Source: Amphirosellinia nigrospora (lineage: Eukaryota > Ascomycota > Sordariomycetes > Xylariales > Xylariaceae). Taken from it: DNA of 64,000 nucleotides. Shown piece by piece: positions 1-64,000 of this stretch. The stretch is taken from positions 930,001 to 994,000 of the forward strand of contig SCHM01000002.1 of NCBI GenBank assembly GCA_004123355.1. The letters are read 5' to 3'. Under the pieces are notes generated by a model that did not search any database, was not told where the DNA came from, and worked only from the letters and a program-made list of their open reading frames with translations. Within the stretch, counting starts at the first letter, position 1. Every line of letters starts with the position of its first letter. A program made the translations under genes and the position numbers.

Positions 1-1849
1 CCTCGAGTGTTGAGTGACTTGGTAATTGCCCGGGAACTGGTTGCAGTGCTATTTCAGATCATGTGTTGAAAGTAATGAAAATTAAAGCAGAGCTTGAAAG
101 GCTCTCCCACAGGTTGGAACTAATGCATGCCTAGGAACATGTGGGTTGTTGGTTCAGAAGTTGTCTTATCCTCTTGAATCTGCAGAAGTTGGCACTCGAA
201 GGTAGCTATTTCCAATCCAAGCAGCAGGGGTACCTACCCATTATCAGGCAGGGTTCTTTGTGGGGCGGGGGAATTGATATATACAGTACCTAGTACTTAC
301 TGAGTGGCCGTCGGGCACCTGGCAGAGCATTACTCAGCATTTCCATAGTTATCATTGAATAAGTCCACTTCGTTATGGCTCTCAGCATGTTCATCGACGA
401 CTCAATTATCGACTCAGCTAGACATATGTATAACATCTTGGTTATTGTGTAAGAAAGAGTAATGTGATTCATTTTATATAATCATGAAATTCCGAGAGCT
501 GCAGAGTATAAATTATAAGCGACGGGCAACCAAATTACGGACCTGTTGACCCTATTGATCATATAAACACAAAACATGAAGAGACGGAAAGAGCTTATAG
601 GCGGTTCCTATTACACAACGGAATACCACGGGAGAGTTTATAAAGAAATAGTCATGGCTGATGAGATTTCCTAGTTTTGGCTTGAGACTCCAACGGTGTA
701 GTTGATGTTACATTTTCACGAACGGCAGGCCCCGGCCCATTCATCCGTTCTAGCTCGACCCGGAAGGAAATAACGGCATGAAGAACACGCGTGGTCTCTA
801 CCGACAAGGTAAAAGCCGAGCTTCGATCGGGTGGAATCGTGAACAGTAGCCGCATGATAATCCGATGAGCCGCAGTAGGTTCCGATCATTTTCGTAGTCT
901 GGGGTAATAGGGCTGTTCCGGGGCTCCAGTGGAGTGACCTGGTGTATACTTGAAATGAGAACTCGTTTAGTACCCATCTGAGTCTTTTCAGACATGCAAT
1001 AACTCGTGCTGATGCTGATTCTTGAGATGATGGCCTTGAGCGATTTTCTTGCCCCAAATTATGAGCAATTCGTGAGAGGCAGATTAATAATACTGATAGG
1101 TAACATTAGATATCTCACCAGCCGGTCCTCGGCGGAGCGTATATAATACATTATACACTGTGCTGGCTGTATGGTATACCTTCGAATATACATGCCACAG
1201 CAAAACGCCCGAAGTCTGGCCGCAACAAGCTTAAGCTTAGTTTTGTAAGCAATCGGGCAAATGCTTCAGCGTTATTCTGTATTCGATACATTCGATCTTC
1301 CTAAGGGGACGAAGATGACGATTAAAAAAAAACTTAATAGAGATGCGTGATTGAAGGTGCTCTGTGTAATGTCAAACAGATTGGGGGACCACGAATGGAG
1401 TATCGATGCGTCGCATTGGAGCAGGGTCCTGCTACCTTATAATGAATGTATCGCGCAAGTATCGTCCCATCACGACGTACAGTGACAGGCTCCTGGAACC
1501 CGGCTGCTGCCCGTGGCCCATGGAGGGGCAATTGGGGCAATTGGAGGAGGGGCAATAGGTCCCTAGTGCGCGTCAGAAAAAGGGCGACTGCGAAGAACGG
1601 ATATCCCCACTCATTCAAGCCGCATTTGACTGATGCTCTGCGGTAAATTCTGGCGTTCTAGTCACAGCTAATACCGCACTGGGCTTAGTTGCGGCACTAC
1701 AATGATATAGCTCACTGACCCGTTACTAAGTATACGAGTTATAGCGTTTATCCGTAGCGGTTTTATGTCGCTCATATCATCATTGCCCCTCCAACAAATC
1801 AACTGCTGTTACTCGTACCACACGCTGAGCACGGCGGCATCGCTCTGGT
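1..1849. other. Intergenic, no supported gene
   Basis: Short open frames occur on both strands, for example around 650-1060 and 1330-1650, but none resembles a known protein, and most would have to start at GTG or TTG. There is a local run of GGGGCAATT-type repeats near 1526-1560. I see nothing else that I can name. Confidence 0.6.
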
Positions 1850-3519
<1,670 letters not shown>

Positions 3520-4164
3520 ACCTCTAAGCTCTAAGGGATGGAAAGGGAAACCTTTGTCTCTTACTTATACTTTGGTGGCTTTTCATTACTGCGACACGCA
3601 TATAGAGAAAAGCTAGCAAATCCGGTCATCGAGAAATTCGGAGAGTAACCGGGGATCCTGTGGATCACGAGGCGTCGAGAAACGCAAAATGGGACCTGTC
3701 AATAGGGATTGATGATAATGCAATAGATCAAAGTTTTTTTTTCCCCAGTTTATATGTTGTTGTTGAATGGTTGTGTGATAGTTGTCTCAACCCTGTTCTC
3801 ATAACGGGTAAGATGCTTTGTGAACTCGCAACGTAGAATTACCCCGGCCTAGCATATGTGTCCGAGGAGATGCTTCTCGCAGTCAATAAAAAGTGGCTAA
3901 ACATGTTATTAATGTTATAGTCGGCCCCATAGCGCTCTACTATAAGTACATAGATAGGTCTCTCTATTCGCAATATGCTGGGCCTGTTCTCTTCAATTAC
4001 CTTGGACTGGGCATGAACTGAGGCGCTTCCTGACCGATCATTCTTTTCATATCCATAGAACGCCAGTACGTAACGCAACGCCGATATCCCACAGCCCTTT
4101 CGTTCCTCTGTACACTCGCGTACTTATACTTTAATTGGTATCATATCCAACATCGAGCTGGGTT
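3520..4164. other. 3' spacer between convergent GAPDH and RVB2
   Basis: Holds the 3' untranslated regions of the two converging genes. A run of nine T (3735-3743) is present. No gene seen. Confidence 0.6.
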
Positions 4165-5716
<1,552 letters not shown>

Positions 5717-8100
5717 CTCGAAGAACGGTTACACAATCAGAAATGATGGGGAGCTTCGGACACGGTGTAGATGATGTTGCTCTTTTCGATTTCCTGAGTT
5801 GTGAGGTAAGATGCGATTGAAGTCGAGGGATCAAGGTGGTAGAACACGAAAATTATTGGTCCTCGCATGCAGCTGCAGTCCGAGCTAGCAATGCTCAGGT
5901 CGCGACGAGATGTGGCGCTTGCATGATTGTCCGTGGCTGTGTTATTGTCCGTGGCTGTGTTATTGGCCCTGTACTTAGGTCCCTATGCAGGTAATACCTA
6001 GCCTGGGAAGCCGGTACTTGCAATGAATTTGTGGCTACAGTTGGAGAAGCTGTCCCGAGAGTAGGGTACACTGTGTCTAGAAGGATGACCCTTGCTATCA
6101 TTCGGCTCCTTCCCCGAGGATCCTTCAATACAGTATTCCTACTGTACAGTATGCCACGTAATGATCAGTTTCTTTTTTGTGACAAGGGTCGGTGATTAGA
6201 GTTGCAGAAGAACCACACAGCTCGTAGCTTGTTGCCCTGAAAGATCCCAATTGCAGTTGCAATGCTACAAATTTTGACACGGTGTATTTTTCTAGGACTT
6301 AAATAATCTTATGGTACTAATTAACGAGACCAGGTAGGTAATCTCTTCAAAGTCGTCACCGCTATCAAGCAAGTATTAGAAATCGTGATAGTTCGTTATG
6401 GGGAGATTTTGATGCCAATACCCTGGTCATGATGACGAGTGGATTCGGCAATCTAGTGTATGTCGTGGCAGTCGATACCACCCCAACTGTTCCAGAAGAC
6501 GGTTTCACCTGATCGTAACTCGACCTGGTCGAATACATCAAAATGTGATAAAATGCAAGACAAGTATACTAACACGTGCGTTACGGCCGTGGCAAATAGG
6601 CTACTGTCCCGTTCGGAGACAAAACGTCCTCGCCCACATGCCTCCAAATCGTCCTAACCTAGCTTGGGCTAGCCGCTCTATAAATGGGCTCAGCTCCAGT
6701 AATTAGCGAATAAAATGTGAGGAATTATATGATATATTGCTTTTAACTGTGGCAGCCCGAATTGACTCACATTGCCCGCCAGACGAGAATCAGACTTATC
6801 TGTGTGCGTGGTTACTATATTTTTAATTTTTTATTTTGATGGTATCCAATGCACATGACAGAACACGAAGTCAATGATCAGAGTCTGTGGTTACAGTGCT
6901 AAATTACCACAGCCATCTATCCAACCTTTCTAACTTACCGAGGCGAATCGTACGTTTAAAACAACTACAGTACCAACTTAAGATGGGACCAAGAAGTTGA
7001 GCTGAGCTCTTATACATACCTAATGATCTGTTCAGGTAACACCCGTGACATCCAGGTTGTCTTAGTACCTCTCGCTCTTGCTGTACAATTATTTCTACTT
7101 ACCTACCCAGTACATACTAGTAGATAACCTCACTACATACCTACTCTTAAGTTTATCACTGCACACTGCACAGGTACTATGTACAGCATCAATGCCCTGG
7201 CCCATATATTAACCTAAATGTTTTCTGCAGCTAGCAGTATAATGTGATCGGCACCGTTATCGCCTGTAGCGTAGGGTAGGTCATTGGCCCCCCCTGTTAG
7301 ACTAGGTACCTAGGTAGGTCTGGGCACTCTCCTCCACCTTCACACGAAACCACAGCGCTCAATCCGTGTCAGACACACGCGCAGATAACCCTACGCTGTC
7401 GTGGGGTTGGTTGGACGGTAACACTGTCTCTTCGTTTGATCGTTTGACCTCATTGCCGGCCTGGCTCATGTCTTCTGTACCTATGTGCAGTGCACCTTGT
7501 TTGAACAGGGTAATCGTTTAATTTGTATCGTGATACGGGAAGAGAAAAAAAAGAAACCGAAGCACTTATACGCAGCAGATTCTAATCAAGTCCTCAACCC
7601 AACTACACATTCATTTTAATACTTGGGCTCGAATAAACATCCCGCCCTCACATCTCTTTCTTCCTTTGGGTACCACACCCCTCTCCTACCTTGCCTCGCG
7701 TATCTTGAGTGTTGCGCAAGGTAAACGGATCTTAAACCGTCGGCTCGACTTGTTTGTGCCAGGTTCCAATGCCACCCATAACCTTCTATTCATAGGTTTT
7801 CACGTATCAATCCATCTCTACCTCAACAAACCGCGCAACAGTACCCGGCTCTCTTCGCACTCCCCTCGGCCCTCGGTCCTCGCGCCCGGTTTCGACTCCC
7901 TGTCTCTCTTCGTCGTGCTTCCTCGAACACCGGGTCTTCTGGCTTCGCGCCGATACACTGAACTCCGCTCCAGCCAAGGTCATGCAACTAGACGCTGTTG
8001 GCGGTATACAAGATCCATCTATACTGTCAGCTTTTGGAGTGGGATTGGCGTAACAAACGCGAGCACTGGTTTCGTTAACTTGATCCAAGGGCCCATCACC
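5717..8100. other. Long divergent intergenic region with an 18-bp direct repeat
   Basis: Separates RVB2 from the coiled-coil gene. It contains a perfect 18-bp direct repeat (5926-5943 and 5944-5961), a CCTAGGTAGG-type run near 7305 and a CT-rich stretch from about 7580 that is probably the leader of the downstream gene. The frame 7666-8100 is open and in phase with the next gene, but its composition looks like leader sequence. No other gene seen. Confidence 0.5.
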
Positions 8101-10600
8101 ATGGCGCCTAACTGGTCGATGGGCAATTCTTACACCGACGACCGGCGAAATTCAGGTCCATATTTGGGGGCATCTACATATAGACCAGGAGAACGAGACA
8201 GACCACCACAAGCTCCACGGCGCAATACTCGAGATCGAGACCGAGAGACTCGAAGCCCTAGAGAACAACTTCGGGAGAATGAACCACCTAGAGAACCACG
8301 TCGGGACAATGAGCCACCTAGAGAACCACGCCGGGACAATGAACCACCTAGACTGCCCAATATCGAAGCAACCAACTTCAGGGCTCCGGAGGGTCCAAGG
8401 AAAACGTCAACCAATTCGCCGGCAAGCGCTATCGACAGATTAGGTAGTGACCTACACTTCAATAACCTGAATATAGGTGAGTAGTATCCAGCAGCAACTA
8501 CCTTGTTTAGATTGTCTTTTCGTACATGCCTCAATATTCTGAGCCATAAGTGATGATTGACCTCATCGAAGATCATTGATTCGTGTGTTTTCAATGGCGC
8601 TATACCAATTGCCCAATGAGAAGACCCTACAACCAAATCATCTGGCTCAACACCATGGCAACCAACTGCTTCGATGACTATGTGCTGACGTCCACAACCT
8701 TAGAGAAATCCATGGTCATGAATACCGCGACTAACGATGCGCCGACCTCGGCAATACCAAAGGCAAGAAACCCCGACCTACAAGAAGCATTCGAGAACGC
8801 ATTCAAATGGGGTGAAAAGAGCAACAAACGTCTTCTCTTGGGCATGCGTGTCAATAAGGCAGCACAAGAGAGTGCTCTGCGGGACTTGGACAATGGAAAA
8901 TACCAAACGAAAGCGGCTTCATACCCTCCATTTCATGCTTTACGCCACAAATCTAACCCAGCGGACCAAAACCTCAAGGACGAGTTGAACGCCGCTGAGA
9001 ATGACTACCTCAATGAACTAGAGCAACTCGTTGCCCGCTTCACAGCCGTTGCCAAACCAGTGGCAGATAATCAACAGGATCCAGTCGTCGCGGCTTTGGA
9101 AGCCAAAGTCAAGGAAATTTCCGAGACTGCAGCAAAGCAAAGCGAACAAATCCAGAAACTCCTCGAGGGGGGTAATAACTCGTGGACCTCTATTACCTCA
9201 ATTGAAACAGAATTCAGCTCAATGAAGTTGAGCCATAGCGATCTGGAGGCGAAGTATACTGCTCTCAAGTCAGACCACGAAACTTTACAGTCAAAGCTCC
9301 GCGAACACGACGATGCTATTCATGCTTTGGAGTCAAAGCAGGCCGTTATAGACGCTGAAAATATGAGCCTGAAGAAACAGTTAAACGACCTACGATCTGA
9401 TACAGAGGAGAAACTTGAGTTATCTGATGCGCAATTGACTGAATTGGCCAAGAAGACATCCGAAATAGCCGATTTCAGAAAGACATTCGAAACAGGCTTA
9501 GAAGAGCGCACTGCAGGTATAGAAGCTAAGCTGCACGATTACGATGACGTCAAAGATAAGCTCGATGAGCTGACTTGACGACCTTGAATGAAATTTGCGA
9601 TGCCTGGGTATCATCCGAATACAATCTGAAAACCCAATACGAGGAGTATAAGGAACGTCGTGGTCAAGATCATGCATCGATAGACAATATGCCTCGATCT
9701 CATCGCCAGGAGGTAAATCCTTTGCAGTCTAGTCGACCCGACGTTTTTCAGCCCGACAGAGGACCAACTTTATCGATCCAAGAAGTGGAAGATATCATTA
9801 ATGCTAAAGTTGCGATCGCTGAACAAGCCATAAACAGCAATAGCCGTGCCTATAGTGAAAAGAAAGATGACTTGTTTGCCGAACTGCTCAGTGGCGTCGA
9901 AGAACAACTTAATGATACCATGAAGCAGGAAGCATCCAAGCACGCAAGGCTTGAGGCGCGTGTTCAATCGGTTGAACAATGGAAAGCTATAAACTCTGCT
10001 TCGATGGATCAAGTGCGGAGTTCGGATCTATCTGAACGCGTGGGTCGTTTAGAGGGCCAAAGAATCGGCCACCGGGTTGATAGAATTGACCTGGACGTAT
10101 GTAATCTGGATCAAAAATACGAAGGTCTGAAACGCGATGTTGGCCAACTTGTGAGACGTGAGTGGGTAGAACATCGTTTGCAAGAGCTACTTACCGGCGC
10201 GGGCTTAGTCGCTGATGTCAAAGACCTACAACGCAAGGTTCCTGCAATCGAGCTTGCCATCAAATCACTAGACACACAATTCCAAAACCTGAGTACAAAA
10301 CACCTAGCAGAGCACATTGTGCGGTTGACGAACCCTGGGTTTGAGCAAAGACTCGGACTACAGGAAAACAAAACTAAGCAGTTGGAATCTAAGACGAATG
10401 GGCATGATAGATCCATCAATCATCACACAGGAGAGCTAGCTAAAATGTCCGACTTTTTACGTTCAACGGTGTCAGGTGAGAAGCGAAACGCCTCTCCAGG
10501 TCTCTTAGACGAGGCTAGTAAGAGACGAAAGCTTGAGGCAAACGGCCGACACCCGAGTCCCTTGCAGCGAAATAATTCAATTCAGCATCCCTCGCCGTAG
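8101..10600 (+). CDS. Large coiled-coil protein of unknown function
   Basis: I do not recognise the family. The start at 8101 has a strong context (CACCATGG). Exon 1 (8101-8476) codes an Arg/Glu/Pro-rich disordered N-terminus with short repeats. I infer an intron from 8477 to 8703 because GTGAGT follows codon phase 1 and a CTGAC branch site stands before TTAG at 8703. The rest is dominated by long charged heptad stretches rich in Glu, Lys, Leu and Gln, typical of a coiled coil, followed by a short basic tail (SKRRKLE). One base appears to be missing near 9570 in a T run, where the first frame stops and the next begins. With it restored the protein is about 757 residues. Structural, SMC-like or spindle roles are all possible, but nothing visible decides. 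Confidence 0.7.
8256..8352 (+). repeat. 30-bp coding tandem repeat in the coiled-coil gene
   Basis: Two full 30-bp units (8281-8310 and 8311-8340) are flanked by partial copies on both sides. Each unit codes NEPPREPRRD or a close variant, in the predicted disordered N-terminus. Copy number may vary between strains. Confidence 0.8.
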
Positions 10601-11370
10601 GCCATTTCTTCGGATACAATTCGAGATCTCGGGGTACAGGTCTGGCCTCTTCGGATACACCAAGGAGTCAACTAAGGATGCTGGCGTACATAGATGAAGT
10701 GTACAAACAAGAGGATATACGGAATTTCCTCTTTTAACTTGTATACATGGGCAACGTTTTCAAGAGGCTGGAGTGTGTTGGTGTCATTCGATTTTTCCCG
10801 ACGTGTTTTTGTACGGATATACCCCATTCGCTCTGTTTGCTAAATTCTCCAGCTATGGAAACTAGTGTATGTTGTGCGGCTGATATAAAGGCATTGGGGC
10901 CCGGTCGCAAAGCCCCTGTGCTCAATTCGGTCGCAGTATGGATACAAAGGAGCACTGTGAAATTTATACGGAAGCTCAACTCGAGTCTTTGAGCCGTGTT
11001 CTCCATATTACGACATGGACAGAAAGATAGATTCTGGAAACGGGGACCTCTCTGAGCAATGCCTTGAGAAATTCTTGGGCAACCCCAATCTCCCAGGGCG
11101 AGTGATAAAGACAAGCCTTACTGTATGTGAAATATAATACCAGAGTATTTCATGAGCATCCTTTGTGCTGATCCTGATCCCTGTTGTGAATCGTACTTTT
11201 GGGTATCCGGCGCCGTTTCTATGTCTATCGTGACGATGATGCTGTCGGGACTAATACTTTTGAACCTCAATAAACCTCCAGAGTGGATTATGACATCCCG
11301 TACTTGGAAGCTATGGGTAATTGACCATCTCCCCTGTATTGTCTTTGTTTTCGCGTCTCACACAGGACGA
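10601..11370. other. Spacer between convergent genes
   Basis: 3' region shared by the coiled-coil gene and PTH2. Open frames on both strands do not resemble proteins that I know. Confidence 0.6.
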
Positions 11371-12235
11371 TCATAACAACTTCAACCCACCGGTGACCTG
11401 ATCCACGAGGCTCTTGGGTGCTGGTCCGACACCTAGGACGGTCAAGCTACCGGGGTCGATCTGCGTCCGTCCAGCATCTTGTATGACCTCGGCCGTGATC
11501 CCCAGACTCCGAGCTTTGCCCATCAGCGTCAGTAGCTCGTCTTGGGATTTGACCTGGACCGCGATCTTAGCCTGTCCTAACCGCTCCCAGCGTTGTAGGA
11601 TCTTGGCTTCGGCCGATGTGGGCTGGCGGGAGGCGCTCCGGCTTAGTGTCTTGTAGCAGGCTAGCGTGGCGTGGGAACATTGGGCTGCGATCTTGCCTGA
11701 GGGTAGGAGAGCGTTAGTTGAGTATTTGGGACGGTGAATTTCAGGACCTGGGGAGTTGTAGGTGTTTAGAGGTTCAACCCACCTTTGGTCATGCCCAGAT
11801 CCGTCCGCACCACAAGCACAAGTTTGCACTCCTCGTTGGGGTTGCTGCCTGGGTTCATGGAGGTTTGTCTGGGATGCGCGGCCTCTGCCTCTTGCTTTAC
11901 GCTCTTTGCCTCGGCTTCCTCTTCCCTCTTCTTCTCATTCTGCTTCTGCTTGCCCTTCTTGCCGGCCTTCTCGCCTTCTGCTACCCTCAAGCCCTGCTTC
12001 CGGTCCGCCTCTGCACCGTTCGCCCAGTTCGGCGCATGGTCGAGGATGGTGTCATCTTCGTCGACGTCGGATTCGTCGCTTTCCACGGGTCGTTTAGCCG
12101 CTCCTGCCGGGCCAGGTTGAGCGAGGGGGGCAGGATATACCCTCTTATCGAGTAGATACCGAGCCCAAAGCCCGAGAAGAAGGCGACGAGAGAGGTCGCT
12201 ATGAGCGCTGTCGAGAGACTGGATGACTCGGCCAT
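11371..12235 (-). CDS. PTH2: Peptidyl-tRNA hydrolase 2 (Bit1/PTH2 family)
   Basis: Releases peptides from prematurely dropped peptidyl-tRNAs. Exon 1 (12235-11783) codes MAESSS followed by a hydrophobic helix (about residues 9-29, ending FGLGIYSIRGY), consistent with a tail-less N-terminal membrane anchor as in fungal Pth2, probably on the mitochondrial outer membrane. An acidic and then a Lys/Glu-rich linker follow. The catalytic PTH2 domain starts at LVLVVRTDLGMTKGKIAAQCSHA and includes the conserved GKIAAQCSHA signature assembled across an 86-bp intron (11697-11782). The C-terminus has the TVLGVGPAP motif. One base is missing near 12087, where a GG pair after DP is read as a single G. Restored length is about 259 residues. 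Confidence 0.93.
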
Positions 12236-14359
12236 CTCGACTATGAAAATGGTGGGCACAGGAATAGCGAGGAGATGAGAGGAAAGGAAAACAAAGGTGG
12301 GCTGTTTTGTGGAATTGACTTTATTGATGTGGAAATTTGTACCCTACAGACAACTGTTCGGCGAGCTGCGTGGTTGTATGGAAATATATACAAATTTCTT
12401 AGGTTGACTTTTTGACGTTGTTGGATTACTTAAAAAATAACGGCGTGTGGCACGCATGTGATGCACCGCAGCAGAGATCTCGATATCTACTTGCATCTAT
12501 CTATACCTTAGTAAGGTACATAAGATTTACCGTTGAGCTAAGATAAAGTTGGTACATGAGATATGTATCTCGCCCCACGTATCACGTCAGCGCACCTGGA
12601 CCACTGGCGAACCTGTCTTAAGTGCCTTACACGAGGGAGGTAAGGTACTAATGGTTCTTGTGGCTATAGCCATGTTGTCACTGAGGCACAAGATGATATA
12701 GTTGAGACAACTCATCGACACAAACAACATGGGTGCAAGCCACAATCGAAGACTCTGGTTCACCGTAAGACGTCAAAGAAAGTGGTTTGGTCCGGCACGC
12801 AGCAAGGATAGAAGAGGTATACTTAAAATCCACCTCCCTAGTATGTATGCATCTAGATATATTTAGCAACGCTTGACAGTTCCAAGATTGTCGCCAGAGC
12901 TTAAGAAAGATACCAGTGGGCCAGCTCTACTCGAATAAATTCTCGTCGGGATCTGTAGGACTCGGATACAGTTGGCAACAACACAATTCGTGTAAGTCCG
13001 CCAAGAAACACTTGGCACAAGAGCGCAGGCTTGGCAGGGTGTCTGGTTGCGCGCGCCGCCCTCTGCGCTTGACCAGAAGCCTTCCAAGCAAGGTTGCTTC
13101 TTCCAAGTTTAGCTAAGCACTTTACAGTACCTACCTACCTTAGGTACTTAGCACATTTCGGGGCCGGCAGTGACCCCTACCCCTGTACGCGGGCAGTGAT
13201 TGTTAGAGCCAGACCCAGCACAGGCCCAGCAGCAAGTAGCAATTCGCCAGCTATCTACTAAGGTACAAGCAGAGGCATCTGTCGGTCTGCCGCCTCGACT
13301 TGCTAAACCACGCGCTGATCCCGTCGCCTGCCCCGGCACCACGTCCTTCACCACCCAACTCAACCTGGTATACCACATGTAGTCTACACCACTACCTTAC
13401 TCATACAGTCGATTTTATCACACCTACTACTTCTACCACAACACTACGCTACACTGCCGATTTGATCTCTTCGGCAATCCGCATGCAACCAACCATTAGG
13501 CCTTACTTACCTCTCTCCCTCTACCTAAGGTATTCTACACATACTCCGCCCAGTCTTGCCTACGATACCAGCGCATGACCTGAATCTCGTCCACCTTGCT
13601 CCCACTGGTTTCTTTTTTCCTTTTTACAAAGTTACGGTTAGATTATTACTCGCCCCAGAACATCTGCGATATACCTACATAATACCTCCTCCACCTTTTT
13701 ATCCACTCTCGACTCGCGCGCGATACGTACAGTACACACGTACCTACGCCGTGTGATACACGACCGACCGACCGAACGACCGACCGGACTACCGACTGCA
13801 CCTCTTGCATAGTCGCTCATTATTGTTCATTGTCTACCCAACACCTTCTCGCCTCGCCAGCGCCCGCGCAATTCGATGGGAAATGCGCCGGGGCGATTGG
13901 CACGCCGGTTACCTGGAGGCTGGATAAACTCGAGAAAAAGCGACTGCACGCGACGACGATAGCCTGTCTGCTGTCGCTTCCTCTTTGCGTTGTGCTCATA
14001 TTCGAAGGGTTGGTTATTACTCGTCTCTCCTATCCATTGTCCGCGTCCTGACCTCTCCCTTCCCGTTTCTCGCCCTGCTTTGTTTAACCTATTTTGCGTT
14101 CATTTTAAGCTCTTCCCATAAACCTTATCCAAACAATCTTACTTTCTCGATCCGTCCCACCGCGTCGAATCCCATCACCTGACGCACATGGTGAACTTGA
14201 TTCTTTGGCTCACCATGGACAGACTTACCGCCTCTATCGCATACACAACGCTATTACCATCGATCCTCCTCGCGCCTAATCGCCAGCCAAGACTTTCTTT
14301 CATGACCCATCTATCAGCTCTGCGCGCAACGTCTGAGGTTGCAGGAATAAAGGAAAACC
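12236..14359. other. Long divergent intergenic region, pyrimidine-rich toward 14.3 kb
   Basis: The part from about 13380 is rich in C, T and CA and is probably a promoter and long leader for the gene at 14360. It holds a CGAC tetranucleotide run (13761-13786) and CTACCTACCTTAGGTAC motifs near 13130. Several upstream ATGs occur in the leader (for example 14188), which could dampen translation. No gene recognised. Confidence 0.5.
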
Positions 14360-16618
14360 ATGGAGCCGGCTGCAACGTCGATTAAGAGTTTAGCAGAGCA
14401 CGTCCTACCCAAACAGCCCTACTACCTGTCGCTCTCTCCCACGCGCAAATACCGAGTAAACCCCGACGAGAAGCGCTTAGATGAACAAGACATCAGGCAC
14501 CTGCAATATACGACGTTAGTCGGCGGGGAGGCTGATCGCGGTGTTCTCATCACCAGGGCCTATTTTACCGTCCGAGAAGAGCCCAGCACATCAAGTAATG
14601 CGCCAACACCAAGTGCGCTTAAAGTTGATCCAAGCAAGCCCAGAAAGAAGGTCTCGCTGAAAGACTACAAAAGCAAGAAGGTAGAAGGAGACTCGCCGCA
14701 AAAGTTGGAGGAGAAGGAGAAGGATAAGATCAAGCCCAACGGTCTGTCTACAATCAAGGAAAAAGAAGAAATTAATAAACCGGCCGAAGCTGCCCCCAAA
14801 GAAATGGACAATCGCCACGACGTAAAGAATGCGAGAACGAACTTGAAAGTGGAGGCGGCGCGTCGGTATTCTCCCTCTCCCGAGCGGAGGAAACGTGTGG
14901 TAGACGTGGACGAGGGCTCTAAACCCCTCAAACATGTCAAGGTAGAAGATGCGATGCCCAATGGTGCTACTCGGCCATCCAAGGACGCGAATTTTCAAAA
15001 GCCCATGAAAAGTATACATCCGGGGAGACACGAAACTAAGGATTCGAAACCGTCCCCTATCACCAACGGCAGACCAGCATCTAGCAATTCAGCCGCTCGT
15101 GTTGGCTCTCCAAGACATAGCTCGCAGGTCAATGGCCACGGGAAAAGTAGCAGTGGCCAAACACTGCACAAGAGAGCCGTTAGCAATGGTGAGCCAGTCT
15201 CGAGGGCAGTCCCGAGGTTACTATCGCCGTTGCTTATTGCAGACTTGTCTGTAGACAAGCCTTCTGATAAAGTTAAGGAGATCATGTCGGAATCCCGACC
15301 AAGTCCTAAGAAGAGGCCAGTGGAACCGAATAACTTAAAACCGCAGCCAAAACGGTTGCGAGAAGATGCTGAGCCGTTGCCTAGCGCTAAGAAACGCAAG
15401 GTACTACCACCTCTTCTGTCGCCAACGTTGCCACCCATTGTTATGAACGAACTAGCTAGGCTTGAGAAAAAAGCTGGGACGCCGTCGAAAGAACTGGGCC
15501 TCAAAAACAGCCAATTATCCGACTCTTCTGTCGTTGTCAAAAGACCTCTCAAGTCAATGCGCGAGACTATTCATGTCGACAACAAGAGGGAGGAGCCCGC
15601 GCAATATATTGTGACAATGAAGTATAAGAAACATCACGCCAAGACCATTGAGCGTCTCCTTAACTTACCATCCAGTCGGAAGAAGAAAGCAGAGAGCTTA
15701 AAGAGGAGGAGAGACTCCGCGCGAAAGCTCGGGTAGTGTCGAACCTGGTACTGCTCGCAAGCGTCCTCGTACAGTAACCGATGCTGGCGAAGCGTTGAAA
15801 CGACCGAAGACCTCAGATAACCTGAGACCCTCGACGCCGCCAAAGCAATCGACGGCTATGAGTCGTATCGCCTCCAATAGTTCACAAGTTGGCACTCCAG
15901 GCGCCACCAACGGCCTCACACCATCGACCCACTTGTCTGCCGACAAACGGCGAGAAACAATCGCCCCGGAGAAGCTGCAAAGGGCGCAACGGCTTTACAA
16001 TACGTACAAGTATTTTATGGAGCTTGGTACTAAATTGAAGCATCAGCGAGACGGAATAATGAAGAACAAAGCAAGTGTACAGGAACACCAAATCGCGGCT
16101 GCTGCAGGGATGCAGTCTTTATTATGTTACATATATGCCGTTAAGCTCCAAAGTGACGCTCTCGATCTAGAGCGGCAACCTCGTCGCCCAAACAGCTGGA
16201 ATGAGATACTACTTTTCTTCCCAGCCGTCAAGAGTGATTGCAGCAGGAACTCACAGCTCACCGCTCTTCTCCTTCGCATTCAAGCTATATGTATCAACTT
16301 CATGGGCGAGCTCATTGGTTTCTTGCGGAGACTGATGCTCCGAAGCTTCTCGCCACTACCAGGGAAGAGGTAGAGACTTGGCGTCTGGCTGATATAGCAC
16401 GAAAGAAGCTAGGAATATACGAGGGTGGCCCGAACTCATCTGACGGCGGGACGATTGGGAAGCTCATCGACCGACTCGGCCCTTGGACAAACCCTGAAGA
16501 CGTAATACCCATCACCCTCGAGGTTATGCGCAATGTCATTCACATCGATGGGCCTTGGAAACCTATTGACGAATTAGCAAAGGTTAGCCACTCCATAGTG
16601 AGTGGAGCGACTGGCTAA
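14360..16618 (+). CDS. Conserved-looking basic nuclear-type protein, function unknown
   Basis: I cannot name the family. The start (ACCATGG) begins a folded-looking N-terminal segment (residues 1-80, YYLSLSPTRKYRV...), followed by about 300 residues of Lys/Ser/Pro-rich disorder with clustered basic motifs such as PSPKKRP and SAKKRKV that resemble nuclear localisation signals. A compact motif, YIVTMKYKKHHAKTIERLL, follows near residue 415. The C-terminal 250 residues are helical (TYKYFMELGTKLKHQRD..., REEVETWRLADIARKKLG). The frame breaks twice: two bases lost in a CGCGCG run near 15728 and one G lost near 16326. Restored length is about 753 residues. A chromatin or transcription role is only a guess from composition. 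Confidence 0.75.
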
Positions 16619-17343
16619 TAGCCGCCCTCAATGACGGATCCTCTACACGGTAAACAAAAAGAGTTGTGGCACTCTTCTACTGTACATTACGAACTACGAT
16701 TCTACGAAATGGGACCAGCAGTTTACGTTAACTAGAAAGTGGCCATCAGCCAAATACATGCTCTGCTTGTTACACACTTTTTCAGACGGCTTTCCCGAGG
16801 CTTACTATTTTGGCGTTACCTCCGCGCGGGGAGAGTGGAATAAGGGGAGTATGGGCGTCGCATGGTCACAGGCTGACGATGGTGGTTGATTTTTACTATG
16901 GTTCAAAAAAGGGGGCGTGGGAGACCACGGTGTAAGAAGTGGTAATAACAGGGCCAGGCGTTTGGGGTTCTGGCTACGGCATGCGCGAGCCACGCACGGC
17001 GACGTACATGTGGAGTGGACATGTTTGGCTTTGTAAGTGTATTTGCTCACCAGAGTTGCTATGTTATGGTGTTTTGTTTGAATGATATCCCGCCGGCATG
17101 GCCGTGCAAATGGAATTATATTAAGATTCGAGTCTCCTATCTTCTATGTGATGCAATATGTGTGTGTATGCATTTATCTTGGAGTCTCGTACTAGTCCCG
17201 AGTAAGTTGTCAAGCTGCTACGCCTATCCACCATGCACGTATTTGCAGCGTTTGTAAATATTAATAGATTAGTTAATCTATGCCTTTCAGCCAATATCAT
17301 ACACTTGGTGTCATTTTACAACAGGTGTGATAGAGCTCAGTCC
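16619..17343. other. Spacer between convergent genes
   Basis: 3' sequence of the 14.4 kb gene and LIN1. No gene or clear signal seen. Confidence 0.6.
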
Positions 17344-18689
17344 CTATACAAAGTCGGCAGCGCGACTCCAGCTCTCATCGCCAACCTCTCGAAACTCGAC
17401 ACCTTCACCAAAATAGCCGGCATCTTGCCAGGCTTTCATCATACTCCCGTCAAAAGGCCCTTGCTTGCTGGCGCCGTCTCGGCCATCCGTCCATCGATAT
17501 TCCCACATCTTCGCCGTCTCGTCATTTGACTCTCTGGCTTGTTCCCCTATGGGCTCGACCCACTCCTCGTCAGTCTCGCGCACGAACTCTCGTATCAGAC
17601 GCTCCCGCTCGCGATATATATGTCCGGACGATCGCGGCCCAGCAGCTTATCCGCGGCATCGGTGATGGCGTCGATGGCCTCTTTGATGCGCATCTGTTCG
17701 GGATCCTCGGGCTCCTTTTCCTTTATCCCCTTCTCGTCAATGTCCATCGAGTCGGACTTCTCTACCTGCTTCTTCTGTTTCCACTTGGGCACCTTCTTGG
17801 CCTTCGTCTTGTTCTGCGACCTGCCGAGCCGCGCCAACGCCTCCAGGGCTGTCTCGCCACGCTCAAGATATGTGATGAGCGACTTGAGAAGATCCGACGT
17901 CAGTGCACTGTCCTCCTTGCGACGCTTCTCGCGTTGCTCGGCCTCGCGCTTCTCGTGCGCCTCGGCCGCGCGCCTCATGTCTTTCTTGCTCAGCCCTTCA
18001 AGCCAGCGGTCGTGCACGGCGTCCGGGTCGACGGCTTTCCTGACAAAGTTACCCGACTCATCGAACCGGCCTTCTTCGTTTTCTTGTTTTAGGTTGAAGG
18101 CCTCGACCTTGGGCGCGTGCTTCTTCCGCCCGCCGGCCCCGACCTCCTCGTCGACGTCTTCTTCTTGTATCGCGAGCGCGATGGCCTCTTCGTCGTCGTC
18201 TGAGCTCTCTTCTGCCGCGTCGATGTGTATGTGCCCGCCCGATTTCGACTCGGCTTCTTGACCCTGGATATCCCCTTCGCCCATGAAGCGCACCTCCTTG
18301 CTCTTCTTGCCCGTCGTGTCGTCCACCGCGTCGTCGCGCGCGTCGCCGTCTTCTGCGGCGAACATGTCGTCCATGTCCTCGTCCACATCCTTCTTCTTTG
18401 CTTTCGATGCATGCAGAGTGCCGAGCTCCTCCCGGTCCGAGTCGGAGTCGTACCCATCGATGTTCACAGCGCCACGTTTTGTTGCTGCGCTCTTCCCGAT
18501 CACGTCGGCGTCAGCCTCGAGGAACGCGTCTCTGGCGTCTTCGTCCTCGTCGGCTGCGTCAGGTGCTAGCGCGGACGGATTCCGCACGTCGAACTTGACC
18601 TTCTTCGAATCTGGCTCGGCATTGTGATGCTGGCGCGCGTAGTTCTCGCCCTCGCGCTTAGGACGCGCGGCGCTGAATCTTGACGACAT
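17344..18689 (-). CDS. LIN1: LIN1/CD2BP2-like U5 snRNP protein with C-terminal GYF domain
   Basis: Homologue of yeast Lin1 and human CD2BP2 (U5-52K), a component of the U5 snRNP and tri-snRNP assembly pathway. The start MSSRFSAARPKR is followed by the family motif KKVKFDVRNPS, a long acidic region (Asp/Glu tracts), the conserved segment GRFDESGNFVRK with DRWLEGLSKKDM, and a C-terminal GYF domain. In the GYF domain WEYRW, QGPF and WQDAGYF are clearly visible. No intron is needed. The frame breaks near 17615-17622 in an ATATAT run (two bases extra or one missing), just before the RERERLIREFVRETDEEW segment. Restored length is about 448 residues. It is divergent from UFD1, and a foldback element lies in the shared upstream region. 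Confidence 0.92.
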
Positions 18690-18833
18690 TGTAAGATTTT
18701 GACGCTGTGTGTCTGGCTTGTCAATTACAAACACAGGTGTCACAAGAGTATGGCGTTGAAGCGAGGAGGAGGTCACATCATAAGTATAAGTACCGTAGCG
18801 GGATTGGGTGTGGACGGAGAACGCGGTGTCTGT

Positions 18834-19243
18834 ATAACTACCGTTGTATGGAGAAACTACGGTTCTAAGCAAAAGAAGCGTTCTCAAAAAAGAAGCGTTG
18901 CCCGTAAAAGAAGCGTTGCCGAAAAGGAGGCTTCTGATTGGTCCAAAAGTCGAAGGTGGGGCTAGCCAAAAAAAAAACCAAAAGCCTTCCCCACTCCGCA
19001 ACTGGACTCCACGGGGGGTCGAACCCGTAGAGCCCAGTTGCGGAGTGGGGGGCCAAGCCACTCTACGACCAGTTGTTGAAGGTTAGTGCCTTGGCACAGA
19101 ATATATACACGCCCTATCGCTCCTCGCACCCCACCAACTTTTGGTGGGCAACGCATCTTTTTGGGCAACGCATCTTTTTTGAGAACGCTTCTTTTGCAAA
19201 AGAACGCTTCTCGCTCCCCACATTTTCCCGCTACGGTAGTTAT
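18834..19243. mobile_element. Foldback/MITE-like element in the LIN1-UFD1 promoter region
   Basis: A long palindromic insertion of about 410 bp without coding capacity. The 52-base arm 18869-18920 matches the reverse complement of 19146-19197 with few differences. Both arms carry internal repeats of the type AAAAGAAGCGTTGCC. Short outer ends (ATAACTACCGT at 18834-18844, its complement at 19233-19243) pair as well. A second copy of the terminus (TACCGTAGCGGGA) lies farther left, at about 18791. The centre folds into its own hairpin. I could not identify a convincing target-site duplication, and I do not know the mobilising transposase family. Confidence 0.75.
18989..19050. repeat. Central hairpin with tRNA-like B-box in its loop
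   Basis: Arms 18989-19015 and 19024-19050 are 27 bases each with two mismatches, separated by an 8-base loop. On the minus strand the loop region reads GGGTTCGACCCC, which matches an RNA polymerase III B-box, and an A-box-like GTAGAGTGGCTTGG lies about 45 bases upstream. The near-perfect hairpin explains most of the structure, so a functional tRNA is unlikely. A tRNA-derived origin is possible. Confidence 0.7.
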
Positions 19244-19746
19244 CCAGGATAATCTATATCTGGCTGGTAATGACGTTGGATTTTGCCCTTGTCGATAGCT
19301 ACCGGTAGCTGCAGCTTATGGTGGGGTAGGTCCCTGGCGCATGGACGGTTGGAGCGTAGCGCAGCGATTGGAGCGCGCTAACGTCGCGCGCTGGGGAGTT
19401 GTTCTGGTTCTGTTCTGGTGCCGACGCGGGCATCTCTAACACCAGGCCAGGGTTCCATGCGGAAGGCAACTGCGGATTATCCCATAGCCGAACGTTTCGT
19501 CATTCTGTGTGAGCACACCTAGCTGCCTTGCTATATCCGGTGTCGCCGCCGATACTACCTACTTACCTCGTGTAAATGTGAGCATGTTCTAGCCATTTCC
19601 CACAAACACATCCGCTTGCCTCATAACCTCTACACACCCTCTTTGCAACCCACACTGTTTGCACACACCACTCTCACCGACTAATCAGAAGCACGTATTC
19701 TGAGACAGCACCCCATCTCACTAGCCGCAGAGCACTTGGGCTCAGC

Positions 19747-21040
19747 ATGGTTCGTGGCATAACAACAACAGTGAGCTTCATACTTTACCGCTTCTGACTT
19801 TGTGCGAACGCATAGTATCGACCTGGCTTTGGTGGCCTCGACCCCGACGACCCTTCCAACATGTATAACCTTGCGCGTTCCGGCATGATGCGCGGCCCGA
19901 CCATGCGTCGGTTCGACGAATACTTCCGATGCTATCCCATAGTCATGGCACCCGGCGCTGAGAGGCCGGAACTGAACTACGGCTCCAAGATCCTCCTACC
20001 GCCCTCCGCCCTACAGAAAATCTCAACGCTGCACGTGCAGTGGCCGCTGATGATGGAGCTGATGAACGGCGAGAAGGAGCGCTTCACACATGCTGGTGTC
20101 TTGGAATTCGTGGCCGAGGAGGGGCGCGCATACATACCACAATGGGTACGAGCATCTCATACAGAGAGTGAGGGGGATGTCATATGCAGGTGCTGACAGC
20201 GACAGATGATGCAAACCCTGCAACTAGATGTCGGTGATATGATTCAGGTCAAGTCGACATCGCTCGAGCTTGCCAGGTTGGTCAAACTACAGCCGCAATC
20301 CATTAACTTCCTCGACATCAGCGACCCCAAGGCTGTTCTCGAAAGGGCGTTCCGCAATTTTGCCACGCTCACGAAAGGCGACGTCTTCAACTTCGAATAC
20401 AACGACGATGTTTACGAGATGGCCGTGCTGGAGGTGAAGCCCGAAACTGAGAAGATGGGTGTCTGTATGATCGAAACAGATGTGTCGGTTGACTTTGCCG
20501 CACCCGTAGGATATGTCGAGCCCTCTAAGAGTAGCGGGACCAGTACTCCGAGAAGCACCCGGGGAGGTTTGCCTGCTGGTGGTCTGTTGCATAGCCAGGG
20601 AACTATGGCACAGTCTATCAATTATGATGCGATCGCCCCAACGCCACGACGGCCGCCGCGGGCGCTCGTGCAGTGGCGTCACATTTCATCAGCGAGGGCA
20701 CAGGCTCAACTCTAAGAAGGGGAGTAAAGGCCCATCTCCCAAACCCTCGACACCGGTTCCCGAATCCTCATCCCACACTGTTCCGACACCACGGCGGCGG
20801 GTCAACGGACCTATGCCCTACGTCTCCCACCAAACAAACTATTCTTCGGTTATGAGATTAAACCCGTCAAGACGGACGCGGACAAGGAGGCAGAGAAGGA
20901 AAATGCCGACAAGCCACATTTCGCAGGACAGGGTCAGACTCTGCGTTGCGGGCAAGAGGAAGGGAGAGGGGAATGATAAAGGTAAAGCGCCAGAGAAAAA
21001 GACAAATGAGGGCCAACGCTTGGACGGACGTAAGAAGTAA
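19747..21040 (+). CDS. UFD1: Ubiquitin fusion degradation protein 1
   Basis: Cofactor of Cdc48/p97 (with Npl4) that recruits ubiquitinated substrates for ER-associated and nuclear degradation. Exon 1 (19747-19770) codes eight residues, exon 2 is 19816-20145 and exon 3 is 20206-21040, with introns of 45 and 60 bp. The Ufd1 N-terminal fold is obvious: FDEYFRCYPI, KILLPPSAL, THAGVLEFVAEEG, IPQWMMQ, VKSTSLELARLVKLQP and YEMAVLEVKP. The C-terminal Cdc48/Npl4-binding tail (LFFGYEIKPVK) is present but scattered over frames. One base is lost near 20643, 20708 and 20820, and one is probably gained near 20945. Correcting these gives about 396 residues. It is divergent from LIN1. Confidence 0.94.
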
Positions 21041-23168
21041 GCACATGAAGTCGGCAACATTTGATTTGTGGGTGGCATGCATATGGTGTTCCGGCGTTGA
21101 TAGATCGTGCGGCTTACCCTGGGTTGGCGATATGACGAAGCACAATTACTTTACATGAAAGATATCATCTCACTACAGCACTTGACATACTTATTCATCG
21201 AACACCTGGCGCCAGTATCGCCCTTTACGTTAGAGTAATTCAGCATCATATATCATGTGCCGCTTTAGATGTGTTTCCTTGTGTTTCTTGGTAATGTGTA
21301 TGTTTCTATAACATGAGATGTTAGATGCATTGAGACCTAGGTATCACTATCTAAGTAGGCTCGTATATGTCTTATTATTCCTCTCCGCTTTATATTGTGA
21401 ATAGCTGACGCTGTCTGAGTATCCTCGCTATATTGTGTAACGTGTTCTTTTTCAGATACTTTAAGCTACGAATCTCACTTCAGTTATATTACCATGATCT
21501 TTAAAGTAGTCACGATCTTAAGGCGAGTCAACAACATAGAGTGGCGGAAGATGAGAATATTCTCACTATCTCCTGCTTGACAGAGATCATGAGATAAATC
21601 AACGACATCTGAGGAGTATATTATCCGAGTTTTGACTTACGTAGATCTAACATTATATCCATTTATTAACTGTGATAAATACGAGATGAAAATTTTAAGC
21701 CGTTGCTGACATGACGATATAAGGTCTCACTATCGTCCTCCTGAACGGCCCAGTAGCATCATGAGCTAAACGATTCCCAATCTCGGAGATAACCTGAGTA
21801 ACATAGCATTTATTGTATAGCATCAATAGCCGGAGGTAATAAGTGTTGATTGTAAACAAACATGTCCCTATCCCGACACCTTACACGGCGATTTGTTCTC
21901 GCGCCACTGCATATGCGTAGAGGATCTCAGAGACAAAGGTCACGTCCCACGAGCCGAGACTTACAGCATTACAGCTCGTGTTAGAGTGTCTCTGCGATGA
22001 TTCAGACCCTGGTTCGAACCAATATACACCAGGCCGATCTCACATGACAATATTCTCGGAGGAAGTCACTCAGACTATGCACAGAAACAATATCAACAAC
22101 ATGAACCCCGAATATATGAGGTCTTGTGTACCATGAGTCACCGTCGATGCCTCTGCGGCAACACCATGATATACGAGCCAATGTCTCATCTTGTCCTACA
22201 TCATGATGCTCCCTACATTCCGGGCACATGCCGACGGCATGACGACTAAGACAGTTCTACCTACACGCACGCATGTTGGAACCGAGGCGAGGTAAGGTGG
22301 ACAACCTACCTCTCTGTCTTGGACCCTTCTGATCCACTCCAGCTGCCGAAGTCACATTTTACCTATGACTCCTCTGGTCTTAGACAGGCGGGAGTGTGCT
22401 GGCAATTTAGCGTTTCACGATATGGAGACCTCAGTGTGTTCGTGAACTCTACCTAAGCCGTATGTCTCGGGAATTGTCCTAGTGTGCGTGGCGACACAAG
22501 AATTTTTCCCCTGTGGCGTGATACCCTGGGCTAAAGCTGAAAAGCTCGCCTGGAGTAAAATGCATACCTAGGTATCAATCATACTTAGTGCCATTCGATG
22601 CATATACCGAAACCCATCAGTCAGGCGTCGAGGCGGGAAGATGTGTGAACAGATGATTTGGAATAGTAAAAGAACAATAAAGAAAGAATCAATATTAGTC
22701 ACGACTATCATGAGCACTCTTTCATGTAAAGATGCAATATAAGTTCTTCGCATTGAGTCGGGAGACACTGTGGATCATCAACTCTAATAATAACAGTACA
22801 CACAAGGAGGTCTAGGCCTATTCGACCTTCGCAATTCAACTTTTAGTTTTCAGACCTGTAAACCCTACGGCTCCAAAAAATCAGCCAGAAACGCCGTCAT
22901 CGTCGTAAATCGCGTACAAGAGACAAAATGTCATAACTCGTTGATACTAGTGAACAATACCAAGGCGATGATGATTATGATTGTCCCGAAAAGTCCATTA
23001 CCTCCGTATTCTCTTTTTTCGTGATACCCGTGCTGACTTAAACTCTGATCTGCCACCCATCCCATCCTACCTTTCTCCTGACCCTCGGGTAGATACCTGG
23101 AAACCATTATCCGATATGTTGAGCGAGATTGCGCCGGGGTAATTTCCCCTTGACTCAATTCTCGCCAA
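21041..23168. other. AT-leaning intergenic stretch without recognised genes
   Basis: About 2.1 kb with no supported coding region, relatively AT-rich between 21250 and 21850. A minus-strand frame at 22002-22229 contains CPEC and CC pairs that faintly recall the zinc-knuckle tail of fungal LINE elements, but this is too weak to annotate. Confidence 0.55.
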
Positions 23169-24050
23169 TTAATCATATGGGCTCCACTCCTCACGCTTGA
23201 ACTCAACTGGCTCAGTCTCAGTTTCAATCGACTGGCTGGGTAGGCCAAGGTGACATTGGGAGTGAAGCGGGTTTGGCAGGTGCTGATGATCACAAGCTGT
23301 GCTGGTGTAATCCTCGAAAGGATACGCAGCAGCAGTAAAGTATGAGGTGGCATGTTGCCAGGTTGGGTCGACATGGTCAGAGCAAGGAGGCCCGTGGAAA
23401 TCAAACGAGCTCTGTGAATGAAGCATCTCGCTCGCCGGACTAGACGTCATGGCCGGGGATGGAGAGAAGGTATCCGTGTCGCTGCATGGGGTGAGGAATC
23501 GGTTCTGGATCATTGTGGTGTTTGGGATGGTTATCGGCGGCACGGAGACTGGACCTGGCGTCAATGCCGGGGTCATCCTATTGTCGTAGTTGTATGGCGA
23601 GTTTTCCCGCTTGATCTTCTGCTGCGCAATTGGTTGTGGATGTGGTTGTGCTTGTTGGGGCTCAGGCGATGCGGCGGCGGGTGACTCGGGAACAGAAGTC
23701 TCTGACTTGACGCTGTCATCTTTCCTGCTTTTCGAGTCTTTCTTGGATTTGGTGACTCGTGACTTGGTCGGGCCGGCTCGGTTCCGTCGAGTTGGTTCAA
23801 GGCCGAGCATGGCAGATTTGAATCGTGAGTATCTCATTCGAGCTGCGTGGCCATTGGTGATCTCTTGCGCGAGAATCGGGTCGTGAGCGACCTGATTCCA
23901 ATCGATCTATGTCATCTATCGGTTAGGTTGATGCCAGCAAAGTGGGATGCCACCATTGGTGCAGGGAAGTCAACTCACGTCCTTGAGATTCTTCTGCTTC
24001 AATATAGCGAAGAGAAATCTCGTCATAGCATTGTCGTTGTTGGAAGACAT
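23169..24050 (-). CDS. Myb-like DNA-binding protein (fungal Myb_DNA-bind_8-type)
   Basis: Small fungal protein with an N-terminal Myb/SANT-like three-helix domain. Exon 1 (24050-23979) codes MSSNNDNAMTRFLFAILKQK and ends after NLKD. Exon 2 (23906-23169) continues IDWNQVA, then ITNGHAARMRYSRFKSAML. The 72-bp intron interrupts the domain in a typical place. The remaining 200 residues are low-complexity, with a basic patch (SRVTKSKKDSKSRKDD), a Pro/Gln stretch and a Ser/Thr/Pro-rich tail ending EFKREEWSPYD. 269 residues, intact frame. The domain assignment rests on similarity to a family widespread in Sordariomycetes; target genes are unknown. Confidence 0.85.
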
Positions 24051-26463
24051 GGTGATAGAATTGGAGGTATGAGGACTCGATACGGTACTGAGGTCTACCC
24101 CAAGGAGAGGCGATAGACCGGAATAAGAAGTGCACAGCTCGGTGTGAAATGGTTGGAGGCAGCTCTGGATTGCAGGGTCGATCTGAACATGGGAAGAAGG
24201 AATAGATAGAGTGAGTCACGGCTAAGTTGAATGTGAAAGTCGGTGAGGAGAGGAAAGAGGATTATATGACCAAACGTTCTGGATAAAGCTCTCAACGAGC
24301 TTGAGAGTTGTTGAGCGGATCACATTAGTTTAGGGTCCGAGTATGGTGAGGCGACAAAGACTGCAGGGGTAAAAAAGGATGAACTATTAGTGGAAAAGCA
24401 TCCGTTTCTGCTTGACAGCTGGATAATGAGAGTCAATAGCTGTCTATTACACTGTAAGAGGATCTAGTCCTGTGCAAAAGAAGGCAATAATGGATGTAGA
24501 TGGACCTAATAGCCGGCTTTGGAAATGAGAATGGCATGGGTCAAATATGTCATCACTAAGAGCGTGGGGACCTTTTTAAGTGCTTGCATGAAAAGCCCGC
24601 TTAGTCCTGCTAGTATTTATTCCCAGCGAGACTTGTACCGCGGAAGATCTGTTATAACAGATATACAGTATGAAAGACATGGCTGCCGTGGTTGCCTAGC
24701 AACTCCGAGAGGGACGATCGAGGTGGCATCATCATTCACTTGGCTTGGCTGACGAGGGTATCCAGGGCGAGATGGTGGGGTGCCAACACGAAAGTGGCAT
24801 AGGACGCGACACACCGCGTAAAGTGGTTTCTGGAACCCTGGCATGGCGTCCAATGAGGTGAGGCCGTTACATTTCGTCCATTCTCTTGGTTCGCCCCGGC
24901 GGCACCTACGGAACTTAATCGACGAAGCGAGAGTAATGATCGAGGCCGAACACTTTCCAGGCTTGGAATAGTCGCAGTGCTAGTTTCGCTTCGTACATGG
25001 CCAGCAAAAGAATACGCAGCGTAGACGCAACAGTGCGACATAACATGTCAAGAAGAGAAGCAGACAAATGCATTGATCTTGTTCGGCCGGTAGCCACTTG
25101 GAGCCGGGAGGAGACCCGCACAGCCGTTGGCTACCTATTCGAGCCCATGGCAGACGGGGAATAGCCGGGACTCGTCGTTGGCGTGAAACATTGGGTGTGA
25201 GTCATGCTCATTTAATTAAGAGGCTGGGAAAAGTTGATTCGAGTGCCCCGGCTCCTGTTCCTGGCAGCCGTGTAGCTGTTGGAGATCGAGGTACTTACTT
25301 GTCCTGAGAAGTCAATGTCTTATCTAGCTGCCACCATCCACCTCCATGCCATTCGCACCCGAACTACCCTCGGCCTATATAACTATCCACATCATTTGAA
25401 GCGAATATGATAAGAGTACCTCGGGTCGGACTTCTCGTAGACTAAATAAAAGGCAGATAGACAGATACTACTCATCGCGTTGTAGTATTGCTTGCTGCTG
25501 CGCCAATGTGACCTCATGGAATGTGATCAACGTGGTACTCAAATTGAAGGAATGGAGTGGTGTGACTTGAAAGCGGAGGATGATAGTGTAAGTAGGCATC
25601 GGGGGCCTGGCCTAGAATAAAAAGCAAGGAGAAGAAAATTGAGAGGTTGGGGGCGACGCGTAGTAGTGTCTAAAATGGTTACACTGTGTGGGCCGGTCAC
25701 TCGCGTTCCAGTCGCCAATTCACGTGAGTACTTCTCGAAGTGGAGGTACTTTTGCCCTGGCTCGAGATGCAAATAGCGGGTCTGTAGCGGGTTGGAGGTT
25801 GATTAATTACGGTGTAGGTGATTGGACAATATTAATCATATTTGTGGGTACCTATCCTGGGCCAAGAGATCGTGTTATGATAGGTAGTGTAATGTAGTCG
25901 CGCAAGGGCAAGGGTGCCTGAAGAGCCCATAGTAACATGGTATCTACATACGTCAAAGGTGCACTGCCACAGCCAGACGCGCTTACCTAGTGCTGGCGCT
26001 GGCTGATGTCTATGTATACCTTGTTCTGCAATTATTGCACAGGTACATACTTGCCTGCTAAGTAAGCGCATGGACCTCCGAGTAATGTACTGTACCTTCC
26101 TGTTCTCCATTTGCATTTGCTCCATTGTCATCTCGTTGGAATCACGTGCTGTACCAGAAAGCTCATTGAACCAAGCTCTCTTGTATGGAGTGTTTCCACC
26201 CGCCAAAAGCTTGCGCGACAACTTGTACCTTAGCTACTACTGTACGTCTCATCATTGCTCTCCCACAGCCCGGCCCACCAAGACAAGCTCGCAAGTGTGG
26301 CGATCCCCAGAGCTCGGAGCTCATTAGCCTCACCAACCTCTCACAAGCTAAGCTCCCAACTCTGATTCGCACGCGGTTCTCCATTCTAGTCTAGGCGCTC
26401 CATCTTGCCTTCTACGCTATTATAACCAAGGCTGTGAGGCTGAGCGCTTTTTTTATATCCAAA
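24051..26463. other. Long intergenic region at the edge of the accessory block
   Basis: About 2.4 kb with small frames on both strands and none recognisable. The first 250 bases are probably the leader of the Myb-like gene on the minus strand. Nothing else supported. Confidence 0.55.
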
Positions 26464-27524
26464 ATGAACAAAAATTGGAATGATCGAGCAGATAAAGATC
26501 TCTTTTTCACTATCCTCTCCGTAAAGAACATAGGTGTCATAAGTGGCGCTGAATGGACCACGATCGGCAATCATATGCGCTCCCTGGGCTACGGCTTCAC
26601 CAATGAGGGATGTCGGTGAGTTAATTTCTATCTTGTTTATGTTTTTTTCGCTGCCTGATGCTGTTTCTTTTTTGGTTGCCGCCGAGATGATACCTACAGT
26701 CATTGCCCTCGCATCAGTAGCGTAATATGTATTTTCCGGGGTTGAAGCGTGTCTCACACCTAAAAGCCGTGAGACCAACACCAGCAGTTGCAACTAGGCA
26801 AACTACATACCTCTCTATCCTCTATATCGCTCACACACCCGTTCAACAACATACTCCTTCTATCCTTCTTCAAATCAATCAGCTTGGGATGCAAATAACT
26901 AAAGAATGTCATCGCACTCATGTTTCCTTCTACCTCTCCTGCGAGATAGGGGCTCGTAGACTTTTCCTTCTTGGCAGTGATATATCATATTATGATGCAG
27001 TGCTGACGTATGCTAGTCAACATTTTCAAGGGTTAAGAAGGGCGCAGAACAAGGCCGAGTCGAATGGCTCCAGCTCGGACGGACAGCGCAAGGGTGATCC
27101 AACTGCCAATCCTATTACACGGCGTCCCGGCCCGGGACGTGGTAGACCTAGGAAAGCAGTGCCGGCTCCTATTACTGATGGCGCTGAAGAACAAACCCCC
27201 GAGACAGTCAAACCTGCCTCGGAGACAGAGACAAGTGATCCATCAGCTCCCACTCCTCAGCCTATGCAAGCATCTACCGGGGTATTAGAACCTAGTTCAA
27301 TGGCGGTAGATGAACCACCCGCAGATCTTGAAGAGCAGCCGGCGAAACGCCAACGACTCAATGTCGACGAGGAAGAGCAACCGACGAATGATGATGAAGC
27401 AGTCCTTGCCCTAGCTGCTGATGGCATTACAGATGCCTATGGACCTCCAGAGTAAGGATAATTGTTGTTGAAAAGTACACGTGAACTATTCTGACCAAAT
27501 TTTAGCTATTACGGCGAAGCCTAA
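26464..27524 (+). CDS. SANT/Myb-like DNA-binding protein, complete array member
   Basis: Three exons: 26464-26615, 27017-27451 and 27506-27524. Exon 1 codes a half-domain with the pattern W-x-D...DLFF-x-I...EW-x-x-I...GYGFT and stops in splice phase 2. Exon 2 starts with QHFQGLRR, which completes the last helix, and then runs through an AT-hook-like GRGRPRK motif, a Pro/Thr-rich linker and AKRQRL before an acidic tail. The last exon codes YYGEA and stop. Predicted 201 residues, intact. The first intron is unusually long (401 bp) but has a CTGAC branch site directly before its acceptor. The GRGRPRK motif supports DNA binding. Closest relative in the window is the gene at 29844, which ends in the same GEA. 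Confidence 0.82.
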
Positions 27525-28185
27525 CCCTAGTCGTGGGCTGGCAGTTGATAATGTGATAACTGTTCAACAGCCTTGCAAAAGACCACCAGATATTCTCGCG
27601 CACATCGAAGAGGTTTCAGGCTACTGCTAACCTTGGATGCATGGTGGTCTCTCGCGGCCCACGTCGACCAAAGAGCGGTGTTTAGTACATTCTTTGTACC
27701 TTTAGACGCAGAAATTGCTATTAAGTAGTAACTTCGTTTTAGAGATTTTGGAATAGATGCTTGGTACTATCGGCGTTTTTAGGGGCACGACTTTGAGATA
27801 TCGTCAAGGGAGCAATGTGGCATGCTATACACAGGTTATGATAAGCGTAGCGTTAATGAAATAACGAGGCGTTGGCAATATGCTTCTTCAATTATTATAC
27901 TGAGCAACTCTGCTTCAGAACATAAAACTCAGTACAGTCTCCAGCTAAATTTTGAAGGTGGTGGGATACGACTCTCCTACGCACGTACGTACGTAGCAGC
28001 AAGTACGCTAAATCGGTTTTCTTCAGCCACTTGGCTATTACCTAGGTAGTTGCATCACCTACCTTTTTTCTTTTTCCTTCCTGTCAACCCATTTCATATC
28101 TCGGCCACCACGCACCGAACTTATCACTCTCTCTTCACGATCACTACTCATAACCAGCCTCGTTCACAATTCACACACCTACAAC
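27525..28185. other. Spacer between SANT-like modules
   Basis: No gene seen up to the CT-rich leader (about 28060-28185) of the next module. An ACGTACGTACGT run lies near 27982. Confidence 0.55.
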
Positions 28186-28342
28186 ATGGCAGTCGGAAAG
28201 GGAAGTAAATGGACCGGAGACACTTATGAAGCTTTGGCAGTCGCTCTATGGCGTATGCACGGCACCGTCAAGCCAGATCAGCAACAAGCTGTTGTCGAGG
28301 ACATGAAGGAGAGCGGGTTTCCCATTTCATGGAAGGTATTCG
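28186..28342 (+). CDS. SANT-like half-domain exon A (no second exon found)
   Basis: A 52-codon module beginning ATGGCAGTC after a pyrimidine-rich leader. It codes KWTGDTYEALAVALWRM and ends at ESGFPISWKVF, collinear with exon 1 of the complete relatives at 26464 and 29844. A good donor (GGTAAGC) follows. As read, the splice phase is 1, unlike its phase-2 relatives. One extra G in the GG pair would make it 158 bases in phase 2, exactly like modules C and D. No downstream QHLQKL-type exon is found before the next module. The frame stays open to 28872 and runs into module B, probably by chance. It could be an alternative first exon, a decayed paralogue or a microprotein gene. Confidence 0.55.
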
Positions 28343-28689
28343 GTAAGCTACAGTTTCTGGTTATCTGTTCTATCCTAGTGGGCGACGCGTGCATATCCGA
28401 GTTGATGACTTGCTTCCTTCCGATTTGCTTGTTGCGCCAGCAAGTGCCAACTCCCATCAATCTCGGTTTATGGTACTTAACGAGGTATCTATCTACCTCA
28501 CAACCCTACCTACTATATCACCATACCCACCCTTGGTACTGCACCAACTCTGCCTACTTCGCCCAATCTACCCACCTCACCAACTTCACCAACTTCACCA
28601 ACTTCATTCAGCCTTCTCGACGCTTTACCTACATTCTCATAGCAACATTCCCACCTCGTAATACCTATCATCTTACCAATACGATCACA

Positions 28690-28868
28690 ATGGCCCCGCC
28701 TACCACTGCTGCCAAGCCTGTCAAGAAATGGGATGATGCCATGGAGGCCCATCTCTTTTTCTCCATCTACAACACCGTGGATATCTCCTTCACCCCCGAT
28801 GACAAGGCTGCTATTGAGGCCATGATGAAGAACAACTTCAATCATGACGTCAACTGGAATGGAATTCG
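28690..28868 (+). CDS. SANT-like half-domain exon B (no second exon found)
   Basis: A module of 59 codons plus two bases with the start context CACAATGG. It codes KKWDDAMEAHLFFSIYNTV and then a second helix region ending DVNWNGI, with donor GTAGGT in phase 2. The nearest usable acceptor (CCCAG, about 28925) would add only two residues before a stop. Joining to the acceptor at 30134 would keep the frame and restore a QHLQKL helix. The sequence is related to modules A, C and D but clearly diverged, so this is not a recent duplication. Confidence 0.6.
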
Positions 28869-29146
28869 GTAGGTCGTGAACTTGTGCAAACCAACTTGTT
28901 GACTTGACTCTTGCCATACGCCCAGCTCAAACTAGGTTCCTTCCCTACCTTCCTTCTTATCCACCTGCAACTTGTTCCACCTTTTTCTCTTCAAGGCCTT
29001 ACTACGTTTTCGTCAATCCTCTACAACACACTCTCCTACACCAGGTCACCACCTACATTTACTACACACATTTCACTCATCTATTTATTCTTCTGTCTTC
29101 TCTATCCATTATTTCCACTCTGCATTACTACTTCAGCCCTCTCATC

Positions 29147-29304
29147 ATGTCTTCCTCTCGTACTCCCATGAAGTGGGACCCGAAAGTCCACGAAGATATC
29201 TTGGTGGCCATCAACGACGTCGCCAAACTTTCTCGCGACGACTGGCAGCACGTCATCCAAGCCCTTCATGGAATGGGATATACCTTCACCGAATCGGCCC
29301 TCAA
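29147..29304 (+). CDS. SANT-like half-domain exon C (no second exon found)
   Basis: 158 bases, coding MKWDPKVHEDILVAINDV and then DDWQHVIQALHGMGYTFTES, ending in phase 2 at a GTAGGT donor. Length, phase and motif spacing equal module D. It is preceded by about 200 bases of CT-rich sequence. No exon that could complete the domain is found between 29305 and 29843. Joined to the acceptor at 30134 it would give an in-frame SANT-like protein. Confidence 0.6.
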
Positions 29305-29843
29305 GTAGGTTTAGTTCGCCGCCTCGCGAGTTGTGCCCGCGTCCTCTATTACACTCCTTGACGAATCCAGCCCTCGAGATCTTCTACTGCACTCTCCCCT
29401 ACTTTTTCCTTTTTTTCGGCTCATTCTGTTTCCCACTTTCGTTATTTCATTGTTATTTCACCGACCTTGGGCTTTTTTCAACACCCACTGAGAGTTATAT
29501 CCTATGGCTCTTACCGCGCGGATGCTGGGGGCAACCCTACGATTCCTCTACTGCACTCCCTTTTGATTCCAGGTTGCCTATCCTATTGCCTACTCTACTA
29601 TCAGTGAGATGGCTGATATGGCAAGTTAGCATGCGCCCCTCCTTCCACTATCCTATTACCATAGTTCCCACCGCTCAACATCCTCTACCTCTTAGCACTT
29701 CACCTTTATAACCAGCCCACTTCCACTTCTTCCCTTTTCTCTTCATCATCCATCAGCCATTCTTCGAGACCAAGATTTTTTCTACTCGCACTATCGCTCT
29801 TCTACCTTTTCGTCTTCATTACCTATCACCACCGCATATCATC
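29305..29843. other. CT-rich spacer between modules C and D
   Basis: Pyrimidine-rich sequence, probably the leader/promoter of module D. I looked for a QHLQKL-type exon for module C here and found none. Confidence 0.55.
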
Positions 29844-30467
29844 ATGTCGACCAATGCAGCCGGACGTACTATCTGGAACGACAAGACTCGATCCGATTTG
29901 CTTCAAGCGATCTTCGATGTCGCCCCTCCTGCCCAGCACTGGGAGGCTATCTCCGTCAAGCTCGAGGAGAAAGGCTATACTTATGGCTATAGCGCTGCTC
30001 TGTAATAACACCCTATCGCCGTGACTCATGTCAATTACTACTGATGCGTGTTGCCTTGTTAACTTCACACAGCTAGACTTTCTTTACATGACCAATTTGA
30101 TCTAGGCAGGGTTGCTAATTTTATTCTCTATAGACAGCATCTTCAGAAACTCAAGAAGAAGGACGATGCCCCGGCTACTCCCAAGAAGCCTGCCAAGGCT
30201 GCCGCTGGAGTCAAGAAGACTTCTACCCCTGGTTCGAAGACTCCCGGTTCTGGCCGCAAGCGCAACAAGCTGCAGATCGAGGTCGACGACGACGAAGATG
30301 AGGACAAGGTCGCCGTGAAGAAACTCAAGTTCGAGTAAGTCCATCATGCGTTTACCTCACATCTAGTCCCTGTATGGGTAACTAAGTATTTATGTAGAAG
30401 CCAAGCTCCCGACTTGAGCCAGTATGACGAGGCGGTGCCGGACTCTTCCTTTGACGGCGAGGCCTAA
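29844..30467 (+). CDS. SANT/Myb-like DNA-binding protein, complete array member D
   Basis: Three exons: 29844-30001, 30134-30334 and 30398-30467, giving 142 residues with an intact frame. Exon 1 has the half-domain TIWNDKTRSDLLQAIFDV and HWEAISVKLEEKGYTYGYSA. Exon 2 starts with QHLQKLKKKDD, which completes the last helix, followed by a Lys/Ala/Pro-rich H1-like linker and the motif GRKRNKLQIEVDDDEDED. The last exon codes an acidic tail ending DGEA. The first intron has an alternative acceptor near 30073 that would cause an immediate stop. The basic linker suits nuclear chromatin binding. It is the only member of the 28-30 kb cluster with all exons. Confidence 0.82.
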
Positions 30468-31510
30468 GCTTGCACTACTCTCTCATCGACTCTGCCTCTA
30501 TCAACTTTCTTAAGTTGGATCATCACAATACATCATATTCGACATGGAGGAAGGATAGTATTTGGTGTGTGAGGTTGCGGAGATTTGGTGTGAGGTTGGA
30601 AGTTCATGGTCACTATTTGCACTCGGGAAATCATAGCTCTCATGCTATTTGTTAACAAAACCACACGAAAACACACAAACTTTGATTTTAGGAGTTAGGG
30701 AAACCCCCATTCACAGGGTTGAGGCGATGCCTCGGATAGGTTATGGACATCAACGCCAACCTATCACTTAAAAAGGAATTTCATGTTCTCAACTTGCTGG
30801 TGCCTCATTCTCTGTGAACAATCCCCGTCTGTCTTTTTATTTAATTTTTTGCATCGCCTTCTCCTCCATTAAATCGGCTCTGCTTTCATTATCTTGGAGT
30901 ACTCGAATGCTCTGTCTAAGCAACCCTGTTCTTGGCATTGTCCTAAGGTCACCAAAGTCACACTGTAGATGCTACATGACTACATACAGGCAATCTCTTT
31001 GAAAGTATGTATTATGAAGCCCGTCATACTCACACGTGGGCTGATCTGCATATTGTCTTGTCTTCTTACTATATTTTACCTGCTTTGTTCTGTCCTTACA
31101 CTAAAACCAACATGTAGGTATGTAACTGCATGTACCTAGGTAGGTAGGTACCTTAGAGCTCCATGACTAAATACTAGGTATAGATATAGTAGGCAGTAGG
31201 TACTTACATGCATAATAACCAAGTACATTGCTACAAGAATATCATATGGAATTGTTGCTAGGTAGGTACGTAATGGGTAAGTATATGTTCAATGCTGGAA
31301 GGTACCTCAAAGTACCTGTTACCTAGAGCCCTGAAACTGCAAGTGCTGATTGGTCAGCTTGTGGCTTGGCTGCAACCTTACAACCCCCTATTTATGGTTG
31401 AGGAGTTGATTTTGTACTAAACTTCTCACAACCTAAACAGTTCACAACACAGATGACCTCATACTAATAATCTGTGCATGAGGCATTCTAGTTCCTAGAC
31501 TTATAAGGAA
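30468..31510. other. Intergenic with TAGG/CCTA motif runs
   Basis: No gene seen. Dense TAGGTAGG and TACCTAGG motifs at about 31133-31160 and 31257-31270. Such runs recur in several spacers of the window and are common in Sordariomycete intergenic DNA. Confidence 0.55.
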
Positions 31511-33412
31511 ATGAGACTTATAAATACTGCTACCCTGGATTTAGAGGATCATTTGGACACAACCCCTCGTTATGCTATTTTATCGCACACATGGGGACGT
31601 ACAGAGGTGACCTTACAAGAATGGTCCGAATGGCTTAAGCTTCCAAGAAGAAGTCACCTTCATTCATTATTCACCCAACTAGAAAATGAAGATCCCGTAC
31701 ATCGTAATGCTCGAGAAGAGCATCTGTTCGAAGACAAATGGCTTTTTTTGAAACCACCAGAGACAATCGGCTACTGGAAGATTCTCAAAGCTTGCCTAGA
31801 GGCCAGGAAGGATGGCTTGGATTATCTCTGGGTAGACACCAACTGTATTGATAAAACTAGCAGCGCCGAGCTTTCCGAGGCTATCAATTCGATGTACGTT
31901 TGGTACCGCAATTCTGCCATTTGCTATGCATATCTGTCCGATGTACTATTCTCGGACCCGGTCAACCCTACGACTTGCACGGGGGCTGAGAAGCCTACGG
32001 TCAATCTCCAAGGACGCTCGCTCGATTTATTTCGGCGAGCCGATGGTTTCGTCGCGGTGGACACTTCAGGAGTTATTGGCGCCGAGACAGTGCGCTTCTA
32101 TTCCCGCAACTGGACCCCTATTGGCACCAAGAAGGACATGGCGTCGCTCTTGGCAGAGGTCACAAGAGTAGACAAGAGATATTTGCTATATGCAGAAGAT
32201 ATCCGAAGCGCCAGTATAGCGCAGCGTATGGCGGCGGTGGCAGACCGCACGACTACGAGATCTGAGGATATCGCCTACTGCCTGCTCGGGCTATTCAATG
32301 TGAACATGCCGCTGCTCTACGGCGAGGGGCCTATGCATTCGTGCGGCTACAGGAGGAAATCATGAAGGTTTCAGACGACCACTCGATATTTGCGTGGACA
32401 TGGATTGTCGGCTGAATGGTAAGAAACTGCTGAAGACAGTTGCTGCACGCCGGGGCCACCTCAGTCTCGACTACAAGCCCAACTTTCCTGCTAACCGCCT
32501 CGATGCTCTTCTCCGTAACCGTATGAGGAGAGACATAGCGCGACCTACACTCCTAGCACTTGATCCAGTATGCTTCTTCGATTCCAGTGCTGTTCCAATA
32601 CTCAAGCCATCTAAGAGCCTCGGAATCTTTACTATGTCGAACGTGGGCCTTTCGATATCACTGCCGATTTTTACTCACCCTTCCATGAAGCTGTTCTTTG
32701 GTGTAATACACGACAAGTACAATCCTGAAAATGATACCAGAACGATAATAATGATACCTCTAACCCAGCATTATCAATACCAGGACCGCTGGACACGAAC
32801 ATCATTCCCAATCGCGCCCGTTACCGTTCTGCTCCGAAGTCGAAGTAGTACAGTACCCAGGTTAAAGACGATACAGATATGTAGAGATACACAGCACGTA
32901 TCATTCTATTTCGATGCTTTTGGCGGGACGTCACATCGGTTCGGCTTCTGGCTGCTTTTCCCGCAGGTTCAGGAAACGCGGAATACGCTGTTCCACCTTG
33001 TTGATGGATGTGTACTAGGCAACGGGGTCTACAATGATCACGGCCTATTTTTGGATCCCGATAGTAGATGGCAGAGTCAGATCATTGGCGGGTTATTGGC
33101 TTTCCATGTTGAGACACGGACGCAAGACACGTGGCCCTGGTGGCACGATGCAGTCATTATCCTACTGCTGGCCCTGGAAGTGAAGAAGAAGCCCGATGGC
33201 GACTTCGAGAAAACATCTTGTCACTGTAGGATATTAGTCCGGCCCGAGCCCCTGTCGACGCGCCACAGCTTCTGGAAGGGTTCGCGGCATATTTGCAGAA
33301 ACACCCTGACGGCGGTGGGCAGTCGGCGTACGTATGCGTTGACGACTTCAAGAAACGATACAAGAACCCTCGTCCCTTGGATATAGAGAACTCACTCTCC
33401 ACGCCTCAGTAG
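31511..33412 (+). CDS. HET-domain protein (heterokaryon incompatibility), frame broken
   Basis: HET-domain proteins trigger the cell-death reaction after fusion of incompatible hyphae. Visible family motifs: YAILSHTWG near the N-terminus, LDYLWVDTNCIDK, INSMYVWYRNSAICYAYLSDV, then WTLQELLAPR (in a shifted frame), and SEDIAYCLLGLFNVNMPLLYGEG. After the domain come QEEIMK, DDHSIFAWTW and a C-terminal region typical of small HET proteins. At least five indels are needed: three within about 32040-32090, one G lost near 32332 and one near 33215. Possible end at 33412. The gene could be a real pseudogene, since HET genes often decay, but the breaks match the indel pattern of the essential genes nearby. 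It lies immediately upstream of a Het-C-like gene in the same orientation. Confidence 0.82.
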
Positions 33413-34267
33413 AGTGCCTCAACGATGAGCCCTTGAGTCATTCGTCGCGGTCGGAAATCACTTTGACGGAGTTGAAGCTATGGCACTCTGAAAGGCGAGT
33501 TAAGGGTTTCAAAAAATTTGCCCGAAGCTTAACGCTCTGAAATCCGGCTGTCATTCCCATTCTGTGTCCTTCCTGCTAGCTAGAGGCATTGACCATCATC
33601 ATCTCGTGCTATCTCCTTATGGAATCACTAAGACATGTTGCACGTGGAGTGAAAGACGATGTGAATGGTGCGAATGCTGAGACATATCTTATGTTAGAAA
33701 TCTATGCGCATCCACACGCCACTCATCGAGCTTCAGCAGAGCTAGACTCCAACGTCACTTAACTGATGTTAGGGACACATTGTCCCGATGCTACATGAGA
33801 ATTCATTTCGGGGTATTGAACAATAATACACTAAAAGCTTATGAAGAAGTGTTTTATATGAGTTTAACGTTAATGACGCTCATCTGTGGTGATTGTGAGG
33901 GCACGAGCTGGCTTGTGGTGGTCTCTGCCTCGGCAACATTGCCTAGTGGGCAGCCCCGCCCCGTAAAACCGCCTAGCTTTAGCACGAACGACAGCGGAAT
34001 GATCGCTCCCCATGACGTAATGATGTTCCGCTACAACCATCGCAACCTACCTGAGCACAAATGTCGCTAGACGTTACCATCAGCTGGGTCTTGCTTAACG
34101 CTGAACGGTGAGCTACCTGGATACTGTTCATACATAATACCTGTGTGAAGGGTATCTTGTTTGCGTTGCGTGCAAGCGACTTCCAGTTTCTCTGGTCGAC
34201 CAGTAGTGGCCACGTCGCTAGCCTGAGATTTCGAGCTCCCCAAAAGCAAGCAGACTACGAAGTTACA
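33413..34267. other. Spacer between HET and Het-C-like genes
   Basis: 855 bp without a recognised gene, probably the promoter of the Het-C-like gene. Small frames only. Confidence 0.55.
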
Positions 34268-36498
34268 ATGATCTCCCGTCCTGTGCTGCTGTTATGCCTC
34301 ATTCTATGTCTGCTAATCCTTGTCCCCCAGGCATCTGCCTTCGGTGCCGGTGAGGTGCCCATTGGCAGCGAATTCAAAGGATATGTGTGGCGTCACGGCG
34401 ACATAGGCGAAGTCCTGCAGTTCTTGCCTTCCAGCTTCATCACGAATCACAGATTCACACAGTTGGAGCGCAAGCAGATCTACTTTGGCAATTGGCTGCG
34501 CGATTTCTCCCAGGTCATCGACACCACTCTTCTGGAAAATGTGGACGAGTCTATTCTGCGTGCCATCGTGGCTGTCATGGGCTTCTTGGAGTTCGGTTTC
34601 GCGACCGATGAGTTCGATGTAACACGAGAACGCCTTGGTTGCTATAGGCACATCGAACACATTGATAACCCCGCCGGCTATGTGGATGATGCCAAGAAAG
34701 TGGATGAGCGTCTGAGAGGCCCCGTGAATCCAGCAGAACTGGAGTTTGATCCTAAAACGGGCATGAAAAACTACATCGCCAATTCTGGACAAGGATGGGA
34801 GACCTCGGCAGATTATGTTCGCGAGCAACTCAGCCAGTCCATCGAGTCGGGAAGGGTCAAAGGAGATTCTGGTGCAAAGAAGGAAAGTTACATCCATCTC
34901 GGGGCAGCTTTGCATACTCTCGAAGATTTCGCCGCTCATAGCAACTTTGTTGAGCTCTGTTTGCACGAACTGGGGGAAGAGCAGGTGTTCCCTTTCGTGG
35001 GGGATGCCTGCAGAATCGAAGTCCCACGCCGGGTGTGGAAACATAAACGTGTAGCGCCTCTTGTGACGGGAACCTTCGGCATGTTAGACATATTCCATTG
35101 TGAGTACTTCTTGGTGTTCTTTCTCTTACGGCATTGGCAACATTTAATGTATAACGTTTCCTTATTATGCTATACTTCCAGCCTTGGAATTTCCTATTTA
35201 TGGGGTGTATTGTAGATCCGTTGTATATACTAGAAACTAATGTTGAGTATGATAGCCCTTCTCGGAGAAGCAGATGACATGGCAATCCTGCAGTCTAAGG
35301 GTTCTCTAGGAGAATTAGAAAAGAAATTAGGGTATGGTGGCATGGCATTCGATCAGCTATATGAACTCATTAAGAGTGGTATAGAAATTATTAGCCAAGT
35401 CGGAACTGGCGATAACCCATTACTACAGCAGCTTGAAACGGTGGGATTGATTTTTAATAAAGCGAAGGAGAATACGCCTGGTAAGCGACCCTTCGAAACC
35501 ACGTTTATTCGCACCGAAAATGAAGAAATTAACATGTTTCATTAGCCAACAATGACACAAACTCGACAAACCCTAGCGTATTTTGGCAGGCTATCGAACC
35601 CATTTTCTATTTCCATGATCGGATGTCAAAATGGATGCAGGAGAGCGCTCAAGAATCAGGAGAGATGGGGCTGGGCGAGTCAAGAAGTCAACTCGGGGAG
35701 GAGACTAATCAACTTGTCTTTCAACTTCTTGCTGTTGTAATCGAGTCGGCGGTCAAGGAACTTCGAAATGCTGTCAAGGCGGCGAAAGAGAAAGTGGATG
35801 AAGAAGCAGCCAAATCTACGGCAGCCGAAGTATACCAAGATGGATCATCTGCATCCGATCCATCGCATTCCGATTTATCCAAGGATCATTTCAGCAATGT
35901 TCTCAACCAAGTTGCCGGTCTCGTCGGAACAGTAATAACAAATTGGACGACTCAGCAGGTTGTGAGATGTTGGGATGATCCGACGTTGGATGCCAACAGA
36001 ACCATCGACGAGATTCTTACAATCTTTCATCATCCCGCCTTTCCGAGGAAGAAGACGATCATACAACTGTACATGTTCGAGGAAGTTAAAAAATGGTGGG
36101 AGCGTACATCAGCCGAGGAGAAAGACCGCCTGCGCCATCAGCTCACGCGTGAAAGTGTTCAGGAGCGCGGACACGAGAATCACGAGTTGACTCTGAAGGA
36201 CCTCACCACAACCCAAAAAGGCGCCGCCGAGTTCCCTGGCTCAAGACCTGATGTGGTGGCACCTCCGAAAAAGGTGTCGTTTCCATTGGCGTGGGCGATT
36301 AATGAAGCGGGGAGGGACACTAAACGATTGCTGATGTTTATACGAAGGGGAATTCGAGATCCTATCGGGGCTGTGGGTGAGGTCTTGTATAATGCGGGCA
36401 ACTTGGCGTACAGCTCTGGCCAGTTGGCCTTCAACATGGTTGGGCGGTTAACATATAGGGTCACTGGTCTGCCTTGGGGTTCAAGGGCTTCGGGCTGA
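34268..36498 (+). CDS. Het-C-like protein (heterokaryon incompatibility protein C family)
   Basis: Three exons: 34268-35099, 35256-35480 and 35546-36498, giving 669 residues with an intact frame. The first 24 residues form a signal peptide (hydrophobic core LLLCLILCLLIL, cleavage likely after ASA). The Het-C domain shows YVWRHGDIGEVLQ, QIYFGNWLRDFSQ, GFATDEFDVTRERLG, EHIDNPAGY, TGMKNYIAN, LGAALHTLEDFAAHSNFVEL and VAPLVTGTFGMLDIFHS. The rest is helical. Neurospora HET-C ends in glycine-rich repeats, which are absent here, so this is a family member rather than a proven functional counterpart. In Neurospora het-c works with the adjacent HET-domain gene pin-c. The HET gene directly upstream suggests a similar pair. 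Likely secreted or cell-surface associated. Confidence 0.9.
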
Positions 36499-37263
36499 CA
36501 CCCCTTTCTGTGAGTCTAGTGCCGTAGGTGCACATTTATTAACTAGATTCCACTAGATTCTTCTAGATAGGATAGTTACAGGCACAATAAAGAAATTTAC
36601 AATCAGTACTTGACTCTAATCCACTTGTTTCGCGGATAAGTCACCAATGACGGCCATATCTCAACAGGCGGCTACCTCTTCTACACCAATTATGCTATTT
36701 GTGTTAACGAGATGACTAGCACCCTTGGGATCCGAAGTTTTTATTCCTGTGGCGAGAGACAATCTACGACGATATTGAGAAGATGTGCGAACTTGAGAAA
36801 CGGGGGCTACCGGAGACGGTTTTTGACATCTCTCTTGCCCGTCTTACATTCCTCGCCTCGAGCTACTCCAGATTGTAGATATTACGCCGGCCTTCAGTGC
36901 CTAGGTCCTTTACCTTCTAGTTCTTCAATCTTGCGCTGCGGTTGGCTGTACCTTTGAGCAACGAATCCCATGCCTTATTTTTTTTTTTTTTTTCATTGCC
37001 ATTATTCGGCTAGTGAGTTCTAATTAGCAACTGATGTTCTACTGTACGGCTTAATTTAAGAGGATCTGCATTTGATGGTATAGGTCATACTGTAGTTTAA
37101 TAAATCATCGTTAGTTACCGGGCTTAGCGCTGAGGCGTCTTCTGTAAGACCTTTGATGTGGTCAGGCGTAATTCCGAATCATGACCCCCACCTGCTCCTG
37201 GCGATTCCATGAAATGCCGAGCGAGTGTTGACAATACTAGGCATCAACGCCTTTTTTTTTGGA
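36499..37263. other. Spacer between convergent genes, with a 16-T run
   Basis: No gene recognised. A run of 16 T lies at 36978-36993. A second T run of eight lies at about 37252. Confidence 0.55.
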
Positions 37264-37950
37264 TCAGTCGGCTCCTAAGGATTGCTGGACATTCAAAGGT
37301 AATATGAATTCCCTCTCGAGTGGCACCAGTCCCTTGCGCACCAGGTCTTCGTCAGTCGCCGCCTTGTTTTCTCGTAACTCCTGTTCCAACGCGCGCGCTT
37401 TTTCCGTCACATCCTCGATCCCAACGATCCATTCCTCCGCCCAAGTCGCCGCTATAGAGCCAGGGATCCCAATTTGAATGCTGCGATAGCTCAATCTCTC
37501 TAGCCGAGGCGAACGCTCTGGGTCCCATTGCACCTTGACGACCGTCGACTTCTCCCTCGGAGGCTTCTCAGAGCTTGCGGCAGCGCCCGGCGCAGCCCCG
37601 TGACCGGGTTCTGTCGTTAATGCTGCTTTTTCGAGCAGCGCAATGAAATGCTCGTGCTTCATCTTCAAGGCCAAAATTCGCTCTTGGTTTTTGTCCTTGT
37701 AGGAATACCCCGCGCGGTACATCATCCAGCACCAGCTGGGCTTAATCCACGTCATGCGCGGTCGGAACTGTGGTGATGCATTCAACTTTTGGTGCTTGAC
37801 GGCCGCAGAGGCGATTTCGCTGTTGTATGCCTGGTAAACTGTGATGGTATCTTCATCGTAAAGAGCGCGAACTTGGCGATACTTGGAATTCGCCTTAGCG
37901 TTAGCTTCGGGTGCTACTTCTTTTTGATCTGGATCTGAGGTAGCCGTCAT
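37264..37950 (-). CDS. DUF4291 family protein
   Basis: Family of unknown biochemical role found in bacteria and fungi. Clear signature: YRQVRALYDEDTITVYQAYN, then IASAAVKHQK, RMTWIKPSWCWMMYRAGY, KVQWDPERSPRLERLSYRSI and QIGIPGSI, with WIVGIEDVTEKAR near the end. I chose the ATG at 37950 (MTATSDPDQ). The frame stays open upstream to about 38127, but without a better start. 228 residues, intact, no intron. The patchy distribution of the family fits either old horizontal acquisition or repeated loss. It converges on the Het-C-like gene. Confidence 0.88.
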   Translation of the reverse strand: MTATSDPDQKEVAPEANAKANSKYRQVRALYDEDTITVYQAYNSEIASAAVKHQKLNASPQFRPRMTWIKPSWCWMMYRAGYSYKDKNQERILALKMKHEHFIALLEKAALTTEPGHGAAPGAAASSEKPPREKSTVVKVQWDPERSPRLERLSYRSIQIGIPGSIAATWAEEWIVGIEDVTEKARALEQELRENKAATDEDLVRKGLVPLEREFILPLNVQQSLGAD

Positions 37951-38992
37951 AACAGCACGTGGTTGACGTAGGGGTAATGCGCTGAACCTAAGGTTTCCAA
38001 TACAACCTTGACAAGATAGTGCTGGTATTCGGGTTTGGTCTTGTTCATGGCGGGAACCCGACAGGGTGCGGGGGGGCTGCGTGAAGTAAATCATCTCGAG
38101 TAGCGCGCCCGATTTAAGCGCTAGCAATGAGTTAGAGTAAAAGGTACTTCAAAAAGTAGCTCTAGGATATGAATATATAAAACAAACATTTGAGAAAATA
38201 GTTCAATAATTAATTAAATCTGACAGGAGTGTTATTACTTTGACTGATAAAACAAAGGGGAATCTAGCGTTGTTTTTGGATAGTTTCAACAAGGGCTCTA
38301 GGGACTCAAAAACAACGAAAAGGGGCATGAAACAGGTTAGCCACGGCCTAGCATTTGACCTTGTCATAGCCATGCAGGTCACAAAGGCCACAACCGCGCA
38401 TCAGCGGAGGATGACTTATACTCTGAAATATTGGAATGAAATCAACTTTCTAGACATATGAATTTGATGGACGGCCGATATCTGAAATGAATGTGGCTTC
38501 TGAGGGTTTTGTTACTTTAATGACAGTGGTAGTATATTAATAAACAGCGAAAACAACATAAAACAAATCCTATATACAGTTTGCAGAAAGAGGAAACACA
38601 GACTTTACCGTACAACTCCATAGCAATTGTTTTCTTTAGAAGCATACACAACCCACCCATGGGCATCTCCAAGTGGGATGAGAAGATGATGGATCTGCGT
38701 AGACTTCCGGAGTCGACGATTTGAGAAGTAGGGTGTTCAAATTTGGAGAACGCACCCTAGTGTTAAGAGTCAATCGAGTAAATAGGGGCATTGCCAGCTC
38801 TACTAGCAAGCGCCCGTTTTGCTCGAGAGGGCATATAAGATCCTGTCCAGGTCGCTGTTCGAGGATTCTTAATATACCTGATAGGACTGCTACCACTCTT
38901 GACGTCGCACCTAAAAGCACAATATCTCTATTGATTTGGCGTACCCACTCATATCGATGATATATTCATATCTCTTAAGAACCTGGCGAGAG
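37951..38992. other. Intergenic, AT-rich, no supported gene
   Basis: A 73-codon frame at 38240-38461 and others on both strands do not resemble known proteins. AT-rich around 38110-38250 and 38440-38600. Confidence 0.5.
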
Positions 38993-41900
38993 TTAGTATG
39001 AGTTCAACTGTCTAAGGTTTATAGTTCGAAAGGTACCTGGATTTCCAACTGGGTTGTCTAATTCCTGTGACGAGATAGGTTGCCATGTCAGATCATCTGG
39101 GTTGAATGTAACATAAGCCGGATTATAAGCTGGGAGTCTGAACGACCAATTCATACACCATCTCGCGATATGAGCCCTACCTGGGTAAGATGCAGCCAAT
39201 GCTTGTCGCTCGGCCAAAATCTCCGCTTTGGCGTTGATGATGGCGGTTAAGAATCCCTCATGTACCGGTAACCGATTGGCCATAATTAAAGCAATGATGT
39301 CATCAACCCTTTGGATATAATCGAATTGCGTGATGGTGTCGATGTTGGATCGTTGCGCGCGGATGTTGAAGCATCTACTAGGCCCTATCCTCACTTCGTT
39401 TTGATACTGGGGTGATTTTGGGATATAGACTGTTAGCTGACGACCACTTTTCGCCGCTGAGATGCTGGGTGCATGTTCCGTCATGTATCCATTCAAGTTG
39501 GCGATTCGACCAATCTGCGTCAGCTGGATAGGGACCGATGCCATCATAAGGAGTCCTGGTTGTAACGCGGTTAGCGGAAGAGCCGCACTTCTGAAGTTAC
39601 TTGATAAATGCCAACAAGCCCAATTCAAGATGGTTTGTCAGACCACACTGCTACTTACCCATGATATGCCATGCCCACATACGATGACCACGTTTTCTCG
39701 GCTTGGAAGGCAGATCGTACAGCAACGAATTCGCTCCTTGCATCCATTGCATCGCAGCTACTAGCTTATCTGCTGCTCTGACGCATTCGACTATGTCTTT
39801 TTTGGCAAATGCAACCTCGAACTCGTAGTATGACTGCCTCTCATGCATGTTACTCCACTTCCACAAAGTTAGTCTACTCACTTTCAAGGTCTTTATAATG
39901 TGGATTGGGATCACATACCGGACTCATTGACCACTAAAATAGCTGGTATTAGCATACTCCATATTTCAAATGGGATTGTTTAGATCCAGGCTACATCGTT
40001 CGTGCTCTTTTGAACACGGGATAACGACCTGATCGTTTAGGGGGCTCAGGCGGGACGAAACGCCAAAAGCAAGAGGGTGGCGTCAAGAACAACAGAATAA
40101 GAGAATACATACTTCTTTTTTAGCATCTCCATACCACGAAGCGTGAAATTGGTCTAAAAGACGTTGTCTTTCATTCCAATCTTCTATCACGATCATGTCA
40201 CCTGGGTATTCGTTTGGCAGCGAATCCAGATCTTGAACCTGGGGTGGGTTAAAGGTCGGCAGCGCGTGACCGTTGTTTTTACTTTTGCTGACGAATAGGA
40301 CGTTTCGGTGGAAATAGTTTGCGCTTTTCTTTGGGTATGCTGGATCTGCCCAGAAAGATTCAGACAGCATCTTGGATGCCCATGTTAACGGTACATGGTG
40401 ATTGGTAACGATAGCACCTAGTTCCATAAAAGCGCTCTCTGGGACTGCGGGCTGTTGCTGGTACCCGAACCAAGGCCATTCTGTGAAGCACAATCCGAGG
40501 GGCGGAGCACCTCTCTTAGCTGCGCCACCGGCTGCAAAGGAATTAGAGATCATTATCTGGGTAATTTGGGTCTCTGACGTTTCTATTGGACGTCGTATGG
40601 ATGGCAGACTCACGATCAGAATTGATAACACCGCCCCAAAAGAGCTGATCCATGTAGTGCCCAGTCTCGGCAATACCCTGGCCATCCAAGAACTTAGAAA
40701 CCAAGGTCAGCTTGTAATGCACTTGAATGATATGTTGATATGGAGTCCTTACAGGCTCAATGAGCTCAGCACCTGTTCTTTCAGGATTCAACTGGTTCCC
40801 AATGTATTCGTCATCCATATAACGAGCTGCGATAATCGCATGCATGAGTTCGTGGACAGTCTAGAGGGGTTTGAATTAATACTAAGATTCATGTCGGAAT
40901 GGGAGGTTTGGGCTGGCTTACTACTACCGCTAATTCAACTTGCAGACTGCAGAGCTCTGCTAGAGTCAGCTTCGAATCCAATATGGTTTCTAGTGTCCTA
41001 ATGCCTATACAGTTAATCGAGGGGAACGGGTAAGTGTTATTACCCACGCATGGGATGCGGGTATTTGGGCATCGGGGAAGATGTCGTTAAACGTCCATGT
41101 TAACTTCCGGAGAAGTTTTGAAAGTCTCGCCTCCCACTGTTCAGGAGTTTGTTCAAGGACTATAGTATGAATAATCAGTAAAGTTATACTTCAAAGGGCG
41201 ATTTTCAGGCCTTTATGGGAGGAGACTTTTAGAATTTACTGACCGGAATGAAAAGGGTTGAGGAGAACTCCTGTCTTCTGACAGATCATCGTCTCGGCAG
41301 CGTAGCTCAGGTGAAGTATAGCATTTGGTGATGGTGGCTGGCCGAATATGTGGGCTAGGTCCGACCAATAGCATAGACGGCCGTAAAGCATAGTTTGAAG
41401 CTAGATTATGTCAGTTTTAACTTGACCAGATCGGATAATTTTTGGAGGTGTTAATGATCCCTCTTTCCAACCCCCCTCGAATAAGGGAACGGTAAAAAAA
41501 GCGCAATGATAACTTTCTACATACTACGAGGAAGTTAGCACAATCATTATGTGATACGAAACTAGAGCTGATATACTTACCCCCTTCATGTTTATCTTTA
41601 ATCAACGTGGTAAGAATGCGATTAACCAACTCAAGTACAACCTTCAAGACGTCCCATATCCGCGGATCATCTACACTCCAGGTCCTTCCAGCATTTTCGA
41701 AGGGCGGTGTGAACTGAATCCAGTCGTACCATCTACCCTTCTGCAGAAAGCGGAGCCAGTGGTTTTCGTGAACCTCAATTCTTTCGCGTAGATAGATTTG
41801 AAAGTCTCTCTCTTCATTCGTTTTAATGGCCGCCAGTCTCGTTTGAAGGCCTACAAAATGTACAGGTGGAGGTGGAGGAAGGATGCCAGAGATAGAAATA

Positions 41901-42256
41901 GAAAGATCGGACACCCTTGTGGAGATGAGTCCGTGCCCGCCGGACACGAATCCTGTGTTGGGCGTGAACTGGAGATAACGACTCAACACCGCGGCTTGCC
42001 AGGTTTCTCGACCATGCATAGCGTAAGCCTGGACCATTTCACTCCAGAAGATCTTGTCTAGCTCCTCATTTTGCGTGGGAATGCGTTCTTCCTGGTAGTT
42101 CGGCTTCTGGTCGTAGTATCTCGGGTCATCTATTCTTGGAAAGGGGACTAATGCTGAATGGTTCGTGTTCTCTGAAACAAACGAGTACCTGCCTAGCGGA
42201 AACCTCTCCGCCCATGGCGACGAGGGCAAATTATCCTCACGTCCTGTTCTCTGCAT
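38993..42256 (-). CDS. Multi-exon protein with HExxH zinc-metallopeptidase motif, family unknown
   Basis: About seven or eight exons. Exon 1 (42256-41581, starting MQRTGREDN) is the longest, followed by a piece around 41400-41244 (AAETMICQKTGVLLNPFHS), 41159-41044 (LEQTPEQWEARLSKLL), a short exon ending VELAVV, an exon beginning TVHELMHAIIAARYMDDEY, one with GLCFTEWPWFGYQQQP, one with WKWSNMHERQSYYEFE and a terminal one ending NLRQLNSY. HELMH (40854-40840) fits the zinc-binding HExxH motif, and a GAELIE about 25 residues later could supply the third ligand. At least two junctions do not keep phase as read, probably through missing bases, so exon borders are approximate. I do not recognise the family and see no signal peptide in exon 1. 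Protease function is inferred from the motif only. Confidence 0.65.
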
Positions 42257-44435
42257 GATGAAATTTAGATTTAGCGTCGATGTAAAATGATATGTTTTCG
42301 TCTGATTCAAAATTCACCAGCGACATGCCGACGCGGAGGATATATCTCCAATAATACAAGCAGTGTTCGCTTCAATTGAAATTGCAGTTAATTTGGTACA
42401 TTAATTTTAGAACGGTTTAAACAAGAACGCCTCCAGATGCGTGAAGGGACAACAAAGAGACAAAATATAAATACTACATTCATTGGCCGCGATGCAGTAT
42501 AAAGACAATATAACTCATTGAAATCTACTAAAGGTTAATATTAATTATCCATAAGGCCCTGATAGGGACAATAGCTTATAGGAGAAAGACTAGATCCTTC
42601 AATGATATCCTTGTATCAATATGAACTTTTCTAGTCTGACGACAAGAGTCGAGCGGCGGAACATAGAAATTAGGGGTTTAGAAGAATGCGCAAAATGTCA
42701 ATGATCTTTCATAGGGTAAAGGGTGTCCCTCAAAGCTTTGATCCCCTCGTTGGTTTCCTAAGCTCCCGCCTGCACCGACTAAATTTCATTAGGAGCTGGT
42801 GCGAAACAAAGGGGCTCTTTAGTGACGAATTAACTACACAATCCGGGTGTGATATCGGCTAAGGTCACTTAGTTCATCCTCGTCAAAGCCGACCGACGAA
42901 AAGCAAGCGGTTTCAGGTTTGTCGTATATCGCTCCAAAGTAGAATAGGTATTTGAAAATTGCAGATAGGGTTCCTATCATTGTGAACCACAAGAAAACCT
43001 TATCTCCGTAGCCAAGAACAATAAAGAATATGACCGACACACTAAGACAATCATGTCAAAGAGGAGGCGTCAACGTCTACAAGCACGAGGAATGTCTTGT
43101 CAGTATTATCACAGGTTAATACAGAGAGAAGAGATGGATGAGAAGCAGTTATCAACAGTTATTATAACATAGGCGGCCATTGCTAGGATGCTTCAGCAAC
43201 AAAATATGTGTTGGAAACTAAACGACTCAAGGATCAAATCAATGAAATACAAATAAAGTTAGGGTCATCTTTGTACTACGTATAGGAGAATCGTGGCCGA
43301 CGCCGGCATAGGACTTAGGAGAGAAAAACTACCTAACCTACCTAAGCTACCCGATTTTGCGGATCGACTTTGTACTTGATGCCGGTCTCAAACGGTAACT
43401 GGTTTTAAACGGTAACTGGTCTTAAACGGTAACTTGTCTTAAACCATAACTTGTCTTAAACCATAACTGGTCTTAAACCATAACTGGTCTTAAACTGTGA
43501 CTGGTCTTAAACTGTAACTGGTCTTAAACTGTAACTGGTCTTAAACCGTAACTTGGAGTTCCTTCCTATTTTGCCCTCAGCAAGGAATTATCTGAACCAA
43601 CCAGAAATAACTTGGGCCTTGTAGCAAATATATTGCCACTTTATTAAGTCGAGTACCTGCCTGCAACACAAGTAGGGAAGGTGCCTTGAGCTGCAGGTAC
43701 TGATGTACTGTTTACCTAAGTTCTGGCGAGGCGCTGGGTTCCCTGGTCACAAGACCAAACATATCACCGTGGTGAGATGTACTGATGGCATTTGTTATTA
43801 ATGCACACACAATAATGATAGTAAGTACTTGTAAGAATGTGCCTTTGGTGTTGACTGCACTCAAAAACCCAATGTACGTCTGCCTTTTGTGAAGCTGAAT
43901 ATGACCTACTCATTGAGAGGAGAAAGATACAGGGACACTTTGAAACGTGAAAGAGAATTGAACAATTTAGAGAGTAGCACCTGGTACAAGATATTTTATA
44001 TCCCAAGTGTTCAGTTGAGTATAATTGACCTTGTAAATATCTGCATGTTTTGCAGCCCTGGCAGGAACCTACCTAGGATAATAGGGGAATTCCCAAATGG
44101 ACGCTGTACTATCCCTGAACTACCTCCAAATTTATCTAAAAGCTAGTAGTTGCCAGAGTTATGAAATTGCCTAGACATCAACCAGCCTATCAGCAAGCAG
44201 GACAACAACCTCGTTGCCAACAGTCTCGAGTTCCTACTGCTACCCGGAGCAACCGTCCTACCTCTCTCTGCGTACCCACTAAACATTCATCCAACTTGAC
44301 TATAAATTGTGCACACCTCACAACTTGTCCTGCATCCTACTTCTATCTAAACTCACAATTCTCACAATTTCTGCTCACACTATCACACCCTACTCCAACT
44401 ATTCCACTCGTATCCTACCTTCAATCGTCACCAAG
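42257..44435. other. AT-rich intergenic region containing a minisatellite
   Basis: No supported gene. AT-rich from 42300 to 43270. Short frames such as 42834-43040 on the minus strand are hydrophobic but unsupported. CT/CA-rich leader of the next gene from about 44170. Confidence 0.5.
43384..43553. repeat. 17-bp minisatellite, ten copies
   Basis: Ten consecutive units of exactly 17 bases, of the type GGTCTTAAACNNTAACT, with no length variation. The variable positions differ almost only by transitions (CGG, CAT, TGT, CGT forms in the middle; C/T and G/A elsewhere). Located in a spacer with no gene on either side for over 0.8 kb. Confidence 0.93.
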
Positions 44436-45344
44436 ATGGCTCCTGGTCTTGATACCGATAGTCAATTCCGCTTCCTCATCTCTTGCATTCGCCATTCCAC
44501 TGCGGGCAAGGTAAGCTTCAAACCCGGAGCATCGTCACCCTCTACTAGGTCTTCGCTATGATCAACATGCTAATTCGCACAGGTGGACTTTGATGAAGTC
44601 CGCAAGGAATGCGACATCGTCACCAAGGGCGCTGCGTAAGTTCCATTTCTCTACTTCCCATCTCGATACCACATCGGAATCCAAGATTGACATTCTAATC
44701 CTGCATAGAGCCAAGCGATATGAGCGTCTCATGAAAGCTCACGGTATCGCCACTGGCGCCGCTGCCAATGCCGTCAAGACTGAAGGCAAGGATGGCAACG
44801 AAGCCAAGAAGCCCAAGACTCGTGCCACCAAGAAGCGCAAGCTTGAAGAGGTCGACGAAGATGAGGATGACATTGATGAACCTGTCAAGTCGGAGCCGAA
44901 AATCAAAGGTGAAGTCAAATTCGAAGATGCAATCGTGAAACCTGAATGCTCGAATGATGACATGCCGAATGCCACGCCACTGCACCGCCCATCTTCCCAA
45001 TCCCAAGCCGCATCATCTTCCACCAACAACACCCAATCGATGATGACGACGATGAAGTCCTCTTCGTGTCAGCGACCGAGAAGCGAAGTATCCCCAACAC
45101 GCAGAGCTACAGCGACGACCATCGTGCATCCCAAACGCATCCGCCAGTGCCGGTTATGAGTGGTATCCAACCTGTTGATTATGCAGCTAACATGAGTTTC
45201 CCTCAGCAGCTCAACCCGCCGAACCCGTCGCAGCTTCCGCAGATGGCGCCGACGATGGCGACGATGGATCCATCTAATTCATTCTCCTACGGCTTCTCGC
45301 CTACGACCTGGGTCATTCCACATGGCAGTCATGGTTACCTTTAG
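44436..45344 (+). CDS. Myb-like DNA-binding protein (second Myb_DNA-bind_8-type gene)
   Basis: Exon 1 (44436-44510) codes LDTDSQFRFLISCIRHS, exon 2 (44583-44635) VDFDEVRKECDIVTKGAA, and exon 3 (44709-45344) AKRYERLMKAHG, together the three helices of a fungal Myb-like domain. Basic (TRATKKRKLEEV) and acidic linkers and a Pro/Gln-rich tail follow. A C is missing near 45034 (an ACCCC run read as ACCC). Restoring it joins the tail IDDDDEVLFVS...HGSHGYL and gives 254 residues. The intron positions (72 and 73 bp) fall between the helices. It is more similar to the gene at 23.2-24.1 kb than to the SANT-like array. Confidence 0.85.
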
Positions 45345-48300
45345 CATTTCTTGCACTCATAACTCTTATGCATGATGGCATAGTCACGCTTTGGTTCCAT
45401 CACTTGTGGTATGTTTCTGATTACCGGAGTAGCTGTTTATTATTTGCTAACACGAACTGCTTCAGCAGGACATGATCATTGGGGCTAGGATTAGGCTTGG
45501 CTTAGGTGGATATGAACATGAACACGCGATACTCGCAATAAATTTTTGGCGCTCCTCAGATAGGATGCGAAGACACGACTTTTCATATGGTCTCAGAGAG
45601 ACAACGCCTCACACTTGATTACCTAAACCGTATGCTTCGGCTTCGATATGGGTACCTAATAAGAAATTCGTAGTTTCTACACATAAGTGTCTTGATGCCT
45701 TTGTGATTATTTTAGTTGTTCTTGTAGATTGTCCGCAGTGATCGGCCAAATCACTCTTGTATCCTGTTAGGATCACCATCTACTGATCCTGTAGCTTGCC
45801 ATCTTGTGCACCACATGTCATCACTTGTGTGGCTTTTGAACTGCGAATTCCGCTTCATCGTTTGATTCGGCTGAGTCTATTTCTACGTTCTTTCCACTTC
45901 CATCCCACTAGTTCATCAAGTCCTCTATTGTTTCATTTCTGTGCGCGCCTTGTGAAGTCAACATGCAACATAAGATCATACATGTCCCAACGAAACGGCA
46001 ATCTCGCAAGCTACCCGTTAGCTGAGTTTGTGACTTGAGTCTTTTAGTTCGGATGCGTGTTGGCTAAGAACTACCACATGCCAATTAATATCAGACATGA
46101 GAAAACCCACAAATTATATCACCAATTCGCTGCAGGGAAGCATCCTCGAAAATCATTGCCGGTGCATCCACTTTAGTGAGGTGTCTTCCCTGCATCTGGC
46201 TTGTGGGGATGACATACAAGGTACCCCTGCACAAAATTAGCTCGATTGCGTACCTTCCCACGAGAAATCTAAAAACTAGGTCGAGCTAGAAAGAGTGCGC
46301 CTTGGCGAAGAAGAATCGCCTCGGACTTCCAAGTCCTTCGCCACTTGGGGACTATAGCCTCCCATTGAATACATGATTTTGAATAGATGCGGTATAGCTC
46401 CTGTGTGTGTAGGGGTGGCACCACACACATTCACTAGGATCTTGACCCTCGGCCCGTGCCGACCAAGGTGCGCCACTAGGACACCCTTGGCTCCCCGCAT
46501 TCCATTCTCGACCCCTGTCACCTGATTGATTGGCTGCTGTCAAAGCTTGAATGCGCCACTCTGTGGGACCAAAGCTCCGAATTCAACGACATGCATCTAA
46601 TTCTATGTAATGAGCACATACTGTAGGATAGAAAAGATCTGAATAGAAGCCAACCGGCATTCATAGGAGCTATGAATTGCTCTTCGGCGGATACAAATCT
46701 TTCAATGTAATGTTCCACCTCTTTTGGGATTATGATAAGCTAGTTCTATGCAGTTGCTCATGTGCTGATTGTTTGCTATCGTTCATTCCTGTAGATGCAC
46801 ATGTAGTCTTTCCACAAAGTAGTAAAATCACATGACTTCCAGTATATAGATATTAAAAAAAATCTCTCGATAAGATATTTAGGTCCTTTAGAAATAGCTA
46901 CGTATCCCCTTCTAGCTACAATCGTGTCTCTCTGAGGTTGCGGCAGTTGTGCAATTTCTGAGCGGCTGGCTAGGGCTTCATACCTACTGCCTGTGTGCAA
47001 TAGAAGATTTTAAAGCACCTATGTAGGTCTATGCTAATCTATAGAATTTTCAATACATATGTGAATGACAATGTGGGTGCACGTGGGCGTATTCACCATC
47101 TCGTTCTCTAAAGAGCCTAGAGAGTCAGTCCGAGGAATCATATGCAACTGATTAGGGAATGCATATTGGAAATATGGGGTGTCGAGGATATTTGTGGTGG
47201 CTGGGTCAGTATTCACTGGGCCCCGCCCAATTGTACCTAGCTGCTTCAATGGAGGCAACCATAGGTAGGTGTGTAGGAAGCTTGCCGCTACAATAGGTGC
47301 CTCTTAGGGAATGAAAGCTATCAAGGCCATAGGTATTTAGGACCCACATTGAGAGTGCACATAAATATTCCACTGCTCCCCCCAAACCTTCAATTCCACC
47401 ACTCTACAACAACATAAAGCAGCATCTTCACCCAGAGTCGAGAGCTGCATCCTTCCAGCAACACCAAGACTCGTCAATTCCTTCTTGACATTCAACTCTC
47501 AGAAGCAAGGTCAGTCCTTTCTCTAGATCTGCACAACTATCTCAATTGGTTTTGTGCCAACGCCTTTCTTCCTGTTCAATCACAAGCCTCATTTTATGTC
47601 GTCTTTCCATCTGCCTGCTTACCTATTCAAATGCAAATCGGCATTTTGAGAATTCTGCTAAAATCATATTACCGGGCTCATCGCTTTCCCAACCTCTACA
47701 GCTTGTTTCGTCTCTCATCGCAACTACACTCTTCCCATCTCCTCTATATCTCTCAACTGACCTTATTAGTCTTGTTAGTTACCTGCTAGATCACGATCAA
47801 GCCTTCGTCACTATTCTAAAATTTCGGTATGTCATCCTATTTCTCTATGATTCTAATAAGCGTTTTGAAGAGTTTGAATTGCGATGCCCATGCGCATGCA
47901 CTCCGAAGGGTTCAAATCTACCACTCCATGGATAACTTCCCGTTATCACTTTTCTAAAACAAAATTTCCTATTCTACGCCAAGCGAGTCACACTGGTTAC
48001 TGAGGGTTGGCTTCCAAGTTGTTGAGTACATCCGTTAACTTGGCCGCCAGGTCTTGCAGCTGGTTACACCATACGCCCAATCACGTTCCACGCTTCGCAT
48101 TCAATTGTCCTGGTTCCACTTTTCCTCTGCGCAGCTAGAAGTAGGTACACCTCTCTTGCCCATTCACCTATGACACCTTGTTGCACTTCTTCCACCTTCA
48201 TCTCCTTCGCGCTGGAGTCACTTCTCACATTTGCAACTTTATCACGACAGTTTGTCATCTCAATCGATTTCCGCATCTGCTACGAGGATTATGCTGACTT

Positions 48301-48763
48301 ACACCATCAACGCCAGGATCTGATACACAACTTAGGTCAGACTATACAGTCCGGATATTTGAAACATTCATCCCGGCATTAAGTATTGCCCAAGCAAGAG
48401 AAAAGTCAGTGTCTCTCTATTTATTCTCATCTATTTAGGTCTTCAAATCCCTTACGTATTCTATTCACCCCACGATCTTTTCTACGTCCATACTGGCAAT
48501 CGAATTGACTCCTTTCCACCATCTCTACATGTACCATCTGCCATGACCTTCTAGCAGGTGCCATTTCCTAATTTCCACAGCGGCTAACTTTGTCCTTAGG
48601 AACGCACAACTATTCAGACCTTGGCACTCTGAATCCTAACCACGCCCTTGGCGATTCACTGTAGTGTAAGGAGGAACAACTGTAAGTTGCCAATTCAAGT
48701 CACCGTATTAATACATTCTACTCGCTAATCTATGATTCCTTAGCTTCTCTATCATACTCTAAG
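45345..48763. other. 3.4-kb intergenic region, pyrimidine-rich in its second half
   Basis: No supported gene. From about 47380 to 48763 the plus strand is rich in C and T and has several GT...AG pairs, so it may be a long, intron-containing leader of the gene at 48764. A minus-strand frame at 46276-46521 is open but resembles nothing I know. Confidence 0.5.
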
Positions 48764-50154
48764 ATGCAGAGAGCCTTTGATAAGAGACCTGCACCTCTCC
48801 AGGATTGCAGCATCAAAATCAAGCCGTCCACCCAGTGCACCAACGTTGACTCTGCCATTGACATGACGTTTCCTGAATCTGTGGAGAAAGACTTGGCCAT
48901 GTTCGAGGATCCGAACAATCAATCGAAGATGCATTCGCATAAAACCAATAGTACCTCGGTCAACTACAGTATCAATGCCGCGGCAAGCTCCGGCCCCATC
49001 AGCAGCTCAAGTCCTCCTGAAACCCCTCGTACACCAATTTGCGTTGTCAATGGTATGCCATATACATTCGAGCGACTCATGGAGATGGGCACTGCCCTCG
49101 CTGAGGCTCGTCGCGAGAAAAGATTCCCCCCACCATCACTCCTGGCTATGATGTCCGGGCAACTATTGACGACTATGAGGATCTTGAGCGGCTCAATGTT
49201 ATTTGCGAGGGTGTACCGGATACTAAGGATCATCCATTCCACCCTGAAATTGGTCCTTTTTACGTCAAGATCCAACGAAGAATACAAGACCGCGACCTTA
49301 CCCATGGCGAGATTGCTGCCGATTCTAATGTTCATGCTCGGCTCAGCGGATTTGCCAACAGCACTGGTGCGGAGACTGGCATGTATAATCTCATGCGACA
49401 TGCAATGAATTCCGTTCTCCGCCTCAATAACCTTACACTGGACGGCGATAGTAATATTGTCGATGCCGCCGCGTCTCGTGTCGTCGAAGATATTCGAGCT
49501 ACTGTCAAGAGTCAAGTTGCTCGGGGTGCTCACGGTGTTGATGGGGTGAACATGCCAGCTGTCCTCGAACAAGTCTTCAACAATATCGAGACTACTCTTA
49601 GTCAAGGCGTCGGCACACAAGCAAATCGTCTGGATGGCCAGTTCAATCGTGTCGACAGCCAGATTAACAACATGAGCAGCATTACCAATGCCATTACCAA
49701 CGCTCACAATGCCCAAGTCAGTGCCATCGCCGGTCATGTTAACGCGATTGACAACCATGTCCACGCTATGGGCAACAATGTCAATGCGATGAGCAGTCTT
49801 GTCAATTCCACCAACGGCAATGTCACCGCTCTGACGACTAACATCGGCAGCCTCCAAACCATCGTCAATATGATTCCTCAAATGGCTTCTGACGCCGTTC
49901 GAGATATGCTTCAAGATATTGTTCCTGGAATAATCGGCCCTGCCGTTGAGCAAGCATTTGAGCAAGCCATCTCCAATGAACTGGTTGCACGCTTACAAGT
50001 GTTTACCAATGCAGTACGGGAAGGTCGTGCTCGCGCCGAGGCTGTTAACAATACTCGTTACCAGACAGCCGAGAAACCCAAGAGGGGCGGTTGGTTCAAT
50101 ATCTTCAAGAAACGTTCCAGTCATCACGGTCGCCGCGCAGACAGCACATACTAG
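48764..50154 (+). CDS. Heptad-stalk protein of unknown function
   Basis: The family is not recognised. The first 115 residues are Ser/Pro/Asn-rich, with a conserved-looking segment PYTFERLMEMGTALAEARRE. A base is missing in the C run near 49128; after correction follows a compact segment with DDYEDLERLNVICEGVPDTK and HPEIGPFYVKIQRRIQDRDL. From about 49600 to 49870 come twelve or so regular heptads (units such as AIAGHVN, AIDNHVH, AMGNNVN, AMSSLVN) with Asn, Ala and Val in fixed places, predicting a long parallel coiled-coil stalk. The basic C-terminus (KPKRGGWFNIFKKRSSHHGRR) could bind membrane or nucleic acid. Restored length 463 residues. Confidence 0.75.
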
Positions 50155-51597
50155 ACACCAATCATTCCTAATCAGATCGAGGAGGTATATGGGCTATCTC
50201 AACATACCATTTCTAACATACGATACGGCTAGGAAGCCAAGTTGTGCTCTTTCATCCTTTGCACCGCCTTCTGTCATCTGATCGTCGTTTCTTGCGTCAT
50301 ACGCCAGGTCCTGATCTTTCTGACATATTCAGTGGTGGACTTGAAGATGACGAGACCATCTACTCTGCATACGTATAATTGAACCTTCATTTGCACAGCC
50401 TCCGCAAAACCATCTTCATAGTTGGATGCTCAGACGGGTTAACATTCGCTAACCTGATCGGTCAACGCATTTCAGCTGGGACACACATATGTACATTAGG
50501 AAAGAATAGAGGGAGAAGAAGGAGTAGGGGTTTCTTTAGGTTTCGTTCGGCAACCGTCTTAGATAAGGCTCTGAAAGGCCTTGGAAAGAGGTCCATGGTC
50601 GTGGTTTCGGGAGGGCGTTAACTAGGAGGAATAGATTGCTTCGCCCATGAATGTGGCCGGCGGGAGGGGAGTAGGTTTTAGTTGCACTACTAGTAGATAA
50701 ATCTCATGTAACTGATCGGTGTCATGAGAATCTGTCCCTTTTTTATGCATCATGAACTCTAACGTCTGGGTGTCTGAACACTGAAACTTCTAGACATACT
50801 ATTGATTTGTGTTTCTGAGAGACAAAAACAAAGTTCTTAAAACTCAAAACTCAATCCGCAAATATTCATCTTAGTCACGGAACCTGGTGATATTGACCGT
50901 GGGCGGCAACTCTGTGATAGTTCTCTTGTAAACAATCTGAGGATGTAGACACTTGTGTATTTAGATAAGATGGAGGCTACAGGTAATGATCAATGAAGCT
51001 AACAGTCCTACACGATAATGCCGAGAACTGCACATAAGACAACGGCAAATCTGACAGTGTGTACATGTATCTTCGGGGAAATTTGCTCGTCGTCATAAAA
51101 AATAGGTATCTAGCGCTGCTCTTAATCACTGCGTTATCAGCATAGAAAGGCGTTCAGTTAGGAAGCAGAGGGGAGCGAACCTGGGGCTGACGTTGGCCTC
51201 GAAATCTTTGATCTGTTTTGACGATGAAGGAGTACGCTCTCCGTTTTCAATATGCGAAGGTCATGTATACGGGCCTGAGGCACGATGTATATTGAGGTTG
51301 AGTACTACGGAAGTACGCGAGGAGCTTAAGCCCTGTTTGGGCCGTCTACCTTGTCTCTCTATGAATAGGCCAATGCCAGGCGGTTAGGTATTGACAGCTA
51401 TTCTATAATGTGTTCGAAAGCGATTTTGTTAAGTAGATATGTTCTACATGTCAAGAGTAATTTCTGGACCGAGAACGTGGCAAGATGGTGGCTTGCTGCG
51501 CTATTAAGAGGACGAGCGCGTTAGACGCACATATATCGGGGTGGTGCACATCACTGGCTTCTCTTGGCAGTTCCATCTCAATATTCATTGCGGATCG
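50155..51597. other. Spacer between convergent genes
   Basis: No gene recognised. The first 500 bases are probably the 3' end of the heptad-stalk transcript. Confidence 0.55.
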
Positions 51598-52628
51598 TCA
51601 TCCATCATCATCAGCATAGAGGCTATTCTCGCGTATCCAGCTAATTACGTCCTCACCGACAAGCACTCCGAGTACCTCCCAGTCTTGCGTGCGAACCGCA
51701 TCACGGACTTTGGTGCTGCTAATGATAGCCTCATCCCCCTTGCGTCCCTGGACCATCTCGATTCTATCAACCCATTCTACTCTTCCACCAGCTTCCTCAA
51801 GCTTCCCAGCGCGGAGCTCATCAAGGTACGATATCTGCGCCGCCGCCTCTCCCCAGTCATCACCCGTGCGCATGGTCACGCGCAGTCTCGAATGAGCGAA
51901 GAACGGGTCTAGGGACGCCTTCATGGAGTTATTCGGGTAATACTTAGGATTCAAGATCCGAATGAGCGTATCGTACCCCGTGAGGTAGATCTGCTCCGAC
52001 TCCGCCGCATTATCGATGCTCACAGCAGTCTCTGAATCGTGCGGTCCCCCGACACTGCGGTAGAAATCGCTAACCGCGATAGCCTCGGCCTTGGCATGGA
52101 AGTAGGGCTCGGTAGTGACGGCGATGTCTACTGCTTCGCATCCTATATCGGACTGGATACCGCCTTCAGCAGCCCGCTTCGCCGCCGATTCCGCGAGTAT
52201 ATCCTGCGCAAACGCATACATCATCGACAGCCGCTGCGGAAAAGCGGCCGGTTTCGGCGCCTTGTCCGCATTATTGATAGCGAGGAGGAGCAGGACCCGC
52301 GAGGCGCGTTTGTCTCGGACATCCCGTGCGACTCCGTAACCTCCGTATCCCGCGGGACTCTCGTCTTGTATCGCGGGTCGGAGAGCGCGGAGATCACCAT
52401 TCGATGATGCGCGAGCGTCGGCGGGTTGAACGAGGAGTCGAGCACGAGGATGTACTTTGCCGGTCGGCGGGCTTAGCGGGGACTAAGTCTACCGTCGCGG
52501 TAGATGACGAGGGGAGGGAGCATAGCACGCGGAACGTGGAGTCGGAGGACTCGAAGCTCTTCAGGGCTTGCGCGAAGCGCGCGGCGAGGTTCGAGGTAGA
52601 CGCGCCATTTGCGAGGTGAGGTTCGCAT
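51598..52628 (-). CDS. POF1-like nicotinamide-nucleotide adenylyltransferase family protein
   Basis: Nucleotidyltransferase-fold protein related to yeast Pof1 and NMN adenylyltransferases. The nucleotide-binding signature SSFNPPTLAHHRM lies near 52400-52440 and the second motif, ISSTKVRDAV, near the C-terminus. Between them are LLLLAINNADKAPKP and FPQRLSMMYAFAQDI, characteristic of the fungal branch. The frame is broken near 52355 (a GA pair lost) and near 52465 (GACCGGC region), and the N-terminus ahead of KYILVLDSSF (ANGASTSNLAARFAQALKSF) lacks a clear ATG, so the start is approximate. About 340 residues. Catalytic activity is inferred from the motifs. Its 3' end faces the heptad-stalk gene. 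Confidence 0.82.
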
Positions 52629-53294
52629 GGCGATGGGTTGATGCGGGTGGGTGGGTGTTGCGACTTGGATGCTACCTAATACGTGAACATCGCATTTTCG
52701 GGCATTGTGTTCATAATGACATATAAAAGCTAAGCTTCGGAGACAGTGTTATCAGCGACTGTCCGAAGCCAAGATGTGGATTTGCATTGCGTAAGGTCAT
52801 AATTCGTTCATCTTGCGTAAATGTTGGAGATAGTTTGGTGAAACATCTTATGTGCGTATGCGCTAACTCCGGTAAACGCCGAGATTATGGAACCTGTCAA
52901 GTAGAATAGACAAAGCTCCCGGTCATAAAGGACATTTTTCAAGAGACCCTTCATAGAGCTGGCTACCTGAATTTCCGAGATCAAGATGTAGGGAATCAAT
53001 GGATGCATGGTGCCAGGCGACCAGCCTAGCAGCGTTCTATTAGGCTTAGCTATCTACGTCTTCTATTAACCTGATGACGGCAGAGCTTAGAGCATTGACA
53101 AGCCATCAGGATTCTATGGGCTCAATTCACACGTCATAAAATTCAACTGGCCTTGGGGTTCCTCTTTTCAGCCTGCGAGAAACAAAGGGTATCAAAGCCC
53201 AACCTTCTAAACGCCACCGTAGCCCTCGTGAATCGTCGCCGTACAGTCATTACACGTCCTCTTCCGTCCCGTTTTCGTTTCCACTCTCGTTGTC
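52629..53294. other. Spacer between POF1-like gene and APC10
   Basis: No gene supported. A minus-strand frame at 52808-53008 is short and unrecognised. Confidence 0.55.
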
Positions 53295-54804
53295 TTAGCG
53301 AATCTCTGGCTCCCTCATGAAGTCGGGAATGCTTAGTCCGCCATCGCCGGGCACATGCTTCTTGGCTTTGCCCTTGCGTTTTCGTGCCTGTGAGTCAAGG
53401 CGCATCAGGGTGTCGTCATCGTCGCCAAGGCTCATGCGCTTTACTCGCAGCCGATAGTCCTCGAGATCGCTCACGACGTCATCGATGGGGTTATTGTCAA
53501 CTGTATCAGCACCTTCGTCGAGCGCGTACACTTTGATACCTCGGATATGCGTGTCCTTGCCGTTCTGGTGGTTCTCGAGAATAATAACTCTGACAAAAAA
53601 GCAACAGAGCGAGTTGCCGTCCGGTCCTCCACCCGCGCCTGCGATCGGAATGTCAACCCAACCCTTGGGTGTTAAGCTCCATGGTAGCAAAGGGAATGGT
53701 GAGGTTAGGGCTTGTGCCGGCTGTGATCTGAATCTTGGTGGGCGTATAGCTTTCGTCGAGTTCGTAGTCCAAGTAAAGACGCAGTGCCCTAATCTCAACT
53801 CGCTTGATGAAGTGGATGTTGAGGCGATGGGGTTGGGTCCATCTGATCTGGGGTCACAGGTTAGTGTTAGAAACGAAGGTGGTTAATATTAGTGTAAGCA
53901 TACTGCCAGTATTGATTAGCATCATCGTCTCGGAGTTCCTTCACACCACATCCAGGCTTGTAGCTGCTGACGGTGAAGCTGGCAAGATTGCTGATCTCCT
54001 TCAAGCCCACGGCGCTGGCGTCGAACGGCTGCTCTTCCTCCTCCTCTTCTGCTGCATCCTCGACCTCTCCGACCGCGTCTCCTTCATGCTCCACGTCAAC
54101 ATCGCCACCCTCTGTAGGATCGATATCGGCATCTGCGCCTGCGTCGAGACCTTCATCATCACTGCCGCTTGAATCCACGAATTGGGGGGCGGAGCAGCTC
54201 ATGTCTGGCCATGCGCTCTGTGGAGATATCAGCAAAAAGTTGAGAAAAGGGACTGAGTGGTGGTTGGTCCGCCATAATAATATCATCATCTTCTTCTCCT
54301 TCTTCATGATGCGAATCACGTGTCCAAGCTTGGCTTGCCAGAGAAGCACCATCACTTCGAATGACACGCCATTGAGAATCTATGGGAGGCAATTGTGTCC
54401 CGGGGATTCTCCAGCGAAGGACATGATCCTATTTATGACCCTCAAACAAAGATGACAAGGAATCGGGCTTGGCTATGGCGGGTTTATGTAAGACGTGGTT
54501 GGAGGGGGGATGTGGCGTCTGTTGGTGGGGATGGAGGCGTGTTGCACAATTGAGAGAACAGACCTTCGGGTGTTTGGAATGCCCGTCTCGGGTCTGGTGA
54601 AATGCCTAGCTGGGGACGCTCATTATAGGCTCTGTGCTGGTCTTCTGCCGCAGGCATGGGAGTGCTGTGGTTGTAGTCGTCGTGGGCAGCGGCAGCGACG
54701 CGGCTTGACCTGGGCAATCGGCGACGATACTCTCTTGCCTGCCTATGGCGGATGTTGTGGGCCGAGGCTGATGCCTCCCCATGTTCCACATCTTGGCTAT
54801 TCAT
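53295..54804 (-). CDS. DOC1: Anaphase-promoting complex subunit 10 (DOC domain)
   Basis: Apc10/Doc1 helps the APC/C ubiquitin ligase bind D-box substrates at mitosis. The DOC domain is plain: EISNLASFTVSSYKPGCGV, ELRDDDANQYWQSDGPQPH, LNIHFIKRVEIRALRLYLDY, ELDESYTPTKI and ILENHQNGKDTHIRGIKVYA. A roughly 57-bp intron sits after YWQ (about 53903-53847). One C is missing near 53836 and there is another indel near 53670 after MELN. The N-terminal part (54804 to about 54240) is a poorly conserved extension with a further frame or splice change near 54230 that I could not resolve, and the start at 54804 is tentative. An acidic linker precedes the DOC domain. Divergent from the aminopeptidase gene. 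Confidence 0.88.
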
Positions 54805-55758
54805 GCTTGTTCATTTATAACAAGGACAGCATTGATTACCATTTGTCAACAAGCCGTCTTTCAACCGGTTTAAAGATGTGTTGTAAGGCAGTACCTAATA
54901 GGTAACGTGGAATCAAAATAGATTTCCCTTTTCGTGCTTAGCGCATTTTGGCTATCCCTACCCCCTCACAATCTTACATACAAGCATTAAATATTATATA
55001 AGACCATTTATATAGGTAGCGTAGTGTTCTCTGGTGGACCTCGGAACAGCCCGACAGCTGTACCAAGGTGGAGTCCGGACCCTGAACGCCCGCATTATGG
55101 ATGATGATTTTCAAGCTTCCACATTCACAAACGTGTGATCATTTGGCAAAGCTCAACTTTGCTTTGATTAAGATTCCTTGTATATTATGTGTTTCAGCCA
55201 TTGATTGGCTTGAGTCTCTATGGCAAGCATTCATTACCCTCTTATTATTCCAAACTCTTTGCGCACCACATCATCCTCAGCAGCAGACCCCAGACACCAG
55301 TCCTTGGAGGAGAGATGCGCATTTAAGACACCAACGTGGTTTTCTAAGTCATGTGGAAAAGGGCCTACGTAATCAAACAATGAAGGTCGAATAATACTTG
55401 CCATTAACAATAGCTACGCGAATCCCACTCGAATTCGGCCAGAAGGTTCTGATACGATCAATCATTTTCTTTCATTCGGCCCCCTGCGGCCTCAATCTCG
55501 GGTAGTCTCAGATTGGTCCGACAGTCAATTGGTCTGATGGATTTCATTGGCCAACTAGCTCGATTTGGCGTTCCCCGCTTGGGGGGTCGTAGCGCATCTA
55601 TGACCTACTATACGAGGGCAGCTATGTCACACAATCTTTAACCCTACGTTGTGCCACCACAGGGCTCAGTTCTCCTTGGTCGAAGACGAACACAAAGCCC
55701 GGCAATCTACTCCACGGTACTACTGTTTATAGTTACACTCAGACGCTGTATCGTGCCG
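54805..55758. other. Divergent promoter region of APC10 and the aminopeptidase gene
   Basis: About 0.95 kb without recognised genes. Confidence 0.55.
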
Positions 55759-55958
55759 TGAGCCAAGCTACTACTACCATTTCCTCGTCATCTGACGATT
55801 CTGTCTCAGTACCAGCTTCTCCAATCTATGTGCCCCACCATCGAGCTCGAAATTCGTATAAACGACGCGGGGCAATTCTCCCAGTCTCTCTCCCTGCGCC
55901 ACGACAGTTTTCCACCACCTCGAGAGTTTCCTGTTCTGCCATCATCCCATCATCCATC

Positions 55959-58771
55959 ATGGCGGATCGCGATATTCTCCCTGCCGTTGTCAAGCCCTCC
56001 CACTATGATCTCTCTATTTCGTCTCTGAAGTTTAGTGATTGGTCTTATCAAGGACATGTTTCGTGAGTAGCTGGAGCTTCACTATTTCCGGAATCTATAA
56101 AGTCTGACCTCCATAAAAGAATCAATGTCTCTATTGCTGAGCCCGTGAAGGAAATCGTGCTAAATTCTCTTGAATTGGCCATTGAGAAGGCCGAGGTGGC
56201 TATCGACAGCGGCAAATCCGTTCAGTCTTTCCAAACGTCTACTTTTAGCTATGATGACAAAAAACAGCGGGCGACACTCCAATTCGCCCAGGAGATCCCC
56301 GCCTCGCAACAAGCCACTCTTTCTATCTCTTTCAAAGGCACCATCAACAATGATATGGCCGGTTTCTATAGAAGCAAGTATAAGCCCGTCGTCCCCGCTG
56401 CCGCGTCGGTTCCCAAGGATGAGACCTTCCACTACATGTTCTCTACGCAATTTGAAGCTTGTGATGCTCGAAGGGCATTCCCCTGCTTTGATGAGCCCCG
56501 ACTCAAGGCCACCTTTGACTTCAGAATTGAGATCCCCGAGGATCAAGTAGCACTATCCAACATGCCTGTCAAGAACGTGACAAAAAATCGCGATGGTTTC
56601 CAGACTGTATCCTTTGAGCGCACTCCAGTAATGAGCACATATCTACTGGCCTGGGCCGTGGGAGATTTTGAATACGTGGAAGCTTTCACAGAGCGTCGCT
56701 ATAATGGGAAGCAGCTGCCGGTGCGCGTGTATACTACGCGTGGATTAAAGGAGCAGGGCCGCTGGGCCTTAGAACATGCCCCAAAACTATCGACCTCTTT
56801 TCAGAAAGTTTCGGTATCGATTATCCTCTTCCCAAATCTGACCTACTGGCTGTCCATGAATTCACCCACGGCGCAATGGAAAATTGGGGGCTGGTGACAT
56901 ACCGTACCACCGCCGTCCTTTTCGACGAGAAGACTTCCGATGCTCGATACAGGAATCGTGTCGCCTATGTCGTTGCTCATGAGCTAGCTCACCAATGGTT
57001 TGGTAATCTTGTTACTATGGACTGGTGGGATGAACTGTGGCTCAACGAGTCGTTCGCGACGTGGGCGGGCTGGTATGCCGTCAATGAGTTTCATCCTGAT
57101 TGGCAAGTCTGGGCCCAATTCGTCAACGAGGGCATGGAAATGGCATTCAAACTCGACGGCATGCGTGCTTCCCACGCCGTCCATGTACCGGTTCAGGATG
57201 CTCTCGATGTGAATCAAATCTTTGATCACATTAGCTATCTCAAAGGGTGCTCCACTCTCCGCATGTTGGTAAACCACCTTGGAGAGAAACTTTCCTTCAA
57301 GGCGTTGGGACATATCTAAGGAAGCACGCGTACGGAAACGCCAAGACTGAGTATCTCTGGCAGGCTCTATCCGAGGCCTCAGGCGCTAACGTTAATGAAT
57401 TGATGGGCAATTGGATCGAGAAGATTGGCCATCCGTTGATCACTATTGCCGAGGAGCCTGGTCAAATTTCCATCAAACAAAATCGCTTCTTATCAACTGG
57501 CGATGTGAAGCCTGAAGAGGATGAAACAGTCTGGGGTCCCACTGGGTCTTCAAGGCAAGATTGGGGAGCAAGGCATTCAGACTCTGGCATTGACAGAAAG
57601 AGATACGACCATAAGAGATGTTGACAACGACTTTTACAAAATCAACAGTAATGCCACTGGATTTTACCGAACCAACTACCCCCTGCCCGCCTTGCTAAGC
57701 TTGGCACTCAACTTGATCGCTTGAGTAATGAGGATAAAATATCTATTATCGGCTCTACAGCTGACTTAGCGTTCTCTGGTTATGGCTCTCCGGCCGCGCT
57801 ACTCTCCTTCATTCAAGGTTTTGGAGGCGAAACCAACTACCTTGTGTGGTGCCAAGTCCTTGATTCGCTAAGCACCCTCAAGTCTATTTTCGGCCAAGAC
57901 GACAATCTCAAGAAAGGCCTCGAAAGCTTCTGCTTGAAACTGGTTGACAATGCAGTAGCGAAGATTGGATGGGAGTTCTCCGAGAACGAAGATTACCTAA
58001 CGGGGATGCTGCGAAAACGATTGCTTTTACACGCGGTGGCAAATGGACATCCTGCGTAAGTCAACTAACAATTTTCTCTTGTTGCATACACTCTCGTCCA
58101 GACCCCCACGCCAGGCAATAATTATCGTCATGACTAATTAGTCATGTTATTTTAGCGTGAGTGAGAAGGCTCTTTCTCTGTTTGATGGCTGGGTTTCGCA
58201 AGGAACCACTTTCCACCCAAGTCTAAGAACGGTTGTCTACCGTAGCGCTATCAAAACCAAACCAGCCGAAGCCGTCAAGGTCCTCAAAAAGGAATGGTAT
58301 AGCGGTTCCTCCATCGACGGCAAGGAAGTTTGTCTGTCTTCTCTAGGTCACACTAGAGATCCCGAACTCATCAAGAACGAGCTATTGCCATTCCTCTTCG
58401 ATATCTCGCCCCCTGCGCCAGCCTCGGAGTCAGTCCCATCGGGAGACATGCATTCGCTTGGTAGTTCTCTCGCAGCTAACTCAGCTGCGCGCAACATACA
58501 ATGGGACTACGTGCGTGAGAACTGGAGCAAGCTGACAACCAAGATGGCGAATCCGGTAGTCTTGGATCGCTTTGTTAAGATATCCCTAAATAAATTTGTT
58601 GATACTAAATATGTCAGCGAGATAGAGCAATTCTTCGAGGGGAAGGACACCAGCAGCTTCGACCGTACTCTAGAGCAAGTCAAGGACGCTATTCGCGGAC
58701 GCGCCGCGTATTACTCGCGAGATAGCAACATTCTTGGAGAGTGGCTAAAGGCAAACGGATATCTCAGCTAG
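55959..58771 (+). CDS. APE2: M1-family zinc aminopeptidase (Ape2/puromycin-sensitive type)
   Basis: Gluzincin aminopeptidase trimming N-terminal residues from peptides. Exons 55959-56062, 56120-58055 and 58156-58771 (introns of 57 and 100 bp). Substrate-binding GAMEN is at about 56870, the zinc motif HELAHQWFGN at 56978, and the distal Glu ligand in WLNESFATW. The C-terminal ERAP1-like helical domain is present to the last codon. Four indels break the frame: one base lost near 56785, 57285 and 57683, and a TG pair lost (or one G gained) near 57535. Corrected length is 886 residues, normal for the family. The frame is open upstream of the chosen ATG to at least 55758 and reads RRGAILPVSLPAPRQFSTTSRV, so a mitochondrial presequence from an upstream exon is possible. 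Confidence 0.94.
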
Positions 58772-60248
58772 ACGGTCTAGCTGTTCATGATGAGGATTCG
58801 ATGACGCAGGATCGAAACCTAAGTCTGTTCATGTACTATCATAGTGTGTAGGTAGGGTCACTTGAGAAAAATAGTCCCCTGATAGCTATACAAATCTTTC
58901 CAGCACAACCACCACGTACTAGCACTCAAGTGTGCACAAGATTACCATACAGAAAACCGTTTAAGAGATCAAGAGCACAAGTATCAATGCAGACCAGACT
59001 TAGCCCATTGTGAAGCATTATACCTCTCAATAGACAACATCACACCCTCGCACACAATAAGAGCACTATCTACAAAATAAATTAGTTCTTCGATAGCTCG
59101 TCTCTAAAAACGTTGACGCTATGTCAAAGGAATGTCATAAAATCCAATACTCTTAGCATATATCATACATTAGGTAGCTCGCAAGGCCCTCCTGCTGTAA
59201 ACATAACTCATCAGGTTGATAAAACAAAGCACAGCCTAAACAAACAAAGAAGTGAGACACCCACAGTACCCAAGTACCTACCTCCCCGCTTTACCCCAGG
59301 CTTCATATACCATAATAACGAGTGTCATTCCTAGCGAAGTAGCTCAGACCCAATAGGTGCGCCACAGGGCCTGGCCTAGTAGCCGTGGCCTAGTCGTAGC
59401 ACCTAACCCAACTTCGCTTCAAACAGTATTTTTTTTCTCGTGGAGCTTAGGATGCGGAGGCTCATAGTTCGAATCGATGAACGCGAGAAGTTTCTTTTTC
59501 TTATTCTTTCCATATTATATTATACATCATTCTACTATTTTCAATGCTGTAGGGTATAGTATAGCATTACCTGCTATTACAACCTTGCAAGGTAATACCT
59601 ACTTGATGTATACTCCTACCAGCTCCAACATCTATAGCATGGCCAAATTAATCATGAGGTGAATAACGCAACACCGTGACATCACCTCAAACAATCAATT
59701 TAGATCCCTCCTAACATTCCATTTTGCCGCACTGTTCTTCATTGAACTCTGCTCCATGATTACGAAGAGCCCCAGCAAAGACAATATAGTTCTCATATCA
59801 CAATCACAAGATACAATGAACCAAAAATAGGCGTATTGGTATCAATACAACGCCCCGCTTCAATGGTATTCTGATCTTTCATACGGAAAACACGATCCGT
59901 AAATGCTCAGACTTATTATTATTGTACAAACAAACAGAGTCCTTCCCCACTTAGAAATCATGGGACAGTCGACGCCAGTTTGAATGCCCTCCCTTTTTTT
60001 GCTCCTGAAATGATGGCTGGCCCAACACAATCAATCGTTTCACATGCACCAATGCTTTTCCCTACTTGCGACCTCGTGCCTAAAACTGTGGCTATGACAG
60101 TAGGACGGAAATCTAGTGTACAGCGATCTAATGGGACCTAAGGGTGAGTCATCTGTCAAGGAGATGGTACTATAGTCGTTGGTAACCGTGAGGTCTCGAG
60201 AAAGAAACCGACCGGTGATCGACGAGCTCTCACGCGGCGATGAATCTT
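58772..60248. other. Spacer between convergent genes
   Basis: No gene recognised in about 1.5 kb. AT-rich, including T runs near 59428 and 59992. Confidence 0.55.
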
Positions 60249-61924
60249 CTAAGACTCTTCGGGTCGCGGTTGGCCCCGATGACCGTTGCCACGGCCACGT
60301 CCGCGTCCGCGTCCACCACGACCCTCATGGTGGCCGCCACCACGCCCGCCCCGGTAGTCTCCACGGCCTCGTCCTCTCCAACCTCCACGGTCGTGACGCG
60401 GGGACGGTTTCGCTGGACCTGGTGAAAGCCGTCGTTTGCATCCGTCGAAGTGGGCGCCTGCTATTATCATCGTCAGTGAATAAGATGTAAGTTTATAGCA
60501 CAGAATGTGCCCCAGAGCTCAAGTCAGACTTACCTCAGGTGGGTTCTCAGGCTGCTCATCAGCCCAAGATTGCACATTGTTCGCAGCCGCAGGAGTTGCT
60601 GTCAAGCCGGTCTCGGTTTCTGCGGGGTCACGAGGAACTTCCACCCAGTCCTCTTGCATGGTATTTTTGGGGTCCCAATCAGCTCCGGCAGCAGCGTTAG
60701 CAGCGCTGTCAGCGACATCGGCGTTTGCAGGGATCCCAATTTGGGACGCAGAATCAGTATGGCCGTTTGTCAGAGGTTCAGTAACTCCTTTGCTATCAAT
60801 CTCGGTCAGGCCAGCGTGGGCAACGGTTGGGTCGGTCTCGACAGCGGCAGTAGGCTCAGGGGCGGCTTCAGTGGCATCTGGCGAGGCCTCGGTGGTAGCA
60901 AAAGGGGCGACGTAAGCCGTAGCGGCGGCCTTCACTTGACCATCTATACAGTCGTTAGTGTGCATAACGATGCTTCGCCATGACTGGGGGCTCACAAGTT
61001 GTTTGTAACTCGTCACCAGCTACACTGTGTGTCGTTTCAGAGGAGCCGTTGATGAGCTTGAGCATGGTGGAGACAGCATCCTCGTCGCCAGAATATACAT
61101 TGAGGAGAACACCCTCCAATGCCATGTTCTCGTCAAGGCCGGCATCAGCGCCCTCCTCGGACCTTCGGGCAGCAGCAAGGCGAAGGAATTGAGAAAGGGC
61201 CAACAAGCTGTCATGAAGTGACTTCTTAAGATCGGCGGCGGCTTTCTCGGTGAGCTCGCTGATAGCATCTGCCTTCTCTTTTTCAAACTTCTCTGTCAGG
61301 GTCTTCTCGATAGCGGCCTTCTCAGCGGCGGCGCGGGAGCGATATTCCTCGTCGACCTTCTTGTACTGGGCAAGTTGATCTTCATACTGGGCTAGCTGTG
61401 CCTCGAGTTGCTTCTTGAGACGTTGGGCTCGCTGGTCGGCATTAATAATTTTGGCATCGACGAGCTCATCGAGGGTCTTGCCCTTAGCCTGGTTGACGAT
61501 GGCATCGGTTTTAGAGGCATTAACCTGCGAGTCTTTGTTAACTCTACATGACATCGCAGCGGGAAGTTATGGGGAGAGCTATGGAACTTGGGCTGTTGAG
61601 ATATGCAGTGGTGTGACTTACGATTTTCTTATTGACATTGCGAATGTTCCTAGTTCTCTCGTTAGTCAAGCTCAAGCAACAGGTCAAAGGTAGAGGTGCT
61701 AGCAAGCAAGGCTCGCAAGGGTACGGAGATTGCATACTTCTGAAGTTCTCGAATGTAGGGGTTGTCCGAGCTATCATCCGCATCGGCACCAGAAACAGAG
61801 ACCGTCTTCTCGGGGCGGGGAAGCAGAGGGAGGGGGACTCGGTACGCTCAGCCTTGGCCTTCTTCTTCTTGGCTGACTTGGACTCGGCCGAGGCAGGCGG
61901 GTTTTGAACAGCGGGAGACGCCAT
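60249..61924 (-). CDS. YAG7-like protein with C-terminal RGG box
   Basis: Fungal family around yeast Yag7-type proteins. Five introns' worth of structure is visible: exons 61924-61738, 61649-61622, 61524-60996, 60943-60534 and 60460-60249. The protein starts MASPAVQNPPASAESKSAKK, then NPYIRELQK, IRNVNKKIVNASKTDAIVNQ and the dimerising helical segment with EKFEKEKADAISELTEKAA and LSQFLRLAAARRSEEGAD, followed by a Thr/Glu/Ala-rich acidic region, GFHQVQRNRPR, and an RGG box (WRGRGRGDYRGGRGGGHH...). A C is missing near 61835, which merges the N-terminal frame, and another near 60398, which opens the RGG frame. The RGG box and the family suggest RNA or ribosome association. Exact role unknown. Confidence 0.87.
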
Positions 61925-63353
61925 TGTGATGAGAGAGCGCGTAGATAATATCGGCGGTTGCGAATGGGTTAAAGGCAGATGTATATGTGGGCGGATTGCC
62001 GCGATCAAAGCGTTATGGAGCAGAACCGTTGAGTTCTCTACAAGATCGCCGTGTTCGCGTGACGAAAATGATCGAAGGTGGGGGAGCGCAGGAGCTCGAA
62101 CAAGACCACAACTATTCCGTGGGAGGGTTTTGTCTCAGCAAAAGAAAAGATTGGTTAACAATCTTGCAGGGGACGGAGGTAGAGCTGTTGTTCTTAGGAT
62201 ATGGGAGAGGTAAAGTGGTGTCGGTTGCAGGAGGTGTGTGAGGTGGTCGAGATGGGGAATGATGGCCTGTCACGAAATCGGAATTTTGATGTTGTTCAGG
62301 GTTGCTTTTGCTGCTTTTGTTCTGGCGCACCAACCCTGGCCAGTGATATGACGTTGCGTACCTCTCCGGCCCTCTGCCCTGGGGCTAGGCTGGGCTGCGC
62401 TAGGGGTACCAAGTAGTAGCTACTAAAGGCACCAGTAACTTGGCCCCGTTTTGGGGTCTGCAACCCCGGACTAGCAACCCAACCCTAAAAGTCCTGACCA
62501 GTCTTGTTTGACTTGCACAGACCGACTTCTAAATCTTTATATCTATCTCAAAATAAGCGAATGATAAGAAACAATTTCACTGATCAAACGAGAATGGTCT
62601 TAGTGACAACAATACTTTGTGTCATGGTGTGCATACTTGTCGTAACATCATGTACCAGTCAGGTCTTTTTCGAACCCACTGTACTAGTTACTTTGTATTT
62701 GGGGTCTGCAGCTGATGGTCTGCGCTAACCAGTCTGGCTGCATGGGGGTTGGTCCAGACAGAATATCAGAGAACAAAGGCGAATTTTATTTGTATGCTCG
62801 AAATGAGGCTGGCTTAAACAGTCCAAGTTTAGCATAACACAAGTTGCGGATTATTTCATAATAGGATCATCCCACACTTTATCTTCTTTGCTTCAACGCT
62901 GCTTTCTGCTGTTGCATATCGAAGCTTGGTTGCATTGTGCTCCACATAGGAACATTGCTATTCATCTTATTCTCCAACTTCAAACCCGGCTGCATGACTC
63001 GGACATTCGGCTATCAGCATCTTTGGATATCTAGATTTGACTCGTCCATCCTGTATAGTTGATAGCCTCTTGACGGACCTGCCTATCCCTTTCATCGCAT
63101 CGCACCCTCATTTATATTCAGCAATCCACCAAACTTGCTCTACTGGCAGGCAAGGCTCAACGCGGCTCGACCGCTTCTCATGTCGGGGGGTTCATACGGA
63201 GTATCGGTATTACTGATCTAATTCGGCGTGTAACAGCTAAGCGGCTCCTAACGAGACACGGCCTGTAGATGGTGGCGCGTCGTTGGGCTGCGCTGAATCG
63301 CACGAGGCGTTGATTGGGTCGTTCGGTGCGTTTTGGTTACCGCGAGCGACACT
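61925..63353. other. Intergenic between YAG7-like and CENP-W-like genes
   Basis: Upstream region of the YAG7-like gene and 3' region of the CENP-W-like gene, both on the minus strand. No other gene recognised. Confidence 0.55.
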
Positions 63354-63792
63354 TCACCCTCTAAATTTGGCTAGGGTGTCCTTTTTGTGATCGTTAGTAA
63401 TTGTGTCTCAGATGAGCTCAACTGCGCTGCTTCCATCCGGGTGGAACATACAGCCGTTACTTTTCGAATGCTCTTGGCGCTGATGTTTCGCTCGCCCGCT
63501 TGCTTCGAATCAATCGTCGCCTCTTTGACTAGCCTATTTCAATTATTAGGAATCAACTCGTCCACATGGTCTAGCTTGGTAGTCCCCATACGTTTGCATG
63601 AATAAGACGTAGTCGAGAAATATCTATACGCAGAGTTGTTGTTAGTTGGACGCGTCAGGACACGCGCGACATGGAAACTCGTGGGCTTAGCCTTACCATG
63701 ACATCTACGTTCTTGCTCACGTTGCACTTCGAATGGGCCTTGACGATTTTTTTAACGGTCGCCCGCGGGTACATCTTCTGGCCTGGCGCCAT
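63354..63792 (-). CDS. CENP-W/Wip1-like centromeric histone-fold protein
   Basis: A tiny four-exon gene: 63792-63697, 63623-63592, 63533-63452 and 63380-63354 (introns 73, 58 and 71 bp), 78 residues. It starts MAPGQKMYPRATVKKIVKAH and continues NVSKNVDVM, IFLDYVLFMQTLVKEAT, ERNISAKSIRKV and ends DTLAKFRG. All four donors and acceptors are canonical and every junction keeps phase, strong support for a real gene. The histone-fold layout (YPRATVKKI helix, IFLDYVLFMQ helix, ISAKSIRKV) matches CENP-W, which pairs with CENP-T in the inner kinetochore and binds centromeric DNA. Other small histone-fold proteins are possible but less likely. Confidence 0.85.
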
Positions 63793-64000
63793 GGTCCTAA
63801 ATGTCAGGCTGAAGAAACTGAAGGCAGTTCTAGAGTTGTTGATATGGGCGTCATTCGACTCGAGTATCTGTTTGCTGGTTTAAGATGGAGATAAAGCTCG
63901 AGTGCCCCGCCTGGAAGCTGAGTACCTAACCAATCGGCATTTTATCTCATGTGGGGCGCTGGTTACCCCTTATCTATTCGACGTACCTAAGTATCCCGAG

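Follow-up and report, generated by a model that had tools for sequence, protein, structure and literature searches.

In mammalian UGT1A, tandem first exons with promoters of their own each encode half of the protein and are spliced, as has been proven, to common exons that follow the last copy. In the clustered protocadherins, a system known only from animals in which splicing is likewise proven, variable first exons with their own promoters are joined to constant exons. Within the window, the 64-kb stretch of DNA analysed here from a genome assembly of 11 contigs and 48.1 Mb, is a row of short exons encoding the first half of a SANT-like domain. The gene content, which includes a HET domain and het-C, and the short introns mark the source as a filamentous ascomycete. 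As in UGT1A, tandem half-protein first exons with their own leaders lie upstream of one downstream body, and the arrangement of variable first exons, each with a putative promoter, ahead of constant exons recalls the protocadherins, whose exons and arrays are much larger. The differences from UGT1A are that here we infer the splicing, that the splice phase is common to modules B, C and D only, that the variable half is a domain of DNA-binding type, and that the genome is a compact fungal one. No title in a literature search described such a first-exon array.

Four modules reported in the initial annotation are confirmed on the plus strand: A (28186–28342, 157 bases), B (28690–28868, 179 bases), C (29147–29304, 158 bases) and exon 1 of D (29844–30001, 158 bases). 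Each begins with an ATG after a G-poor, CT-rich leader of its own, holds an open frame through the half-domain and ends at a GT donor. Phase 2 at the ends of B, C (both GTAGGT) and D (GTAATA) also holds, and A ends in phase 1 (GTAAGC). The D donor is the least consensus-like of the five module donors, and the stops that close the open reading frames of B, C and D are the phase-2 GTAA or GTAG donors read through. C and D are indeed equally long, but this carries no weight as evidence, because their alignment contains offsetting gaps.

Overlooked initially was a fifth module, here called M0, located 1.6 kb upstream of A on the same strand. Its exon 1 (26464–26615) encodes the SANT-like half-domain and ends at the phase-2 donor GTGAGT, exon 2 (27017–27451) completes the domain with QHFQGLRRAQ, and exon 3 (27506–27524) ends with DYYGEA and a stop. 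As annotated, a second exon of D from 30134 (30134–30334) restores QHLQKLKKK in frame; it continues into a Lys/Ala/Pro-rich basic tail and an acidic stretch and is the candidate shared body. A third D exon (30398–30467), likewise absent from the first reading, follows the phase-2 donor GTAAGT and ends with DSSFDGEA and a stop.

M0 and D are thus complete three-exon genes and follow a common plan. Helices 1 and 2 come from exon 1, helix 3 is interrupted by a phase-2 intron, exon 2 opens with QHFQGLRR or QHLQKLKK and then runs into a long charged tail, the second intron is again in phase 2, and the last exon ends in GEA. The introns measure 401 and 54 bases in M0 and 132 and 63 bases in D, and the two proteins are 29% identical over the domain. 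Since both genes have a phase-2 intron at this place, the split of the domain and its phase are ancestral to this gene plan. Exon 2 of M0 contains GRGRPRK and PAKRQR, which we take to be AT-hook-like and nuclear-localization-signal-like motifs, respectively. The products of M0 and D are probably small nuclear DNA-binding proteins, the nuclear role being one that we infer. The unusually long first intron of M0 includes about 100 bases poor in G and rich in C and T (26791–26890), which resemble a short leader and are followed by ATGs.

Membership of the module family was assessed by scoring each module with a profile built from the other four and comparing the result with 2,000 residue shuffles. 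The real score was reached by none of the shuffles for M0, C and D, by 1 for B and by 30 for A, so that A is the weakest and least certain member. The open frames by themselves are weak evidence, the probability of such a frame under dinucleotide shuffling being 0.13 for A, 0.06 for B, 0.23 for C and 0.08 for D. Both the weak fit of A and the modest improbability of the frames are what would be expected if A, B and C were remnants, now decaying, of tandem duplications limited to the leader and first exon, perhaps transcribed but without function, and the apparent lack of second exons agrees with such an origin. The modules are, however, only 13–35% identical to D and yet retain the frame, the donor and the hydrophobic pattern, and the profile scores of B and C lie far above those of the shuffles; we therefore regard decay as unlikely.

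The tryptophan of helix 2 seen in C, D and M0 is absent from A and B, which instead carry a tryptophan where helix 3 begins (ISWKVF and VNWNGI). This common placement suggests that A and B are a sister pair. The two also lie within a single open frame of 286 codons (28012–28869), the linker of which stays open in 2.3% of dinucleotide shuffles. One could accordingly imagine a single, longer protein of repeated half-domains, built from A and B with or without C, given that the frame of A runs on through the leader into B and that 28642 offers an in-frame acceptor from A into B, and 29136 one from B into C. Yet the A–B linker reads as a translated CT-rich leader, no in-frame C-to-D acceptor occurs among the top-scoring candidates listed, and every module has an ATG beside its own leader, all of which makes a repeat protein very improbable.

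With the known helix-3 starts of D and M0 as the yardstick, a search of all AG acceptors from each donor to the next module found no helix-3-like exon after A, B or C, the best candidates being GAG or AAG sites or giving CT-rich translations. In a frame-free search, the best helix-3 scores after A, B and C were reached by 56, 119 and 199 of 200 shuffles; this search has low power, as the true D and M0 pair was itself reached by 11 and 15 of 200. Of the claim that only D has a second exon, the part concerning A, B and C agrees with these low-power searches, but M0 has exons 2 and 3 of its own. A join to the acceptor at 30134 yields a complete domain in frame from B (NWNGIR-QHLQKL) and from C (ESALK-QHLQKL), while A, ending in phase 1, shifts the frame.

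We tentatively favour the reading in which the D gene uses B and C as alternative first exons, as leader, frame and donor have been kept in both while no domain-like continuation of its own was found for either. Transcription would begin at any one of the B, C and D leaders, the phase-2 donor of the chosen module would be joined to the 30134 acceptor, and a single helix-3 end with its basic tail would thereby receive different first and second helices. The proposal of alternative first exons on a shared body is supported in part: for B and C by their separate leaders, kept donors and matching frames, but not for A, which falls outside the sharing scheme and is probably either a decaying copy or a short gene by itself. 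The phase-2 match, present in B, C and D as proposed, is no independent evidence of sharing: phase 2 being ancestral to the gene plan, the agreement is inherited.

Intron lengths are also unfavourable. Sharing would need introns of 1,265 bases from B and 829 bases from C, whereas constitutive fungal introns have a mean of 93 bases and skipped exons make up 3% of fungal alternative splicing events, according to PMC3925392. The sharing reading is weakened accordingly, since the introns it needs far exceed this mean and short local ones are on offer: GT–AG introns are possible of 98 bases after A, 57 or 67 bases after B and 66 bases after C, those of B and C with TTGAC branch-like sites. M0, which too has a long first intron with an inner CT-rich stretch, is counted in favour of sharing.

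Nearly as likely as the shared body is that A, B and C each form a short gene of their own. They would be truncated paralogues, spliced locally or not at all, encoding half-domain micro-proteins of about 53–95 residues that may hinder D or M0 or associate with other partners. Each of the three has its own leader and open frame, short local introns are at hand, fungal splicing favours short introns (PMC3925392), and the body of D is unusable by A. Local splicing, however, would extend neither B nor C with anything like a domain: B would stop after three further codons, and the tail acquired by C would be 40 residues translated from CT-rich sequence. A half-domain without most of helix 3 would be unlikely to bind DNA, and for copies that go unspliced there is no reason for the donor to be preserved.

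The spacing of the modules bears on both the shared body and the separate genes. The distance from the donor to the next leader is 108 bases after A, 52 bases after B (about 80 when taken from 50-base bins) and 316 bases after C. The roughly 52–80 bases between the B donor and the C leader leave little room for a 3′ end belonging to B, which speaks against separate genes, whereas the 316 bases between the C donor and the D leader would be enough for a short 3′ end and are counted against sharing. The G content after the donors is 13% for A, 9% for B and 14% for C, compared with 20–28% in the sequence presumed to flank D, M0 or six other genes on the 3′ side, a range in which some ends are ends of open reading frames only and from which the gene at 44.4 kb was left out. 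Terminator-like motifs were sparse both after A–C and at the gene ends.

The leaders of B (28451–28689), C (28921–29146, starting about 52 bases past the B donor) and D (29621–29843), all on the plus strand, were described by a signature of 150-base windows in which G does not exceed 8% and C+T is 62% or more, cut-offs that were set after inspection of the data. In the 64 kb, 40 of 6,385 windows met this signature on the plus strand and none on the minus strand, and they merge into four places, namely the leaders of B, C and D and that of a Myb_DNA-bind_8 gene at 44.4 kb; the leader of A is borderline, narrowly outside the cut-offs. By this sequence signature, then, each of the putative first exons B, C and D has a leader of its own, as would be expected of a first-exon array. 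The same signature occurs in the sense orientation no more than about 350 bases upstream of 5 of the 11 histone-fold places in the genome (from 13 matches, two pairs of which are exons of one gene), against a background of 4 places in 175,218 strand-bases from 29 other loci. With the signature also present upstream of histone-fold genes, B and C have the look of genuine starts of transcription. Common ancestry of the leaders was not detected by alignment, with none of 10 pairs standing out (lowest, 21 of 200 shuffles).

Were B and C to feed the D body, one gene would yield several DNA-binding-type proteins through the choice of promoter, with the domain split within its third helix, in a fungus whose introns are short and whose exons are seldom skipped. 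That the locus diversifies a DNA-binding-type domain in the manner of UGT1A, by an array beside a het-C/HET locus in a compact fungal genome, is a possibility that we place short of even. It would be a small first-exon array outside animals, open to testing, and annotation would then be mistaken in omitting such loci or in rendering them as runs of tiny genes. Should B and C not feed the body, the locus would still pose a genuine though smaller puzzle, that of half-domain genes whose leaders are intact.

The family to which the domain belongs was sought in several ways. The modules gave nothing over the cut-off in Pfam, and weak matches to PriCT_2, Nodulin_C, PDZ, FANCI and CdiA were judged to be due to chance. 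Below the cut-off were Myb_DNA-bind_4 on M0 (E of 0.095–0.12) and Myb_DNA-bind_3 on C joined to D exon 2 (E of 0.12). A structure model of D exon 1, made from the five modules, has two helices (13–26 and 33–42; mean pLDDT of 68). The same C exon with D exon 2 matches chains of the plant GARP/PHR1 Myb proteins with W and HLQK in register (E of 0.017); the match is not significant, however, and the D protein finds no Myb chain (best E of 0.52).

Flanking the array are two Myb_DNA-bind_8 genes that score over the cut-off (23172–24050 on the minus strand and 44436–45160 on the plus strand), the only such places found in the genome, with two further sub-threshold matches on C5. The gene at 44.4 kb resembles the array in having a similar leader and a phase-2 intron in the third helix, but modules A–D, spliced M0 and spliced D gave no match to Myb_DNA-bind_8 (PF22980) up to an E of 10. 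A profile comparison of the modules with PF22980 (E of 0.011–0.046 over 26 columns, probability of 1–4%) does not establish kinship.

Relatives of the array were seen only in this window, at the sensitivity of the searches used. A genome protein search with C as the query missed D, and one with a consensus query recovered C, D and M0 but missed A and B, so that family members elsewhere in the genome are possible. The strict helix-3 acceptor pattern (an acceptor with the QH[LF]Q motif), searched genome-wide, occurs in two places, M0 and D, versus one in the reversed control. A loose form gave 50 matches versus 28 in the reversed control; 30 were made into loci, one of which is D, and no modules were found at the other 29 (best E of 0.95).

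The region from 24 to 34 kb contains no direct or inverted repeats of at least 30 bases, and an Rfam search gave no match. The array, between its two Myb_DNA-bind_8 genes, lies near het-C. Located downstream is a HET-domain reading frame (31511–32365, PF06985) that looks broken, its continuation being in another frame, and shortly after it is the het-C gene (34112–36495, PF07217). Together these span 31511–36495, an adjacency that recalls the het-c/pin-c pair of Neurospora. Copies of histone-fold genes are present at C4:913–919 kb, a short way upstream of the window, and as two near-identical sets on C9, which suggests a segmental duplication.
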